Shown one piece after another: positions 1 through 64,000 of a DNA stretch of 64,000 nucleotides. The notes below the pieces were generated by a model that had not been told where the DNA came from, did not search any database, and worked only from the letters and a program-made list of their open reading frames with translations. The position numbers and the translations under genes were made by a program. The stretch is taken from assembly GCF_000384255.1 (NCBI RefSeq), contig NZ_KB913035.1, forward strand, positions 843,362-907,361, given 5' to 3'. Each line of letters begins with the position of its first letter. Position 1 is the first letter of the stretch. The stretch comes from Methylotenera mobilis 13 (GTDB taxonomy: Bacteria > Pseudomonadota > Gammaproteobacteria > Burkholderiales > Methylophilaceae).

Positions 1-1326
1 TCTTGTGTTACCCATGATAAAAGGCAACTCTTCATTTTTGAATTGCAACGAGCGACCGTCTGCACCTATTTTTAGTGCTTTCTGAATCAGATAGCTCTTA
101 TTCGCAAGATGGATATCTTCAGGCACACGCTGACCATTCGCTAAGTAATAAAGCTTTAACTTACCTCTGATAATAACGTCTAGTACTCCACCAATTGTCA
201 CTGCTTCATCAAGCTTCGTGATAATCGTACCATCCAAACCTTTACCTTTATAAGCTCTAATCACATCGGTTAATGTTTCACCAGTGCTAGTTGCGTTGAG
301 GCATAGCAGCTTTTTGATGCGAGCATTGGTATTGGATAACATGGCAATTTGTTCTGTCACCATTGTGTCGCGCTGACTCACACCGACTGTATCAATTAAA
401 ATAGTACGTTTGTTTTTTAGCTCGTTTAAAGCAATCTTAAGGTCGGCTTCATCTTTAACTGCATGCACCATCACACCAAGAATTTTTCCGTATATTCTTA
501 ATTGCTCATGACCACCAATACGATACGCATCAGTTGTAATTAAGCCTAAGCTCTCCGTACCGTGTTTCATGACATAGCGCGCAGCAAGTTTAGCAGTTGT
601 GGTTGTTTTGCCAACCCCAGTTGGACCAATTAATGCAAAGATGCCGCCTTGATCTAGCATGCCAATTTCATTTGGAATGCTATCTAGATTTTTGCTCAGA
701 ATAGATTTAACCCAGGCTAGTGCTTTTGCTTCATCAAGATTCGCCGGTAATTTTTCCGACAACATTCTAGCTAAAGCTGCACTGAACCCAGAAGACAGCA
801 ATATATTCATGATTTGTGTTTTTGTTGGGTACTGCTGTTGCACATTGCTCCAAGCAATAGTGGTCAACTGTGATTCAAACACATCGCGCATACTGCGCAT
901 TTCGTTCAAAATCTCAGTCATTTTTTGGCTAGCATCTAACATGGATGCTTGTATAAACGTATCTGGTGCTGAGGGGGCGTTTGTTGGTGTAACTTGTATT
1001 TGGGCTACTGGTGCCTCTGGCTCCATCATGTTTGGTACAAAAGGCTGTGCCTGATTAGTATGAAAGCCTTCAACCTTTTTATTAATAACAGAGATTAATG
1101 CCGATGGGTTATCTTCACCAAAACCCTCTGTATGGTTGCGATAAGATGCCTCCATGATGGCAGCATTATCAACAATCGCGTCTAGATCTTCTTCCTTCAA
1201 CGCAGTGATTCTATTTCCGCCCTCTACGGCACGGTTAGATAGAATAATGGCATCCTCGCCAAGTTCCATGCGCACTTGTTTAAGTGCTTCGCGAGAGTTT
1301 ATACCAAAAAATTGCTTAATATTCAT
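1..1326 (-). CDS. flhF: Flagellar biosynthesis GTPase FlhF (3' end outside the window)
   Basis: SRP-family GTPase that guides polar flagellum placement at the inner membrane. The frame is open from an ATG at 1326 to the left edge, so 442 codons are visible and the C-terminus is missing. The start MNIKQFFGINSREALKQ is typical of FlhF. The NG domain is clear: P-loop GPTGVGKTTTTAKLAARY, then DAYRIGGHEQL, then DTVG (G3 region), and TKLDEA near the end. A less conserved, mid-length N-terminal region precedes the NG domain, as in the family. It follows the flhD-like gene after 12 bases, so the two are probably co-transcribed. Identification is firm; only the end is unseen. Confidence 0.95.
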   Translation of the reverse strand, partial: MNIKQFFGINSREALKQVRMELGEDAIILSNRAVEGGNRITALKEEDLDAIVDNAAIMEASYRNHTEGFGEDNPSALISVINKKVEGFHTNQAQPFVPNMMEPEAPVAQIQVTPTNAPSAPDTFIQASMLDASQKMTEILNEMRSMRDVFESQLTTIAWSNVQQQYPTKTQIMNILLSSGFSAALARMLSEKLPANLDEAKALAWVKSILSKNLDSIPNEIGMLDQGGIFALIGPTGVGKTTTTAKLAARYVMKHGTESLGLITTDAYRIGGHEQLRIYGKILGVMVHAVKDEADLKIALNELKNKRTILIDTVGVSQRDTMVTEQIAMLSNTNARIKKLLCLNATSTGETLTDVIRAYKGKGLDGTIITKLDEAVTIGGVLDVIIRGKLKLYYLANGQRVPEDIHLANKSYLIQKALKIGADGRSLQFKNEELPFIMGNTR

Positions 1327-1338
1327 ACTAAATTCTAA

Positions 1339-1656
1339 CTAGGAAATTTGTTCAGCCGATTGACTAGCCAGCAGAACAGATGTGTGTAAATGCGCCTGAT
1401 CGCGATCTTTTGAATAGTTGGTCAACATACCCAGCACTGCACTGTCATCAAATCGGAAGCGTGTCAGCATCATATTCGTGCTGCTCAGCTTCACAACCTG
1501 CATATTGCTTAAGCTTTCCAGCAAATCGGCAATCTCTTTACTGATGCCTAAAAGGAACATGGCGGTCGCTTTATCTGAACTGATGAGTTGTTTAGCCATC
1601 ATCAAATAGTTGAGATTTGCGTCCTTAATTTCAGACATCATATCCTTTACATTCAT
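1339..1656 (-). CDS. flhD: FlhD-family flagellar transcriptional regulator
   Basis: Regulatory subunit of the FlhDC flagellar master activator family. The protein is 105 residues, the usual FlhD size, and carries the family core: EIKDANLNYLMMAKQLI, a region like DKAEAMFRLG, then KLSSTNMMLTRFRFDD. A longer frame opens at 1701, but the ATG at 1656 is preferred: it has AGGAAG at the right distance, and family similarity starts at MNVKDMMSEI. The next gene downstream is flhF, 12 bases away; no flhC is seen in the window. About 530 bases of non-coding DNA lie upstream. Family assignment is good; whether it acts with FlhC or alone is unknown. Confidence 0.85.
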   Translation of the reverse strand: MNVKDMMSEIKDANLNYLMMAKQLISSDKATAMFLLGISKEIADLLESLSNMQVVKLSSTNMMLTRFRFDDSAVLGMLTNYSKDRDQAHLHTSVLLASQSAEQIS

Positions 1657-2006
1657 TTTGCTTCCTAATTCGTTGTTTCTATTAAAAAAACCGTATTGCA
1701 ATTGGCTTGGTGAAATGTAACTCTTTAGTCTGATTCAACCAATGGGCAGTTGTCTATTTGTTTTGTAGGTTTTTGTCTTACATCTATGTGCTGTGCGATG
1801 TTCACCCAGAAGCTATTTATAAATAACCTTAGATGAACAACCGACATAAATATGCTATACATCTGAGTTATCGGTACACGTATCAATGCACTGGTTTAAT
1901 TGATGTTTGTATCGATACTATAAAGGATAGTAATTAAGATAATGAATATTTGAATTTAGCAGAGTGATACAGTCCAAGTAGTAAGCGTTAATCACAAATG
2001 CCGGGC

Positions 2007-2037
2007 AAAAAAATAGCGCTTCTGCAAAAAAGCGCTA
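2007..2037 (-). terminator. Rho-independent terminator, minus strand
   Basis: The arms TAGCGCTT (2014-2021) and AAGCGCTA (2030-2037) pair perfectly around an 8-base loop. The seven A at 2007-2013 become a U-run on the minus strand. It would stop transcripts coming leftward out of the island or tRNA-Met region before they enter flhD. Confidence 0.7.
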
Positions 2038-2120
2038 CTAAACTTTGAGAGAGTATATATTGCTAAACAACATATGCTTGCATATTACAAGGCAATAATT
2101 AATGAAGTATTTCATATGGT

Positions 2121-2153
2121 TAACGAATTGTTTCATTGTGAAATAATTCGTTA
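2121..2153. repeat. 33-nt near-perfect inverted repeat
   Basis: Fifteen-base arms (TAACGAATTGTTTCA and its complement with one mismatch) surround a TTG centre. There is no U-run on either side, so it is not a standard terminator. It sits 34 bases outside attL. Function unknown: it could be an operator or an RNA hairpin. Confidence 0.6.
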
Positions 2154-2187
2154 GCGAGGTTGTTGGGTAGTGGTCAGCTCTAGTAAA

Positions 2188-2273
2188 AAAGAAAAACGCC
2201 CCATTCTTTCGAATGAGGCGTCTTTATTGGTGGTGAAAGAGGGACTTGAACCCTCGACCCCAGGATTATGAAT
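2188..2273. repeat. attL: left 86-bp direct repeat with tRNA-Met 3' fragment
   Basis: Matches 9696-9781 over 86 bases with one difference (T at 2223, C at 9731). Positions 2228-2273 are a 46-nt fragment of the minus-strand tRNA-Met gene, from the anticodon loop to the encoded CCA. Positions 2196-2221 copy the tRNA terminator. The fragment lacks the D arm and 5' acceptor strand, so it is not a functional tRNA. Confidence 0.92.
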
Positions 2274-2334
2274 TTGAGCTGTAAGTTATTGTTTATTATT
2301 GAAATTGTACTAATTTCTTTTAAGAAACAAGAAT

Positions 2335-2425
2335 TTAGTAGCCAGATGATTGCTACCAATTTTTACATAGATATACTGCGTTTTAAGTACTTTTTCTCGA
2401 TTTGGGCTACTAGGTGGCTACTAAT
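2335..2425. promoter_or_regulatory. Left arm-type integrase binding sites
   Basis: Three copies of a TGGCTACTAA-like motif: inverted at 2335-2344, direct at 2405-2412 (partial) and direct at 2415-2425. The paired copy (GGCTACTA, two bases, TGGCTACTAAT) recurs at the right end of the island at 9661-9681. Repeats at both ends next to the att cores fit the arm sites bound by the N-terminal domain of tyrosine integrases. They also overlap the int promoter region, so they may autoregulate int. Confidence 0.65.
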
Positions 2426-2459
2426 TTTTTAACGAGAAAATAGTAGAACGGAGTATAAA

Positions 2460-3701
2460 ATGTTGCACAAATTAACTAAATCGTTTGTAGATAAAGTTTC
2501 ATTTGAACAATCAAGTCAAATTTTTTATCGTGATTCTGAATTATTGGGTTTTGGTTTACGCGTAGGTAAATCAGCAAAAGTTTATTATGCTGAAGCTAAG
2601 CTTCACGGAAAAACTGTCAGAAAATCTATTGCAAGACATAACGTTGTTTCATTAGATGAAGCACGCTCACAAGCTAAATCTTACTTGGCTGAAATCTCCC
2701 GTGGTAAAAATCCACATGATGAAGAAAAAGCCAGGAAAGCAAAATTAGTTACCTTATCCGAAGTGCTAGAGAATTATATTGAAGCTCGCGGCAATTTGCA
2801 GCGCAGCACCATTCAAGATTATCGACATACCTTTGATGCATATCTACATGATTGGTTAAAAAAACCTGCCATTGAAATATCAAAAGACATGGTAGAGCTT
2901 AAATTTCGAAAGATCAGCCAAACGAGCCCATCGCAAGCAAATAAAACTATGCGTAACTTTAGAGCGGTCATGAATTACGCCATTATGAAATATGAAGATA
3001 GTAACGGTGATTCCATCTTTAGGCATAACCCTGTTATCAGAATTACACAGTTACGTGCTTGGCATCGTGCAGTCAGAAGAGACACATTAATCAAGCATTA
3101 TGATCTTGCTCCCTGGTATCAGGCTGTTATGAACTTATCCAATGATTCAATCGCACCCAATAGAGAAGTTGTTAAAGACTTTCTGCTGGTTGTTTTGTTT
3201 ACAGGATTAAGACGAAATGAAGCTGCAAAACTCACTTGGAACCGTGTAGATCTTAAAGATAAAACAATCGTGATTAAAGACACCAAAAATCATACTGATC
3301 ATATCTTGCCACTCACGGACTTTTTACATGATTTACTGACTAAAAGAAAAGCTGAAGCAAAAACCAAATATGTTTTTCCGAATGAAACAAATACTGGATA
3401 CATGACGGATCCTAAAAAGCAGATCGCCAATGTGATAAAAGAAAGTGGCGTCAACTTTAGCACCCATGATTTAAGGCGTACATTTATCACGATTGCAGAA
3501 AGTTTAGATATCTCAGCTTATGCTCTAAAGCGGCTGCTCAATCATAAAATGACCAATGATGTGACTGCTGGCTATATTATTTCAGATGTTGAGCGTTTGA
3601 GAGTGCCTATGCAAAAAATTACAGATTACATTTTGTATAAAATTGGTCAAAAAGAAAAAGCTGATGTAATCCCGATTCATATGTTGCAAGCTAGCGCATA
3701 A
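2460..3701 (+). CDS. int: P4-type tyrosine integrase
   Basis: Site-specific recombinase that would insert and excise the island at tRNA-Met. It is 413 residues. An Arm-binding DUF4102 domain (about residues 1-85, with LLGFGLRVGKSAKVYYAE) is followed by a core-binding SAM-like domain (about 95-190) and a catalytic domain with all key residues: Arg in TGLRRNEAAKL, HDLRR, His in LLNHKM, and a Tyr in TAGYI. The ATG follows a GGAG site (ACGGAGTATAAA). It sits directly inside attL, the usual position. It appears intact, so the element may still be mobile. Confidence 0.93.
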   Translation: MLHKLTKSFVDKVSFEQSSQIFYRDSELLGFGLRVGKSAKVYYAEAKLHGKTVRKSIARHNVVSLDEARSQAKSYLAEISRGKNPHDEEKARKAKLVTLSEVLENYIEARGNLQRSTIQDYRHTFDAYLHDWLKKPAIEISKDMVELKFRKISQTSPSQANKTMRNFRAVMNYAIMKYEDSNGDSIFRHNPVIRITQLRAWHRAVRRDTLIKHYDLAPWYQAVMNLSNDSIAPNREVVKDFLLVVLFTGLRRNEAAKLTWNRVDLKDKTIVIKDTKNHTDHILPLTDFLHDLLTKRKAEAKTKYVFPNETNTGYMTDPKKQIANVIKESGVNFSTHDLRRTFITIAESLDISAYALKRLLNHKMTNDVTAGYIISDVERLRVPMQKITDYILYKIGQKEKADVIPIHMLQASA

Positions 3702-3757
3702 TACACATTGACATCTGTAACGTTACGCATTACATTGTGAAGCAAATACCATAAAAT

Positions 3758-4036
3758 ATGATTAAAACATTCAAACATAAAGGACTCAAAGATTTCTTTG
3801 AGAGTGGAAGCAAGGCAGGGATTAGACCCGATCACGCTTCTAAACTAAAGCGCCAGTTAGTGCGTTTAGATATAGCTAAAGTACCTGCTGATATGAATCT
3901 ACCAGGATGGAGACTTCATCCATTAGAAGGTGAATTAGCAGGGCATTATTCAGTCACTGTCAACGGTAACTGGCGCATGACTTTTATGTTTGATGGTGAA
4001 GATGCAATCCTGGTTGATTATCAGGACTATCACTAG
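3758..4036 (+). CDS. higB: HigB-type toxin of a toxin-antitoxin pair
   Basis: RelE/HigB-superfamily mRNA interferase, 92 residues, normal for the family. Family features are visible: MIKTFKHKGLKDFF at the start, LPGWRLHPLEGELAGHYSV in the middle, and the NGNWRMTF strand with the conserved Arg near the end. It starts 56 bases after int and is followed after 12 bases by higA, so the toxin-first order is that of HigBA. The pair probably stabilises the island against loss. Confidence 0.9.
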   Translation: MIKTFKHKGLKDFFESGSKAGIRPDHASKLKRQLVRLDIAKVPADMNLPGWRLHPLEGELAGHYSVTVNGNWRMTFMFDGEDAILVDYQDYH

Positions 4037-4048
4037 AAAGGAATTGAT

Positions 4049-4354
4049 ATGAGCAGAATACATAACCCACCACACCCTGGTGAAACATTGAGAGAAGATA
4101 TTCTTCCTGCGCTCGGCTTGAGTGTTACCGAGGCTGCCGAACAGTTAGGCGTAGCACGCCCTTCTTTATCGCGTGTACTAAACGGTCATGCAGCGATTTC
4201 GCCTGAGATGGCGTTACGCATTGAAAAGTGGTTAGGTGTCGAGAATGGCGGTCGTGCTGACTTATGGATATCTGAGCAAGCCTCATATGATCTTTGGCAA
4301 GCAAGAAGCAAATTTAATGCAAAAGTAACACCAGCAGAACTTTTAGTCGCCTGA
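4049..4354 (+). CDS. higA: HigA-type antitoxin
   Basis: Xre-family DNA-binding antitoxin of 101 residues that would neutralise HigB and repress the pair's promoter. It begins MSRIHNPPHPGETLREDI, the classic HigA opening. The helix-turn-helix is about residues 26-50 (SVTEAAEQLGVARPSLSRVLN), followed by ISPEMALRIEKWLG. An AGGA site precedes the ATG. It is followed by a hairpin (4371-4407) that could end the transcript. Confidence 0.92.
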   Translation: MSRIHNPPHPGETLREDILPALGLSVTEAAEQLGVARPSLSRVLNGHAAISPEMALRIEKWLGVENGGRADLWISEQASYDLWQARSKFNAKVTPAELLVA

Positions 4355-4370
4355 ATGCTAAAAACACTTT

Positions 4371-4407
4371 GAACTAGACCAGCTTGTATTTAAGGTTGGT
4401 CTGGTTC
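4371..4407 (+). terminator. Hairpin after higBA
   Basis: GAACTAGACCA (4371-4381) pairs with TGGTCTGGTTC (4397-4407) with one G-T wobble, around a 15-base loop. There is no clear U-run after it, so terminator function is only likely. Confidence 0.5.
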
Positions 4408-4421
4408 ATATCAACAAATAT

Positions 4422-4439
4422 ATGGTTTATATAAACCAT
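4422..4439. promoter_or_regulatory. 18-bp perfect palindrome
   Basis: ATGGTTTATATAAACCAT reads the same on both strands. It lies between higBA and the Mrr-like gene, about 190 bases before the latter. Perfect symmetry suggests a homodimer binding site, but no regulator can be assigned. Confidence 0.5.
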
Positions 4440-4632
4440 CACCCCAAAGAAAACCAATTAAATTCACGATGGATTAATTGCTATCCGTTTGAATCATATA
4501 ATAAATTCATCATAGATGAAGGCTGTGAAATCTAGGAATGATTCTTGCAATCTCAGTTTGGATAAAATTTACAGGTATCTAAAATAAGGATATTCAATAA
4601 GTAAATTTCAACGCTGAGAAATAGAGGCAAGA

Positions 4633-5757
4633 GTGCGCTATAAGAAAAAGAAAACTTCACTTTTAGAGCAAGTGTTAAGTTCCGATTGGAAGTTCTCGGC
4701 AGTATTGGCTGCAATCATTCTCGGATTTTCGTTTGTGATACTTCCAATAGTTGGACTTTCAAACAAAATTATCAAAACGCTGATACCGTTCATTCAATCG
4801 CTTTCAGTGTTGGTGATTGTATTCTTATCAATGGTTGCAATCGTCAAAGTGTTAGTCGCCATCATCTTAAAAAACAAAGAGAAAAGAAGTACTGATTTTC
4901 TTAATCCACGCTTGGCAAGATTTAGTGATCAAGATAAAGACAACAAAAGCTTTGATCGTGTAGCGCCATTCATTACGCATCAAGAAGAATCAAATAGCTC
5001 TGATCAGCCCTCATCCTCATCTTCTGATGTAAAGAAAAGCCACCAGTATGGTTACGCACCTGTCGTCAATCCAAGTTTAAATCGAACCAATACGCGAGTA
5101 GAACCGTTTATTGCAGAACAAAATAAAGCTACCTATGACACACCGAAAGTAGAAGATGTTCGGGATAAGTGGACGCTGGACTTTATCAACTCACTTGAGT
5201 GGAAAAGGTTTGAAGATATCACTAGTGCATATTTTCATGAGATCGGGATTAAAAATAAACAAACTGGTCTTGGCGCGGATGGCGGTATTGATCTACTGTT
5301 GTATGAAACAAATGCAGAGCTACCTGTGGCGATTGTGCAATGTAAGAAATGGTCAAATGTAGTAGGAATAAAACTCTTAAGAGAGTTTTTAGGCGTGATG
5401 TCGCATCAAGGCGTTACTAAAGGATATTTCTTTACGACTGATAAATTTAACCAGGAAGCAATCAAGTTTGCCAAAGAGCACAACATAGAGTTGGTAGATG
5501 GTAAAACACTCATCGCTAAGTTGCAGCGATTATCTCCTGAGTCGCAATATCGAGTTTACACAAACATCACAAGCGGTGATTACACTACGCCAACTTGCGT
5601 GCGATGTGGCGCTAAGATGGTATTAAGAAAAACAGAAGAAAAAGAATTTTGGGGATGCAAAAACTTTCCTAAGTGTAGAACAGTAATTAATATTAAAACA
5701 CCACCTAAACCTAAGCCACCAAGAAAGTTTGGTTTTAGATTAAAGAAAGTTAGGTAA
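4633..5757 (+). CDS. Membrane-anchored Mrr-like restriction endonuclease with zinc ribbon
   Basis: A 374-residue protein in three parts. Residues 15-80 hold two hydrophobic segments, then a polar linker follows (about 85-170). Residues 185-295 form an Mrr_cat fold (PD-(D/E)xK family) with WKRFEDITSAYF, the catalytic GADGGIDLLL, and QCKKW. Near residue 317 begins a C4 zinc ribbon of the topoisomerase type (CVRCG ... CKNFPKC). Mrr-type nucleases cut foreign or modified DNA; the membrane anchor suggests action on incoming DNA. The start is GTG with AGAGG upstream. It is followed after 18 bases by the unknown gene at 5776, probably in one operon. Target specificity is unknown. Confidence 0.82.
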   Translation: MRYKKKKTSLLEQVLSSDWKFSAVLAAIILGFSFVILPIVGLSNKIIKTLIPFIQSLSVLVIVFLSMVAIVKVLVAIILKNKEKRSTDFLNPRLARFSDQDKDNKSFDRVAPFITHQEESNSSDQPSSSSSDVKKSHQYGYAPVVNPSLNRTNTRVEPFIAEQNKATYDTPKVEDVRDKWTLDFINSLEWKRFEDITSAYFHEIGIKNKQTGLGADGGIDLLLYETNAELPVAIVQCKKWSNVVGIKLLREFLGVMSHQGVTKGYFFTTDKFNQEAIKFAKEHNIELVDGKTLIAKLQRLSPESQYRVYTNITSGDYTTPTCVRCGAKMVLRKTEEKEFWGCKNFPKCRTVINIKTPPKPKPPRKFGFRLKKVR

Positions 5758-5775
5758 GATTTCAGGAGTTGTTCA

Positions 5776-6603
5776 GTGGCGAAGATGCAAGATTTTTCTA
5801 AGATAAGTTTGTGGGACATATGTCACTATTGGCATGGATACAATCCACAAACGACTCTACCTTCGAGGCTACCAACGAAGGTTCAAATGTCTATTAGATC
5901 ACTGTCGCTTAAACTTTCAAAAACGCTATATTTTAGGATTAATGTAAACACTATTCCATATCGAGTGTTCTATGAGGAACCTACACCAGTTAGATATATC
6001 GCGCGTATCTATCAACGTGAATTAGAAAATGCCTATACGGGAAAACGGTATAAGAAAAAATTTCTACAAAGCATTGAAATCGGTCGATTAAGTCTACTTA
6101 AATGGTGCCAAGAGACAAACACGCCAGCCCCCAGTTTTTGGTTTGATGAAAATGATCCAATACTAGCCAAACCTGTAGAAAGTCCATTCTTTGATTGGTC
6201 TGAAGATGAAAAAAGAAAACATGGCTATTTTGCACTTTTTGAGACCGCTGAATCTGATCCTAAAGTAAAGGCGAGCAGTCAATATCCCGATATTAACCCA
6301 TCGTCTTTTGATAGCACTGAATTTAAAGAAAAAGATAACATCATCAAGAAAGCATTGAGCGAGCTAAATTCGAAAAATGCAAAATCACGTTATGTAGCGG
6401 CAGATAAAATTAAAAGTGACTACAAAGATTTTTTTAGAGCGAATGAATCTAAATATAAATACAAAAGCCATGCTGCGCGAGACTTCTTTAATAATCTAAA
6501 CGAAAAAGATAAAAAAGAGATTGTTCCTACATATTTTGAAAAGAACCATGAGCGCTGCCTAGAAAAGGCTGTCCTTAACCTGAATAAGGTATTGAAAGAC
6601 TAG
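5776..6603 (+). CDS. Hypothetical protein, island cargo
   Basis: I do not recognise this 275-residue protein. It starts with GTG preceded by AGGAG, 18 bases after the Mrr-like gene. The N-terminal third includes the aromatic stretch SLWDICHYWHGYNP, in the style of phage or plasmid 'site' proteins. The C-terminal half is very rich in Lys, Asp and Glu (for example KEKDNIIKKALSELNSKNAK) and probably helical. There is no signal peptide, membrane segment or catalytic motif that I can see. Position suggests it works with the nuclease before it, as an immunity or accessory factor, but that is inference. Confidence 0.7.
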   Translation: MAKMQDFSKISLWDICHYWHGYNPQTTLPSRLPTKVQMSIRSLSLKLSKTLYFRINVNTIPYRVFYEEPTPVRYIARIYQRELENAYTGKRYKKKFLQSIEIGRLSLLKWCQETNTPAPSFWFDENDPILAKPVESPFFDWSEDEKRKHGYFALFETAESDPKVKASSQYPDINPSSFDSTEFKEKDNIIKKALSELNSKNAKSRYVAADKIKSDYKDFFRANESKYKYKSHAARDFFNNLNEKDKKEIVPTYFEKNHERCLEKAVLNLNKVLKD

Positions 6604-6613
6604 TTCGTTATAT

Positions 6614-6649
6614 ATCTGCGCGCACACGTATATACCTATGCGCGCAGAT
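6614..6649. repeat. 11-bp perfect inverted repeat, candidate dso or terminator
   Basis: ATCTGCGCGCA (6614-6624) and its exact complement (6639-6649) enclose a 14-base AT-rich loop. It lies just after the hypothetical gene and before alpA-rep. There is no U-run. A GC-rich stem with an AT loop upstream of an HUH Rep gene is the shape of a double-strand origin, but a terminator is also possible. Confidence 0.6.
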
Positions 6650-6681
6650 GTAATTTCAACACTATTCAATAGCCAGCAAAC

Positions 6682-6712
6682 TGTGTCCTCCATTTACCAA
6701 ATAAAGGACACA
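6682..6712. promoter_or_regulatory. Inverted repeat over the alpA ribosome site
   Basis: TGTGTCCT (6682-6689) pairs with AGGACACA (6705-6712). The right arm contains the AGGA that serves the ATG at 6718. Either a protein binding this DNA or the folded RNA would control the alpA-rep pair. A related repeat (TGTCCTTTA/TAAAGGACA) follows rep at 7930-7956. Confidence 0.55.
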
Positions 6713-6717
6713 ACAAA

Positions 6718-6927
6718 ATGCAAATTCAAACTGAACTGCTGCATACCAAAGATGCAGCAAAATTTCTTAATGTCAGCGTGGCTTTCTTAGAGCGAGATCG
6801 CTGGGCTGGTGCAAGAATCCCATTTGTCAAAGTGGGATCGCGTGCCGTGCGTTATCGCTTAGATGATCTACAAGCGTATATCAATAATCAACGCCAAGAC
6901 TCTGTATTGGAGTCTCGCCATGATTAA
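6718..6927 (+). CDS. AlpA/excisionase-like HTH protein
   Basis: A 69-residue MerR/AlpA-type winged-helix protein (HTH_17). The HTH runs LLHTKDAAKFLNVSVAFLER with a following VRYRLDDLQAYI. Proteins of this class act as excisionases or as activators of excision and replication genes on integrative elements. Its last 8 bases overlap the rep start, so the two are translationally coupled. It could set the switch between integrated and replicating states. Confidence 0.85.
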   Translation: MQIQTELLHTKDAAKFLNVSVAFLERDRWAGARIPFVKVGSRAVRYRLDDLQAYINNQRQDSVLESRHD

Positions 6928-7870
6928 TTTGGATAAATTTATCATTGGTGGCGAGGTGGTGCATGAAACCTTGCCCTCTGACCATCCTTTGGTGAGAGGG
7001 CAGCCAATCAATACGCCTATCTACGAACAAGACTATCAATGGCGTTTAAAAATACAAGCATTTACCCAAGGCGGATTTGAAGCTAAAGCGGTATTAGTCA
7101 ACCGCAACCACTTAAACCGTTTGGTCAATCTCAATCGAGAGCGCGGTAAGCGACCAGCACCTAAAGAGAAAGACGAAGAGGCAATCAAAAGAGATTTAGA
7201 AAAGTGTGCTTACCGTGCTGCTAGAAGAGTACGCCATCTTTGTTTAGAAATACGTGCAGATCGCTTACTGACGCTGACTAGTCGCAAATTACTGACTGAC
7301 TATGATCAGCTCACGGCTACCTGGAAACGTTTTATGCGCTTATTAGAAAGTGCTGGCGAGTCGTTTGAATATGTCGCTGTGCCAGAGCTACATAAAAACG
7401 GGGAACATTACCATATTCATGCTGCGATTAATGGCTTTGCTCGCGTCGAACTGCTGCGTAAATGCTGGCAGATTGCGCTAGGTGGAAAAGGTGACGAAAG
7501 GGGAGTAAACGCGCTTGGCAATGTTGATATTAAATCGACAAGGCGTAAGGGTCAGCACAAAAGTAAACAAGCCATAGGCGTTGCAAAATACATCTCTAAG
7601 TACATTACCAAAAGCTACATTGAACATCATCAATTCAACCGAAAACGCTACTGGGCGCCACGCTCTATTAAGCTGCCAGAGACTACTGCAGAGTGGATGC
7701 AAGCTGAGTATTTAGCTGACGCTGTGCAAGAGCTTTATTCACGGTTTGATACTGTCATTATGGTTGAAGCAGTAAAAGACAGAAGCTTATACATCACAGA
7801 AGCAAACGTACCAATGATTTTCATGCGTTATTTACCAAACGAAGAAAAACCTTTACCAACGCCATTTTAG
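6920..7870 (+). CDS. rep: HUH rolling-circle replication initiator
   Basis: Replication initiator that would nick the plus origin and bind the 5' end through Tyr. The chosen ATG at 6920 has GGAG upstream and overlaps alpA; a longer frame from 6863 has no support. Of 316 residues, motif 1 (LTLTSR, about residue 118) and the HUH motif in HKNGEHYHIHAAINGF (about 157-172) are clear. The Tyr motif is AKYISKYITKSY (about 221-232). This is the layout of phage and plasmid Rep proteins of the G2P/VP4 type. No helicase domain is present, so the host helicase must serve. Inside a tRNA-integrated element this implies replication after excision. Confidence 0.85.
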   Translation: MINLDKFIIGGEVVHETLPSDHPLVRGQPINTPIYEQDYQWRLKIQAFTQGGFEAKAVLVNRNHLNRLVNLNRERGKRPAPKEKDEEAIKRDLEKCAYRAARRVRHLCLEIRADRLLTLTSRKLLTDYDQLTATWKRFMRLLESAGESFEYVAVPELHKNGEHYHIHAAINGFARVELLRKCWQIALGGKGDERGVNALGNVDIKSTRRKGQHKSKQAIGVAKYISKYITKSYIEHHQFNRKRYWAPRSIKLPETTAEWMQAEYLADAVQELYSRFDTVIMVEAVKDRSLYITEANVPMIFMRYLPNEEKPLPTPF

Positions 7871-7956
7871 GCATCGGTCGCACGCACCGCGCGCCACGCG
7901 TCGGCGTGCCGCACGGAGCGGAGCGACGGTGTCCTTTAGACTAGATATAAAGGACA
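7871..7956. terminator. GC-rich hairpins and bidirectional terminator between convergent genes
   Basis: The segment 7871-7929 is far richer in GC than its neighbours and holds CACGC/GCGTG (7895-7908). It is followed by the inverted repeat TGTCCTTTA (7930-7938) and TAAAGGACA (7948-7956) with a 9-base loop. The site separates the convergent rep and ATPase genes, so it can stop both. The compositional break also fits an origin or recombination site. Confidence 0.5.
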
Positions 7957-7970
7957 TTTAAGTACATAAC

Positions 7971-9548
7971 TTATGAATAGCCTTTATTATTTAGATAAAC
8001 TCTGAAGATACTATGTACTATTAGGTTGTAATCTTCATTGAAATTATATGTATCTCTGCTTGGCTCTCTGAATTTAAAGTATATGTGATTGTTGTTTGGA
8101 TTAATGTTGCCCAATATAGATCTGTTAAAAAGATCTACTATTAACTCATCTGCATTCATATCTTTACAATACTCATTTATTCTTACTTTAGCTTCAGTAA
8201 CGCTGCAAGAGTAATTTGACGATGTTCTGCAAACCCTTTCAATTGAACCTAACGCACTCATGATCGAAATTATTTGAACGTTGTTATAAAAGCATGAAAG
8301 TTCATTTTTAAATTCAGTTACCAATTCATCTGCATACATACCTAATAAATGGTTAGCATCGTGCTTTGATAAGGGTATTCGATATTCATGAGTACTGAGG
8401 GGTTTGAATAACAGGATTAAATCTCTAGGACGTAGGAATGTGTGATCAAGTAAATACTTGAAACTTGTTTTTGGAGAGTTAGCTGCTTCTGCGAAAGGTT
8501 CTTGTACTAGTGATAGCCATGGGTCACTTTGATCAACGGGTAATCCATTTCTTTCTAGAGCAATTTTTATTCTTTTATTAATAAACTCTCGGATATGAAG
8601 GTCAGTTTCTTTATTGTTTTGGTTGTATTCATCTTGATACCAATTGATTAGTGTTGAATAAGATGAAAAGACTTTTCCAGTGTCTGTGGCGCAAGTTGAG
8701 ATTAGTTTTCCAATATCATCTCTAATGAAAAGAATGGCTTTCGATTTTAAATTATTCTTTGCAAACAATTCGTTATTAATTGTCTTGGTAACTCTAATAA
8801 GACTGATTATGGAGTCAATACTGTTTGGATCGTGTGAGTTGAAGGATATATCTAGATCATCAAACAATAAAAAATAAGTATTATCGTTAGCTCGCTCCTC
8901 TGGGCTCGTTAAAACTCTGAGTACGACATCTTCTAGATCAGGGAGTAATTTATAGAATGGTGCTTTTTCTCTATGAATGGTGAGCTCTTTTTTAAATTTA
9001 CCTTTCATGAATCTTTTAAAATATTCAACACTTATTTCAAAGCCATTGGTTTCAACAAGCTCTTTAATCTGATCTCCTTTAATGTTGATATAGCCTGAGT
9101 TTTTCCTTAGAAATTGAGAAAGTAAAGAATAGTCTTTGTTGTTTTTTATTGCTTGATTGTCTGCAAATAGCTGTAATATATTTGTCAGTACTATCCATTT
9201 ATATAGACTGTCTCTTTCAATCGTATTACCGGACTTTTGCCCTATTTGCACAATTTGTTCTAAATTTGCCTCGCCTTGTCTAATAAATTTACAAAATATG
9301 TTGGGCTCATCCTTTGAGATTGCACATAAATATTCAGCAAAAGCACTTTTCCCACTACCTTTTCTACCCAGAACAATAAATTTCTCATTATCTAACTCAT
9401 GAAATAAATTGTGGAAGTCTTCATAAACACTTCTTAGTGATAAGGATGATGTGCTTAAAGCCTCAGCTTCTGCTTCTGCAGCTCCTAAAAATATTAAATT
9501 TTTTTTATTCTCGAAACCGAGCTTTTTTGCTAAATCTTTAAGAGCCAT
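7971..9548 (-). CDS. Sll1717-family P-loop ATPase, probable defence cargo
   Basis: A 525-residue cytoplasmic ATPase. The Walker A motif is GRKGSGKSAFAEYL (about residue 61) and the Walker B is YFLLFDDLDISF (about 227). A later RPRDLILLFKP segment resembles those seen in this family and in STAND-like proteins. The name follows the NCBI label 'P-loop ATPase, Sll1717 family'. Members often occur as lone genes in islands, and a role in anti-phage defence is suspected, not established here. The ATG has GGAGG six bases upstream. It is transcribed toward rep and its promoter lies near attR. No nuclease domain is visible. Confidence 0.78.
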   Translation of the reverse strand: MALKDLAKKLGFENKKNLIFLGAAEAEAEALSTSSLSLRSVYEDFHNLFHELDNEKFIVLGRKGSGKSAFAEYLCAISKDEPNIFCKFIRQGEANLEQIVQIGQKSGNTIERDSLYKWIVLTNILQLFADNQAIKNNKDYSLLSQFLRKNSGYINIKGDQIKELVETNGFEISVEYFKRFMKGKFKKELTIHREKAPFYKLLPDLEDVVLRVLTSPEERANDNTYFLLFDDLDISFNSHDPNSIDSIISLIRVTKTINNELFAKNNLKSKAILFIRDDIGKLISTCATDTGKVFSSYSTLINWYQDEYNQNNKETDLHIREFINKRIKIALERNGLPVDQSDPWLSLVQEPFAEAANSPKTSFKYLLDHTFLRPRDLILLFKPLSTHEYRIPLSKHDANHLLGMYADELVTEFKNELSCFYNNVQIISIMSALGSIERVCRTSSNYSCSVTEAKVRINEYCKDMNADELIVDLFNRSILGNINPNNNHIYFKFREPSRDTYNFNEDYNLIVHSIFRVYLNNKGYS

Positions 9549-9660
9549 ACATTACCTCCGCAGTTGTAAGAATTCGAGAACGTCCAATATATAGCTAAGA
9601 GTTGATCGCAGCAAATAAATGTTTATATATCTTAGTTACTAGGGTTTATAATCTAAATCT

Positions 9661-9681
9661 GGCTACTACATGGCTACTAAT
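9661..9681. promoter_or_regulatory. Right arm-type integrase binding sites
   Basis: GGCTACTA (9661-9668) and TGGCTACTAAT (9671-9681) repeat the arrangement at 2405-2425 with the same spacing, just inside attR. A shared CGAGAAAAT follows in both places. Confidence 0.65.
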
Positions 9682-9695
9682 CGAGAAAATTAGAC

Positions 9696-9729
9696 AAAGA
9701 AAAACGCCCCATTCTTTCGAATGAGGCGT
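9696..9729 (-). terminator. Terminator of tRNA-Met
   Basis: Arms 9704-9714 and 9719-9729 (ACGCCCCATTC with GAATGAGGCGT, one mismatch) form a tight hairpin with a 4-base loop, followed on the minus strand by a U-run. The same hairpin is duplicated at attL. Confidence 0.75.
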
Positions 9730-9781
9730 CCTTATTGGTGGTGAAAGAGGGACTTGAACCCTCGACCCCAGGATTATGAAT
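9696..9781. repeat. attR: right 86-bp direct repeat
   Basis: Right copy of the core repeat. It covers the tRNA-Met terminator and the 3' part of the intact gene up to the anticodon loop. Identity with attL ends at 9781, where attL continues with unrelated bases. Confidence 0.92.
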
Positions 9782-9812
9782 CCTGTGCTCTAACCAGCTG
9801 AGCTACATCACC
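9736..9812 (-). tRNA. tRNA-Met (CAT anticodon), island integration target
   Basis: A 77-nt cloverleaf with the CCA encoded. The D arm is GCTC/GAGC, the anticodon stem CAGGA/TCCTG around TTCATAA, and the T stem GAGGG/CCCTC. The CAU anticodon and GGGGTC variable region fit elongator tRNA-Met better than lysidine-type tRNA-Ile. The acceptor stem has a U6-U67 mismatch and a G7-U66 wobble. The 3' half lies in the att core, so island insertion leaves the gene complete. Confidence 0.92.
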
Positions 9813-9875
9813 TTTTAAATCGGTTGCTAAAAACTTAGCAAGGGCGCAATTCTAGTGTTTTAGTCGTGAATTGTC

Positions 9876-9944
9876 AAAAAAAGTTTGGTAAAAAATGCGG
9901 TTATTTTCATTAAATCGCACATTTTTTTTAAGCGTTACCAAACT
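9876..9944 (-). terminator. Long hairpin after ychF
   Basis: AGTTTGGTAA (9882-9891) and TTACCAAACT (9935-9944) are perfect complements, with a second inner pairing (AAATGCG with CGCACATTT). Seven A at 9876-9882 give a U-run on the minus strand. It would end the ychF transcript. Confidence 0.65.
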
Positions 9945-10005
9945 GGGTGTTTAAAGTCTTATAAAGCTATGATTTTTGCATCAAAGTGGTATTCACTAGT
10001 TAGGC

Positions 10006-11091
10006 TTAGACGTTAAATCTAAAGTGCATTACATCGCCATCTTGCACAATGTATTCTTTGCCTTCTAAGCGCATCTTTCCAGCTTCTTTTGAACCTTGCT
10101 CGCCTTTGTTTTTTACATATTCATCATAGGCAATCACTTCTGCACGAATAAAACCACGCTCAAAGTCTGTATGAATCACGCCGGCCGCTTGTGGTGCCGT
10201 AGCGCCTTTTTTAACGGTCCAAGCACGCACTTCTTGCACGCCAGCGGTGAAGTAGGTTTGTAGGCCTAGTAAATCATACGCTGCGCGGATGACACGGTTT
10301 AAGCCTGGTTCATCTTGGCCTAGCTCAGCTAAAAACACAGCTTTATCTTCATCATCTAGTTCTGAAATTTCACCTTCGATTTTTGCGCAAATGCAAACCA
10401 CTGGAGCGCCTTCAGTTTTACCTAGTGCTACTACTTTGTCTAAGTATGGATTATTTTCAAAGCCTTTTTCATCCACGTTGGCAATGTACATCACAGGTTT
10501 CACTGTAATCAGGCATAGTGGTTTGATGATATTGAGTTCATCAGCATCTAGGCCAAGTGTGCGCACTGGCGCGCCTGTATCTAAATGTTTTTGGATTCTT
10601 TCGCAAAGGCCTGCAAGTGCAATAGCGTCTTTATCGCCGGATTTAGCTTTTTTGCTTTCGCGTTGTAGTGTTTTTTCAACTGTTTCCATATCAGCTAGCG
10701 CAAGTTCGGTGTTAATCACTTCAATATCTGAAAGTGGGTCTACTTTGCCAGCCACGTGCACAACGTTGCCATCGTCAAAGCAGCGTACTACGTGAGAAAT
10801 CGCATCCGTTTCACGAATGTTAGCTAGAAACTTGTTACCTAAACCTTCACCTTTTGATGCGCCAGCCACTAGGCCAGCAATATCAACAAACTCTACAATA
10901 GCTGGTTGTACACGTTGTGGTTTTACAATATCAATCAACGGTTGCATGCGTGTATCTGGTACCTCAACAATGCCTACGTTTGGTTCAATCGTGCAGAATG
11001 GGTAATTTTCAGCAGCAATTCCTGCTTTGGTAATTGCATTAAATAAAGTTGATTTTCCTACGTTAGGTAGGCCCACGATTCCACATTTCAT
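10006..11091 (-). CDS. ychF: Ribosome-binding ATPase YchF
   Basis: Obg-family ATPase that binds the 70S ribosome and is linked to stress control. At 361 residues it is close to the usual 363. It starts [21 protein letters not shown] (G1), followed by [20 protein letters not shown] (G3 region), and ends with a TGS domain ([16 protein letters not shown]). The start codon overlaps the stop of a 27-codon frame in an ATGA arrangement. It lies downstream of pth, as in many Proteobacteria. Confidence 0.96.
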
Positions 11092-11171
11092 ATTTTCCCA
11101 ATCATCTTTAACGCAATCATTGCGTTATGTTCGTCTTCATTGATTCCCCATACTATTAGTGCTGTTTTCAT
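11088..11171 (-). CDS. Candidate small protein (27 aa) coupled to ychF
   Basis: A 27-codon frame starting at ATG 11171 ([20 protein letters not shown], then 7 more residues). An AGGA site lies 7 bases before the ATG. Its TGA overlaps the ychF ATG by the ATGA arrangement, which supports translational coupling. No known family is recognised. It could be a real small protein, a leader that controls ychF translation, or chance. Confidence 0.45.
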
Positions 11172-11240
11172 CTTTTCATCCTAAACGTTTTATTTTTGCG
11201 TTGAATCTGAATGGAAAACAGCCTCTTAATGTACGGTTAT

Positions 11241-11816
11241 TTATTTCTTTGTATGCAATTTTAACATGGCACTATCAAATTCGCCTGCGAGCAATAAATC
11301 TACTAATTTAGTGCTATCAATAATGTTATCTTCAATCGCGGCTTGTTCATCTTTGGTAGGTGCTTTGAGCACAAAGTTAACTACTTCAGTTTTTGATCCG
11401 GGGTGGCCAATACCCACTCGCATGCGCCAGTAGTCTGGCGTACCTAGTGCGGCATGAATATCACGCAAGCCATTATGGCCACCATGCCCACCGCCAAATT
11501 TCATTTTAGTGCTACCAGCAGGTAGGTCTAGCTCATCATGAATCACCAAGATTTCTTTGGGCGATATTTTGTAGTAGTTGGCTAAGGCTGCAACAGCTTT
11601 GCCACTTGCGTTCATAAAGGTGGTTGGTTTAATCAACCAAGTGTCTGAGGTTGGGTTTAATTTACCTGTAAATCCAAAAAACTTAGCATCAATTGCCAAC
11701 TTGCTATTAGTGGCCGCAGCAAGTTGATCTATCCACCAAAAACCTGCGTTATGGCGCGTGGCTGCATATTTTTCGCCAGGGTTGCCTAAGCCTACAAATA
11801 ATTTAATTCCGCTCAT
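11241..11816 (-). CDS. pth: Peptidyl-tRNA hydrolase
   Basis: Frees tRNA from stalled peptidyl-tRNA in the cytoplasm. Of 191 residues, the N-terminal LFVGLGNPGEKYAATRHNAGFWW holds the catalytic His. Further motifs are KPTTFMNASGKAV, and HDELDLPAG with the catalytic Asp, then GGGHGGHNGLRDI. Length and order are normal. It lies between rplY and ychF, the standard arrangement. Confidence 0.97.
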   Translation of the reverse strand: MSGIKLFVGLGNPGEKYAATRHNAGFWWIDQLAAATNSKLAIDAKFFGFTGKLNPTSDTWLIKPTTFMNASGKAVAALANYYKISPKEILVIHDELDLPAGSTKMKFGGGHGGHNGLRDIHAALGTPDYWRMRVGIGHPGSKTEVVNFVLKAPTKDEQAAIEDNIIDSTKLVDLLLAGEFDSAMLKLHTKK

Positions 11817-11869
11817 GTTGTCACTTTAGTTAATATATTTTTTGAGTGCACACGTTTCAACTAACACCT

Positions 11870-11903
11870 AAAAAAAACGCGCACTTTAGTCAAAAAGTGC
11901 GCG
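11870..11903 (-). terminator. Terminator after rplY
   Basis: CGCGCACTTT (11878-11887) pairs with AAAGTGCGCG (11894-11903) around a 6-base loop. Seven A at 11871-11877 give the U-run on the minus strand. It may let pth be read at a lower level than rplY. Confidence 0.8.
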
Positions 11904-11931
11904 CTATTTAACTAGCTTACGTAATTAATAC

Positions 11932-12540
11932 TTAAGCCGCTGGAGTTTCAGCTGCTGCATCAGCAACGCTACCGCGTGTTTTAGCGATAGAAGCAACTGC
12001 TGCGTCATCACCGTGCGCCAATTGTACAAATTCAACACCTTTTGGTAGTTTGATTTGTGACAAGTGGATTGAGTGACCAATTTCCAATGATGCAACGTCA
12101 ACTTCGATAAACTCTGGCAAGTCTTTTGCCAAGCAGCTTACGTCAGCTTCTGTTAGTACGTGAGCAACAATACCACCACCTAATTTAACTCCAGGCGCGA
12201 CATCAGCGTTGATGAAGTGGAATGGCACTTTAACGTGGATTTTTTCAGTTGCGCTAACGCGTTGAAAGTCAACGTGTTGAATAGTGTTACGCACTGGGTG
12301 CATTTGGAAGTCGCGTAATAATACGCTTTCTTTTTTACCATCAAGAATCAGCGTTAATACTGAAGCGTGGAAAGCTTCGTGACGGAATTGTAAGAACAAT
12401 TCTTTAGCGTTGATTTCTAGCGGGAATGCTTCTTTACCACCACCATATACTACACCAGGCACAGAGCCAGCATGACGTAGGCGGCGGCTCGCACCCGTAC
12501 CTTTAGCGTCACGTTTTACTGCATTGATTTCAATAGCCAT
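11932..12540 (-). CDS. rplY: Ribosomal protein bL25, long (CTC/TL5) form
   Basis: 5S rRNA-binding protein of the large subunit. It is 202 residues, the long form with a C-terminal TL5-type domain, ending in an Ala-rich tail. The N-terminus contains RDAKGTGASRRLRHAGSVPGVVYGG and the core MHPVRNTIQHVDFQRV. It sits 73 bases downstream of prs and is probably co-transcribed with it. Confidence 0.96.
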   Translation of the reverse strand: MAIEINAVKRDAKGTGASRRLRHAGSVPGVVYGGGKEAFPLEINAKELFLQFRHEAFHASVLTLILDGKKESVLLRDFQMHPVRNTIQHVDFQRVSATEKIHVKVPFHFINADVAPGVKLGGGIVAHVLTEADVSCLAKDLPEFIEVDVASLEIGHSIHLSQIKLPKGVEFVQLAHGDDAAVASIAKTRGSVADAAAETPAA

Positions 12541-12613
12541 TTTACTACTCCTAAATTTACTGCTTTACTACAATGAATCTGCCTTCCGCGACCAGAAGGC
12601 AGGGTGAAAAACT

Positions 12614-13567
12614 TTAGTCCATAAATAATGAGCTGACAGAATCTTCACAGCTAATTCTGCGAATGGTTTCTGCTAGCAATGCTGCTGCGCTCAATTGACG
12701 GATTTTTTTACAGTTTGCTGAGTCATCTTGCAACTGAATTGTGTTCGTAACGACTAGTTCATCAAGCTCAGAGTTCATGATGCGCTCTGCAGCGCCACCT
12801 GACAATACGGGGTGAGTTGCATAAGCGACTACTTTTACTGCGCCATGTTTTTTTAATGCTGCCGCTGCTTCACATAGTGTGTTTGCAGTGTCTACCATGT
12901 CATCCATAATGACACAGGTGCGGCCAGCAACATCACCAATGATATTCATGACTTTAGCTACGTTTGGTTTTGGACGACGTTTATCAATAATCGCAAGATC
13001 AGAGCTGAGTTGTTTCGCACATGCACGCGCACGCACTACACCGCCAACATCAGGAGAAACCACCACAAGATTTTCATGTTTTTGTTCTAGCAAGTCTGCC
13101 AATAAAATTGGAGTTGCATAGATGTTATCCACTGGGATATCAAAGAAACCTTGAATTTGATCTGAGTGCAAATCCATCGTTAATACACGATTAACACCAA
13201 CGCCAGTGAGCATGTTAGCCACTACTTTAGCGGTAATGGCAACACGTGCTGAACGTGGGCGACGATCTTGGCGTGAGTAACCAAAGTATGGGATAGCAGC
13301 AGTAATGCGGCCAGCAGATGAGCGACGAAGCGCATCCACCATGACCATTACTTCCATTAGGCTATCGTTGGTAGGGTGGCTGGTGGATTGCAAAACAAAC
13401 ACATCACGACCACGCACGTTTTCAAGTAATTCAACCATGACTTCGCCATCGCTAAATTTACCTACATGCGCTTGACCAAGTTCAATACCTAAGTGTTTTG
13501 CAACTTGCTGCGCGAGCACTGGGTTGGCGTTGCCAGTAAAGACCATCATGTTGCCGTTAGACGCCAT
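12614..13567 (-). CDS. prs: Ribose-phosphate pyrophosphokinase
   Basis: Makes PRPP from ribose 5-phosphate and ATP for nucleotide, His, Trp and NAD synthesis. It is 317 residues, the class I size. Visible motifs are the flexible loop [20 protein letters not shown], the metal site [19 protein letters not shown], and the PRPP loop [20 protein letters not shown]. It is the first gene after tRNA-Gln in the minus-strand run. Confidence 0.97.
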
Positions 13568-13619
13568 TCGATTTCCTATCGTGCCGGCTCATCAAGATTG
13601 ACCAGCTAACTAATAAAAA

Positions 13620-13667
13620 AAACTCACTAAAAAATAAAAGCGTGTAAATCAAATAATCTACACGCTT
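13620..13667 (-). terminator. Terminator after tRNA-Gln
   Basis: AAGCGTGTA (13638-13646) pairs with TACACGCTT (13659-13667) around a 12-base loop. An A-rich tract to the left gives a U-rich tail on the minus strand. It separates tRNA-Gln from prs. Confidence 0.75.
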
Positions 13668-13677
13668 CTACAAAATT

Positions 13678-13754
13678 TGGCTGAGGAGGAAGGATTCGAA
13701 CCTTCGCATGCCGGAATCAAAATCCGGTGCCTTAACCAGCTTGGCGACTCCCCA
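13678..13754 (-). tRNA. tRNA-Gln (TTG)
   Basis: A 77-nt cloverleaf with encoded CCA. The anticodon loop TTTTGAT gives TTG, and the T arm is GAAGG/CCTTC. The 5' TGGGGAG pairs with the 3' CTCCTCA region, including the weak first pair typical of tRNA-Gln. It lies between ispE and prs, a common betaproteobacterial position. Confidence 0.94.
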
Positions 13755-13770
13755 ATATATAATCAGCTAT

Positions 13771-14646
13771 TTACTTAATAAAAGGGTGCTGATTCAACCC
13801 TTTTGCAACAAACCCAAAATACTCTTTCGGTTTTTGTTGGTAAATACTATTTGCAACTTCCTGATCAGCCACTTCTAAAAAGACCGAAGCACCTGAGCCG
13901 CTCATTCTAGCATCTCCGTACTGTTTTAGCCAGTCCAAGCATGCTTTTACTTCAGGATAAATACTACAAACTACTTTTTCCAGTTGATTTGTAAACCCAT
14001 CGCGGATGTTTCCTAACGCTAAGTTTTCAGTGCTTAATTTCGCTATCTCGGAAAAGGCGGCTATTTTCTTAGGAATCGTATTCTTTGTCAATTGATTATT
14101 AGAAAATATTTGTGCTGTTGATACGTGAACGTTTGGAGTTAACACTACATAATAGGCATCATGTAAGGTAATCGCTTGTAATTGCTCGCCAATTCCTTCA
14201 GCCCAAGCATTGCTGCCGTAGATGAAAAACGGTACGTCCGCACCTAGTTGCAATCCGAGTGCTAATAATTCCTCTCTTGGTAGGTCTAGTTGCCAGCGTT
14301 GATTGAGTGCGAGTAAGACGGTTGCAGCATCTGAGCTGCCACCGCCAAGTCCACCACCCATCGGAATTTTTTTATCCACTAAAATTTCTGCGCCAAGTTG
14401 GCAGCCTGTGTGTCTCTGAAGCAGTTGGGCTGCACGTACACATAAATCATTTTCTTCTGGAACACCTGCAATCTCATTCACACGTTTAATTGCGCTGGTG
14501 TTGGTGGTTTTTAGATAAATGGTGTCGTAGTAGTCAAGTAATCTAAAGACCGTTTGTAATAAGTGATACCCATCTTCACGTTGCCCAGTGATGTGTAGGA
14601 ATAAATTGATTTTGGCGGGTGCTAAAAAAGCTTCGAAGTCATGCAT
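13771..14646 (-). CDS. ispE: 4-diphosphocytidyl-2-C-methyl-D-erythritol kinase
   Basis: GHMP kinase of the MEP isoprenoid pathway, phosphorylating CDP-methylerythritol. It is 291 residues. The start has [21 protein letters not shown] and the ATP loop is [32 protein letters not shown] is the C-terminal GHMP motif. It precedes tRNA-Gln and follows lolB after 53 bases. Confidence 0.96.
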
Positions 14647-14699
14647 AGCTTGCTAAGTTAGTTCTATTAAGTGTTTGTCAGTGTTGATTGAGTGAATCT

Positions 14700-15365
14700 C
14701 TAGCGCTGAATGTTATCCCAATTTTCCACCAATAGTTTAAGGTTAACTTTGTCACTTTTGAGAAAGATTTTGCCTGGTACCCAGTATCCATTTAGTTCCG
14801 CGTAGTTTGAGAACTCAATTTTCCAGCCATCTTGACTAAGTGTAGTTAGTAAGCCTTGTTCATTCCATGTGCTTGCTAAAACAGGCCCTCTTGTTGGGCG
14901 ACCTAGCGACCAGTCGGCAAGGCCGGTCAATGGGAGTGACCAGCCAAGCGTATTGTGCGTCAGTGTTTCTGCGTTTGCAGCAGAAACAGCTTTGCCATTT
15001 GCATCGGTAAGTGTGATTTGGTTGTTGGATTTTGTAATTTGCGCGACTTGGCTACCAAGTGGTGAGAATAATGCAATATTGTCATCACCCAATGAATGGA
15101 GCCACTTTAAGCCACCTGAAAACCCTTTGCTGTCGGTTTGTACGCCGATTCTGCCTTGAAGCGTGAATTGCCGTATTTCTGCATTGGTTTGCAAATGTTT
15201 TTGATGGCGGAACGTTGAGTCAGCGCTCATCTGCACTTGATTGGGCGTGATTGCACAAGCTGTCAATAAAGTGACCAAGCTTAAGGTTAGAAAACGACGC
15301 GTCAATTGTATTGATCTGACTAAAATAGATTGAGTGCTGTTGAGTATGGTTGCTAAAACACTCAA
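14700..15365 (-). CDS. lolB: Outer-membrane lipoprotein insertion protein LolB
   Basis: Accepts lipoproteins from LolA and inserts them in the outer membrane. It is 221 residues with a lipobox LLTAC ending the N-terminal hydrophobic stretch (Cys at about residue 37). The body contains FTLQGRIGVQTDSKGFSGGLKW and SLPLTGLADWSLGRP, typical of LolB. The start is uncertain because the N-terminus is long; a later start near the hydrophobic segment is possible. It overlaps the TPR gene by 4 bases, so the two are coupled. Confidence 0.9.
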   Translation of the reverse strand: MSVLATILNSTQSILVRSIQLTRRFLTLSLVTLLTACAITPNQVQMSADSTFRHQKHLQTNAEIRQFTLQGRIGVQTDSKGFSGGLKWLHSLGDDNIALFSPLGSQVAQITKSNNQITLTDANGKAVSAANAETLTHNTLGWSLPLTGLADWSLGRPTRGPVLASTWNEQGLLTTLSQDGWKIEFSNYAELNGYWVPGKIFLKSDKVNLKLLVENWDNIQR

Positions 15366-17155
15366 GATTTAAATTTATTTGCAGTGATTAACAGGATTTC
15401 ATTCTCAGGATCTGCAGTCAACGCATCATTCCATATTTTTTTAGCTTTTTCATACTCGCCTTTTTGCCAGAGAACTTCCCCTAGATGTGCTGCAATTTCA
15501 GGGTCTGGATTAATATTGAATGCTTGTTCTAGATATTGAATTGCTTTATCTAAGTTGCCTTTGCGGTAATGTGCCCAACCCAAGCTATCTAGCATGTAAT
15601 GGTCGTTAGGGGATAGTGTTAATGCCTTTTCAATGAGGCTGATAGCTTCTTTAAGTCTGATGTTGCGATCAGCAAATGAGTAGCCAAGTGCATTGTACGC
15701 AGCAGCAAAGTCTGGTTTTTCAGCAATTGCTCTGCGTAACTCTAGCTCCATGAGGTCAAACTTTCCTACTCGCTCTGCAGCAAGTGCGTAGTCGTAAACG
15801 AGCTCTGGAGTGTTCGGCAGATTTTTTACGGCCTTATTTAGTAGTTCAAAAGCATCTTGATGGCGCTTTTCTTTGGAGAGCAAAGCTGCTTGCGCTTTAA
15901 TGACTAGGATTTGTTGTTCAACATTTAAGTCTTCTAAATTGTCCAGTAATTCTATGGCTTTGTCAGTTGACTGTGTGCGAGCAATCACATTGGCTAAGTT
16001 AAATTGTGCCTCAAGGTGGCGTGGTCCTGCCGGAACTTTGTTGTACCAAGACATTGCGGCGACATCATGCTTTTGTTTTTCAGCAGTTTGACCAAGGTAC
16101 AGATAAATTTGGTCTGTATCTTTGAAGTTATTGTCAATTGCTTGTTTGAAGTACTTCTCAGCTTCGTTGTAGTCATTTGCTTGGAATGAAAGTAATCCAA
16201 TAATGGCATAAATTTCGGCAGTGTTGTTCTCTTGAGAGTTTTTAGCATGGTCGAGTATGGCTGGGAACTCAGCTTTTGCAGCAGCGTATTGTTTCTGATT
16301 AACTAAAATTTTTGCTAGATTGATGCGAATCTCATTTGCATCAGGTTGTACTTTTAAATATTCATAGTAAAAAGCAATCGCTTTGTTTGGTGATTGACGA
16401 AAGAGAACTTGGCCTTTCAGTAACGCTGCGATTACCCAGTTAGGGCGAATATCTTCTGCTTTTGAGAGCGCATTAAGCGCTACCGTATCTTGGTTAGCAA
16501 TGTATGCTGCCTGTGCAACTGCGAAATTAGCTTCGGCTAGGGTAGGGTAGGGTTTGGCTAGAGATTGCACTAGTTTTAATACAGCATTTTTGTCAGGGCT
16601 TCTATTAAGTAGTGAGTTAATAAATAAAAAACCACCAGCTCTAGACTCTTCTTTTACTAATAATTGTGCTAGGTAAGGTTCTGCTTCATTTAGTCTACCG
16701 GTTGCAATCAGCATTTCTGTCATTGCTTGCTGAGCTTCTGTTGAAGTTGGATCTAGTTCTGCCCATAATTTGACGGCTGGAACTGTTAAATTTGGAATAT
16801 TTGCATAGGCTGCAATTTTTGCTGCACGCTCGGCTAAGCGAGGATCTTGTTCTGCACGAGCTAAATCGTAAAAAATAGCGCCTGCTGTACCAATTTCGCC
16901 ACGCTGCCCTGCAACTTCACCAACTAGGTATTTATAAACAAATTCCGCAGTCAGTGTTTTCTCATGAGGTGAAGCTGGCTCATTAGCACTTGCTAATGTA
17001 TCTGAATGATAACGGTTTGGATGATTGCTTGCGCAACTAGCCAGACCTAGCATTAGCATGCATAAGGCAACGTTCACCGCGGTTGTAATTGGGGCGGCTT
17101 TTTTAAGCGGTGTGTTCAAATCTAGTTTTTTTGTCATCAGGGTATGTGAAACCAT
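15362..17155 (-). CDS. Tetratricopeptide-repeat lipoprotein
   Basis: A 597-residue TPR protein, commonly found directly upstream of lolB and ispE in Betaproteobacteria. The N-terminus has a hydrophobic stretch ending in the lipobox LASC, so it is probably an outer- or inner-membrane lipoprotein. Many degenerate 34-residue TPR units follow; the clearest are AAYNALGYSFADRN, LDSLGWAHYRKGNLDKAIQYLEQA and AHLGEVLWQKGEYEKA near the end. The start may be the second Met (MTKKLDLN), 6 codons in. It likely scaffolds an envelope complex; its exact partner is unknown. Confidence 0.85.
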   Translation of the reverse strand: MVSHTLMTKKLDLNTPLKKAAPITTAVNVALCMLMLGLASCASNHPNRYHSDTLASANEPASPHEKTLTAEFVYKYLVGEVAGQRGEIGTAGAIFYDLARAEQDPRLAERAAKIAAYANIPNLTVPAVKLWAELDPTSTEAQQAMTEMLIATGRLNEAEPYLAQLLVKEESRAGGFLFINSLLNRSPDKNAVLKLVQSLAKPYPTLAEANFAVAQAAYIANQDTVALNALSKAEDIRPNWVIAALLKGQVLFRQSPNKAIAFYYEYLKVQPDANEIRINLAKILVNQKQYAAAKAEFPAILDHAKNSQENNTAEIYAIIGLLSFQANDYNEAEKYFKQAIDNNFKDTDQIYLYLGQTAEKQKHDVAAMSWYNKVPAGPRHLEAQFNLANVIARTQSTDKAIELLDNLEDLNVEQQILVIKAQAALLSKEKRHQDAFELLNKAVKNLPNTPELVYDYALAAERVGKFDLMELELRRAIAEKPDFAAAYNALGYSFADRNIRLKEAISLIEKALTLSPNDHYMLDSLGWAHYRKGNLDKAIQYLEQAFNINPDPEIAAHLGEVLWQKGEYEKAKKIWNDALTADPENEILLITANKFKS

Positions 17156-17511
17156 TTTATAAAGTTGATTGTTTACGCTATATAGTAAATTACGCGTTTA
17201 TAGTTTGCATTAGTTTTAATGGGTTTAAACTAAATATTTACCCAGAATTACTTTTATATTTGCGATGCATCACTGAATGTGTCTATCTAATCATTAGGTT
17301 AACACTGTATCATGCCTCGTTGCTTCTTAGTCCGTGACAGCGGCTGCAAGTTCCGACATAATTATAGATTGACTATAGCGCAAGTGAAATGAACTGTCGC
17401 CTGTAGATTTGAATCTATAGATTTGTTTTATCTGGGTCAGGCTTTTTATAATATTTTTATAAAATTGGTAATAACCGTCTGTATTTAAACGAATGTTTTA
17501 ATTGAGTACCT
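17156..17511. other. Divergent intergenic region (TPR gene / Gld operon)
   Basis: It must hold the promoters of both flanking operons. A short inverted repeat TAGATTTGAATCTA lies at 17404-17417, about 95 bases before the ABC gene. No convincing reading frame or RNA gene is seen; a 75-codon frame at 17110 overlaps the TPR gene and has no family features. Confidence 0.5.
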
Positions 17512-18447
17512 ATGAATAATTTTACAGTTGAGGCAATTGAGCTTACGCGGCTTTACGGAGGTCGCGAAGCAGTAAGTAATGTTAATTTCACCTTAAGTAA
17601 AGGCGAGGTTTTGGGGTTTCTAGGCCCTAACGGAGCTGGTAAATCTACCACCATGAAAATGCTCACTGGCAATTTGGCGCCGAGCCATGGCAGTGTCAAG
17701 ATTTGTGGTATCGATATGATAGAAAACCCAAAAGAGGCCAAGGCGCTGATTGGGTACCTGCCAGAAATGCGTCCTTTATATAAAGAGTTGACTGTAGATG
17801 AGTATTTGACGATGGCAGCCAGACTGCATCGTGTGAGTGCTAAGCACATTAAAAAAGCAGTCGAAAATGCTAAAGAGCGTTGTGGTTTAACGCATATGAG
17901 CAAACGATTGATTGAAAACTTATCAAACGGTTATCAACAACGTGTTGGTATTGCACAAGCGATTATTCATAGCCCAATGGTGGTGATTCTTGATGAACCA
18001 ACTGTGGGCCTAGATCCAATTCAGATTCGTGATATTCGTACATTAATTCGTGAAGTTGGCACGGATCATAGCGTGATTATCTCTACACACATTCTGCCTG
18101 AGGTAGAAATGGTGTGTGATCAGGTACAAATTATCGACAAAGGCAAGCTTGTTTTTAATGGTTCGATTGATGTGCTTAAACGTCAACGTGTTGGTAATAA
18201 ACTACTTATCGGTTTACGTAACCCACCAGCGATTGAAGAAATTCTCAGAATATCTGGTGTTTCAGAGGCTGAAAGCTTAGCTAATGGCTTGATTCGTGTG
18301 CGTTATGCAGAAAATGCAGAACCAGCAGAGGCGATTGTGCAGGCAGCTGTTCAGCAAGGTTGGGGTTTGCATCAAATTGCACCAGACCAAACCAGTTTGG
18401 AAGACGTGTTTATGCAACTGACTTATCAAGAGCAAGTTGCTGTTTAG
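17512..18447 (+). CDS. gldA: Gld-type ABC transporter, ATP-binding subunit
   Basis: ATPase of a Gld/Nos-type ABC exporter. It is 311 residues: Walker A GPNGAGKSTTMKML, signature LSNGYQQRVGIAQAI, and Walker B VVILDEPTVGLDP, with a C-terminal extension of the type seen in GldA/NosF. It heads a run of four genes (17512-21596) with short gaps: ATPase, permease, GldG-like and DUF4340 protein. The substrate is not known in non-gliding bacteria; an envelope or cell-surface role is likely. Confidence 0.9.
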   Translation: MNNFTVEAIELTRLYGGREAVSNVNFTLSKGEVLGFLGPNGAGKSTTMKMLTGNLAPSHGSVKICGIDMIENPKEAKALIGYLPEMRPLYKELTVDEYLTMAARLHRVSAKHIKKAVENAKERCGLTHMSKRLIENLSNGYQQRVGIAQAIIHSPMVVILDEPTVGLDPIQIRDIRTLIREVGTDHSVIISTHILPEVEMVCDQVQIIDKGKLVFNGSIDVLKRQRVGNKLLIGLRNPPAIEEILRISGVSEAESLANGLIRVRYAENAEPAEAIVQAAVQQGWGLHQIAPDQTSLEDVFMQLTYQEQVAV

Positions 18448-18503
18448 TTTGGTTCAGTTGAGTCACTTTTCAGTATAACAATCGGTTATTTAAGGTTTTA
18501 TTT

Positions 18504-19250
18504 ATGATTATTAATGTCGCAAGAAAAGAACTTAAAAGTGTATTTGCCTCGCCGATGGGGTGGGTGATTTTGTCGTTGTTAATGTTCGCATTTGGTACGC
18601 AATACCTGAATGCAGTGAATGACTATTTTGCCGTAATGTCAGGAGCGATGCGTCCAGCTGAGCGTACTGGTGTTACCCAGTTTGTGGGTCAGTCTGTTTA
18701 TGGCTTAGCTTCATTTATTATGTTGTTCGCGGTGCCGTTATTGTCGATGAGACTTATTTCTGAAGAGCGCCGTAGCCAAACGCTTCCGTTCTTATTCAGT
18801 GCGCCTATTTCATTGACTGAAATTGTGGTGGGTAAGTTTGTTGGTCTAGTGGCATTCTTGAGTATCTTGATTTTGTTTATTGGTGCAATGCTGTCGACGC
18901 TTAATATTTGGGCTGATATTGATTTTGGCTTTTTATTTACTAACTCGCTTGGTTTGTTGCTAATGGTGGCGGGCTTCTCTGCTTTAGGTATTTACTTTTC
19001 TAGCTTAACGCAACAGCCTGTTATTGCTGCCATTTTAACGTTCATCGCACTATTTGCATTGATGATGTTAGACCGCTTTTTTGGGGATGACCCAACCAAC
19101 GTTTTAGGTAGCTTATCACTCACACGTCACTTTCAGTCATTTGCTAGCGGTTTGATAGATAGTGCAGATATCGTCTATTTTATTTTATTCGCAGTGACAT
19201 TTTTAACCTTAACAGTGCGTCGCTTAGATGCTGACCGCTTACGTGGTTAA
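18504..19250 (+). CDS. gldF: Gld-type ABC transporter permease
   Basis: A 248-residue membrane subunit with about six hydrophobic segments. It opens with the GldF-type MIINVARKELKSVFASPMGWVI and has RLISEERRSQTLPFLFSAP in its first cytoplasmic loop. It is 56 bases after the ATPase and 14 before the GldG-like gene, so it is in the same operon. Identification is by family shape and context. Confidence 0.9.
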   Translation: MIINVARKELKSVFASPMGWVILSLLMFAFGTQYLNAVNDYFAVMSGAMRPAERTGVTQFVGQSVYGLASFIMLFAVPLLSMRLISEERRSQTLPFLFSAPISLTEIVVGKFVGLVAFLSILILFIGAMLSTLNIWADIDFGFLFTNSLGLLLMVAGFSALGIYFSSLTQQPVIAAILTFIALFALMMLDRFFGDDPTNVLGSLSLTRHFQSFASGLIDSADIVYFILFAVTFLTLTVRRLDADRLRG

Positions 19251-19264
19251 TTGGAATTTTTGAT

Positions 19265-20650
19265 ATGAACATTAATCGTAAATTACGTTTTCAGCTATTA
19301 GTACAAAATTGGTTTTTTGTCGTATTGTTTTTAATGCTTGTTGTGTTGCTAGGCTATTTTGCTAGCGAGTATCGCGTAGCAAAAGATATTACACAAGCGA
19401 ATCGCAATATTTTGACGCAGGGCAGTGTGAACGTGCTCAAGCAGATGAAAGCACCAGTTAATATTACTGTGTACGCGACTAAAGATGACGCCTCAAGCGG
19501 TGATGTGTTCCGTAAAGGGATTGTGGACTTTGTGGCGCGCTACCAACGTGATAAAAAAGATATTAGACTCAAATTTATTAACCCTTCTGAAGAGCCAAAA
19601 CTAGCACAAGATGCTGGTGTAAAAGTGGATGGTGAAGTGGTGGTCGAGTATCAAAAGCGCGTTGAACATATTACACCACCATTTGCAGAGCAAGAGTTTA
19701 CTAACTTGTTAGTCAGACTATCTCGTACTAATCAGCAAGCTGTTATGTATTTAGATGGTCATGGTGAGCGCAACTTGATTGGTGTTAAGAATCATGATTT
19801 AGGCGAGTTTGGTAAACAGTTAGAAACCAAAGGGTTTAAATTTGCTAACCCAGATTTAACGATTGCACAGGCTGTACCTAGTAATGGTGCGATGTTAGTA
19901 GTAGCAAGCCCACAAGTCGATATCAGTGAGATTGAGGCGCAAAAAATTAAAGCTTATCTTGAAGCTGGTGGTAATTTGCTTTGGTTGCTAGATGATAATG
20001 ACTTTAAAGGTATGCAGAACATTGCTGACTACTTAGGTCTGCAAGTATCCCCTGGTGTCGTGTTAGATATGGCCTCTGCTCAGTATGGTGCAGATGCGCG
20101 CGTTGCGTTTGCGAGTTTATATGGTGAGCATCCAATTACGACTAACTTTATGTTGCGTACTTTGTTCCCAGAGTCTCATGAAGTGAGCGCGGTAGGTACT
20201 GATGAAAACGGATGGAAAGTAAGCAAGTTAGTTGAAGTGGCGCCTAACGGCTGGTTGTCCTCTGCGAAGTTGGCAAAAGGTGCAAAACCTGTTTTTAATG
20301 AAAAGACAGATAAGCGTGGCCCAATCAATATTGGTGTTGCACTAGAGCGTATCTATGGCAAAAAAGGTCAGCGTGTAGTGGTGATGGGCAATGCTAACTT
20401 CTTATCTAACACCTTCATTACTAATGGCGGCAATTTGGATTTAGGCGTGAATATCGTTAACTGGTTAGCAGGTGATGACAACCTGATTACGATACAGCCG
20501 ATGCCTTTGAAAGACATCAATGTTTCAATTCCCGATACTGATCAAGGTCGTTTAGTTGCTTGGACTGTATTCCATAGCTTCCAATATTTTATTCCGCTTG
20601 GATTCATGATTGCAGGATTATATTTCTGGTGGAAGCGCAGAAGGGCTTAG
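19265..20650 (+). CDS. gldG: GldG-family ABC auxiliary protein
   Basis: A 461-residue protein with one N-terminal membrane segment (about residues 13-33) and one C-terminal segment (about 433-453). Between them lies a large periplasmic domain of the ABC_transp_aux type (for example MYLDGHGERNLIG and GNLLWLLDDND). Such proteins pair with GldF permeases. It follows the permease directly. No catalytic function is evident. Confidence 0.9.
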   Translation: MNINRKLRFQLLVQNWFFVVLFLMLVVLLGYFASEYRVAKDITQANRNILTQGSVNVLKQMKAPVNITVYATKDDASSGDVFRKGIVDFVARYQRDKKDIRLKFINPSEEPKLAQDAGVKVDGEVVVEYQKRVEHITPPFAEQEFTNLLVRLSRTNQQAVMYLDGHGERNLIGVKNHDLGEFGKQLETKGFKFANPDLTIAQAVPSNGAMLVVASPQVDISEIEAQKIKAYLEAGGNLLWLLDDNDFKGMQNIADYLGLQVSPGVVLDMASAQYGADARVAFASLYGEHPITTNFMLRTLFPESHEVSAVGTDENGWKVSKLVEVAPNGWLSSAKLAKGAKPVFNEKTDKRGPINIGVALERIYGKKGQRVVVMGNANFLSNTFITNGGNLDLGVNIVNWLAGDDNLITIQPMPLKDINVSIPDTDQGRLVAWTVFHSFQYFIPLGFMIAGLYFWWKRRRA

Positions 20651-20699
20651 TAATAGAGAGCTTTAATCTAGTGTTGTAATAAGTGGTTGAGGGAGTGGC

Positions 20700-21596
20700 A
20701 TGAAAAAACGTTGGTTATTAAATCTAATTTTACTTGCGGTGGTGGCGAGCCTAGTAACATTTTTGTATGTTCGTCCTAAAACAGAGGCCAATAAAGGGGC
20801 TGAGTACGAAGTTTCAACGTACAAACTGGCTGAGTTTAATGCCATTGCGATTGAGTTTCCAGCTAAGGCTGCTGTCACTTTTGAAAAAATAGATGGATAC
20901 TGGCGTTTGACTGCACCCTATAAAACACGTGCTGACCAGTTGTCTGTGCAGCGTATTCTGGCCATTATTGCGGCTAAAAGTCGTGAAAAAATTGTTTCAG
21001 ATGATATGGCTAAGTTTGGATTGGTGAACCCTGCACTTAAATTAAAGTTATTTAGAGATGCAAATAGTGCTGAAGAGTTTTTATTTGGTACTTATAACCC
21101 ACTTACTGACGAGCAATATATTCTGCATAAGAATACGGTTTACTTAGTATCCAACACTTATGCTGAGGCAGCTTCTACTCAGGTGATTGAAATGGTGGAT
21201 AAAGCGCCATTAAAACCTACAGAGAAAGTGGCAGGTTTTGATTTTAGCCGACTTGAACAATGGGAAGCCTCTAGGCTAAATGTAGATTTGGTGGACGGTC
21301 AGTGGAAAGTTTCTATTAAAGAAGCTAAGCCATTACAAAATGAAATGAACGAGTGGGTAGATTACTCATGGATACACACGCTAGCTAAATCCGTTGAGTT
21401 ATATACTCCTGACCGTAAAACCGTTTATCCTTCATTTGAAATCAAATTGGCAGATGGCAGTAAAGTGCATTTTGATAAGATTCAAGAGTCGCCAGATTTG
21501 CTTTTGGGGCGCCCGGATGAAGGCATCATGTATACATTCCCATCTGACTCGGGTTTTGTGATGTTAAACCCGCCAATTAATGTACCAAGTAAGTAA
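20700..21596 (+). CDS. DUF4340 domain protein
   Basis: A 298-residue protein with an N-terminal membrane anchor (about residues 5-21), then repeated modules of the DUF4340 type (for example AITIEF-like strands and KFGLVNPALKLKLF). Such proteins usually end GldFG-type operons, as here, 49 bases after the GldG-like gene. A rho-independent terminator follows at 21629. Probably a periplasmic partner of the transporter. Confidence 0.85.
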   Translation: MKKRWLLNLILLAVVASLVTFLYVRPKTEANKGAEYEVSTYKLAEFNAIAIEFPAKAAVTFEKIDGYWRLTAPYKTRADQLSVQRILAIIAAKSREKIVSDDMAKFGLVNPALKLKLFRDANSAEEFLFGTYNPLTDEQYILHKNTVYLVSNTYAEAASTQVIEMVDKAPLKPTEKVAGFDFSRLEQWEASRLNVDLVDGQWKVSIKEAKPLQNEMNEWVDYSWIHTLAKSVELYTPDRKTVYPSFEIKLADGSKVHFDKIQESPDLLLGRPDEGIMYTFPSDSGFVMLNPPINVPSK

Positions 21597-21628
21597 TGTG
21601 TTATTCATTCACTTAACTTTTCTCATTT

Positions 21629-21670
21629 AAAAAATCCCTCACTGTACTGTCGTATCGTGAGGGATTTTTT
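21629..21670 (+). terminator. Terminator after the Gld operon
   Basis: AAATCCCTCAC pairs with GTGAGGGATTT around a 14-base loop, with an A-run before and a T-run after, so it can work both ways. It lies between the DUF4340 gene and mutM. Confidence 0.9.
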
Positions 21671-21686
21671 CTAGGAAATTACAGTT

Positions 21687-22502
21687 ATGCCAGAGTTACC
21701 AGAAGTTGAGACGACAAGGCTGGGATTGCTGTCGCTTTTAGATCAGGCTGTAGCCTCGATTGTGATTCGCAATCCATCGCTACGCTGGCCTATTCCAGCA
21801 AACCTACCAGAGTTGTTGCATGGGAAAACCTTACGCGCGTTAACGCGCCGAGCTAAGTATATTCTTGCACATTTTGATCATGGTGTTCTATTACTGCATT
21901 TAGGTATGTCTGGACGTATTTGTTTACTGGCCAATAACGAGCCAGCGCAAAAGCATGATCACTTTGATATTGCATTTAATGATGGGCAAGTGCTACGCCT
22001 ACGTGACCCTAGGCGATTTGGTGCGGTGCTATGGGCTGGTGAGCAATATGAGCAACATAAGCTACTCAGTGTATTAGGCCCTGAGCCTTTGGATGATGTG
22101 TTTACAGGTAAGTATTTGCAGCAACACATGCACACACGCACGGCAGCCATTAAAACTACGATAATGGACAGCCATTTGGTGGTAGGGGTAGGTAATATTT
22201 ACGCAAGCGAGTCTTTATTCCGTGCAGGGATTGATCCTGCAACACCTGCGAATAGGCTAAGTTTGAAGCAATGTGAAAAACTCGTGAGTGAAATAAAGGC
22301 GACATTAAGCGATGCGCTTAAAGTCGGCGGTAGCAGCTTGCGGGACTTTTTTGGCACTGATGGCAACCCAGGATATTTTCAGCAACAGTATTTTGTTTAC
22401 GGTAGAACTGATGAGCCATGCAGAGTATGCGGCAAGCCAATTTTAAATATTCGCCAAGGGCAGCGCTCCACGTTTTATTGTGGAGTTTGCCAAAAGCGCT
22501 GA
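21687..22502 (+). CDS. mutM: Formamidopyrimidine-DNA glycosylase
   Basis: Base-excision repair enzyme that removes 8-oxoguanine and nicks the strand. It is 271 residues. The catalytic N-terminus PELPEVETTR is intact after Met removal, GVGNIYASES is the helix-two-turn-helix region, and a C-terminal zinc finger (CRVCGKPI ... CGVCQKR) closes the protein. It stands alone between a terminator and the convergent symporter gene. Confidence 0.97.
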   Translation: MPELPEVETTRLGLLSLLDQAVASIVIRNPSLRWPIPANLPELLHGKTLRALTRRAKYILAHFDHGVLLLHLGMSGRICLLANNEPAQKHDHFDIAFNDGQVLRLRDPRRFGAVLWAGEQYEQHKLLSVLGPEPLDDVFTGKYLQQHMHTRTAAIKTTIMDSHLVVGVGNIYASESLFRAGIDPATPANRLSLKQCEKLVSEIKATLSDALKVGGSSLRDFFGTDGNPGYFQQQYFVYGRTDEPCRVCGKPILNIRQGQRSTFYCGVCQKR

Positions 22503-22528
22503 GGTATCATTAGATTTATAAAAACGGG

Positions 22529-23998
22529 TCAGCGTTGATGTGACCTTGCCGCATGCTCATGTAAATATCCAGCTGGTTTTTCTGGGCTGCCACCGATTTT
22601 CTGAGGAAGTAGTGAGCCTAGGATCATCGCAATAATACTTACTCCCAAGCCGATGAGTTGCGGTGGAATTAAGCATTCTTCACCTACTAAGACTTCAATC
22701 AATACCCAAGTACTAATACCCCCAATGATGGCAGCTAGTGCGCCTTGTGAGGTGGATTTTTTCCAGAATGCGCCGAACACGAGTGGCACAAATGCCCCAG
22801 CCAACGTAATTTTGTAAGCGGACTCTACCATCCCAAAGATTGAACGTTCAGAATTGAGGGCGTAGATTAACACGCATAAACCAAAGCTTAATAGGCAAAT
22901 ACGCATGACTTTAAGAAAGCCTCTGTCACTTAAATTGGGCATGTAACCTTTGACGATATTTTCTGCGAAGGATACTGATGGTGCTAATAGTGTTGCTGAT
23001 GAACAACTCATAATGGCAGAAAGTACCGCACCAAAGAAAATGACTTGTGCAAATAGCGGCGTGTGTTCTAACACTAAATAAGGGAGCACGCGCTGAGAGT
23101 CTTCTACGACCAGCGCACCAAAGTGTGCTGGATCAATTAACGTGGCTGCATAAGCAATGAACATTGGTACAAAGGTAAAGCAGAAGTAGACCGTAGCGCC
23201 TAGAAGAGAGCCCCATAATGCGATGTTTGCACTTTTTGCAGAAGTAATACGTTGGAATACATCTTGTTGAGGAATAGAGCCTAGCATCATGGTCAGCCAG
23301 CCACCAAGAAATGTCATCCACACCCAAATATCTGCACCTTTGGGGAAAAAGTCTAGTTTCCCCGCTGCACGTGCGTGTTCTACCACTGGTGCAACACCGC
23401 CTGTCATGCCAGAAACGATACTACCTATATAAAGCAGCCCGCCAATCACTACAATCATTTGTACAAAGTCTAGCACTGCTACTGATAGCATACCGCCGAA
23501 TGTTGTATAGGTGAGGACGATAGCTGTGCCTAATATCATCCCAGTTTCTTCACTTACCGCACCATCGGTAATGATATTAAAAATAAGGCCTAGTGCTTTG
23601 ATTTGTGCAGCCACCCAGCCTAAATATGAAATGACAATGGCAATGGTTGTTAGTACTTCAACTGAGCGGTTGTAACGCATGCGGTAAAAATCACCGAGGG
23701 TGATAATGTTGAGTTTATAAAGCTGGGTAGAAAAGAAAAAGCCTGCAATCACTAGGCACATGCTGGAGCCGAAAGGGTCTGCAGCAACACCGTTTAAACC
23801 GTCTGTGACAAAGGTAGCAGATACGCCGAATATTGCCTCAGCACCAAACCATGTGGCAAATACAGTCGCCATAACAACGGGTAGTGGCAGATGGCGCCCC
23901 GCAACTGCGTAGTCTTTAGTGTTTTTTACACGTGTGGCGGCAACTAATCCTATCGTAATCGAGATCAATAAGTAGAAGACGACAAACCAAATCAGCAT
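22529..23998 (-). CDS. Sodium/solute symporter (SSS family)
   Basis: A 489-residue inner-membrane protein with about 13 hydrophobic segments. SSS-family signatures include AGRHLPLPVVMATVFATWFGAEAIFG at the start and a PQQDVFQRI motif in the middle, near the sodium-binding helix region. The substrate cannot be told from the sequence; pantothenate, proline and acetate carriers all belong here. It converges on mutM with a 26-base gap. Confidence 0.85.
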   Translation of the reverse strand: MLIWFVVFYLLISITIGLVAATRVKNTKDYAVAGRHLPLPVVMATVFATWFGAEAIFGVSATFVTDGLNGVAADPFGSSMCLVIAGFFFSTQLYKLNIITLGDFYRMRYNRSVEVLTTIAIVISYLGWVAAQIKALGLIFNIITDGAVSEETGMILGTAIVLTYTTFGGMLSVAVLDFVQMIVVIGGLLYIGSIVSGMTGGVAPVVEHARAAGKLDFFPKGADIWVWMTFLGGWLTMMLGSIPQQDVFQRITSAKSANIALWGSLLGATVYFCFTFVPMFIAYAATLIDPAHFGALVVEDSQRVLPYLVLEHTPLFAQVIFFGAVLSAIMSCSSATLLAPSVSFAENIVKGYMPNLSDRGFLKVMRICLLSFGLCVLIYALNSERSIFGMVESAYKITLAGAFVPLVFGAFWKKSTSQGALAAIIGGISTWVLIEVLVGEECLIPPQLIGLGVSIIAMILGSLLPQKIGGSPEKPAGYLHEHAARSHQR

Positions 23999-24106
23999 AG
24001 CAGGATCCTACAGTTTAATATTTATGTGTCTAAAATTGAGGAGCGGTTAAGTAAATAGGTGCGTATCTTTAAAACCTTAAGTCCTTACATTTAAAATGAC
24101 TCAGGG

Positions 24107-25657
24107 TTAGTGAATAAAGTAAGTGCCTGCAATTAATAAGACCTCTACAAGCGCCAAAGCTACAATAGCAATCACTAGCCGCTTTTGCCATGTTGCTTGT
24201 TGTTGCTGTGCTTTGATCAGTTGTTCTATCGATGTTCGCAATGGTACTTCTTGCTCAGCTTGGTTGGTTTGCATTAAAAACTGATGCGCTAGTCTAGGCA
24301 TTTGCGGCATCGTCTTAATGATGTGTGGCAGTTCATTTTTAAAGTTTTTGAACATAGAGCGCCATCCAATTTGCTCATTCATCCAACGGGTTAAAAAGGG
24401 CTGTGCACTTTTCCATAGATCTAAATTAGGGTCTAGTTCTCTTCCTAAGCCTTCGATATTGAGGAGGGTCTTTTGCAACATAATCAGCTGCGGTTGAATG
24501 ATGACACCAAAGCGACGTGCCATTTGAAATAAGCTCAGTAGCGTACGTGCAAAAGAAATGTCTTTTAGTGGTTTGTTGAAGATGGGTTCACAGATCGCTC
24601 GGACTGCGGTTTCTAGCTCTTCACGCTTGGTGTCTGCTGGCACCCAGCCAGAGTCAATATGAGCCTGCGCAACATCACGATAATCTCGGTTAAAAAAGGC
24701 TAAGAAATTGCGTGCAAGGTAATATTTATCTACATCATTGAGCGATCCCATAATGCCAAAATCAAGCGCGATGTATTTGCCATCATCTGCGACCTGTATG
24801 TTGCCTGGGTGCATATCCGCATGAAAAAAACCATCGCGAAACACTTGCGTGAAAAATATTTCAACTCCATCTCTCGCTAGTTTCGAAATATCAATTCCTT
24901 TTGCAATTAACTGGTCGCGCTGGCTAATTTGCGTGCCATGCATACGTTGCATGACCATCACCTCTTTACGGCACCAATCCCAATGCACATCTGGCACAAT
25001 TAATGTGGATTTATCTGCAAAGTTACGACCAAGCAGGCTACAGTTTGCTGCCTCAAGTGTTAAATCTAATTCACTTTCGGTATGTCTTGCAAACTCTGCA
25101 ACAATTTCGCGAGGCTTTAGTCGTCTAAACTCAGATGAGATACTTTGTAACAACAAAGCCACGGTATCCATGAGCAGTAGGTCGTGCGCGATGGTTTTCT
25201 CAATATTTGGCCTTAATACTTTGACGGCAACTGGTTCACCATGTGGTAAGTGAGCAAAGTGCACTTGCGCCACTGATGCGCTTGCAACAGGAGTTTCATC
25301 AAACTGTGAAAAACGCTGTGCTAAAGGCTCATTAAACGCTTGTGTAATGATGGCTTCTACTTCTGCAAAACTAAATGGTGGAACTTGGTCTTGTAGTTTT
25401 GCTAACTCATCAGCAATGTCTGCGGGAATTAAATCGCGGCGAGTCGATAGCATTTGCCCAAATTTAACAAAAATAGGGCCTAGTGTTTCTAAGGCCAATC
25501 TAAGGCGAGCGCCGCGCGGGGTTTTTGTATTTCGCCAAAACAATAAGATGCCGATGACGGATTGCAGAAGTTTTAGTTTGCTGTGATTCAGTATGAGCTC
25601 ATCTAAACTGAAACGCAGGGTAATGAAAATAATATAAAAAAGCCGAAAAATCCGCAT
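24107..25657 (-). CDS. ubiB: Ubiquinone biosynthesis kinase-like protein UbiB
   Basis: ABC1/ADCK-family atypical kinase needed for ubiquinone synthesis. It is 516 residues. It has the KxGQ motif (FVKFGQMLSTRRDLIP), the Ala-rich loop region ASASVAQVHFA, the conserved VAVKVLRP, the HADMHPGN catalytic loop and the ALDFGIMG metal motif. Two hydrophobic segments at the C-terminus anchor it to the membrane. It follows ubiJ after 3 bases in an operon with ubiE. Confidence 0.95.
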   Translation of the reverse strand: MRIFRLFYIIFITLRFSLDELILNHSKLKLLQSVIGILLFWRNTKTPRGARLRLALETLGPIFVKFGQMLSTRRDLIPADIADELAKLQDQVPPFSFAEVEAIITQAFNEPLAQRFSQFDETPVASASVAQVHFAHLPHGEPVAVKVLRPNIEKTIAHDLLLMDTVALLLQSISSEFRRLKPREIVAEFARHTESELDLTLEAANCSLLGRNFADKSTLIVPDVHWDWCRKEVMVMQRMHGTQISQRDQLIAKGIDISKLARDGVEIFFTQVFRDGFFHADMHPGNIQVADDGKYIALDFGIMGSLNDVDKYYLARNFLAFFNRDYRDVAQAHIDSGWVPADTKREELETAVRAICEPIFNKPLKDISFARTLLSLFQMARRFGVIIQPQLIMLQKTLLNIEGLGRELDPNLDLWKSAQPFLTRWMNEQIGWRSMFKNFKNELPHIIKTMPQMPRLAHQFLMQTNQAEQEVPLRTSIEQLIKAQQQQATWQKRLVIAIVALALVEVLLIAGTYFIH

Positions 25658-25660
25658 AAA

Positions 25661-26326
25661 TTATTTAGCGCTATCTGTAACTTGGTTGTGTGGGGTGGGG
25701 CTGATTTCGTTCATGTGGATTTCGTTTGCTTTGGAACTGTTTAGTTTTGTGTCACTAATTTTGGCAAGCTTTTGTAATCTTTTTTCAAAACGCTCAACAT
25801 CAGAGCGCAAACGATCGACTTCACTATTAAATTGGTCAACATGTCTTTTCTTAGCGAGCATCGGCTTTTCTTCTTGCCAATATTCGCTGAGCATACTGGC
25901 AATGTTAAAACCAGCATCTTTAAGATTTTGCACAGAGCTTCTTGCGAATGATCCGATTTTATTGGCAGGTACATCACCCACCAGTTTGCTTAAGTCATCT
26001 TCATAATCCCAGCGTAAATGAGAAAATACTTTGGCTAATGCAGTTGCAAGATGGGTGTCGCCAGTAATCTCAATTTTTAATTTAGCCGCTTCATCTTTAG
26101 CAAGCAGTCTTAGTAGCAAGCTAGGTACTATGTTAATGCATGCATCAGGAACATTCGTCTCACCAGCCACGGCTAGGCTACCATCTTCTAAAATGACTAG
26201 GACGCTACTGACGGGTGCAATCGTGATGCGTACAGATTTACCCGTGAATGGTTGCAGCAAACTACAAGCCCAAGTGTTTTGTGCTATCAGATGCTGCAGA
26301 ACGTGAGTACTCATGCTTTTAAACAT
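25661..26326 (-). CDS. ubiJ: Ubiquinone biosynthesis accessory protein UbiJ
   Basis: Lipid-binding SCP2-domain protein that helps organise the Ubi complex. It is 221 residues, with the SCP2 fold in the N-terminal two thirds and a coiled coil near the end (RLRSDVERFEKRLQKL). Its ATG overlaps the ubiE stop as TGATG, so translation is coupled. The start could also be the ATG four codons later. The order ubiE-ubiJ-ubiB is the standard one. Confidence 0.88.
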   Translation of the reverse strand: MFKSMSTHVLQHLIAQNTWACSLLQPFTGKSVRITIAPVSSVLVILEDGSLAVAGETNVPDACINIVPSLLLRLLAKDEAAKLKIEITGDTHLATALAKVFSHLRWDYEDDLSKLVGDVPANKIGSFARSSVQNLKDAGFNIASMLSEYWQEEKPMLAKKRHVDQFNSEVDRLRSDVERFEKRLQKLAKISDTKLNSSKANEIHMNEISPTPHNQVTDSAK

Positions 26327-27069
26327 CAGGTTTTATAGCCTTTATGTAGCGCCACTACACCAGCGGCCAAGTTGTAGTAATCTACTTTGCTAAGACCTGC
26401 ATCCACCATCATTTGTTTAAGCGTTTCTTGATCAGGATGCATACGAATAGATTCAGCAAGGTATTGATAGCTATCTGCATCTTTTGCAAGTAATTTGCCC
26501 ATCAGCGGTAACAGCTTAAACGAGTAAACATCATAAGCTTTAGATAAGGGCTGCCATACTTTTGAGAACTCAAGTACCAGTAAGCGACCACCCACTTTCA
26601 GTACGCGTTGCATTTCGGCAAGCGCTTTATCTTTATGCGTCATGTTGCGCAAACCAAAAGCAACAATCACACAGTCAAAGTATTGATCTGGAAACGGTAG
26701 TTTTTCTGCATCACATTGCATGGCAGGTACATTTAGACCAGCATCTAGCATACGATCGCGACCAACACCTAACATAGACGCGTTAATGTCTGTCAGAATT
26801 ACTTGTCCCTCAGGCCCTACTTTTTGCGCGAACAGTTTAGATAGATCGCCGCTCCCGCCTGCAATATCGAGCACTTTGTCGCCGGGGCTGACGCCACTGA
26901 TGCTGACTGCAAAACGTTTCCAGCTACGGTGTAAGCCCGCAGACATCACGTCATTCATCAAGTCATACTTATTGGCGACAGAGTGGAATACTTCAGCGAC
27001 CTTTTTTGCTTTTTCAGTCTCTGCAACTGTTTTAAAGCCGAAATGTGTATTTTGTTCTGTTGTCATCAC
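26326..27069 (-). CDS. ubiE: Ubiquinone/menaquinone C-methyltransferase UbiE
   Basis: SAM-dependent methylation of the benzoquinol ring. It is 247 residues. [15 protein letters not shown] is SAM motif [24 protein letters not shown] is the UbiE signature, and [13 protein letters not shown] is the third motif. It begins 9 bases after the DUF971 gene and is coupled to ubiJ. Confidence 0.97.
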
Positions 27070-27078
27070 AGTATTCTC

Positions 27079-27459
27079 TTAAGATAAGTTTTTGCGAGCA
27101 TGCCCAGCGGCACTTAATTTGCCCAAATACTCTAACCAGAGTGACTCGTAATTCCGTGCCAAATCATATAGGTAATCCCATGAGTACAAGCCTGTATCAT
27201 GGCCGTCAGTAAACACTAGTTTGACTGCGTAGTTCCCAACAGGGTGAATAGCTGAAATGTTGACATCTTCTTTCCCGATTTGCAGTACTTCTTGTCCATG
27301 CCCGTGGCCACGCACTTCAGCAGATGGTGAGTAAACACGTAAGAACTCGCAAGACAACATACATTCAGTATTGTTATCAAATTTAATCTCCAGCAAACGA
27401 GATGTTTGGTGAAGTTTAATATCAATTGGGCGAGGCGCGTTTTGTGTGTTTTCGCTCAT
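27079..27459 (-). CDS. DUF971 (gamma-butyrobetaine hydroxylase-like N-terminal) protein
   Basis: A 126-residue protein of the DUF971 family. The core is LEIKFDNNTECMLSCEFLRVYSPSAEVRGHGHGQ, then YAVKLVFTDGHDTGLYSWDYL. Its function is not established, though the fold appears in Fe-S and quinone-linked proteins. It leads the ubiE-ubiJ-ubiB operon, a common betaproteobacterial arrangement. Confidence 0.88.
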   Translation of the reverse strand: MSENTQNAPRPIDIKLHQTSRLLEIKFDNNTECMLSCEFLRVYSPSAEVRGHGHGQEVLQIGKEDVNISAIHPVGNYAVKLVFTDGHDTGLYSWDYLYDLARNYESLWLEYLGKLSAAGHARKNLS

Positions 27460-27661
27460 GGTATGCTTAACTTCGTTAAAAAATAAGATGATAACAGAAT
27501 GAGTTAGTTTGCTGATAATCTAGTACGTAACCGTTCATATTTAATAATTAACCGCCTGTCCGAATTCTATTCAGTAATGTAGACAATAGTGCATGCTTTT
27601 ATTTGCATATTGAATTAACAGTGATAAAGTAACACTACCTAAAAATGGTTTGAGGACCATC

Positions 27662-29626
27662 ATGGCAGATAATAAATTAGCACATCATTTTGAAGTATAT
27701 TCCCAGTGGCGAAAGGCGCTTGTCGACACGATTTGTGACTATCGTAGCTGGCTAAACGAGCAAGAGCTCAATGATGCGCAGGTCGATCAGAGAATTCAAC
27801 AGTTGTTGGACAGGCTACGCGAAGATAAGTTGAACGTTGCATTCGTTGCAGAGTTTTCACGCGGCAAGTCCGAACTGATTAATGCAATATTCTTTGCAGG
27901 GTACGGCACGCGCCTGTTGCCCTCAAGCGCAGGTCGTACGACCATGTGCCCAACAGAATTGCTGTACGATAAGTCTAAGCCAACCTCAATTATGATGTTG
28001 CCGATTGAGACGCGTCTTTCTGATGCAACAACCTCTGAATACAAACGCTATCCGGATGAATGGAAAACCGTTACTTTTGATGTTGACTCTAACGAGAGCA
28101 TGGTCAGTGCCTTTAAAGAGGTGAGTAGCACCAAAGCTGTTTCGTTAGTAGAGGCCGAGAAATATGGACTGTATGATCCAAACAGTGCAGATGACGCTCT
28201 AAATATCAATAAAGATGGCACAATTGATGTGCCATGCTGGCGTTATGCCATGATTAACTTCCCGCATCCACTCCTAGAACAAGGTTTGGTTATTTTAGAT
28301 ACGCCTGGTTTAAATGCGATTGGTACCGAACCTGAGTTGACATTAAACATGTTGCCAAATGCGCATGCCGTATTATTTATACTGGCTGCAGACACAGGTG
28401 TCACTAAATCGGAAATAGATGTTTGGCGTCAATACATCAGCGGCACGCGTTGGAAACAAAAAGGACGTATAGCCGTATTAAATAAAATTGACGGCCTGTG
28501 GGACGAGTTAAAAGACGAAGAGGAAATTCAAACAGAGCTTGCTAAACAAGTAAAAACCAGTGCAGAGTTATTGGGTTTGGAGCCGAGTCATATTTACCCA
28601 GTATCTGCTCAAAAGGGCTTGCTTGCTAAAGTGAATAGCGATGAAGCTTTGCTTGTTAAAAGCCGTGTTTTAGAACTGGAAAAAGCGTTATCGAATGAGT
28701 TGATTCCGGCTAAAAAGGAAATTGTGCGTGACAATACTCAAAATGAAATTGAGGACTTGATTACCAATTCTCATGTGATTTTAGACGCAAGATTTTCTGG
28801 TGTTAATGATCAGTTACTTGAGTTGCGCGGACTGCGCGGTAAAAATGAAGACGTAGTCGAGCACATGATGAACAAGGTCAAAGTTGACAAGGAAAACTTT
28901 GAGCAAGGTCTGCAACGCTTTCAGGCATTGCGTAGTATCTTTTCGCAGCATACTAATCGTTTGTTTACCTTGTTGGGCATGGAGTCGCTAAAAGTACACG
29001 TGCACTCCACTCGTCAAACCATGATTGAAGCAAGTTTTACTAAAACCATTCGCGTGGCGATGGATAACTTTTTTAGTGAGCTTAAAACGAGATTGATCTC
29101 ATCTGATGTGCAAATTGATGAGATTAAGCAGATGATGGACGTCATGTATGAAAAGTTTTCAAAAGAGCATGGTTTACGTAAGTCTGAGCCACCAACTTTT
29201 ACTACTTTACGCTACCAAAAAGAGCTATCTAAATTAGAGCGTGCTTATAAAGAGCAATTTAATACTGCATTTAATATGATCGCTAATGAGAAGATGACGC
29301 TCACTAGCAAGTTCTTTGAAACACTAGCGAGTCGTGTTATTCATGTGTTTGAAGTGGCTAACCGTGACATTGAAAATTGGTTGAAAGCAGTGATTGCACC
29401 GATGGAGTCTCAAGTGCGTGAGCATCAGTTGCAACTGCGTAGGCGTTTAGAGAGTATCAAGCGTATTTATAAAGCGACTGATACTTTAGAAGATCGTATT
29501 GCGGAATTAGAGGCGATTGAGCGCAGTATCCAAGCGCAACTAGATGACTTGAATGTGTTGCGTATGCATATGCGCAATGCACTTGCATTTCAGCCAGAGC
29601 AAGAAGATGCAGCGGTTGCTGCATAA
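27662..29626 (+). CDS. Dynamin-like GTPase
   Basis: A 654-residue large GTPase. The G1 P-loop is EFSRGKSELINAIFF, a Ser/Arg variant of GxxxxGKS; the Ras-like switch region is PSSAGRTTMCPTELLY; the G3 is ILDTPGLNA; the G4 is NKIDGLWDE. Long helices follow, with a coiled coil at the end (EDRIAELEAIERSIQAQLDDL). Bacterial dynamins remodel membranes, but the role here is unknown. The ATG at 27662 is chosen because GAGGA precedes it; an upstream TTG at 27650 lies inside that site. It diverges from the ubi operon and ends at a two-way terminator shared with rpoH. Confidence 0.88.
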   Translation: MADNKLAHHFEVYSQWRKALVDTICDYRSWLNEQELNDAQVDQRIQQLLDRLREDKLNVAFVAEFSRGKSELINAIFFAGYGTRLLPSSAGRTTMCPTELLYDKSKPTSIMMLPIETRLSDATTSEYKRYPDEWKTVTFDVDSNESMVSAFKEVSSTKAVSLVEAEKYGLYDPNSADDALNINKDGTIDVPCWRYAMINFPHPLLEQGLVILDTPGLNAIGTEPELTLNMLPNAHAVLFILAADTGVTKSEIDVWRQYISGTRWKQKGRIAVLNKIDGLWDELKDEEEIQTELAKQVKTSAELLGLEPSHIYPVSAQKGLLAKVNSDEALLVKSRVLELEKALSNELIPAKKEIVRDNTQNEIEDLITNSHVILDARFSGVNDQLLELRGLRGKNEDVVEHMMNKVKVDKENFEQGLQRFQALRSIFSQHTNRLFTLLGMESLKVHVHSTRQTMIEASFTKTIRVAMDNFFSELKTRLISSDVQIDEIKQMMDVMYEKFSKEHGLRKSEPPTFTTLRYQKELSKLERAYKEQFNTAFNMIANEKMTLTSKFFETLASRVIHVFEVANRDIENWLKAVIAPMESQVREHQLQLRRRLESIKRIYKATDTLEDRIAELEAIERSIQAQLDDLNVLRMHMRNALAFQPEQEDAAVAA

Positions 29627-29652
29627 GTAATTGAAAAGATAAGATTTAGACA

Positions 29653-29685
29653 ATAAAAAAGGCTGCATTCGCAGCCTTTTTTATT
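29653..29685. terminator. Bidirectional terminator between dynamin gene and rpoH
   Basis: AAAAAAGGCTGC pairs with GCAGCCTTTTTT around a 4-base loop (29655-29682). It serves the two convergent genes. Confidence 0.9.
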
Positions 29686-29716
29686 GCTTGAACCTTTTGG
29701 GTTCGCGCTATCTGAC

Positions 29717-30574
29717 TTAGCGATTAGCTAGCATCAGCGTTTTCATTTTTAGCATCGCTTTTTGCTCAATTTGGCGAATGCGCTCTGCGGATACACCAAA
29801 CTCATCAGCAAGTTCGTGCAGAGTTTTACTGTCTTTTTCTTGTAACCAGCGTGCTTCTACTACACGACGGCTACGTTCATCTAAATGATTAAGTGCAGAT
29901 GCTAAGCCTGTGGTTTCTGCCATTTCAAATTGTTTAGCTTCTAGTGCTTCAGGTGGTGTTAAGCTCTCATCTTGCAAGTAAGCAATAGGGCTGTAATGTT
30001 CTTCGCTGTCATCATCAATATTGGTCTCTAGTGAGATTTCATGACCATTCAGACGAGATTCCATTTCAAGCACTTCTTCAGGCTTTACATTCAGCTCGTG
30101 TGCAATATGTGCAATCTCGTTAGGCTGCATGGTGTTGATGCCAGTTTTCATGCTGCGTAAGTTAAAAAATAGCTTGCGCTGTGCTTTAGTGGTGGCGATT
30201 TTAACTAAACGCCAGTTGCGCACGATATATTCGTGGATTTCTGCTTTGATCCAATGCATCGCAAATGAAACTAAGCGTACACCACGCTCAGGGTCAAAGC
30301 GCTTGACGGCTTTCATTAGCCCGATATTACCTTCTTGAATTAGGTCGGCTTGGGGTAAGCCATAGCCCATGTATCCACGTGCGATACTCGCTACTAAACG
30401 TAGATGCGAAACAATCAACTGACGTGCAGCCTCAAGATCGTTTTCTTTTTTGAACCTTACCGCGAGTGAAAGCTCTTCTTCCGCAGATAGAATTGGATAG
30501 GCTTTAATCGCTCTAGAGTACTGTTCTAGGCTGTCAGTTGCTAATAATGCAGGTACTGTTAAAGCATTGGTCAT
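29717..30574 (-). CDS. rpoH: Heat-shock sigma factor RpoH
   Basis: Sigma-32 that directs RNA polymerase to heat-shock promoters. It is 285 residues. The RpoH box AQRKLFFNLRS, missing from other sigma factors, identifies it. Region 2 has DLIQEGNIGLMKAVKRFDPERGVRLVSFAMHWIKAEI and region 4 has LHELADEFGVSAERIRQIE. A 265-base non-coding stretch lies upstream. Confidence 0.97.
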   Translation of the reverse strand: MTNALTVPALLATDSLEQYSRAIKAYPILSAEEELSLAVRFKKENDLEAARQLIVSHLRLVASIARGYMGYGLPQADLIQEGNIGLMKAVKRFDPERGVRLVSFAMHWIKAEIHEYIVRNWRLVKIATTKAQRKLFFNLRSMKTGINTMQPNEIAHIAHELNVKPEEVLEMESRLNGHEISLETNIDDDSEEHYSPIAYLQDESLTPPEALEAKQFEMAETTGLASALNHLDERSRRVVEARWLQEKDSKTLHELADEFGVSAERIRQIEQKAMLKMKTLMLANR

Positions 30575-30839
30575 TAGTTGGTAACCCTCCTTGATTAAGT
30601 TATTTTAGCACTCCCTGTTTGAGAGTGCTAGTGTCAGAAAGTTCAAACCAAGTATTTGTTGTGTTTTGTGACATTGAAGTTGGTAACCGTTAAGAATGTA
30701 TAAAGTTGGTAACTAAATATGATTTTTTTTGATTGGTATATTCAGACAATATTGATGCTAATACTGGAATTTTGTATCAATATATTGATTTTTGCATTTG
30801 CGAATGACGAAGTACGCATTTGTAATTATTCAAAGAGGA

Positions 30840-31643
30840 TTACAAAAATGAAACTAACATTTTTATACTCAGTACCAAACAAATGATAGCGAAGACTTTT
30901 TTCAATGAAGCTTCAGGCATGTTATGAGCACAACGAGCACCAATAGGCGCAGCTATAGCGCTAGCAATTGATATTGTTAAGAATGCTGGAATATAAATAT
31001 AGCCAAAGGTGTAGGGTTTATCTAACGTTATAGCCCAGCCGTTAATCATATAGCCAATAGTACCTGTGATCGCTATGGGGAAACCAATTGCAGCAGAAGT
31101 TCCTATAGCTCTTTTAATATCTACATTCTTGTACCCCAGATACACGACTGTCAGAAAACCACCTCCCACCGCTGCTACGGCGGATACAGATCCGATTCCC
31201 ATCCCGGCCAAAATTAATCCAAGCAAGGTCCTTGGACTTTTACTGGGCTTTGGTTGCCATTTAAGAAATGTCTGCAATGCCACAAGTGCCATGAACAAAG
31301 CAAAGAATATAGCAATATAGGCGGAGTTGACTCTACTAGCGATTTGAGTCGCGAAAAATGCTCCAACAATAATGCCTGGCGCCATACCCATAACGACCAC
31401 CCACATTACAGCGTCCTTAGAAGCATGTGAGCGCATACTAGAGGATGAAGTAATGATCATGCAAGCCAATGAAGTTGCTAATGCCATATGAGCAACGCTA
31501 TCGGCACTAAACCCCTGATAGATAAAAATTGATGCAAGCAGAGGAACTAGTAATCCACCCCCACCAACCCCTAGTAATCCAGACATGAATCCAACAAATG
31601 CACCCAATGCTAGGTATAGTAAAATCCATTCAATATTCAACAT
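30840..31643 (-). CDS. TSUP-family (TauE/SafE) membrane transporter
   Basis: A 267-residue inner-membrane protein with about eight hydrophobic segments in two halves. The Gly-rich GFMSGLLGVGGGGLLVPLL near the N-terminus and the related GSVSAVAAVGGGFLTVVYLG in the second half are TSUP signatures. Members export or import sulfite, sulfoacetate or related anions. The substrate is unknown here. It is divergent from a MerR-type regulator with an operator-like repeat between them, so the two are probably linked. Confidence 0.88.
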   Translation of the reverse strand: MLNIEWILLYLALGAFVGFMSGLLGVGGGGLLVPLLASIFIYQGFSADSVAHMALATSLACMIITSSSSMRSHASKDAVMWVVVMGMAPGIIVGAFFATQIASRVNSAYIAIFFALFMALVALQTFLKWQPKPSKSPRTLLGLILAGMGIGSVSAVAAVGGGFLTVVYLGYKNVDIKRAIGTSAAIGFPIAITGTIGYMINGWAITLDKPYTFGYIYIPAFLTISIASAIAAPIGARCAHNMPEASLKKVFAIICLVLSIKMLVSFL

Positions 31644-31737
31644 ATAAACTCCTTCAGCTATTAAAAAAACAATAATATGCAGCTAATTTCATTGCAAAAT
31701 TGTTGTATTAAGTCATGCGTTAATAGTAGGATAAAAG

Positions 31738-31753
31738 TTCAAGTCAACTTGAA
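31738..31753. promoter_or_regulatory. MerR-type operator candidate
   Basis: TTCAAGT (31738-31744) and ACTTGAA (31747-31753) form an inverted repeat with two central bases. It lies between the TSUP gene and the MerR gene, 30 bases before the latter. The position fits autoregulation and control of the divergent gene. Confidence 0.55.
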
Positions 31754-31782
31754 GTCAAGCGTTAATTTTGATAGGTGGAATA

Positions 31783-32202
31783 ATGGATATTGCTGAGGTT
31801 GCAAAAGTGTCAGGGTTGCCCGCTTCAACCCTGAGATATTATGAAGAGAAAGGCTTAATCAAATCTTATGGCCGAAATGGTTTACGCCGCTTGTTCAGTG
31901 CTAATGTTGTAGAGCGACTAGCGTTAATATCGCTGGGGCGAAATGCAGGGTTTTCGTTAGAAGAAATCTATGAGATGTTTACCCCTGATGGGCCAGTGAT
32001 AAACCGTGAGCTACTGTTAGCTAAGGCTGATGAGCTAGAAAATAAAATTGCAGAACTGACAGCAATGCGAGATGGGCTAAACCATGCGGCAGTATGCAAA
32101 GCCCCCAATCATTTTGAATGCCCTAAGTTTCTTCGATTTCTCAGGATTGCAGGGAAAAATAAAGTTAGGCAACCTAGTAAGTTGAAGAAAGGTGACTTAT
32201 AA
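31783..32202 (+). CDS. MerR-family transcriptional regulator
   Basis: A 139-residue regulator. The start at ATG 31783 has AGGTGG before it; an in-frame ATG at 31768 is less likely. The N-terminal winged helix is clear (AEVAKVSGLPASTLRYYEEKGL) and is followed by LIKSYGRNGLRRLF. A coiled coil of about 30 residues leads to a C-terminus with two Cys (AAVCKAPNHFECPKF) that could sense a metal, thiol or oxidant. It is divergent from the TSUP transporter, its probable target. Confidence 0.88.
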   Translation: MDIAEVAKVSGLPASTLRYYEEKGLIKSYGRNGLRRLFSANVVERLALISLGRNAGFSLEEIYEMFTPDGPVINRELLLAKADELENKIAELTAMRDGLNHAAVCKAPNHFECPKFLRFLRIAGKNKVRQPSKLKKGDL

Positions 32203-32280
32203 ATGAAATACGTCAATGTTTGTCTAGCTAGAAAATGAAAGTAAAAAACATCTACTTAAGCGGGTTAACTCCAAAGGTGT

Positions 32281-32292
32281 CTAGTAAACTAG
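32281..32292. promoter_or_regulatory. CTAGTAAACTAG palindrome, copy 1
   Basis: A 5-bp-arm palindrome with two central bases, about 150 bases before the RlpA-like gene. The same 16-base core (with TGG after it) recurs at 32966-32977 before the porin gene, with similar flanking bases. Confidence 0.5.
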
Positions 32293-32439
32293 TGGTAATT
32301 AAGTCTTATAGTTTGGCATGTGGAAGGTGCTAGTTGCTGAGAACTCATGCAAAGCCTATGCTCTAATAGCGCGGAGTTAATTACAACGTTATGCGGAAAT
32401 CATCCCACAACCACTAAAAACTGAAAGATAGAACTCATT

Positions 32440-32817
32440 TTGAAAACGTTATCGATAGTCATATTTTTACTGGCTTTGTCAGGTTGTACTAGTATTCCAA
32501 CGGGTGTTCGAGACAATTGGATAGGATATAACGAATCGGGAGAGGCTTCTTTTTACGATGATAAATTTCAGAATCGAAAAACTGCCAGCGGAGAGCGGTA
32601 TCACCATACTTTAAAAACAGCAGCTCATAACAAAATCCCTTTCGGTTCAAGTGTAAAAGTAACGAATAAGAGTAATGGCAAAAGTATCGTTGTGAAAGTG
32701 AATGATCGTGGTCCTTTCGCAAAAGGTCGAATTATTGATCTTTCAAAATCTGCATTCAGTAGTATTGGCAATACCTCTTCTGGTGTGATGAACGTTAGTA
32801 TAGAGGTTGTTCAGTAG
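32440..32817 (+). CDS. RlpA-like septal lipoprotein (DPBB domain)
   Basis: A 125-residue lipoprotein. The first 15 residues are a signal with lipobox LALSGC, giving an outer-membrane anchor. The rest is a double-psi beta-barrel of the RlpA type: GEASFYDDKFQNRKTASGERY, then LPFGS-like IPFGSSVKVTNKSNGKSIVVKVNDRGPF, then RIIDLSKSAF. RlpA proteins bind or cut denuded peptidoglycan; the Asp and His of the active form are partly present. No SPOR domain follows, so it is a short form. The start is a TTG with a weak ribosome site, so it is uncertain. Confidence 0.8.
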   Translation: MKTLSIVIFLLALSGCTSIPTGVRDNWIGYNESGEASFYDDKFQNRKTASGERYHHTLKTAAHNKIPFGSSVKVTNKSNGKSIVVKVNDRGPFAKGRIIDLSKSAFSSIGNTSSGVMNVSIEVVQ

Positions 32818-32965
32818 CACCTGACAATTGTTTCAAGCGTGACGCCGTTTCGCGGATTTGTCGGCCTGATGATTAATCAACCAACTTTCGCCCCTCATCA
32901 TTTAATTGGTGTAAAACTGCCGTTTACCTTTAATTTTTTGACTTCAACTATCGTTACTAAAGTTT

Positions 32966-32977
32966 CTAGTAAACTAG
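32966..32977. promoter_or_regulatory. CTAGTAAACTAG palindrome, copy 2
   Basis: Second copy of the element at 32281-32292, 46 bases before the porin start codon. Both carry AAAG a few bases ahead and TGG after. Confidence 0.5.
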
Positions 32978-33022
32978 TGGCGATTCAGAGTAGAAGTAAG
33001 TAAGAAAATCAAAAGGAATTGA

Positions 33023-33279
33023 TTGACGTATGAAACAATTAAAAAAATGAGAGTTTTTATCAGTTCATTATTTTTCACTTTCAGCGCGATAGTGCACGCT
33101 AGTGAAGAACATCAACCAATCAATCCAACGCCTAATCAAGCCAGTCAGGAAGCGCAGAGTGATTTTCGTATTAGCGGATACTTAGAAACCTATTACCTGC
33201 ATGATTTTAATCACCCGACAGGTGACGTTAGACCTGGTTTTACTTATAGCCATAATGTCACAGATAAACCCAGTATTAA
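33023..33279 (+). pseudogene. OmpL-like porin (bbp2), 5' fragment cut by an IS3 element
   Basis: The N-terminal part of an outer-membrane beta-barrel porin of the bbp2/OmpL-like type. It has a signal peptide (about residues 1-26, ending VHA) and the first strand DFRISGYLETYYLHDF. Translation starts at TTG 33023 with AAAGGAA upstream; an ATG at 33030 is out of frame (see the A7 tract at 33041-33047). The gene breaks at the TTAA target at 33276-33279. Removing the IS and one TTAA joins it in frame with 34726-35602 to give 377 residues. No functional porin is expected while the IS is present. Confidence 0.85.
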
Positions 33280-33335
33280 TGAACTGCACCCAAAAATTTA
33301 GACATTATGCCTAACTTATTAAGGTGCAGTTTTTT

Positions 33336-33851
33336 ATGGCTAAATATTCGTATGAATTTAAACTGTCTGTTGTTGAGTATTACCTTCTAAACAAAGTGGG
33401 CTACAGAGTAACTTCAAATAAATTCCAAGTTGAAGAGAGTACAGTTCGCAATTGGATAGCGCTGCACAATCATCATGGCGCTGAGGCGCTAATCAAGAAA
33501 CCCAATCCCAACTATTCTCTAGCATTTAAATGTTCTGTCATTGAGCATATGCGAGCAGAGAAGCTGTCAATCAGACAAACTGCTGCACACTTTAACATTC
33601 CGGCATTGACCACTGTTGCCCGCTGGAAAATGCTTTATGAAAGCGGTAGGATAGCAATTTCTATCAAGCCCAGGGGGCGAGCTAAGGCGATGTCCAAACC
33701 ACCCACACCGCCAGAGAAACCTCTGGAAGAAATGACGCATCAAGAACTATTGGCAGAAGTACGTTATTTACGTACGGAGCATGCTTATCTAAAAAAGCTC
33801 GATGCCTTGATTCAGCGCAAGCAATTGGAAGAAAAGAACAAGCAGAAATAA
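33336..33851 (+). CDS. IS3/IS150-type transposase OrfA
   Basis: A 171-residue DNA-binding protein with two HTH units (for example LSIRQTAAHFNIPALTTVARW) and a C-terminal leucine zipper-like helix. The start is ATG 33336 with AAGG upstream. It overlaps the orfB frame, and a -1 slip at 33791-33797 would make the OrfAB fusion. It binds the terminal repeats. Confidence 0.9.
   Translation: MAKYSYEFKLSVVEYYLLNKVGYRVTSNKFQVEESTVRNWIALHNHHGAEALIKKPNPNYSLAFKCSVIEHMRAEKLSIRQTAAHFNIPALTTVARWKMLYESGRIAISIKPRGRAKAMSKPPTPPEKPLEEMTHQELLAEVRYLRTEHAYLKKLDALIQRKQLEEKNKQK
33791..33797 (+). other. Programmed -1 frameshift site
   Basis: The heptamer A AAA AAG lies in orfA frame as CTA AAA AAG. After a -1 shift the frame continues KARCLDSAQAIG... 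through AEIIAELRPHH into orfB. This is the site used in IS150 and IS911 elements. It makes the full transposase from 33336 to 34696. Confidence 0.8.
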
Positions 33852-33874
33852 TTGCTGAATTAAGGCCACATCAT

Positions 33875-34696
33875 ATGGCTCAGGATTTGATACGTGCAAC
33901 TGGTACACCTAAGAGCTCGTTCTATTATGGACAGCAGCGTGTTAACTTACCGGAGCGTTACTGTGCTGAGAAATCCAGGATTCAAGAAATCTACCACCAA
34001 CATAAAGGTCGTTACGGGTATCGCCGTATTTGCTTGGTATTGAAGCAGATGGGGTATGGGATTAATCACAAGACTGTCCTAAAGTTGATGAAAGAGCTGA
34101 AGCTTAAATCGATTGTGCGCGTAAAGAAATATCAGTCTTATCGTGGGCGGGTTGGATTGGTTTCACCTAATCAGTTAGCGCGGCAGTTCCAGGCTTCGAC
34201 ACCCAATGAAAAATGGGTTACCGATGTGACGGAGTTCAACATCTTGGGTAACAAGGTATATCTCTCCCCTATACTGGACTTGTATAACGGAGAGATTGTG
34301 TCCTATGCCGTGGCGCAACGGCCGCAATATAGTTTGGTGGGCATCATGCTTCATCAGGCCATCAGCAGACTAGAGCCACATGAAAAACCAATGGTACATT
34401 CGGATCAGGGCTGGCAGTATCAGATGTCTTGCTATCAAGCAGCGTTACAAGCACGCGGGTTAAGTCAAAGCATGTCAAGAAAAGGTAACTGCTTAGATAA
34501 TGCTGCAATGGAAAGTTTCTTTGGAGTGCTTAAATCTGAGTTTTACTACACCAAGAAATTTACAGATGCAGATGATTTCATTAAAGAGCTAAAGGAATAT
34601 ATCTGGTATTACAATCACGAAAGAATTAAGACAAAATTAAAAGGACTGAGTCCTGTGCAATACAGAAATCAGTCCTTATTTTTAACCCAAGCTTAA
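33875..34696 (+). CDS. IS3/IS150-type transposase OrfB (DDE integrase core)
   Basis: A 273-residue catalytic part with the HTH_21 region (YHQHKGRYGYRRI) and an rve core. The DDE residues are Asp in WVTDVTEFN, Asp in MVHSDQGWQYQ, and Glu in NAAMESFFGVLKSE. It is made by frameshift from orfA; independent translation from the ATG at 33875 is less likely. Confidence 0.93.
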   Translation: MAQDLIRATGTPKSSFYYGQQRVNLPERYCAEKSRIQEIYHQHKGRYGYRRICLVLKQMGYGINHKTVLKLMKELKLKSIVRVKKYQSYRGRVGLVSPNQLARQFQASTPNEKWVTDVTEFNILGNKVYLSPILDLYNGEIVSYAVAQRPQYSLVGIMLHQAISRLEPHEKPMVHSDQGWQYQMSCYQAALQARGLSQSMSRKGNCLDNAAMESFFGVLKSEFYYTKKFTDADDFIKELKEYIWYYNHERIKTKLKGLSPVQYRNQSLFLTQA

Positions 34697-34725
34697 TGTC
34701 CAACTTTTAGGGGTCAGATCATTAA

Positions 34726-35602
34726 TCTAGGGTTTATCAAAGCTAGTCTAACCAATGAACGGATGCGTGCCAATTTAGCTTTAGGTTCTGGCACCTACAT
34801 GCGTGCCAATTATGCGTTAGAGCCTCAAAATTTACAGAAGCTATTTGAAGCGAATGTTGGGTTAAAGCTTGCAGATAACCTGTGGATTGATGCTGGCGTG
34901 ATGCCGTCTCATATTGGATTTGAAAGTGCTATTGGATTAGACAATTGGACAGTTACTAGAAGTATGCTGGCTGATAATTCACCTTATTTTGAAACAGGGC
35001 TAAGGCTTTCTTATACATCAGATGATGGCAAATGGTATGCCAGTGGGCTGGTCTTGAATGGCTGGCAGCGCATTCAAAGACCAGACGGCAATACAAGCCC
35101 CTCAGTCGGCCATCAACTTACTTATAAACCTAACTCAAAGGTCACCTTGAATAGTAGCTCTTATATCGGTAACGATAAATCAGATAAAGACAGAAAAGTG
35201 CGTTACTTCCATCATTTTTATGGGCAATATCAGTTAAATGATCAATGGGGTCTCATCACAGGTTTTGATATTGGAGCAGAGCAAAAAGAAAGAAACAGTA
35301 GTCGTTATAACGTTTGGTTTACACCTATACTGATTGCTAAATATAGCTACTCAGATAAACTGAGTTTTGCTGCAAGAGCCGAATACTATCAAGACAAAGA
35401 CGGAGTGATTGTGACGACTGATACGCCAAATGGCTTTAGAACATTTAGTTATTCAGCCAATATGGATTGGCGGCTATCAAATCACTTTGCAGTAAGGGCA
35501 GAGTTAAGAAAATTTCAAAGTAAAGATAAAATATTCGAAGACAACGATAAATTTTCTGATGAAAGCCTGACCGCTACAACAGCAATGATTTTTAATTTCT
35601 AG
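34726..35602 (+). pseudogene. OmpL-like porin (bbp2), 3' fragment
   Basis: The C-terminal 291 residues of the split porin, continuing the same protein after the TTAA duplicate. It starts LGFIKASLTNERMRANLAL and ends with the aromatic terminal residue Phe (TTAMIFNF), needed for BAM recognition. Beta strands alternate throughout. It has no start codon of its own with a ribosome site. The stop codon TAG sits at the target duplication of the IS256 element, whose first base supplies its G. Confidence 0.85.
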
Positions 35603-36931
35603 AGGGTGTCCCGAATTTTGTGTAAACGTCGGTTGATTACTGCTGAGGCATCCTCTCTTCAAATTGAATAGTAAACCTATTTAAAGCAGGTTTCCAATCA
35701 CGTAGTGGCATCGTCCATTTCTTGCTGATGTTTTGCAGCGCCAAGTAGAACAATTTCATCACAGCTTCATCATTTGGAAATGAACCACGGCTCTTCGTCA
35801 CTTTACGTAAACTCATATTCACCGATTCAATCGCATTGGTGGTGTAGATGATTTTGCGTATTTCTGGTGGGTAATCAAAGAACGGTATGATACGCGCCCA
35901 GTTGCTGCGCCAGGATTGTGCAATCGGTGGGTAGGCATCATCCCATCTTACTTCAAACTCAGACAGATATTGTTCTGCTTCATCAATCGTTGACGCGGTA
36001 TAAACGCGCTTTAAATCAGCAGCCACAAGCTTACGCTTCTGCCAGCCCACGTAATTCAAGCTGTTACGCACCATATGCACAATACACAATTGAACCGTTG
36101 CCTTGGGATAGACAGTTTCGATCGCCTCAGGAAAGCCCTTTAGACCATCCACACAGGCAATGAAAATGTCCTGTACCCCTCGATTCTTGAGTTCAGTCAC
36201 AACACTTAGCCAGAACTTGGCACCTTCGGTCTGGGCGATCCACAACCCCAATACTTCTTTCTCTCCCTGAATGTTGATGCCGATGGCAAGATAGACTGCC
36301 TTAGACCTGACCGCACCGGTATCTCGTACTTTGGCATGGATGCAATCCAGATACACCACTGGGTAAATAGCATCCAATGGGCGAGACTGCCATTGCTTCA
36401 CATCTTCAACCACAGCATCAGTGACCGATGAAATGAGCGTAGGTGACACTTCAGTGCCATACATTTCAGCCAAGTGGCCTTGAATCTCACGCACCGTCAT
36501 GCCACGCGAGTACAGGGAGATGATCTTGTCATCAAAGCCTGTCCAGCGTGTTTGATGTTTAGGAATCAGTTGCGGTTCAAAACTGGCATCACGATCACGG
36601 GGAATCTCAATAGGCAATTCACCGAATTCACCCTTGAGCGTCTTACGGCTTTTACCGTTACGGGCATTGCCAGTGCCATTCATTACTGCTTCGTGTTTGT
36701 CATGGCCAAGGTGTTCAGCCATCTCAGCTTGCAGCGCACGTTCAACCAGTGCTTTGGTGAGTTGCTTGAGAAGACCATTCTCACCAATCAGGTCTTCTGG
36801 TTTTTTATAGTTAGCTAATAAGCTATCAATTAGATCATTGGGTAATACTTTTGGTATCGTCATTTTTATTCCATTCCTGAAAATAGCAGTTTCCTGCAAA
36901 ATGACGTTTACACAAAATTATTTACACCCCC
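35602..36931 (-). mobile_element. IS256-family insertion sequence
   Basis: A 1330-bp element with 29-bp imperfect inverted repeats (35602-35630 and 36903-36931, five differences, shared inner part ATTTTGTGTAAACGTC). The target duplication is the 8 bp AATTTCTA (35594-35601 and 36932-36939), normal for IS256. It carries one transposase on the minus strand. It lies exactly at the porin stop codon, which is preserved. Confidence 0.93.
35637..36863 (-). CDS. IS256-family transposase
   Basis: A 408-residue DDE transposase of the MULE/IS256 type. The start at ATG 36863 has AGGA upstream; an upstream Met at 36899 is less likely. Visible are a zinc-like N-terminal region (ALQAEMAEHLGH, GNARNGKSRKTLKG), Asp in VVYLDCIHAKV, Asp in FIACVDGLKGFPEAI, and Glu in YTTNAIESVNMSLRKVTKSRGSF. 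It appears intact, so the IS may be active. Confidence 0.94.
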   Translation of the reverse strand: MTIPKVLPNDLIDSLLANYKKPEDLIGENGLLKQLTKALVERALQAEMAEHLGHDKHEAVMNGTGNARNGKSRKTLKGEFGELPIEIPRDRDASFEPQLIPKHQTRWTGFDDKIISLYSRGMTVREIQGHLAEMYGTEVSPTLISSVTDAVVEDVKQWQSRPLDAIYPVVYLDCIHAKVRDTGAVRSKAVYLAIGINIQGEKEVLGLWIAQTEGAKFWLSVVTELKNRGVQDIFIACVDGLKGFPEAIETVYPKATVQLCIVHMVRNSLNYVGWQKRKLVAADLKRVYTASTIDEAEQYLSEFEVRWDDAYPPIAQSWRSNWARIIPFFDYPPEIRKIIYTTNAIESVNMSLRKVTKSRGSFPNDEAVMKLFYLALQNISKKWTMPLRDWKPALNRFTIQFEERMPQQ

Positions 36932-36939
36932 AATTTCTA

Positions 36940-37482
36940 GTCTACACAGTCTCACTTGATGGAATTATTCAGGGCGCAAACATTAATTCCAACTCTAAAG
37001 ACGGTTTTGGTAGCGATATTCAGGCATAAATGGCAATTGTGATTCTGTTTGGTTTGTTATCTTCAATGTTGTGAACCGCAACTAAATTTTATGTAATCAA
37101 CTTTAATGTCAAAAAGCAGGTGGCAATTGTAAACATAAAGCACCTGAAAGCTTTCTATCAATCACTATTTAAATTTAAACACTATTTCTAGGTGTGCTTA
37201 AAGCATGTTGGTGTGAAATTTAATGTTGTTTATTGATGATGCTCTGTTGTTTATATGGCCTATATACTTACAAATATTAAATTTTTATGACAATCGTCAT
37301 AATCTCCCAATAAATTTTTTATTTGAACGATAATCATCTAAAGTTGCTATCTATTTAAGTAAAGCTTTTGTAGATGCATATGTCATGCAAATAGTTACTT
37401 TGAACATTTTAGGTCAGTAAATTTTGTGTTTCAATAAACTAGCGTTCAAAATAAATTCTATGTGTTATGTAAAGGCTATCTA
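36940..37482. other. Intergenic region between IS256 and the chemoreceptor gene
   Basis: No convincing gene was found. A frame read to 37029 (ending NSNSKDGFGSDIQA) begins inside the IS and has a stop directly before the junction in the uninterrupted sequence, so it is not part of the porin. The region is AT-rich and must hold the promoter of the chemoreceptor at 37483. Confidence 0.5.
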
Positions 37483-40101
37483 ATGTATTCATTTTTTATG
37501 AATTTGAGTGTCAGATCTAGATTGGGATTTAGCTATGCACTCATTATTGGCTTAACAATTTTAATATCGCTACTTTCTTATCAAGGTTTGAAAGGTGTGG
37601 AATCTACATGGTCTGATTTTGAGTCCGTCACTTTGCAAAAGCGAGATTACATTGAGAACGCATCAAGTAGGCTTGGTAGTGGTGTCCAGAATTTTAAAAA
37701 CTTTATCCTTCGTGGCGGGGATTATGAACAAAAATTTAATCATGATATGGATGCAATTGTTGAGTCTGTTAATCAATACAAAGCAGTCGGTCATTTAACA
37801 AAAGATGAAACTAGTCCACTAGATAATATTGTTGCAGGTGTTGAAAACTACAAGCGATCAATTAGTGAAGCCGCACAACTTAAAAATAATGGAGTATCAA
37901 TTGCTGAAATTGATGCCTCTATCAAAGGTGCAGATAAGCCTTTAAATCAGGCTCTTAAAGAATTATTAAAGCTTAATAGTGATAGCACCAAGTCATCGTC
38001 ACTCGCGTTTTCTAGTGTGGTTAAAAGTACTATATTTCAAATTGAAATATTCGTGTTAATTGCTATTGTTGTGGGGATAGTCACTGCATTATTAATTACC
38101 TATTCTATTACCGCGCCTTTGAGTCAAGCCTTGAAAATTTCTCAGAGTATTGCAAAGGGTAATTTAGATTCAAAAATCGATGACTTTTACAATGATGAAA
38201 CGGGCAAGTTACTCAAAGAAATGCAACACATGAGTCGTGTGATTCAGACAATTGTGAATGAGCTCAATCAGATGTCTAAAAAGCATGATGAAGGTGAAAT
38301 TGATCATGCGCTTAATGCAGATAAGTTTGAAGGGGCATTCAATACGTTGGTGATTGGAATTAACTCGATGGTTGGTGGCCATATTGATATGAATAAGAAG
38401 GCTCTGTCTGTCGTCAATGCTTTTGGTCAGGGAAACTTTAATGCGCCGCTTGAAGTTTTTCCTGGAAAAAAAGTATTCATCAATCACACCATTGAAGACG
38501 TGAGAACAAACTTAAAGAGTTTAATTTCAGACGTTAATTTATTAACAGAGGCTGCCCTAGCGGGGAATTTAAGTGTACGTGCTGATAATAGTAAGCATGA
38601 AGGTGATTTCCGTAAAATTGTGCAGGGATTTAACGCAACGTTAGATGCTGTAGTTGGCCCTGTACGTGTTGCGGCTGATTACATTAAAAGTTTTGCTGAC
38701 GGTAATATCCCTGAGCCTATTCATGAGAGCTTTAACGGTGACTTTAATCTTTTAAAGCAGAACATCAATGCGTGCGTGCAAGCATTAAAATCTCTCATTG
38801 ATGATACGCAAATGTTAGCGGATGCCGCTTCTGATGGGAAACTTTCAGTCAGAGCGGACACTTCAAAACATTGGGGTGACTATAAGAAAATTGTGCAGGG
38901 TGTGAATAACACATTAGACTCTGTCATCAGCCCATTAAATGTTGCTGCGCAGTGTATGGACAGTATTGCCAATGGTAATATTCCGAACTTAATTAATGAG
39001 GATTACAAAGGTGACTTCATTAAAATTCAAAGTAACCTTAACACGTGCATTAATGCCATTAATCTTCTCATTCAGGATACTAGCAAGTTAGCTGAATCAG
39101 CAAAAGATGGAAACATTTATGTACGAGCAGATGAGAATATGCACCAAGGTGATTTTAGAAAAATTGTTGAGGGTGTTAATAATACGTTAGCGCTAATTAC
39201 TGAGCCTATTATTACTATTAAGCAAGTTGCAGAGTCTGTTAATAATGCTGCTCAAGAGATTGCTTCTGGCAATAATGCCTTGTCACAACGTACCGAAGAG
39301 CAAGCGACTTCACTTGAGGAAACTGCTTCAAGCATGGAAGAGTTGGCTTCAACTGTTAAACAAAACGCGAGCAATGCAATTCAAGCTAATCAACTAGCAT
39401 TAGCTGCATCGAATGTTGCAGTTAAAGGGGGGGAAGTTGTATCAGATGTCATTGATAGCATGAGTGCGATTAACAATAGCGCTAAAAAAATTGAAGATAT
39501 TATTTCAGTGATTAATGGTATTGCATTTCAAACAAATATTCTTGCCCTTAATGCCGCTGTAGAAGCTGCAAGAGCTGGTGAGCAAGGTCGTGGATTTGCA
39601 GTGGTGGCAAGTGAAGTTCGCAATCTTGCTCAACGCTCTGCGAGCGCCGCTAAAGAAATTAAAGAGCTCATTGTAGATTCTGTCACAAAAACCGCGGAGG
39701 GTACAAGGCAAGTCGAAGTGGCTGCAAGTACGATGGGGGAGATCGTGGAATCAGTGAAACGAGTCTCGGTGATTATTGGTGAAATTAGTTCTGCATCTCA
39801 GGAGCAAAGCCTGGGCATAGATCAGGTAAATACAGCGATTGCAACGATGGATGAGACCACCCAACAAAATGCAGCGTTAGTGGAAGAGGCCGCTGCTACT
39901 GCTGAGTCTTTGATGGAGCAGGCGCACCAAATGGTTGAAGCTGTGAATGGCTTTAAAACCTCTGCTACTGAGTTAAGTCAAGTTAAATTAAACAACACTG
40001 CCAAAGTTAAATCTAAACAAAGTAGTTTAATCAAATTAGTCAATGTTCGTTCTGCAGTCAATGCAAATAGTCACTCTACAGAAGAGTGGGAAGCGTTTTA
40101 A
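37483..40101 (+). CDS. Methyl-accepting chemotaxis protein with triple 91-residue repeat
   Basis: An 872-residue membrane chemoreceptor. It has TM1 (about residues 15-35), a helical periplasmic sensor (about 40-185), TM2 (about 186-208), a HAMP domain, then three tandem 91-residue units, and a C-terminal signalling domain. The units begin at bases 38512, 38785 and 39058, exactly 273 bases apart, each with a core like [20 protein letters not shown]. These are HAMP-like relay modules. The signalling tip has [24 protein letters not shown] and [32 protein letters not shown] 37483 is chosen because AAAGG precedes it; the ATG at 37462 has no site. No cheR/cheB pentapeptide is evident at the end. 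Confidence 0.92.
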
Positions 40102-40117
40102 GCTTTAAATTGCAGGG

Positions 40118-40151
40118 GTAAAGTAGAGGTAGGTTATCTCCGCTACTTTAC
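40118..40151. terminator. Hairpin between chemoreceptor and arsR-like gene
   Basis: GTAAAGTAG (40118-40126) and CTACTTTAC (40143-40151) are perfect complements. The genes converge here, so it can serve both, though there is no U-run. Confidence 0.5.
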
Positions 40152-40199
40152 AAATAACAAATCAGCATAAGGTGTCTGATTGATGTAGCTGTCCGTCAT

Positions 40200-40511
40200 T
40201 CAGTCTTTAGTTAAAGCCTTTAAAACTGCACTTAAGACACCCGGATATTTTTGTTCAATTTCCTCAAGTCTTAAAGAGTTCATGTGTTCTGTGCCTTCTA
40301 TTAAGGTTTGAACAAGACCTGCACCCCGAAGAATTTTGAAGTGATGCGACATGCTGGATTTCGGGCGATTTAAATTAATTTCGCCACATGTCAGTTTTTT
40401 ACCGGCTTTGGCGAGCAGTGCAATAATCTCTAAGCGAGTCGGATCCGCCAGTGCATACATGATGTCCGTTAATTCGACTTGCTCGATGGTGGGATGTTTA
40501 ATTTGTCGCAT
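40200..40511 (-). CDS. ArsR-family transcriptional regulator
   Basis: A 103-residue winged-helix repressor. The HTH is PTRLEIIALLAKAGKKLTCGEI with the recognition helix RPKSSMSHHFKILRGAGLV. A Cys in the HTH (LTCGEI) is the only candidate metal or redox ligand, so it may respond to a reactive electrophile rather than a metal. It is divergent from the old yellow enzyme gene with an operator-like repeat between them, so it is probably its repressor. Confidence 0.85.
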   Translation of the reverse strand: MRQIKHPTIEQVELTDIMYALADPTRLEIIALLAKAGKKLTCGEINLNRPKSSMSHHFKILRGAGLVQTLIEGTEHMNSLRLEEIEQKYPGVLSAVLKALTKD

Positions 40512-40545
40512 GTGGTAAATCTAACACATTCCCTTTGTAAATTCT

Positions 40546-40569
40546 ATTGTTCTATATTATTCGAACAAT
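40546..40569. promoter_or_regulatory. Candidate ArsR operator
   Basis: ATTGTTC (40546-40552) and GAACAAT (40563-40569) form an inverted repeat in the 113-base gap between arsR and the flavin oxidoreductase gene. The central bases TATATTATT look like a -10 element, so binding would block the promoter. Confidence 0.6.
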
Positions 40570-40624
40570 GATACAATGCTGTTCATTGCTTCAATAAATG
40601 ACTTCAGATAAACAAAGGATCACC

Positions 40625-41731
40625 ATGGCAGATTTATTTTCTACGTATCAATTAAAAGACATTGAGTTAAAGAACAGAATTGCAATCCCTCCTATGTGCC
40701 AATACATGGCTGTTGATGGCTTGGCGAATGATTGGCATAAAGTGCATTATGCAAGTTTGGCGAGAGGGGGTAGCGGACTGGTGATTGTCGAAGCGACTGC
40801 AGTATCGCCAGAAGGACGTATCACGCCACATTGTTTAGGCTTGTGGAATGATGATCAAGCTGCTCAGTTGCGTGAAGTGGCAGCAGCAATCAAAGCGTCA
40901 GGCGCTATTCCAGGTATTCAGATTGCACATGCTGGACGTAAAGCAAGTGCCAATATCCCATGGGAAGGCGATGACCATATACCAGCAGAAAATAAGGAAG
41001 CATGGCAACCTATTGCACCATCTGCAATCGCATTCGGTGGCGATCTTCCTCGAGTACCAACGGAAATGACAGTTGCAGAAATTAAGCGTGTGCAGAATGA
41101 CTTTGTTGCTGCTGCTCAACGTGCGTTTGACGCTGGGTTTGAATGGTTAGAGTTACATATGGCTCATGGATATCTGGGTCAAAGTTTTTTCTCACCTCAT
41201 TCGAATACCAGGACAGACGAGTATGGCGGCAGCTATGAGAATAGAGCACGATTTAGTAAGGAAGTGCTGACTGGTGTGAGGAAGGTTTGGCCAGAAAGTT
41301 TGCCTTTAACGGCAAGATTTGGCGTTTTGGAATATGATGGAAAAGATGAAGAGACATTAAGCGAATCTATTCAACTGGTGAAAGAGTGGAAACAACTAGG
41401 CTTGGATATGTTGAGCGTGAGTGTTGGATTTACTATTCCACAAACTAACATCCCATGGGGACCGGCGTTTCTAGCACCTATTGCTCAGCGTGTAAGGAAT
41501 GAAGCTAACATCGCTGTTTCATCGGCATGGGGGTTTGGTGCGCCTAAGCTTGCTGATCAGGCGATTCGTCATGAAGAATTAGATTTAGCGATGATAGGTC
41601 GCGCTCACTTGGAGAATCCAAACTGGTCTTACCAGGCAGCAAAAGAGTTAGGAAAGGAAAGTCCTGCATGGGTGCTTCCTCCACCCTATGCGCATTGGTT
41701 ATCTCGATATAAAAGTCCGACAGCAGACTAA
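40625..41731 (+). CDS. Old-yellow-enzyme-family NADH:flavin oxidoreductase
   Basis: An FMN enzyme of the YqjM/XenA (class III) type that reduces activated C=C bonds in electrophiles. It is 368 residues with start ATG 40625 (AAAGGAT upstream). FMN and substrate residues are visible: the Cys in IPPMCQYMA, IQIAHAGRKAS, HMAHGYLGQSFFSPHSNTR, LTARFGVLEYDG, and DLAMIGRAHLENP. It is divergently transcribed from an ArsR-type regulator, its probable controller. Likely role: detoxification of aldehydes or quinones. Natural substrate unknown. Confidence 0.92.
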   Translation: MADLFSTYQLKDIELKNRIAIPPMCQYMAVDGLANDWHKVHYASLARGGSGLVIVEATAVSPEGRITPHCLGLWNDDQAAQLREVAAAIKASGAIPGIQIAHAGRKASANIPWEGDDHIPAENKEAWQPIAPSAIAFGGDLPRVPTEMTVAEIKRVQNDFVAAAQRAFDAGFEWLELHMAHGYLGQSFFSPHSNTRTDEYGGSYENRARFSKEVLTGVRKVWPESLPLTARFGVLEYDGKDEETLSESIQLVKEWKQLGLDMLSVSVGFTIPQTNIPWGPAFLAPIAQRVRNEANIAVSSAWGFGAPKLADQAIRHEELDLAMIGRAHLENPNWSYQAAKELGKESPAWVLPPPYAHWLSRYKSPTAD

Positions 41732-41989
41732 GTATTTTTTATTTAGATAGACGGGTGATTGTATTTACTCACCCCTTAAGTTTTCGACTTAAGCGTGCAT
41801 TACCGTTAATTTAACGATAAGGTTGTTCATCAAAGTGTGAGAGTTCAATTTCGTACTGAAAAGGTTAACTCATTCATGATTTTAATGACTTGTCGTTCAT
41901 GATGAGTAACAGCGCTGGATTTGAATGGCGGTGTAATATAGACACATCAACAAACAACTCGTTGAGTTTAAATGAATAAGGAGACTATC

Positions 41990-42061
41990 ATGTGGACAGC
42001 ACCAGCAGCGACAGAAATGCGTTTTGGATTTGAAGTAACCATGTACGTAATGAATAAATAA
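41990..42061 (+). CDS. pqqA: PQQ precursor peptide PqqA (orphan)
   Basis: A 23-residue peptide, the substrate for pyrroloquinoline quinone synthesis. It begins MWTAPAATEMR and contains FGFEVTMYV, with Glu15 and Tyr19 in the E-x3-Y spacing that PqqE/PqqD link. AAGGAG lies eight bases before the ATG. A strong terminator follows at 42085, so it is a separate transcript. No pqqB-E gene is near. Methylotrophs often carry extra pqqA copies to supply the PQQ-dependent methanol dehydrogenase, such as the xoxF product in this window. Too short for most automatic gene finders. Confidence 0.95.
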   Translation: MWTAPAATEMRFGFEVTMYVMNK

Positions 42062-42084
42062 TCATTACTTGTGTTGCGAGATCA

Positions 42085-42108
42085 CCCAGCCTAGTGCTGG
42101 GTTTTTTT
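42085..42108 (+). terminator. Terminator after pqqA
   Basis: CCCAGC (42085-42090) pairs with GCTGGG (42096-42101) around a 5-base loop, followed by seven T. Confidence 0.92.
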
Positions 42109-42840
42109 ATGACTGCGCTAATTACAATTTCATTAATTCAGCATTTATTAGTGCTGTCAGTCACTTCAGATTCATATCCCCATCCATTCAACCATATCAT
42201 CCACAGAAATTGTTGCGTCAACATTAAAGCACTAGTTAGCATCCGTAAAAGCGAACCAAAGACTGGGCTTCATGCTTAAATGCTAATGTTTTCAACAGTG
42301 GCAATAAGCAGGTAATCTTATTTTAATTTGCAGATAATGAGTGAGTTGAGCCTTTTTTGCTACAGTTCAAGGGTTGAGTATTGAGCGATACATTTGAAGT
42401 TAATGGGTTTATGGAAGCGGCGCTAAGTAAGTAGTGAAGGCAAAGATAAGATTTTATTTAACTTTGACTCAATCTTTCACTTTGGCATATCTGTGATATT
42501 TGTTCCAATTTATGATGAGTGGCTAGATTGCAACACGATTAATCAGTATCTTGTTAAAAAAGCGTTAGTGATTATGTTCATGCCTGTAAAAGATGGTTGC
42601 AGGAAAAGCCTGGATATTCCAGATAGAAATTTTTATGTTGTTTTAAAAAGACTTTTTAGAAATATTGTTGTCAGAATCATAGATGACAAATTCACGATTA
42701 ACCTTTACTAAGTAAAGACATACTAATGCTGATTAGTGTGTGTAAAAACTTTGAAATCACTCAACCTAGAGAATTTCTTGTAATCTATGGTGTTGTGGCA
42801 GCGTAGTTAGTAGCATCATTAAAGAAAAGATGTATCACTC
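42109..42840. other. Intergenic region after pqqA
   Basis: Frames at 42094-42279 and 42493-42711 lack a good ribosome site and any family likeness, so they are not called. The region must contain the promoter of the gene at 42841. Nothing else is supported. Confidence 0.45.
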
Positions 42841-44238
42841 ATGTTACCAAGTTATGTACTATTGGATTTAGAAACCACAGGCGCTACTCCATTAAAGGAC
42901 CGTATTACCGAAATTGCACTGATTAAATATGAGGGCAATCAGGAAGTGGCAAGATGGCAAACGCTAGTGAATCCAGAAGTTCCAATCTCCAGCTTTATTC
43001 AGCAGCTCACAGGCATTAATAACGAAATGGTGGCTAATGCACCAACCTTTAAACAAATTGCAGGCGAGTTGCTGGATTATTTAAAAGACAGTGTGCTGTG
43101 TGCGCATAACGTTCGGTTTGATCATGGTTTTCTTAAGAATGAATTCAAGCGTGTTGGTATCGATTTAAGGCAAAAGGTACTGTGTACCGTGAAGCTCTCA
43201 CGTAAGCTTTACCCTCAACATCAGAGCCATGGGCTTGATGCAATCATCGCAAGGCATGCACTTGTTTGTGAATCTAGACATCGGGCCATGGGCGATGTGG
43301 AGATGATGGTGGGTTTTTTAACAGCAGCCAACCAAGAGCTTGGTAGTGTTGCTGTTCGTCATGCAGCTGAAGCTTTGCTCAAGGGTTCTAAAAGCCTGCC
43401 GCCTCATATTGATGCCAATTTGGTTGATAGCCTTCCGGAATCACCAGGCGTTTATTTGTTCTATGGGGATACAAGCCTGCCTTTATATATTGGCAAGAGT
43501 GTCAACATTAGGGAGCGCGTGTTATCCCACTTTAGTAGTGACCATGCCTCTACAAAAGAGATGCGGATTAGTCAGGAAATTAAACATATTGAGTGGATAG
43601 AGACGGCAGGAGAGTTCAGTGCCTTATTGCTTGAGTCCAAACTCGTTAAAGCGCATCAGCCTATTTACAATCGACAGCTAAGACGAGAGCGGCAGCTTTG
43701 CTCATGGCGTATCGCTGAAGACCATACACAATTGCCGCTTGTCACTTTAGTGCAGTTGGATGAAGTTGAGCCAGTAAACTTAGGTCAATTATTTGGAACG
43801 TTTAAATCAAAGCGACAGGCGATAGAGGTGTTACGCAAAATTGCAGAGACTCATCAATTATGCCCAAGGCTGTTGGGGCTTGAATCTGGCAAAGGTGCCT
43901 GTTTTGCTTATCAGTTAAAGCGGTGTAGAGGGGTGTGTGCAGATAAGGAAACCTCAGCATTACATTTTTTACGTTTGCGACAGGCCATGACTGCACATCA
44001 ACTTAAAACATGGCCGTTTAAAGGCAAGATTGGTATTCATGAAACGCATCGCTTCAATGATAAATCAGCACTACATTTATTTGAGCATTGGATTTATTTG
44101 GGGTCGGTTGAAGATGCGTCAGCATTGGACGAAATAACAACTACTAAATCAGAGATGGTCTTTGAGCTTGATACTTACAAGTTGTTATTAAAAGAGCTCA
44201 ATAAGCCTAAGTCTAGGGTGAATCTTATTGAGTTTTAA
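42841..44238 (+). CDS. DEDDh exonuclease / GIY-YIG nuclease fusion (Cho-like)
   Basis: A 465-residue fusion. Residues 1-160 are a DnaQ-like 3'-5' exonuclease with LLDLETTGATPLKDRITEIAL (D, E), LCAHNVRFDHGFL, and HRAMGDVEMM (H, D). About residues 200-280 are a GIY-YIG domain like UvrC/Cho: PGVYLFYGDTSLPLYIGKSVNIRERV. It is known as a repair nuclease in Proteobacteria, where it may cut 3' of lesions in place of UvrC. A C-terminal region of about 150 residues has a CPRLLGLE... CFAYQLKRCRGVC Cys cluster. It stands alone. The ribosome site is weak. Confidence 0.88.
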   Translation: MLPSYVLLDLETTGATPLKDRITEIALIKYEGNQEVARWQTLVNPEVPISSFIQQLTGINNEMVANAPTFKQIAGELLDYLKDSVLCAHNVRFDHGFLKNEFKRVGIDLRQKVLCTVKLSRKLYPQHQSHGLDAIIARHALVCESRHRAMGDVEMMVGFLTAANQELGSVAVRHAAEALLKGSKSLPPHIDANLVDSLPESPGVYLFYGDTSLPLYIGKSVNIRERVLSHFSSDHASTKEMRISQEIKHIEWIETAGEFSALLLESKLVKAHQPIYNRQLRRERQLCSWRIAEDHTQLPLVTLVQLDEVEPVNLGQLFGTFKSKRQAIEVLRKIAETHQLCPRLLGLESGKGACFAYQLKRCRGVCADKETSALHFLRLRQAMTAHQLKTWPFKGKIGIHETHRFNDKSALHLFEHWIYLGSVEDASALDEITTTKSEMVFELDTYKLLLKELNKPKSRVNLIEF

Positions 44239-44283
44239 TCGACTAGGTTTTAGTACAAAACAGACTTTTACAATTAAAAAAAT

Positions 44284-44341
44284 GTAAACGACTTTAATAT
44301 TAAAAAATGTTTTGCGGTTCTTAATTTTAAAAGTCGTTTAC
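44284..44341. terminator. Long hairpin between convergent genes
   Basis: GTAAACGACTTT (44284-44295) and its exact complement (44330-44341) enclose an AT-rich 34-base interior. It lies between the convergent exonuclease and PII genes, where a two-way stop is expected. Confidence 0.6.
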
Positions 44342-44406
44342 GTACAAATATCACTATTTCCAATTTTATTTAGAAATTTTTAGTGCTTTAAATTTAATCT
44401 GAGTAG

Positions 44407-44742
44407 TCAACATTCAATGACTTTAATTTGCTCAGATAGCCTGATAAAACGCTCAACGGGTGTTACCCATACAATGCCATCCCCGACTTGTCCTGTATGG
44501 CCTACTTCTACAATAATCTGTAAGACGCCTTCGAGTAATTCATCCGGAACAATCATCTCAATATGAATTTTAGGGCTGTAATCAGTGAGTTCTTCTCTGA
44601 TCCCTTGTGCTGGTTTAGCCACATGGTGGCCACACCCCTCCACTTTACTAATCGTCATTCCCGGAAAAGCCTTAATATTGCGCAGGGCTGAACGAATTTT
44701 TGGCAAGCGATGCGGCTGTATAACCGCTTTAATTTCTTTCAT
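44407..44742 (-). CDS. Non-canonical PII-type protein of the metal-efflux operon
   Basis: A 111-residue PII-superfamily signalling protein with the ferredoxin-like fold (MKEIKAVIQPHRLPKIRSAL at the start, ending PVERFIRLSEQ). The T-loop lacks the canonical Tyr51 uridylylation site; it reads GCGHHVAKPAQGIREEL. GDGIVWVTPVERFIRL matches the PII C-terminal signature. This fits the PII-NG group, found beside CusA-type RND genes and not part of nitrogen control. ATG 44742 has AAGGAG upstream; the frame opens earlier inside cusA. It probably senses metal or nucleotide for the pump. It is 40 bases after cusA. Confidence 0.85.
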   Translation of the reverse strand: MKEIKAVIQPHRLPKIRSALRNIKAFPGMTISKVEGCGHHVAKPAQGIREELTDYSPKIHIEMIVPDELLEGVLQIIVEVGHTGQVGDGIVWVTPVERFIRLSEQIKVIEC

Positions 44743-44782
44743 AACAGAAACTCCTTTATCTTTTGCATGATTATCTTGTGCA

Positions 44783-47700
44783 TTATGCTTCGATTCTTGA
44801 TTCTTCAAACCTGCGGTATAGGGTTGGCACCACAACTAGTGTAAGCAATGTGGAGCTGATTAACCCGCCAATGACTACAATAGCCAAAGGACGTTGAATT
44901 TCTGAGCCAGGGCCTGTAGCAAATAGGAATGGCACCAGTGCCAACATGGCTACCGTAGCTGTCATCATGACTGGCCTAAACCTTTGTTTGCAGCCTTCCA
45001 CAATCGCTTCGATCTGACCTCTGCCTTCATCACGTAGTGAGCGTATGTAGGATACTAATACTACGCCATTGAGTACGGCAATACCCCATAAAGCAATGAA
45101 GCCAACGGATGCTGGTACAGAGAGGTACTCACCAGTAACCAGTAAAGCAAAGATTCCACCAATAGAAGCAAAAGGCAAAATCATGATAATCATCGTTGCA
45201 TATCTGACAGAGTTAAACAGTAAAAACAGCAAGAAGAAGATTGCCGCAATGGTCACCGGAACGATAATCATCAGATGGTTTAATGCACGCTCCATGTTCT
45301 GGAATTGCCCACCGTATTCGAGATAATAACCGTCAGGCAGCTTGAGCTGCTTATCTAGCGTTTGCTGTAATTCTGCAACAAACCCGCCCAGATCACGATC
45401 TCTTACGTTAATTGCCACTACAATACGGCGTTTGCCTAATTCGCGACTAATTTGTGCCGGACCGTCTTTAATTTCGATATTGGCTAAGTCTCGTAATGCG
45501 ACGCGTGAACCATTTGGAGAGGTGACCAATATATTGCCAATCGCCTCGGTGTTATCCCTAAAGCTTTCAGGAAAGCGAACAGCACCAGAGAATCTACGTT
45601 CACCTTCATAAATCTCGGTAGCAACTTTACCGCCAATTGCAGTTTCAATAATGTCGTGAATATCAGACGCATTGATGCCTTGGCGTGCAATTGCTTGCCG
45701 GTTGATTGTGATATTTAGGTATTGCTGTCCTGATACTTTTTCAACACGTAGATCGACAGCACCTGGCACTGTGCCAGCAATTTTGGCGATTTCATCAGCT
45801 TTATTCTTCAGTTTGGCCATATCGTCACCAAATATTTTTACGGCCACGTCTGATCTAACACCCGTCAATAATTCATCCACACGGTCTGAAATCGGCTGTG
45901 CCATGACAATTTGTACACCAGGTAGTCCTTCAGATAACACTTCAGTCATCTTGTCTGCGATATCATCCTGCGTCCAGCCTTCAGGCCATTCGTCTCTTGG
46001 CTTGAGGCTGACAATTGGTGTAGATTCGTTCTGAGCCTGAGGGTCAGCGGGGCTTTCCCCTCGTCCAATACCTGACATTGCAGATTTAACACCCGGTACT
46101 TTTTCCATAATCAGCCGCATTGCCTCATTCTCCATCTTGATAGACTCTTCAAGTGAGATATTAGGTACACGGTTAATACCCGGCACAATAGAGCCTTCTT
46201 TCATTTCAGGAATGAATGAGGTGCCAAGTAGCGGTACAACCATTAACGATACAACGAACACTGTTGTTGCCGTTGCAATGGTTTTTTTATCATTGGCTAG
46301 TGTCCAGTTAAGTAGCTTCAAGTAAGGGGTTTTAATCGATTGAATCAGCTTAGTGTCTTCACCAGATCCACCCTTAAGAATGTAAGAGCAAAGTACTGGT
46401 GACAAGGTTAGTGAGATGACGAGTGATACAAATAGAGCGATTGCAATCGTCAGTGCCAAAGGTGCAAACATTTTGCCTTCCATGCCCTCCAGTGTCATCA
46501 ACGGCAGGAATACTAAAATGATAATACCTACCCCAAACAATACTGGCGTGCCGACTTCAGTGGCGGCTTCCAGCACAACACGTACTTTGCTCTCACCTTG
46601 TCTGTGCCCTAAATGGTGGAATGCATTTTCAACTACCACCACAGAGCCATCGACCATCAGACCAATCGCTATCGCCAAGCCACCCAATGACATCAAGTTT
46701 GCCGAAATGCCGTAGTGATTCATCGCCATAAACGTAATCAGCGGTGTCAGGATGAGCGTTGCAACAACAATCACGCTAGAGCGCACATCTCCCAAAAACA
46801 GGAACAGAATAAAAACGACTAGCACGATGCCTTCTATCAGTACTTTAGTGACTGTAAACAGCGCTGCATCGACTAATTCGCTGCGGTCATAGTAAGGCGC
46901 AATCTGTAAGCCATTTGGTAACATGCCTTTATCATTGATTTCTTTTACACGCTCTTTAACTCGGCTTACCACCTCTTTGGCGTTGCCTGCTCGCATCATA
47001 ATGACAATGCCACCCACCGATTCGGTATAGCCATTTTTCATTACTGCACCAACGCGCACTTCATGCCCAAGCTTGACTTCTGCCACATCTCGCATAAAAA
47101 CTGGGACACCGCTCTGCTCTTTTAGAACGATATTACGGATGTCATCCAGATTTTCAATCAGACCGACACCCCGAATCAGATACTGCTCGGCAAATTGTGG
47201 TAAAACACCGCCGCCACTATTGGCATTGTTTTTAGCTAATGCAGTATAAATATCTTGGAGTTTTAGGCCATAGTGATTCATGCGATCTGGGTTGACCAGT
47301 GCCTGATATTGTTTAACATATCCACCTTGTGAGTTGATTTCTGCAACCCCGGGAATGCCACGCAATAGCGGCCTGACAACCCAGTCCTGAATAGCACGAC
47401 GCTCCGTTAACTCTTCAACAGAAAGCTCTTTTTCACCATCGCTAGGCTTATCCAACGTGTATTGGTAGATCTCACCCAGGCCTGTTGCTACAGGGCCAAG
47501 AATTGGAGTTACGCCCTGAGGCATTTTTTCCATCACCTCCATCAGCCTTTCCATGACCAGCTGGCGAGCAAAATAAACATCGGTGTTATCTGTAAAAACC
47601 AACGTAATTAAAGACAAGCCATTGCGATTAAGTGAGCGCATTTCTGTCAGGCCCGGTAAGCCAGTCATCGAAATTTCTAAAGGTACAGTGATAAAGCGCT

Positions 47701-47884
47701 CAACTTCTTCTGGTGACTTACCTGTTGCTTGTGTCGCAATCTGCACTTGTACATTAGTAACATCTGGAAATGCATCAACAGAGAGTCTTTGTAATGCGAA
47801 CACACCTGCAATCATTAGTGCGACTGCAAATACCATTACAATCAGTCGCTGCTTGAGCGCAGCACGAACTAGAGATTCAATCAT
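44783..47884 (-). CDS. Heavy-metal RND efflux pump (CusA/CzcA family)
   Basis: A 1033-residue inner-membrane transporter that drives metal ions across the envelope with protons. It opens MIESLVRAALKQRLIVMVFA and has twelve membrane helices with two large periplasmic loops. The HME signature AIAIGLMVDGSVVVVENAFHHLG has the functional Asp. TNVQVQIATQATGKSPEEVERFITVPLE and SPADPQAQNESTPIVSLKP are family motifs. Metal choice is not decided by the sequence. The operon is cusC, cusB, cusA, then PII, all on the minus strand; the gap to cusB is 3 bases. Confidence 0.93.
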   Translation of the reverse strand: MIESLVRAALKQRLIVMVFAVALMIAGVFALQRLSVDAFPDVTNVQVQIATQATGKSPEEVERFITVPLEISMTGLPGLTEMRSLNRNGLSLITLVFTDNTDVYFARQLVMERLMEVMEKMPQGVTPILGPVATGLGEIYQYTLDKPSDGEKELSVEELTERRAIQDWVVRPLLRGIPGVAEINSQGGYVKQYQALVNPDRMNHYGLKLQDIYTALAKNNANSGGGVLPQFAEQYLIRGVGLIENLDDIRNIVLKEQSGVPVFMRDVAEVKLGHEVRVGAVMKNGYTESVGGIVIMMRAGNAKEVVSRVKERVKEINDKGMLPNGLQIAPYYDRSELVDAALFTVTKVLIEGIVLVVFILFLFLGDVRSSVIVVATLILTPLITFMAMNHYGISANLMSLGGLAIAIGLMVDGSVVVVENAFHHLGHRQGESKVRVVLEAATEVGTPVLFGVGIIILVFLPLMTLEGMEGKMFAPLALTIAIALFVSLVISLTLSPVLCSYILKGGSGEDTKLIQSIKTPYLKLLNWTLANDKKTIATATTVFVVSLMVVPLLGTSFIPEMKEGSIVPGINRVPNISLEESIKMENEAMRLIMEKVPGVKSAMSGIGRGESPADPQAQNESTPIVSLKPRDEWPEGWTQDDIADKMTEVLSEGLPGVQIVMAQPISDRVDELLTGVRSDVAVKIFGDDMAKLKNKADEIAKIAGTVPGAVDLRVEKVSGQQYLNITINRQAIARQGINASDIHDIIETAIGGKVATEIYEGERRFSGAVRFPESFRDNTEAIGNILVTSPNGSRVALRDLANIEIKDGPAQISRELGKRRIVVAINVRDRDLGGFVAELQQTLDKQLKLPDGYYLEYGGQFQNMERALNHLMIIVPVTIAAIFFLLFLLFNSVRYATMIIMILPFASIGGIFALLVTGEYLSVPASVGFIALWGIAVLNGVVLVSYIRSLRDEGRGQIEAIVEGCKQRFRPVMMTATVAMLALVPFLFATGPGSEIQRPLAIVVIGGLISSTLLTLVVVPTLYRRFEESRIEA

Positions 47885-47887
47885 GCG

Positions 47888-49063
47888 TTACTCCAATTCT
47901 TTGCGTTTACGTTCATTGTTAACATGGAATGCGCCATCAGCAACCACGACTTCTTCCTTAGACACACCATTCACGATGGTCACCATTCCTTCATGTTCTG
48001 ATCCCAGTTCAACTTCACGTAAACGGAACTTGTTTGGTGCCAGTTGCACGTAAACATAGGTGGTATCGTTTTCTCTCACAACGCTTTGTAAAGGCAATGC
48101 CAACTTTTGTTCAGGATGGGATTGAATCAGCATTGATACCAGCATGTCTGGCTTAATTTCACGATTATCGTTTGTCAGATCAGATCGTACTGTCACAGTT
48201 CTGGTTTCAGGGTTAACCACATCACCTTCGTAAATAAGCTTGGCTTTATATTGTTTATTACCCAAAGCTGGAATCTCAACCACGACTTCTTCATCAACCT
48301 GAATCAAATCTATCTGCTGTTCAGGAACTTCAGCAACTACCCAAACATGAGAAAGATCCGCGATGATAAATAGCTCCTCCGCTGGCTGAACCACTTGCCC
48401 TAAGTTAACTTTGCGGTTAATGACCGTACCAGAAATGCGTGACACCACGTTGCTGTAAGAACGAATCTGTCCTGTTTGGGTTAGTTTTTCAACCGCGGAC
48501 TCGCTCATTCCCAATACCAATAACTGGTCACGTGCCGCATTGAGTTCAGCTTGTGCCGCACTCAGCTCTGCTTCTCTACGTTGTAGTTCTGCCGCGCCAA
48601 TCACGTCAGCTTCTTGCAGCAAGCGTGCACGCTCTACGGCCTTAGTTTGCAAGCCAATCTGCTGAGCAGCTTTGATATACACTAGTTGGTTTTGTGCTAA
48701 CTCTGTACTGTTAAGTGTTGCTAGCACTTGCCCGTTTTTAACATTTTGGCCAAGTGTGGCCTCAATATCTTTGATGCGGCCAGTCACTGACGCACCGATT
48801 CTCGCCATACGCTGTTCATCCACCTGTATTGTCCCGGGTACGCGTAAAGTCCCACGCATTTCGATATTGCCAACGGTATGTAACTGAATCTGCTTTGCTA
48901 ATTGCTCTGTAATTTCCACAATATTTGGATCAACTATCGTAGCTTCAGCTGGCGTTTCTTCTTTTTTTTCATTACATCCTGCTAATAAAAAGCTAGCTGT
49001 CAATAAACTAAGAAGTAGTTTTTTTGTTGGTAAAGGGTTTGAAAACATAGATGTAGCAGTCAT
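47888..49063 (-). CDS. RND periplasmic adaptor (CusB/CzcB family)
   Basis: A 391-residue membrane-fusion protein linking the pump to the outer-membrane channel. It has a lipobox SFLLAGC in the N-terminal signal, then a barrel-sandwich domain (GTLRVPGTIQVDEQR, ATLGQNVKNGQVLATLNSTELAQNQL), a helical hairpin and beta-barrel (VVQPAEELFIIADLSHVWVVAEVPEQ). It shares a base with the upstream gene, so translation is coupled. Confidence 0.92.
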   Translation of the reverse strand: MTATSMFSNPLPTKKLLLSLLTASFLLAGCNEKKEETPAEATIVDPNIVEITEQLAKQIQLHTVGNIEMRGTLRVPGTIQVDEQRMARIGASVTGRIKDIEATLGQNVKNGQVLATLNSTELAQNQLVYIKAAQQIGLQTKAVERARLLQEADVIGAAELQRREAELSAAQAELNAARDQLLVLGMSESAVEKLTQTGQIRSYSNVVSRISGTVINRKVNLGQVVQPAEELFIIADLSHVWVVAEVPEQQIDLIQVDEEVVVEIPALGNKQYKAKLIYEGDVVNPETRTVTVRSDLTNDNREIKPDMLVSMLIQSHPEQKLALPLQSVVRENDTTYVYVQLAPNKFRLREVELGSEHEGMVTIVNGVSKEEVVVADGAFHVNNERKRKELE

Positions 49064-50349
49064 TAGGATTTAACCTCCAAAAGTTCGTGGCCAAGCAAAC
49101 GTTCAATTTCTAGCATGGTATTAATATATTCATAACGGGCAGATAAGTAGTCTTTTCTCACAACACGTTTGGTACGCTGTGCATCAAGGTAATCAAGTAT
49201 CCCGCGCTCACCAAAACGGTAAGCAGCTTCAGCCACCTTCAGTACTGACTCAGCCTGAGATAGCAGACCTTGCTCAAATGCGGTGACTTGTTGCTGTGCA
49301 ATTAAATAGCGCTGATAAGCTGACTCAATATCACGTTTAATCGCTAACTCACGCTCATTTAAAACCGCATTGACTTCCCTGACCTCAGCTGCTGCCTGTG
49401 CAATAGGGCCACTACGCTGGTCCCAAACCGGCAGTGGTATTAGAATGCCCAGTCTCAATTGGCGTAAATCAGGGTCTTGTTCAATGCCTGCCCTAACTGT
49501 TAATCCAGGGTTACGTAATTGCTCCTGCAATCTCAGGTTTGCCTCAGAAGTTTTGATAGCGGCACGGATCTGCCTCAACTGCACAGCGTCATTGATTAAG
49601 TCACGAATCTCGTCAATGCTCGGCAAACTTGAGCTTAAGGGTAACCCACCACTGAGGTGATAGTCCTCTGGGACTGCTGCGCCAATTAAACCGCGAAGAT
49701 AAGCTTTTGCTTCAACAACTCTTACTCTTGCAGACTGAAAGTCTCGCTCAGCCGCCAGTGCTTCAGTATCTGCTTTGATGAGTTCATATTTTGGAGATTC
49801 ACCCACGTCGACACGTAATTTGACCCGCTCTCGAATATCTTTTAGTAAGTTACGATCAGCCTCAGCAATTTCTAATACTGCCTGACGTTGCAGTACATCA
49901 TAAAACGAACTCTTTACACGTGTACGCACATCCATTTTTGTAAGCTCAATGCCAAGCGTGGCTACTTCAACGTTCTTCTCTGCCACCTCTCTTTTAGCAT
50001 TACGCACACTTGGAAAGTCTAAAGGCTGTGATATCGCTACGCCCCAGTTACGTTTATTACCTTGACCGCCTGGCGTTATGTAATTTGAAGGGCCAGCGCC
50101 AATTTCAAATTGTGGGTTAGCATAGGTGCTTGCTGTGATAACCGATGCAGTAGCGGCGTCTTCACGAGCCTTTGAAATGTTGATGGATGGATTTTGTTCT
50201 GTAGCAATTCTTACAATCTGTTCCAAAGTGAAACTTTGTGCTGAATATGCTGTGTGGCTAAACATTAAGCCAGACAATAAAAAAATAACGGAATTTAAGT
50301 ATCCCATTTTTGAGCTTTTTAATCGCTCACTTGCACTAAAACTATGCAT
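49063..50349 (-). CDS. TolC-family outer-membrane channel (CusC/CzcC)
   Basis: A 428-residue outer-membrane efflux protein and first gene of the operon. A signal peptide precedes AQSFTLEQIVRIATEQNPSINISKAREDAA, and the two OEP repeats follow, with VSQPL-like GVAISQPLDFPSVRNAKREVA and AYRFGERGILDYLDAQRT near the end. The start may be the Met at residue 15 (MGYLNSV), which gives a more normal signal peptide. Its upstream region is 188 bases. Confidence 0.9.
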   Translation of the reverse strand: MHSFSASERLKSSKMGYLNSVIFLLSGLMFSHTAYSAQSFTLEQIVRIATEQNPSINISKAREDAATASVITASTYANPQFEIGAGPSNYITPGGQGNKRNWGVAISQPLDFPSVRNAKREVAEKNVEVATLGIELTKMDVRTRVKSSFYDVLQRQAVLEIAEADRNLLKDIRERVKLRVDVGESPKYELIKADTEALAAERDFQSARVRVVEAKAYLRGLIGAAVPEDYHLSGGLPLSSSLPSIDEIRDLINDAVQLRQIRAAIKTSEANLRLQEQLRNPGLTVRAGIEQDPDLRQLRLGILIPLPVWDQRSGPIAQAAAEVREVNAVLNERELAIKRDIESAYQRYLIAQQQVTAFEQGLLSQAESVLKVAEAAYRFGERGILDYLDAQRTKRVVRKDYLSARYEYINTMLEIERLLGHELLEVKS

Positions 50350-50537
50350 AAACAGTTTTCCTGAATGAAAATTGGTAACCAGTTAATCGTGATTAACTGA
50401 ATTACAAAAATTATTAAGATTGATTTTGCGCTGTACAACACACATGCCTGTCGAATAGGCATCGTGCTGATAAGCAACGGCAGAGTATGACTATGCCTGC
50501 AAGCCTAATGGTTAAGCTTGCAAGAATTAAGCCATCT

Positions 50538-50837
50538 TTAGATGAAGTGCACGGGAGGTCTTATGTGAACCAACTGGGTTGGCTCTTGATAGCTTGCGCT
50601 ATCGAAGTGGTAAACAGAACTTTTTTTCAGAATTTGATGATAGATAACCCTGGAAATAGCGATGTCATCAATAGAGTCACGGCTATTATCTTTATCAAGT
50701 TGCACGACTGTTGCAAAGTCCTTGCTCTGTGTATCAAAGTGATTAACAGCCAAATGCTGATTTAAAACAGATACCAAAACTGCTATTAATCCTATGATGA
50801 GTAGCAGTTTTTTGAAAATTGTTTGAATCTTTTGCAT
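50538..50837 (-). CDS. Small membrane-anchored hypothetical protein before the metal operon
   Basis: A 99-residue frame with one N-terminal hydrophobic segment (LLLIIGLIAVLVSVL) and a soluble tail ending LVHIRPPVHFI. Position resembles that of the small periplasmic CzcI-type proteins before CzcCBA-type operons, but no conserved Cys or His cluster is seen. The ribosome site is weak, so it is a tentative gene. Confidence 0.4.
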   Translation of the reverse strand: MQKIQTIFKKLLLIIGLIAVLVSVLNQHLAVNHFDTQSKDFATVVQLDKDNSRDSIDDIAISRVIYHQILKKSSVYHFDSASYQEPTQLVHIRPPVHFI

Positions 50838-51212
50838 TTGTGATTAATTTGATTTTTATCAGAAAGGTACTTTTGCACGCCTAAAGCGATCAGAAGTCAT
50901 ATTAAAAGCTACAACTATTGTAATGAGCCTGTATTTATTTAATAAAGATAGGTACTTCGCAGCGATTTTATTGGTTAGCTAGTAAGGTCAACAAAGGATT
51001 ATATTACATTATTGCTAATTTCTTAAAACGACCAAGGGATATCATTTCAAGATGCCGTTCGAAAATTGATGCCTAGTCATTGAACTACCGCAGTATCACC
51101 ATCAAGTTATTTTTAAGGCGGCCTCGCAGAATTTAGCGTCGCTATTGCTTGCTTGAGGGCGCAAGGCTATTTCAGTAGTTAGCTAGTATTTATTTCTAAT
51201 GTTAAACTTTAT
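50838..51212. other. Intergenic region before the guanidine riboswitch
   Basis: No gene or clear signal was found. The promoter for the riboswitch transcript should lie in its right part. Confidence 0.4.
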
Positions 51213-51257
51213 CGGTGAGGACGACCTTGCTGTGATGACCATGAGTGGGACGACCCA
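51213..51257 (+). promoter_or_regulatory. Guanidine-II (mini-ykkC) riboswitch
   Basis: Two hairpins, each with an ACGA loop. P1 runs 51213-51232 (stem ending GAGG-ACGA-CCTT) and P2 runs 51246-51257 (TGGG-ACGA-CCCA). The spacer is 13 bases. This double ACGR loop is the hallmark of mini-ykkC, which binds free guanidine. It ends 11 bases before GAGG (51268-51271), the ribosome site of the exporter at 51279, so it acts on translation or RNA stability. Confidence 0.92.
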
Positions 51258-51278
51258 GTATTTTTGTGAGGTATTGAA

Positions 51279-51596
51279 ATGAGTTGGACTATTCTGATAG
51301 TGGCAGGGTTGTTAGAAGTAGTATGGGCTATCGGCCTAAAGTATACCGATGGATTCACAAGGCTTTGGCCAACCGTTGTGACTTTATTGGCAATGGTGTT
51401 GAGCGTTTGGTTACTTGGAATTGCAATGAAAACATTACCTGTGGGTACCGCCTATGCTGTCTGGGTTGGGATTGGCGCAATCGGCACTGCGATATTAGGA
51501 ATCTTCCTGTTTTCAGAATCTGCCAGTATCGGTAGGTTGCTTAGCTTGTTACTGATTTTTGCTGGTATTGTTGGATTGAAATTATTTACGTCATAA
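51279..51596 (+). CDS. gdx: Guanidinium exporter Gdx (SugE, SMR family)
   Basis: A four-helix small multidrug-resistance protein of 105 residues that works as an antiparallel dimer, exchanging guanidinium for protons. The catalytic Glu is in [23 protein letters not shown], and the Gdx motif [21 protein letters not shown] is intact. The upstream guanidine-II riboswitch supports guanidinium as the substrate rather than quaternary ammonium compounds. Confidence 0.95.
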
Positions 51597-51801
51597 TCGG
51601 TTTAGAGAATCACCCAGTTAACGCTAAAGTTTCTGATGCGTAATGTATTTCTAGCAATAAAGTATCAGATGATGATGTTATGTTTAGCCATTGTGAACAA
51701 ACACTCTTAACGCCCTTGTTGATGGCGCCTCTATTTTTAAGCTAATAGGTAAATGAGATATATCTTAAAAATGAGCTTTGAATTTGATTAGGGAAAAACT
51801 G

Positions 51802-52557
51802 ATGATATTACCTAAAATACTAATCTTTATATGCGCTTTGGTTTTATCGATGAGCGCATATGCGGAGAAAATCAACATCGCTGCAGCGGCTGATCTTAAA
51901 TTTGCCATGGATGAAATTGTGGCGAAATTTCGAGAGGTAAACGCTAAAGATGATGTTGATGTGATTTATGGTTCTTCTGGCAAGTTTTATACGCAGATTC
52001 AACAGGGAGCACCTTACGACCTATACTTTTCTGCGGACATTGCTTTTCCTCGCGAATTAGCGAAAAGTGGGTTCAGTTTTTCTGAGGTGATTCCATACGC
52101 TTTTGGGCGCATTGTGCTTTGGAGCGCCACAATGGAAGCCAATAAAATGTCGTTAGATAGCCTGACAAGCTCTAAAATTAGCCACATTGCGATTGCTAAT
52201 CCCAAGCATGCACCTTACGGTAAGCGTGCTGAAGAAGCACTACGTGCCAGTCGCTTATGGGAGAGGGTTGAACCTAAATTGGTCTATGGGGAAAATATTG
52301 CCCACACTGCGCAGTTTGTGCAAACGGGCAACGCCCAAGTGGGGATCATCGCTTTATCTTTAGCGTTGAATCCAGCGCTTGCAAATAAGGGTGGGTATTG
52401 GCTAATTCCAGATACGTTGCATGCGCCACTGGAGCAAGCTTTTATCATCACCAAACGCGCACAAGGAAATGACCTCGCTAAAAAATTTGCTGATTACATG
52501 CGCAGTAGTGCAACGCGTACCATCATGACAAAATATGGCTTTGTACTGCCTAACTAA
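51802..52557 (+). CDS. modA: Molybdate-binding periplasmic protein ModA
   Basis: Binds molybdate or tungstate for the ABC importer. It is 251 residues from ATG 51802 (AGGGA upstream; a TTG frame at 51778 is less likely). A signal peptide ends about SAYA. Motifs include KINIAAAADLKFAMDEI and VIYGSSGKFYTQIQQGAPYDLYFSAD, with the oxyanion-binding Ser residues. It heads the modABC operon, next to molybdoenzyme genes. Confidence 0.95.
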   Translation: MILPKILIFICALVLSMSAYAEKINIAAAADLKFAMDEIVAKFREVNAKDDVDVIYGSSGKFYTQIQQGAPYDLYFSADIAFPRELAKSGFSFSEVIPYAFGRIVLWSATMEANKMSLDSLTSSKISHIAIANPKHAPYGKRAEEALRASRLWERVEPKLVYGENIAHTAQFVQTGNAQVGIIALSLALNPALANKGGYWLIPDTLHAPLEQAFIITKRAQGNDLAKKFADYMRSSATRTIMTKYGFVLPN

Positions 52558-52579
52558 ATTACTGGTCAATCAATAGAAC

Positions 52580-53263
52580 ATGATGCATCTAACACCTAGT
52601 GATATACAAGCCATATGGCTAACCATCAAGTTAGCAGGGGTTGTTACGCTGATTTTATTGTTAATCGGTACCCCTATCGCTTGGTGGTTAGCTCGCACTA
52701 AAGTGTGGTGGAAGCGACCAATCGGCGCCGTTATCGCATTGCCCTTGGTGTTGCCGCCCTCTGTGTTAGGTTTTTATTTATTACTCGCAATGGGCCCCAA
52801 TGGACCAGTAGGGCAATTTACCCAAGCGCTGGGTATTGGGCATTTACCATTCACTTTTTGGGGCTTAGTGATTGCTTCTATTTTTTACTCCCTGCCTTTT
52901 ATGGTTCAGCCACTGCAAAATGCTTTTGAGGCGATAGGTGAGCGCCCATTGGAAGTTGCCGCAACATTGCGCGCCTCACCGCTTGATGCATTTTTTACAG
53001 TAGCTGTACCCTTAGCACTACCGGGATTTATCACGGCCTCTATTTTGACTTTTGCGCACACCGTTGGTGAGTTTGGTGTGGTGCTGATGATAGGGGGCAA
53101 TATTCCTGGTGAGACCCGCGTGGCCTCGGTGCAAATATATGACCATGTGGAAGCTTTGGAGTATATGCAGGCGCATAGCCTTTCAGCAGTAATGTTGATA
53201 TTTTCTTTTGCGGTATTGCTGTGCGTATACACATGGCGGCCAAGCGTAAAGAGAGTCGGGTAG
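52580..53263 (+). CDS. modB: Molybdate ABC transporter permease ModB
   Basis: A 227-residue inner-membrane subunit with about five helices. The EAA-type loop is in [29 protein letters not shown] and the end of the pore region is [22 protein letters not shown], both typical of ModB. It is 22 bases after modA and 1 base before modC. Confidence 0.95.
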
Positions 53264-53264
53264 T

Positions 53265-54335
53265 ATGCAGGGCATTGAAGCACGCTTTAAGCTAGACTGG
53301 CCGACATTCAATCTCAATGTCGATTTGCATTTACCTGCGCGCAGTGTCATTGCTTTATTCGGCGATTCTGGGTCTGGTAAAACTACATTGTTACGCTGTA
53401 TTGCTGGATTGGAAAAAGCGCCCGAAGGACGCCTGATTGTGAATGGCGAAATTTGGCAAGATGAGCGGCATTGGCTGCCTACTCACAAGCGTGGCTTAGG
53501 TTATGTGTTTCAAGAGGCTAGTTTATTTACTCACCTTACCGTCATGGGCAATCTTTTATACGGCAAACGACGCATACCAGATGACCAAAAAGTGAGCTTA
53601 GATCAAGCCATTGAGCTGTTAGGTATTTCACATTTACTTGATCGAAAACCAGATCGACTTTCTGGTGGCGAGCGTAGCCGCGTGAGTATTGCGCGGGCGC
53701 TTGCGGCTAATCCTAGTATCCTGTTGATGGATGAGCCGTTAGCCGCACTAGACTTGAAGCGTAAACAGGAAATTATTCCTTATCTGGAGCGCTTGCATGA
53801 AGCGCTAAAAATACCTGTCATCTATGTTAGCCATTCCGCTGATGAGGTGGCTCGGCTAGCTGATTATCTTGTTGTGATGGAAAAAGGCCATGCGCTGGCT
53901 AGTGGTTCCTTGGCTGACACGCTGACGCGACTCGATCTGCCCATTCATTTAGGTCAAGATGCTGGTGTAGTGTTGAATGCAACAGTGGTAGAGCTCGATC
54001 AGTCGTGGCATCTAGCACGCATAGCCTTTGATGGGGGTAGCCTTTGGACGCATGATCAGGCATTCTCAATTGGTAAGCGGGTGAGAGTGCAGGTGTTGGC
54101 AAGAGACGTGAGTTTAGCCACAGAAATACCAAGCCAAAGTAGTATTCAAAATGTGCTCCAAGGCTTCGTCGATGCAATTGCTGACGACAATCACCCCAGC
54201 CTTGCGCTAGTGAGAGTGAAGGTTGGGAATGTGATGTTGCTGTCTCGTTTGACCAAGCGTGCTGTTTCGTCATTGGGAGTTGCTACTGGTCAGTCCGTAT
54301 GGTTGCAAATTAAGTCAGTTGCGCTGATGGAATAG
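53265..54335 (+). CDS. modC: Molybdate ABC transporter ATPase ModC
   Basis: A 356-residue ATPase with Walker A FGDSGSGKTTLLRCIAG, signature RLSGGERSRVSIARAL and Walker B ILLMDEPLAALD. The C-terminal third is a TOBE domain that binds molybdate and can inhibit transport. It starts one base after the modB stop. It completes modABC. Confidence 0.95.
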   Translation: MQGIEARFKLDWPTFNLNVDLHLPARSVIALFGDSGSGKTTLLRCIAGLEKAPEGRLIVNGEIWQDERHWLPTHKRGLGYVFQEASLFTHLTVMGNLLYGKRRIPDDQKVSLDQAIELLGISHLLDRKPDRLSGGERSRVSIARALAANPSILLMDEPLAALDLKRKQEIIPYLERLHEALKIPVIYVSHSADEVARLADYLVVMEKGHALASGSLADTLTRLDLPIHLGQDAGVVLNATVVELDQSWHLARIAFDGGSLWTHDQAFSIGKRVRVQVLARDVSLATEIPSQSSIQNVLQGFVDAIADDNHPSLALVRVKVGNVMLLSRLTKRAVSSLGVATGQSVWLQIKSVALME

Positions 54336-54469
54336 TTGGTGCTAATCATCAGTTTCAATACAAAGATTGGGATAAGCGTAACTTTATATCGGCAGCATCA
54401 TCGTGGTGCCCCAATATACAAAACGACTATTCATTCAAAACCTCAGTTAGTTTTAGTGCCTCAGGGTAT

Positions 54470-55165
54470 TTACCATCTGATGGCTTGCCCATCATAGGCA
54501 ATAAATTGCCCTGTTGTGTTGAGGTTTGATTGTTCAATCACCTTGCGTAAGCCAGTAACACTTGTTTTAGTGTCGATTAATGCATTGCTACCGCCCATTT
54601 CGGTTTGCACCCAGCCCGGGTGTAAGGTGACGACGGTAATGCCTAACGGTTGTAAGTCTATCGATAAGCTTTTCATCACCATATTCACTGCCGCTTTTGA
54701 ACTTCTGTAAATATAACTACCACCACTGGTATTATCATCTAGGCTACCCATTTTGCTAGACAGTGTGGCAATTTTTTTGAGCTGGCTATTGGCAAGCTGA
54801 GGCGCAAAAGCCATTGCCATTTTCAATGGCGCCATACTGTTCACCTTAAACGCATCTAGCCAATCGTTGGTATTGATATCGTCTGTGCTGCTATCTGGGT
54901 AAATACCTGCATTATTGATGAGTAAATCTATTTTTAAATCTTTTAGCTGAAGCGCTAAAACATCAATTTGAGCAAAGTCGGCAACATCCAATGGCAATAT
55001 TTGTATGTTTGCATGTGTTTTTGCCAATGCTTGTAATGCACTTGCATCTCGTGGTGAGCGGCAACATGCTAATACCATCCAGCCGTCACGTGCATATTGG
55101 CTAGCGAACTCCAGGCCAATGCCACGGTTGGCGCCAGTGATGAGTACTTGATAGTTTTCTGACAT
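54470..55165 (-). CDS. Short-chain dehydrogenase/reductase
   Basis: A 231-residue classical SDR. TGANRGIGLEFA is the NAD(P) loop, LLINNAGIY the active-site support, and SYIYRSSKAAVNMVMKSL holds the YxxxK catalytic pair. The acceptor Arg in ACCRSPRD favours NADPH. It lies downstream of the LysR regulator with 124 bases between them and may share its control. Substrate unknown. Confidence 0.9.
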   Translation of the reverse strand: MSENYQVLITGANRGIGLEFASQYARDGWMVLACCRSPRDASALQALAKTHANIQILPLDVADFAQIDVLALQLKDLKIDLLINNAGIYPDSSTDDINTNDWLDAFKVNSMAPLKMAMAFAPQLANSQLKKIATLSSKMGSLDDNTSGGSYIYRSSKAAVNMVMKSLSIDLQPLGITVVTLHPGWVQTEMGGSNALIDTKTSVTGLRKVIEQSNLNTTGQFIAYDGQAIRW

Positions 55166-55289
55166 AAACGACTCCTAGGTGTTAATTGATTTGATGTAAG
55201 TTACTCAAAAGTGTTTGTTGATCATGTTGCTGTGTTTGAAACTTATCTTGTTGTTTAATTCAAACTGTTTTTAAAAACGCTGTCTGTGC

Positions 55290-56210
55290 CTACCCAAACT
55301 TAATCTCACTGAGTGTTTTTGCTAAATAATCAAATACGACTCTCACACGCTCTGCCACAGGACCTCGCTGTGGACGGTACACATAAATACCCCATGGGGC
55401 GGGTGCTTGATCTGCTAATACAGAAACGAGCTGGCCATTTTGGATATATTTTTTACATATAGCATCAGGAAGCTGACCGTAACCGACGCCAGCAAGCACT
55501 GCCGCTAGTTCTGCCTCGATGTCATCTGAAATGAAGGCTGGCGCGCTAGGAAAACAGTCAGGCTCATTCGCAAAAGACCAAGGCCACATTCTGCCTGTAT
55601 TCTGGTCAATAAGTCCTGTGTATGGCATTCCACATAAATCGTTGACTTGATTAGGAATGCCGGTTTTTTCTATCAGCGCAGGCGCGCCTACTATATGAAA
55701 TTTAATCTCATTCACACGTCTTGCAACATTTCTGTTGTTGCTGAAAAAACCGATACGCACCCCAATATCCATTTGATCAGCCACGACATTATCAATTAGG
55801 TCGGAGAATCTAAGGTCTAGCTGAATGTTCGGGTACTCTTTTGCAAACGCAGTGAGGGCTGGCAGTAAATATTGGCGTCCAAATGTGCTTGGCATCGTTA
55901 TTTTAACTGAGCCTTCTATTGCTTTCGGTGCATGTGTGTGCTGATTCAGCTGGAAGAGTGCATCCACTTGCTCAATCACACCTTCACTTTTTAGTGCCAT
56001 TTGCTTACCAAATTCGGTAATGGTAGTGTTACGTGTGCTTCTGTAAAACAGAGGTTCACCAACGCGTTCTTCTAATTCTTTGATGGCGCGAGTGACAGAT
56101 TGTGGTGAAATGCCTAGACGGACTGAGGCTTCTTTAAAATTGGCGGATTCTGCTACTGTTTTGAATATACGTAGCATTTCTAATTGATTCTGCATGAATA
56201 AGTAATCCAT
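55290..56210 (-). CDS. LysR-family transcriptional regulator
   Basis: A 306-residue activator or repressor. The N-terminal HTH is NFKEASVRLGISPQSVTRAIKELEERVGEPLF, followed by the effector-binding domain. A shorter start at Met6 (MQNQLEMLR) is possible. It overlaps a 29-bp operator-like palindrome at its start and diverges from the molybdenum hydroxylase genes, so it probably controls them. The inducer is unknown; it may be the substrate of the hydroxylase. Confidence 0.9.
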   Translation of the reverse strand: MDYLFMQNQLEMLRIFKTVAESANFKEASVRLGISPQSVTRAIKELEERVGEPLFYRSTRNTTITEFGKQMALKSEGVIEQVDALFQLNQHTHAPKAIEGSVKITMPSTFGRQYLLPALTAFAKEYPNIQLDLRFSDLIDNVVADQMDIGVRIGFFSNNRNVARRVNEIKFHIVGAPALIEKTGIPNQVNDLCGMPYTGLIDQNTGRMWPWSFANEPDCFPSAPAFISDDIEAELAAVLAGVGYGQLPDAICKKYIQNGQLVSVLADQAPAPWGIYVYRPQRGPVAERVRVVFDYLAKTLSEIKFG

Positions 56211-56237
56211 AATTTGGAATTATCAATTCCAAATTAT
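56209..56237. promoter_or_regulatory. LysR operator: 29-bp palindrome
   Basis: AATAATTTGGAATT-type 13-base arms, perfectly symmetric around ATC (arm ends TTTGGAATT and AATTCCAAA). It contains the T-N11-A LysR core and overlaps the start of the lysR gene, 131 bases before the 2Fe-2S gene at 56369. The shape fits a repressor-activator site in the divergent promoter. Confidence 0.75.
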
Positions 56238-56368
56238 TCCATATAATGATAGTTAACAGTATGAGATAGTGCTATTTTTGCATTTATTGTTATTTAGCAT
56301 TAAACGATAATTGCCGTATTAAGTTTATAAAATCAATATTGAAACAACAAATTAGAGGGTAAGCCATC

Positions 56369-56827
56369 ATGATTATTTTGAATATCAATGGTAAAGAAGA
56401 GAAGCTAGACGTGTCTGATGATATGCCGATATTGTGGGCATTAAGAGATGTCATGCATTTGACTGGTACCAAGTTTGGTTGTGGCATGGCGCAATGTGGT
56501 GCCTGTACGGTTCATTTAGATGGGGAGCCGATTCGTTCGTGTATTACGCCTATCGCTGCTGCAGTTGGTAAAAAAATTACCACGATTGAAGATATTCAAA
56601 ATGATAAAGTTGGCCAAGCGGTGCAAGCAGCCTGGAGTGAAGTGGATGTGGTGCAGTGTGGATACTGTCAATCTGGCCAAATTATGGCCGCGACAGCTTT
56701 GTTGACTAACAACCAAACACCAACTGATGCCGATATTGATGCAGCCATGAGCGGAAATATCTGCCGTTGTGGAACTTATCCGCGTATCCGTGCAGCGATC
56801 CACGCTGCGGCAACTAAATTAGCTTAA
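56369..56827 (+). CDS. 2Fe-2S subunit of an IorA-type molybdenum hydroxylase
   Basis: A 152-residue small subunit that carries electrons from the molybdenum centre. The plant-type cluster is KFGCGMAQCGACTVHLDG with SC downstream (about residue 61), and the second cluster is QCGYCQSGQIM and GNICRCGTYPRI. An RGG-type site (GAGGG) precedes the ATG. It is followed by the large subunit after 10 bases. There is no FAD subunit, as in the isoquinoline oxidoreductase group. Confidence 0.93.
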   Translation: MIILNINGKEEKLDVSDDMPILWALRDVMHLTGTKFGCGMAQCGACTVHLDGEPIRSCITPIAAAVGKKITTIEDIQNDKVGQAVQAAWSEVDVVQCGYCQSGQIMAATALLTNNQTPTDADIDAAMSGNICRCGTYPRIRAAIHAAATKLA

Positions 56828-56837
56828 GGAGATATTC

Positions 56838-59015
56838 ATGACTGCACCTTTAAATATCTCTAGACGTACTTTTATTAAAGCCTCAGCGCTAGTCGTTGGT
56901 GGTCTTGTGATCGCGTTTTCAATTCCGCAAGCTAAACGCTTTTTACTGCCTGGCGCAGCGAAAGAAACTGGCAATGCGGGTGAGGCAAAGCTCCCAGCAC
57001 CAAATGCCTTTTTACGGATTGGTACCGACAATACAATTACTGTGATGCTTGCCCATAGCGAGATGGGGCAAAGCATTTGGACAACATTGCCTATGTTGAT
57101 TGCAGAGGAGTTGGATGCCGATTGGAGCAAGATTAGAGTAGAACATGCTTCTGCATCCCCTGCATATCTTCATACTGCTTACGGCATTCAAATCACGGGT
57201 GGATCTTCTACCACTTGGTCTGAGTTTGACCGCTATCGTCAAGCTGGCGCGCTGACGCGACAGTTATTAATTGGTGCGGCTGCTGAGCAATTAGGTGTTC
57301 CTGCTGCTAATCTTAAAACAGAAAATGGTTTTGTCATTAGCGGCGACACGAAAATTAGCTATGGCGATCTCGCTGAAGCTGCAGCCAAGTTAGAAACGCC
57401 GAAAGCCGTTACGCTAAAAGACCCTAAAGATTGGAAAGTGATCGGCAAGGCGACTAAACGTCTGGATGGCCCGGAAAAAATTAATGGCACTGCGGTATTT
57501 GGGCAGGATGTTCATTTCGATGGCTTGATGACTGCCATGGTGGCGCGTTCACCAGTATTTGGTGGCTCAGTAAAGTCTTTTGATGCAAGTGCTACCAAGC
57601 AAGTCAAAGGTGTTCAGCAGGTGGTGCAAGTGCCTACGGGTATTGCGGTGGTGGCTGATAATTATTGGGCAGCAAAACAAGGCCGTGAAGCACTGAAGGT
57701 CGAATGGGATTTAGGTCCCAACGCAGGCCTTGATTCAAAAGCGATGCTTGAGGACTTTAGAAGCAAAGCGGCTAATCCTGGCTTGGTCGCAGCACAATTG
57801 GGTGATAGCAAAGCTACGTTATCTAAATCTGATAAGTTAATCGAAGCTGAATACGCATTGCCATATTTAGCACATTCACCGATGGAGCCGCTCAACTGTT
57901 CAGTCCGTATTGAGAAAGATGCTTGTGAAATTTGGACAGGCACGCAAATGCAAACAACAGACCTGCAAGCTGCGGCAAAAATATTAGGACTTAAGCCTGA
58001 GCAAGTCAAAATTCATACGCTTTTCTTAGGTGGTGGTTTTGGGCGGCGTGCAAATCCAGCGGCTGACTTTGTGTCAGAGGCGGTGCAAGTGGCTAAAGCG
58101 GCAGGTGTGCCAGTGAAAACAGTGTGGAGTCGTGAGGATGATGTGCAGGGTGGTTATTATCGCCCGATGTATTTGCACAAGGCTAAAATCGGTGTGGATA
58201 CCAATGGTTTTCCAGCAGCTTGGGAGCAAGTGACGGTAGGTCAGTCAATTATGTTAGGGACACCATTTGAAGCTTTTATGATTAAAGATGGCGTTGATGC
58301 TACCTCAGTAGAGGGCATTGCAGATTCACCGTATTTGAAGCAAATTCCTCACTATCATGTGAGTTTACATACCGTGAAAACTGGTATTCCTGTGCTTTGG
58401 TGGCGTTCAGTTGGTCATAGCCACTCTGCATTTGTGATGGAAAGTTTGATTGATGAGCTTGCACATAGTGCGAAAAAAGACCCATTAGATTACCGTCGTG
58501 CGCTTTTGAAAGATCACCCACGTCATTTATCTGCACTTAATTTAGCCGCTGAGAAAGCCGAGTGGGGCAAGACATTGCCTAAAGGGGTTTCAAGAGGAAT
58601 TGCCGTGCATGAGTCTTTTGGCAGTTTCGTTGCGCAGGTCGCGGAAGTCTCTGTTGATCAAGGCGCAGTGAAAGTGCATCGTATGGTGTGTGCTATTGAT
58701 TGCGGTCTTGCAGTAAATCCTGACTCTCTAAAAGCACAAATGGAATCTTCGATTTCTTTTGGCTTAGGAGCTGCCATGCAAAGTGAAATTACCTTTAAAG
58801 AAGGTAAGGTTCAGCAATCTAACTTTCATGACTATCTCGTGATGCGCATGAGCGATATGCCCAAGGTTGAAGTACACATCGTGCAAAGCACTGAAAAAAT
58901 GGGTGGCGTTGGTGAGCCTGGCTTGCCGCCTGTTGCCCCTGCGGTGACGAATGCAATTTTTGCGGCTACAGGCAAACGCATCCGTCAATTGCCGATTGGC
59001 AATCAGCTGGCTTAA
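56838..59015 (+). CDS. Molybdopterin-binding subunit of an IorB-type hydroxylase/aldehyde dehydrogenase
   Basis: A 725-residue large subunit. The N-terminus [20 protein letters not shown] is a twin-arginine signal with a membrane segment, so the folded enzyme is exported. It has [17 protein letters not shown], the Moco motifs [14 protein letters not shown] and [16 protein letters not shown], and the catalytic Glu in [10 protein letters not shown]. Related enzymes oxidise isoquinoline, nicotinate or aldehydes with cytochrome c or quinone as acceptor. The substrate is unknown. It may serve aldehyde oxidation in this methylotroph. Confidence 0.9.
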
Positions 59016-59019
59016 TCCC

Positions 59020-59997
59020 TTGAAATCAGCAGACTTAGAAGTATTAGACAGAGCGCTTGATTGGCTGAATGACGGATATCAGGCGCATTTGTTTACCGTA
59101 GTAAAGACGTGGGGCTCTGCGCCACGTTTACCTGGTGCGGTGCTGGTGGTGCGAGAAGATGGGCATTTGATCGGCTCAGTTTCTGGTGGTTGTATTGAAG
59201 ATGATTTAGCAGATAAAGCGCGCAATCGAACGTTGCCCACGCAACCTACAATCATGGAGTATGGCGTTAGTCGTGAAGATGCACAGCGCTTTAGAATCCC
59301 ATGCGGCGGGCAATTACAGATATTTGTAGAGCCATTGAATGGCGTAGCTCAGTTGGAACCGATTATTCAGAACCTACGTCATCGTAAACTGACCAAACGC
59401 TCTGTAAACATTAGCACAGGGGAAATTAAGCTTACGGAAGTATTGCCTGAAGGAGCGCCGAGAATAGAGGACGATTGGTTTCATACCTACTTTGGTCCGC
59501 AATGGCGCTTATTGATTATCGGCGCTAATCAACTTGGCGCTACGCTAGCAAGTATGGCGCAAGCATTAGATTTTGATGTGTTGGTATGTGAGCCACGCCA
59601 AGAAATTCGCGATGAGTGGCATGTAGAAGGCGCGACTTGGGTATACGGAATGCCTGATGATGTGGTGCTCGATATTGCCCCAGATGCACATACGGCGATA
59701 GTGGCGGTGACGCATGATCCTAAGCTAGATGACATGGCGTTGCTTGAAGCATTAAAGTCTGATGCATTTTATGTAGGCGCACTTGGTTCACACAAAAATC
59801 AGGAAAAGCGCCGTGAACGTCTACGTATGTTTGATTTGAGTGAATCAGAAATTGCGACCATGCGCGGCCCAGTGGGGTTACGCATCGGTAGCCGTACACC
59901 AGCCGAAATTGCTGTTGCCATTCTTGCTGAGTTGATTCAAGTGCGGGCGCAACAGACGACGATTGGTTTGGTAAACCAAGTAAGTTGCGCAGCTTAG
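59020..59997 (+). CDS. xdhC: XdhC-family molybdenum hydroxylase maturation factor
   Basis: Inserts or sulfurates the molybdenum cofactor in xanthine dehydrogenase-type enzymes. It has an N-terminal XdhC/CoxI domain (KTWGSAPRLPGAVLVVREDGHLIGSVSGGCIEDDLADK), then a Rossmann domain ending AHKNQEKRRERL-like GALGSHKNQEKRRERLRMF and GLRIGSRTPAEIAVAILAELI. The likely start is TTG 59020, five bases after the large subunit stop; an ATG at 58951 would overlap that gene by 65 bases. It matures the hydroxylase above it. Its stop overlaps that of the convergent mocA-like gene. Confidence 0.88.
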   Translation: MKSADLEVLDRALDWLNDGYQAHLFTVVKTWGSAPRLPGAVLVVREDGHLIGSVSGGCIEDDLADKARNRTLPTQPTIMEYGVSREDAQRFRIPCGGQLQIFVEPLNGVAQLEPIIQNLRHRKLTKRSVNISTGEIKLTEVLPEGAPRIEDDWFHTYFGPQWRLLIIGANQLGATLASMAQALDFDVLVCEPRQEIRDEWHVEGATWVYGMPDDVVLDIAPDAHTAIVAVTHDPKLDDMALLEALKSDAFYVGALGSHKNQEKRRERLRMFDLSESEIATMRGPVGLRIGSRTPAEIAVAILAELIQVRAQQTTIGLVNQVSCAA

Positions 59998-60593
59998 CGT
60001 TTTAAATCTGCGGGTATATCAATGTCCGCTAAAATTCCCGCATCCTTGCATGGCAGCATATAAACTGCATCTGGATATCGTTTGATAATAGCGCGCGCCC
60101 CTTCATCACCATGTAGATTTTCTAGTTCGCTACGATATTTGGCAGCAAAGCCAACAGGGTGGCCACGTTGGCCCTCATAGGTAGGGATGACAATCGAATG
60201 ATTAGCATGATTTGATAGCTGCTCAGCAACGGCGCTAATCGTAGCAGGTTTAATATATGGCATATCTGCCAGAGCAATCACAAAACCGTCTTTTGCGGCT
60301 TCAAACTTAGATGAGAAACGAATGGCCATCGCTAGGCTATCTGCCATGTCTTGCTTATTCTCTTCACATGCCACAATGTTAAAGCCGATACTGAGTAATA
60401 ATTCAGCAAGCTGAGCATTTTCTGCGCGCACCACTGCAATGCTAGTTGGCATTGCCTCAATCAGATTCTGAGCAGAGGCCACTGCGATTGGACGACCATC
60501 TGGCAAAGCTTGTAATAGCTTGTCAGACGACCCGAATCGACGTGAAAATCCAGCCGCTAGTAATATGCCTATCATTGATATCATCCTTTTCAT
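59994..60593 (-). CDS. mocA: MocA-like molybdenum cofactor cytidylyltransferase
   Basis: A 199-residue NTP-transferase-like protein. ILLAAGFSRRFGSSDKLLQALPDGRPI is the nucleotide-binding loop, and ALADMPYIKPATI and RGHPVGF are family motifs. In the MocA group it joins CMP to molybdopterin to make the MCD cofactor used by XdhABC/IorAB-type enzymes. That fits its place beside xdhC and the hydroxylase. It runs against them, overlapping their last 4 bases. The start could be the second or third Met. Confidence 0.88.
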   Translation of the reverse strand: MKRMISMIGILLAAGFSRRFGSSDKLLQALPDGRPIAVASAQNLIEAMPTSIAVVRAENAQLAELLLSIGFNIVACEENKQDMADSLAMAIRFSSKFEAAKDGFVIALADMPYIKPATISAVAEQLSNHANHSIVIPTYEGQRGHPVGFAAKYRSELENLHGDEGARAIIKRYPDAVYMLPCKDAGILADIDIPADLKR

Positions 60594-60773
60594 GACTTAG
60601 GGCTTTATTGCGCTTTTAAGAGAAGGCGCAGTTAATATGACTAAAAAATATTTTACTTAAAGATTAGTGTTCTAGCATGACGTAGGTCATGCTGGCATAT
60701 CGCGAGTGATAGTATAGTGTCGTTAGACGTGAATAGATTTTACGTGTTTATTAAGGGTGGATTTAAAATTTAT

Positions 60774-60998
60774 ATGGCGATAATACTCAAAAGAATTACC
60801 AATATACTTACCATTGCTGCCACCATACTGATGGTGCTTGGCTTAATTTATGTAGTGGTTAAAGATAAGCCGATTGGTGATTTTATTTCGGAAGTTGCTC
60901 TATGCTATTTAGCCATTTCTGTTTTTAATTATCTCATGTTTGGCGCTGCCACTTTGTGGCATCGAGACATTAAAGCTGCGCAGAGTGATGGCAAGTGA
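60774..60998 (+). CDS. Small membrane protein, hypothetical
   Basis: A 74-residue protein from ATG 60774 (a longer GTG frame opens at 60717). Two hydrophobic segments are visible (TIAATILMVLGLIYVVV and ALCYLAISVFNYLMFGAATLW). The ribosome site is AAGGGTGG, a little far. No family is recognised and the function is unknown. Confidence 0.55.
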   Translation: MAIILKRITNILTIAATILMVLGLIYVVVKDKPIGDFISEVALCYLAISVFNYLMFGAATLWHRDIKAAQSDGK

Positions 60999-61084
60999 TT
61001 TTATCGACAGCGCTTTACTCAATAAGCTTTAATATTTAGCCAAGCTTTTAACGCAGGCTTGAAGCTTTAACACAAGCTTCAAGC

Positions 61085-63025
61085 TTAGCTAAGCCCCATC
61101 GTTTTTAGTTTGCGATAAAGCGTGTTGCGGCTGATGCCAAGCTTGCGTGCTACCGCGGAAATATTGCCAGACTCAGCCTGCATGGCAAGTTGTATTGTGT
61201 GACTTGTTACGTCACCTAAATCTAACGATTTCGAAGGTGAGTCATTGATGTTTGCCAGAAGCGGCGTGGATATCTCATCAATAAAATCTTGAGTCAGGTG
61301 CAGTGTGCTAATAGGCAACCCATCTGCTAATGCTAATGCCGTACGCAGGACATTATGTAACTGACGGATATTGCCTGGCCATGAATGTGCTTTGAATATC
61401 TCCATGACTTCAGGGGTGATTTCTATGTTGCCAGCTTGCTCGATATGTAAAATAACATCAATCAATGCGAGTAAGTCAGAACGATCTCGTAAGGGTGGCA
61501 GTGCTACGCTCAAGCCATTAAGTCGGTAATAAAGATCGCTACGGAACGCGCCACATTCTACTTTCTCTTTTAGTTTTAAATTGGTAGCACTAATCAGCGA
61601 AAAGTTAACAGGAATCGTTCTTGTGCTGCCTAAAGGAGTAACGGTACGCTCTTGGAGCACCCTCAGTAACCTTGCTTGTAACGAGAGTGGCATATCGCCA
61701 ATTTCATCCAAAAATAAAGTACCACCGTTCGCTTGCTCAATTTTGCCAGGGCTACCTTTACGCCGCGCACCCGTAAAAGCACCTTCTTCATAGCCAAACA
61801 ATTCCGCTTCAATTAAGCCTTCTGGTAATGCTGCACAATTCACGGCAATCCATGGGCCTTTGTGCTGTGCGCTCGCTTCATGAATCGCACGTGCAAATAA
61901 CTCTTTACCAACCCCCGTTTCGCCCTGAATCAAAATAGGGATGTCTCGAGACAGCACTTGTTTTATTTGTTGTATAGCACGTGAAATTTTAGCGTCACCA
62001 CTGTCAAGCAAGTCCAAATTGGCCGCACTGGTTCTTTTGACGATAGCGGGAGGTGAGGTGCTAATCCGTTGTTTTTTATGCAGCAGCTCTACTTGTACAT
62101 AGATACGTGCACCATTATTTAACCTTAATGGAACGATTAACTTATCCGCACTCCCTGTCTGTCTTAATAGGCTTGTGAATGGAATATCAAACAATTGGTC
62201 AAAATTAATTGGCGGATAAGCGCGCGCGTTGTTCGCATTAGAGGCGCCTGTATTTAAGCTGAGTTGGAATTGGCCGCTTCTATTGATTGCTACCAGTTGA
62301 CCGCCTGCTGTAAAAATGGCGACACCTTCCCATAATGTGCCGATAAACTCTGGGCGAGCATGAAAATGTAGTACCACATCTCCTTGATGGCTTGCTAAAA
62401 ACAGTCGATTCTCAATCATCTGCGCAGACATTTTTATCAGCGCTAAGGTATGTTGTTGAGATGTATTGGAATCGTTAGAGACATCCAATGTGGCAATCAG
62501 TTGATTCTCAGCGCCAAAAATGGGGACGGCAGAACAGCTTAATGAGTGATGGTATGCCATAAAGTGCTCTGCACCCTGTACTGTGAGCGCTGATTGTTCA
62601 ATCAGTACCGTACCAATCGCATTTGTGCCTCTATGGTCCTCATGCCAAGATGCGCCAGCAGATAAAGCAACGCGTTGGTCTTCATTCATAAAATGATGCC
62701 CGCCAAGGCTATGCAGAATTACGCCTTCATCGTCCGTTAATATCACCACGTTACGCGTATGTGCGATTTGCTCGTTGAGCGTTTCCATCTCAGGTTGTGC
62801 AAGTTTAAGCAGTTGCTGATTTTGCTCACGTTTTAGTGCAAGCTCTTGCGCGGTAACAACTTCCAAACTTGGAGGTGAGTTTGTGTCGATACCATTTGCC
62901 AGACAACGCCTCCATGAGCGCTCAATCGCTTCAGCAATCGCCCCTTGTTCTACATTGCCATTGCTCAAAAACTCTTTTCTGGCTTGCAGTATGGTTGGGG
63001 TTTTATCTGTTGTGGCATTGCTCAT
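61085..63025 (-). CDS. AcoR-type sigma-54-dependent transcriptional activator
   Basis: A 646-residue enhancer-binding protein. A GAF-type sensor (about residues 60-220) and a PAS-like region come first. The sigma-54 AAA+ domain runs from about residue 345, with Walker A IQGETGVGKELFARAIHE, the sigma-54 loop FGYEEGAFTGARRKG and Walker B GGTLFLDEIGDMP. A Fis-type HTH (AVARKLGISRNTLYRKLK) ends the protein. Related proteins activate acetoin and alcohol oxidation genes. It is divergent from xoxF, whose upstream region has a sigma-54 promoter and matching repeats, so xoxF is the likely target. Confidence 0.94.
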   Translation of the reverse strand: MSNATTDKTPTILQARKEFLSNGNVEQGAIAEAIERSWRRCLANGIDTNSPPSLEVVTAQELALKREQNQQLLKLAQPEMETLNEQIAHTRNVVILTDDEGVILHSLGGHHFMNEDQRVALSAGASWHEDHRGTNAIGTVLIEQSALTVQGAEHFMAYHHSLSCSAVPIFGAENQLIATLDVSNDSNTSQQHTLALIKMSAQMIENRLFLASHQGDVVLHFHARPEFIGTLWEGVAIFTAGGQLVAINRSGQFQLSLNTGASNANNARAYPPINFDQLFDIPFTSLLRQTGSADKLIVPLRLNNGARIYVQVELLHKKQRISTSPPAIVKRTSAANLDLLDSGDAKISRAIQQIKQVLSRDIPILIQGETGVGKELFARAIHEASAQHKGPWIAVNCAALPEGLIEAELFGYEEGAFTGARRKGSPGKIEQANGGTLFLDEIGDMPLSLQARLLRVLQERTVTPLGSTRTIPVNFSLISATNLKLKEKVECGAFRSDLYYRLNGLSVALPPLRDRSDLLALIDVILHIEQAGNIEITPEVMEIFKAHSWPGNIRQLHNVLRTALALADGLPISTLHLTQDFIDEISTPLLANINDSPSKSLDLGDVTSHTIQLAMQAESGNISAVARKLGISRNTLYRKLKTMGLS

Positions 63026-63049
63026 ATTGTTGGCTACTTACCTTAAATG

Positions 63050-63081
63050 ATTGAACACCTGTCACGTGACAGATGTTCAAT
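63050..63081. promoter_or_regulatory. 32-bp inverted repeat, candidate enhancer of xoxF
   Basis: Symmetric outer arms ATTGAACA/TGTTCAAT surround the inner palindrome CTGTCACGTGACAG; only one base pair is mismatched (63058 with 63073). It lies 25 bases upstream of the activator gene and about 160 bases before the sigma-54 promoter at 63210, a normal enhancer distance. Confidence 0.8.
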
Positions 63082-63082
63082 T

Positions 63083-63098
63083 TTGACACAGTGTTCAA
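63083..63098. promoter_or_regulatory. Second enhancer-type repeat
   Basis: TTGACACAGTGTTCAA; its right half GTGTTCAA is the complement of the half-site TTGAACAC in the large repeat just before it. The two centres are 25 bases apart, so the two sites are almost on one helix face sequence. Confidence 0.6.
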
Positions 63099-63209
63099 AG
63101 TTAAATGCATTCAGCATGGAAGCAATATCTATTTCCATGAGATTTTTAGTTTATTGATTTTAAATAATTTTTTTATGAAAATTTATTTAAATAGTGGCTT
63201 TTTATTGTG

Positions 63210-63226
63210 TTGGCATGCCCATTGCA
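63210..63226 (+). promoter_or_regulatory. Sigma-54 promoter of xoxF
   Basis: TTGGCATG-CCCA-TTGCA places GG (63212-63213) and GC (63224-63225) exactly 10 bases apart, the -24/-12 rule. The consensus is TTGGCACG-N4-TTGCA, with one difference. Transcription would start near 63237, giving a leader of about 75 bases to the ATG at 63312. Confidence 0.9.
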
Positions 63227-63311
63227 ATATTAGCACTGTTACCAATGTCGTTTCAATGCATGAAATTAGTAATACGTAACTTAAATAATTTTTATAATTT
63301 GGGGATGCAAA

Positions 63312-64000
63312 ATGAATCATCAATTTAAACGTAGACTTGGCTTGAGCATCGCTTTAAGCGCTGGTCTATTTGGCATGTTAAGCACACCAGCTTTTGCTGC
63401 AGATGAATTATCAACACTCATGAATGATGATAATCAGTGGGCACATCCACGTAAGGATTTTAGCAATACTGGTTATAGCCGTCTAAGCCAAATCAATAAA
63501 GGCAATGTGAAAAACATGAAACTTGCCTGGTCATTTGCAACAGGTGTTAATCGTGGTCATGAAGGTGCGCCATTGGTGATCAATGGTGTGATGTATATCC
63601 ATACCGCGTTTCCTAACAACATCTACGCACTAGATTTAAATAATAATCAAAAAATTCTTTGGTCTTATTTTCCTAAACAAGATCCATCAGTACAGGCTTT
63701 ACTCTGTTGCGATAACGTAAACCGTGGCTTGGGTTACGGAGATGGCAAGATTTTCTTGCAACAAAATGATGGTCTTTTAGTCGCGTTAGATGCTAAAACT
63801 GGTAAAAAAATATGGGATACGCAAGTTACCAATACTAAAGAAGGCGCATCAAATACCAATGCACCACATGTGATTAAAGACAAAGTGATTACAGGCTGTT
63901 CAGGTGGCGAGTATGGGGTGCGTTGTTATATCACGGCATATAACATTAAAGACGGTGCTTTGGTATGGCGTGCATACAGCACAGGCTCTGACCAAGATGT
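63312..64000 (+). CDS. xoxF: XoxF-type lanthanide-dependent methanol dehydrogenase (3' end outside)
   Basis: A PQQ-dependent periplasmic alcohol dehydrogenase that oxidises methanol to formaldehyde or formate with a lanthanide in the active site. Only the first 229 codons are in the window. A signal peptide of about 28 residues (ending AFAA) is followed by a pyrrolo-quinoline beta-propeller (YSRLSQINKGNVKNMKLAWSFATG). LLCCDNVNRG has the adjacent Cys pair that forms the vicinal disulfide over PQQ, as in MxaF and XoxF. The lanthanide-specific Asp lies beyond the edge, so XoxF against MxaF rests on overall likeness. GGGGA precedes the ATG at 63312. Confidence 0.92.
   Translation, partial: MNHQFKRRLGLSIALSAGLFGMLSTPAFAADELSTLMNDDNQWAHPRKDFSNTGYSRLSQINKGNVKNMKLAWSFATGVNRGHEGAPLVINGVMYIHTAFPNNIYALDLNNNQKILWSYFPKQDPSVQALLCCDNVNRGLGYGDGKIFLQQNDGLLVALDAKTGKKIWDTQVTNTKEGASNTNAPHVIKDKVITGCSGGEYGVRCYITAYNIKDGALVWRAYSTGSDQD

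Follow-up and report, generated by a model that had tools for sequence, protein, structure and literature searches.

A putative sigma-54 promoter and a divergently encoded activator mark one xoxF paralogue in Methylophilaceae

How is an individual xoxF gene switched on in Methylophilaceae, which carry several xoxF copies with differing responses and for which the literature covered names no regulator of these differences? Near one end of the window (the whole stretch of DNA analysed, 64,000 nucleotides), an earlier note had pointed to a sequence that obeys the -24/-12 rule of sigma-54 promoters 86 bases ahead of an xoxF gene. Coordinates and spacing hold: in the element TTGGCATGCCCATTGCA (63210-63226, + strand) the GG at 63212-63213 and the GC at 63224-63225 lie 10 bases apart within YTGGCAYRNNNNTTGCW, the criterion for a sigma-54 promoter, and 86 bases (63226-63311) separate C63225 from the xoxF ATG at 63312. 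Setting -12 at C63225 yields a predicted +1 at 63237, the same position that the note had predicted, and hence a predicted xoxF transcript leader of 75 nt (63237-63311, + strand). An Rfam search of this leader returned no family near its gathering score; IsrM, the sole match, was rejected at 13.2 bits versus a gathering score of 376.

Taken alone, TTGGCATGCCCATTGCA is moderately unlikely to have arisen by chance. When the 286-bp intergenic region was shuffled 20000 times (first order), the core TGGCA-N6-TTGC turned up on either strand in 166 cases, and it occurs six times in the 64-kb window (some copies sitting inside genes) versus 1.32 expected, with none of 100 shuffles reaching six. Across the 2.8-Mb genome, which also has a gene with an RpoN DNA-binding domain, TGGCAYGNNNNTTGCW was found five times compared to once for a reversed-pattern control. 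Four of the five matches precede genes and one lies inside leuA (identities by eye); the genes following the four sites, again judged by eye, are this xoxF, a pilin gene, a porin-like and then a PII-like gene, and a gene adjoining another activator. Elsewhere in the window, at 12115-12131, two sigma-54-like cores overlap on opposite strands.

The note had also suggested searching Methylophilaceae xoxF upstream regions for the site. We searched 150 genomes of one family, taken to be Methylophilaceae, for the activator encoded next to this xoxF (E<=1e-100, up to eight candidates scored per genome) and found it in 48 genomes at 55 places, 50 of which were examined with their flanks (the second G062 copy, G099, G105, G026 and the G071 fragment were left out). 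Thirty-nine of the 50 activators adjoin xoxF (loci L006, L101-L129, L131-L133, L135, L136 and L146-L149), and ten are near an aldehyde dehydrogenase (ALDH) gene, which nine directly adjoin in divergent orientation and from which one (L137) lies 2.4 kb away. TGGCA-N6-TTGC is present upstream of xoxF at all 39 activator-adjacent loci, which represent 37 genomes and seven genera. The base counts over these sites (T, G, G, C and A 39 each; C26/T13; A21/G18; four variable positions; T, T, G and C 39 each) reproduce the textbook sigma-54 consensus, YR included. Among 65 PQQ-dehydrogenase loci scanned for the strict core within 450 bp, it was found at 17/17 activator-adjacent loci versus 0/48 others, one non-adjacent locus (L178) having a loose core match at 428 bp. 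The 48 control loci comprised four from the genome itself, 30 of 32 matches from 20 activator-lacking genomes (19 of which had a PQQ-dehydrogenase match) and 14-15 further copies from activator-bearing genomes, the latter drawn from a set of 30 loci out of the 54 matches that 16 genomes gave. Because the core accompanies 39/39 activator-adjacent xoxF genes versus 0/48 other loci, we accept TTGGCATGCCCATTGCA as real and regard the predicted sigma-54 site before xoxF as confirmed by comparative sequence analysis.

Several loci in this collection depart from the common arrangement. L145 (G062) holds an activator orthologue with neither xoxF nor an ALDH gene near it and with no core site, and G062 lists a second activator match of equal score. 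At L111 (G145) the activator match contains one in-frame stop and the xoxF match is split, reflecting decay or an assembly error. Five loci (L131, L132, L133, L135 and L136) carry a second class of xoxF-linked activators, ~50% identical; here a cytochrome-like gene flanks the activator gene on the side away from xoxF, and the region upstream of xoxF shows GGGAA/TTCCC-like dyads.

Profile and sequence searches bore out the claim that an activator gene lies divergently next to xoxF. It encodes a sigma-54 activator of 646 aa (61085-63025, - strand) with a GAF domain at residues 72-208 (62402-62812, - strand; PF01590, E 8.4e-13), a sigma-54 interaction AAA+ domain at residues 344-507 (61505-61996, - strand; PF00158, E 1.5e-66) and a Fis-type helix-turn-helix at residues 611-641 (61103-61195, - strand; PF02954, E 5.5e-11). 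The Walker motifs are intact and GAFTGA is located at residue 415, such that the AAA+ sigma-54 interaction domain, Walker A, GAFTGA-type loop and Fis helix-turn-helix of bacterial enhancer-binding proteins are all present; Walker A together with GAFTGA or GAYTGA is likewise found in 35/35 class-1 activators. The Pfam matches of the activator include a GAF domain instead of a receiver domain, and on this basis an NtrC-type response regulator was rejected. The best NCBIfam match, the DhaR equivalog, was also discarded, scoring 311.7 bits versus a cut-off of 551. DhaR-like, and presumably AcoR-like, activators encoded next to ALDH genes have the same domain layout; ten of the examined family relatives are of this ALDH-linked kind. 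The motif GTNAIGT in the GAF region is common to 50/50 activators, the ALDH-linked ones included, and its extended form RGTNAIGT is found in 40/40 class 1 and class 2 activators versus 1/10 ALDH-linked ones.

Between the two genes lies a conserved block, ATGTTCAATTTTGACACAGT (63073-63092), that is likely the candidate upstream activator site (UAS). The pattern.[TC]G[CT]-N8-G-N2-ACA, derived from the same sequences in which it was counted, occurs 98-140 bp before -24 in 37/39 xoxF regions (all except L114 and L118) compared to ~5% of shuffles; a first expression for the UAS was dropped as it missed most sequences. Overlapping the block is a near-perfect dyad, TTGAACACCTGTCACGTGACAGATGTTCAA (63051-63080), read from the sequence, whose TGTCAC-centred part recurs in same-genus loci. 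A UAS sequence model built from 15 rows recovered this locus at E<1e-6 in 8/8 genomes (four of which had supplied model rows), and, once the opposite strand of this very site was set aside, the next match was at E 0.185, with 150 of 341-823 candidates scored per genome. Because the model strongly finds only this locus in the eight genomes, the activator likely, but not provenly, has one target locus per genome. Between UAS and sigma-54 element, TTGATTTTAA (63154-63163) is found, 46-69 bp ahead of that element, in 19/39 regions, which belong to just two genera; that it might be an IHF-like bend site is a guess.

The gene downstream of this region encodes a XoxF-type enzyme of 628 aa; it starts inside the window and runs past its end (63312-64000, + strand; L015:6674-8560), followed 3' by a gene for a 108-aa cytochrome c-like protein (L015:8584-8910, by eye). 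XoxF proteins, the lanthanide-type methanol dehydrogenases, carry an extra Asp two residues past the catalytic Asp (WDYD versus WDYA/WDFA). The product contains WDYDG, versus WDFAG in the MxaF-type gene of the same genome, and among proteins of solved structure it matches XoxF enzymes best (6oc5, 2.4e-214). A distant PQQ dehydrogenase of this genome (L019), 41% identical to XoxF, has WDYDG too. The second xoxF copy of the genome is 68% identical over the first 229 aa and 74% identical over a longer alignment.

Methylophilaceae XoxF4 proteins have been split into XoxF4-1, which every genome studied there has, and XoxF4-2 (Mmol_1770), which many of them have (as described in PMC6028718). We took XoxF4-2 to be defined by a clade with Mmol_1770, ~70% identity to XoxF4-1 and an adjoining small cytochrome gene. 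The xoxF gene here belongs to a clade apart from the widespread copy and has a small cytochrome gene next to it, and the activator-linked clades would fit XoxF4-2 of the Mmol_1770 type. G078, in which a search at E<=1e-60 gave no mxaF match, has two xoxF genes, one in the order cytochrome-xoxF-activator and the other in a cluster resembling that described for the Mmol_2048 type (PMC4109929).

In a tree of 74 XoxF rows built by a quick method, the class-1 activator-linked proteins form one clade (95*) and those of class 2 another (100*), and no xoxF from activator-lacking genomes falls inside either. Plain identity parts linked and unlinked xoxF less well, some unlinked copies reaching 77-78%. 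A further xoxF clade, from four same-genus genomes (L196, L197, L198 and L202), has neither activator nor sigma-54 site. We built a tree of activators with the same kind of quick method (64 rows: 18 of the 35 class-1 activators, 5 of class 2, 10 ALDH-linked and 31 others, with long branches elsewhere), in which 22 xoxF-linked activators and the unlinked L145 form one clade (99*). Its sister is the ALDH-linked L130 (99*), and the other ALDH-linked activators of the family come next (94). The xoxF-linked activators therefore branch from ALDH-linked ones. The strict core precedes the ALDH gene at L130 but at none of the other nine ALDH-linked loci; looser GG-N10-GC matches occur at other such loci in a scan that itself required GG and GC. 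A first scan had suggested that ALDH-linked loci have no good sigma-54 site, a conclusion overturned when the better scan found the strict core at L130.

On the basis of these data we consider it very probable that one xoxF paralogue, fitting the XoxF4-2 type, is governed by a sigma-54 circuit of its own; as judged from genome sequences, the putative circuit is found across seven genera and marks that paralogue. Computation shows the site, the activator, the conservation of the two together and, in each genome searched with the UAS model, one strong predicted site for the activator. Beyond this, we infer the following course of events. RpoN-RNA polymerase would occupy 63210-63226 and the GAF/AAA+/Fis activator would bind around 63051-63092, where the TGT...ACA block is conserved, and from there it may contact the polymerase via DNA looping. 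A signal at the GAF domain would then induce the activator to open the promoter by ATP hydrolysis, allowing transcription of xoxF and probably of the downstream small cytochrome gene. We assume the closed complex, looping and AAA+-driven opening because of the family to which the activator belongs; the least secure part of the mechanism is what the signal would be.

A first guess, likelier than nitrogen or energy status, is that the activator responds to an alcohol or aldehyde. The activator gene is adjoined by genes for a two-subunit molybdenum aldehyde oxidoreductase-like enzyme with XdhC-like and MocA-like maturation genes (56369-60593), and in G078 (L230) MocA-like, XdhC-like and large-subunit genes adjoin the activator too; such aldehyde-oxidising neighbours could bear on its signal. 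Alternatively, the circuit may be real and the activator might sense lanthanide availability, so that the lanthanide switch would here work through sigma-54. Both WDYDG and the best solved relatives mark the target as a lanthanide-type enzyme, but we judge this reading unlikely: the GAF region keeps GTNAIGT like the ALDH-linked relatives, no conserved acidic cluster was seen in it by eye, and other xoxF copies that are lanthanide-type too lack a sigma-54 site. Less likely still is that the circuit reports nitrogen status, in line with the link to nitrogen or energy status that the earlier note had raised. Another strict sigma-54 site in the genome precedes the porin-like and then PII-like gene noted above, yet an activator lacking a receiver domain is not NtrC, and this one groups with the ALDH-linked activators. 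Because the xoxF-linked activators branch from ALDH-linked ones and have no receiver domain, their GAF region carrying GTNAIGT, the proposed link finds no support. Finally, it is highly improbable that the -24/-12 match is fortuitous and that a sigma-70 promoter governed by lanthanide-switch regulators accounts for all xoxF transcription: a sigma-70-like site (9/12) does lie at 63260-63289 on the + strand and the sigma-54 core alone recurs in the window, inside genes too, but two sigma-70-like sites in the region versus 1.7 expected is chance level, and chance offers no explanation for the 39/39 versus 0/48 split.

Returning to the dedicated sigma-54 circuit, we find it conceivable, if rather doubtful, that across the family a circuit derived from ALDH-linked activators sets an inducible XoxF4-2 apart from the XoxF4-1 copies without it, that its GAF activator responds to methanol or formaldehyde without involvement of the lanthanide switch, and that this explains why Mmol_1770-type genes are reported to be induced in situ where such induction occurs. 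Published expression data on the XoxF4-2-type gene are mixed. Under in situ conditions M. mobilis raised expression of the Mmol_1770 gene 4-6 fold, the homologue in Methylovorus rose 100 fold, and the M. versatilis homologue stayed very low (PMC3728764); weak expression of XoxF4-2 and a drop in communities are reported in PMC6028718, citing Krause 2017, and the xoxF copies of one genome follow no single pattern (PMC5723320). The circuit offers a testable explanation for such differing responses, and the promoter, activator and candidate binding block now supplied for one xoxF copy make its on-switch testable.

The architecture of the circuit is known from other systems, and xoxF is apparently new as its target. 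The open-access literature searched yielded no account of xoxF under sigma-54 control, and none is given in the passages covered of papers retrieved for xoxF together with sigma-54 (PMC5623727, PMC5874634, PMC12403871, PMC6778391, PMC12997753, PMC6115532 and PMC3404531). The note had contrasted this control logic with the Mxb, Mxc and MxaYX two-component systems, and a sigma-54 promoter with a divergent cognate activator argues for that distinction: MxcQE/MxbDM, MxaY and PedS2/PedR2 are kinase/response-regulator systems that regulate genes for PQQ-type methanol or ethanol dehydrogenases (PMC6115532), in contrast to the one-component sigma-54 activator here. BmoR/Pbmo of Thauera butanivorans likewise combines a sigma-54 promoter with a one-component, alcohol-sensing activator, which acts by looping from a near-palindromic UAS 193 bp before -24/-12, but the target is an alkane monooxygenase and induction is known for linear alcohols of C4-C6 and branched ones of C3-C5 (PMC8899819, PMC6366067). 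The exaA gene of Azospirillum brasilense Sp7, also for a PQQ-dependent (quinoprotein) alcohol dehydrogenase, is sigma-54-dependent, differing in its LuxR-type partner regulator, its induction by glycerol and its enzyme, which is not XoxF (cited in PMC6115532). In methanotrophs, MmoR, related to GAF-containing activators, serves a sigma-54 promoter for a C1 oxidation enzyme, mmoX, whose promoter expression is abolished upon loss of rpoN in M. trichosporium; the target there differs, being soluble methane monooxygenase (PMC5874634).

Among 80 activator relatives, 48 (L021-L068) were searched for XoxF, and a match above 50% identity was found only in L066 (Nevskia), where it shares the strand of the activator and lies 2.7 kb from it. 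L022, L024, L027, L051, L052 and L058 have XoxF matches of 28-37% identity.
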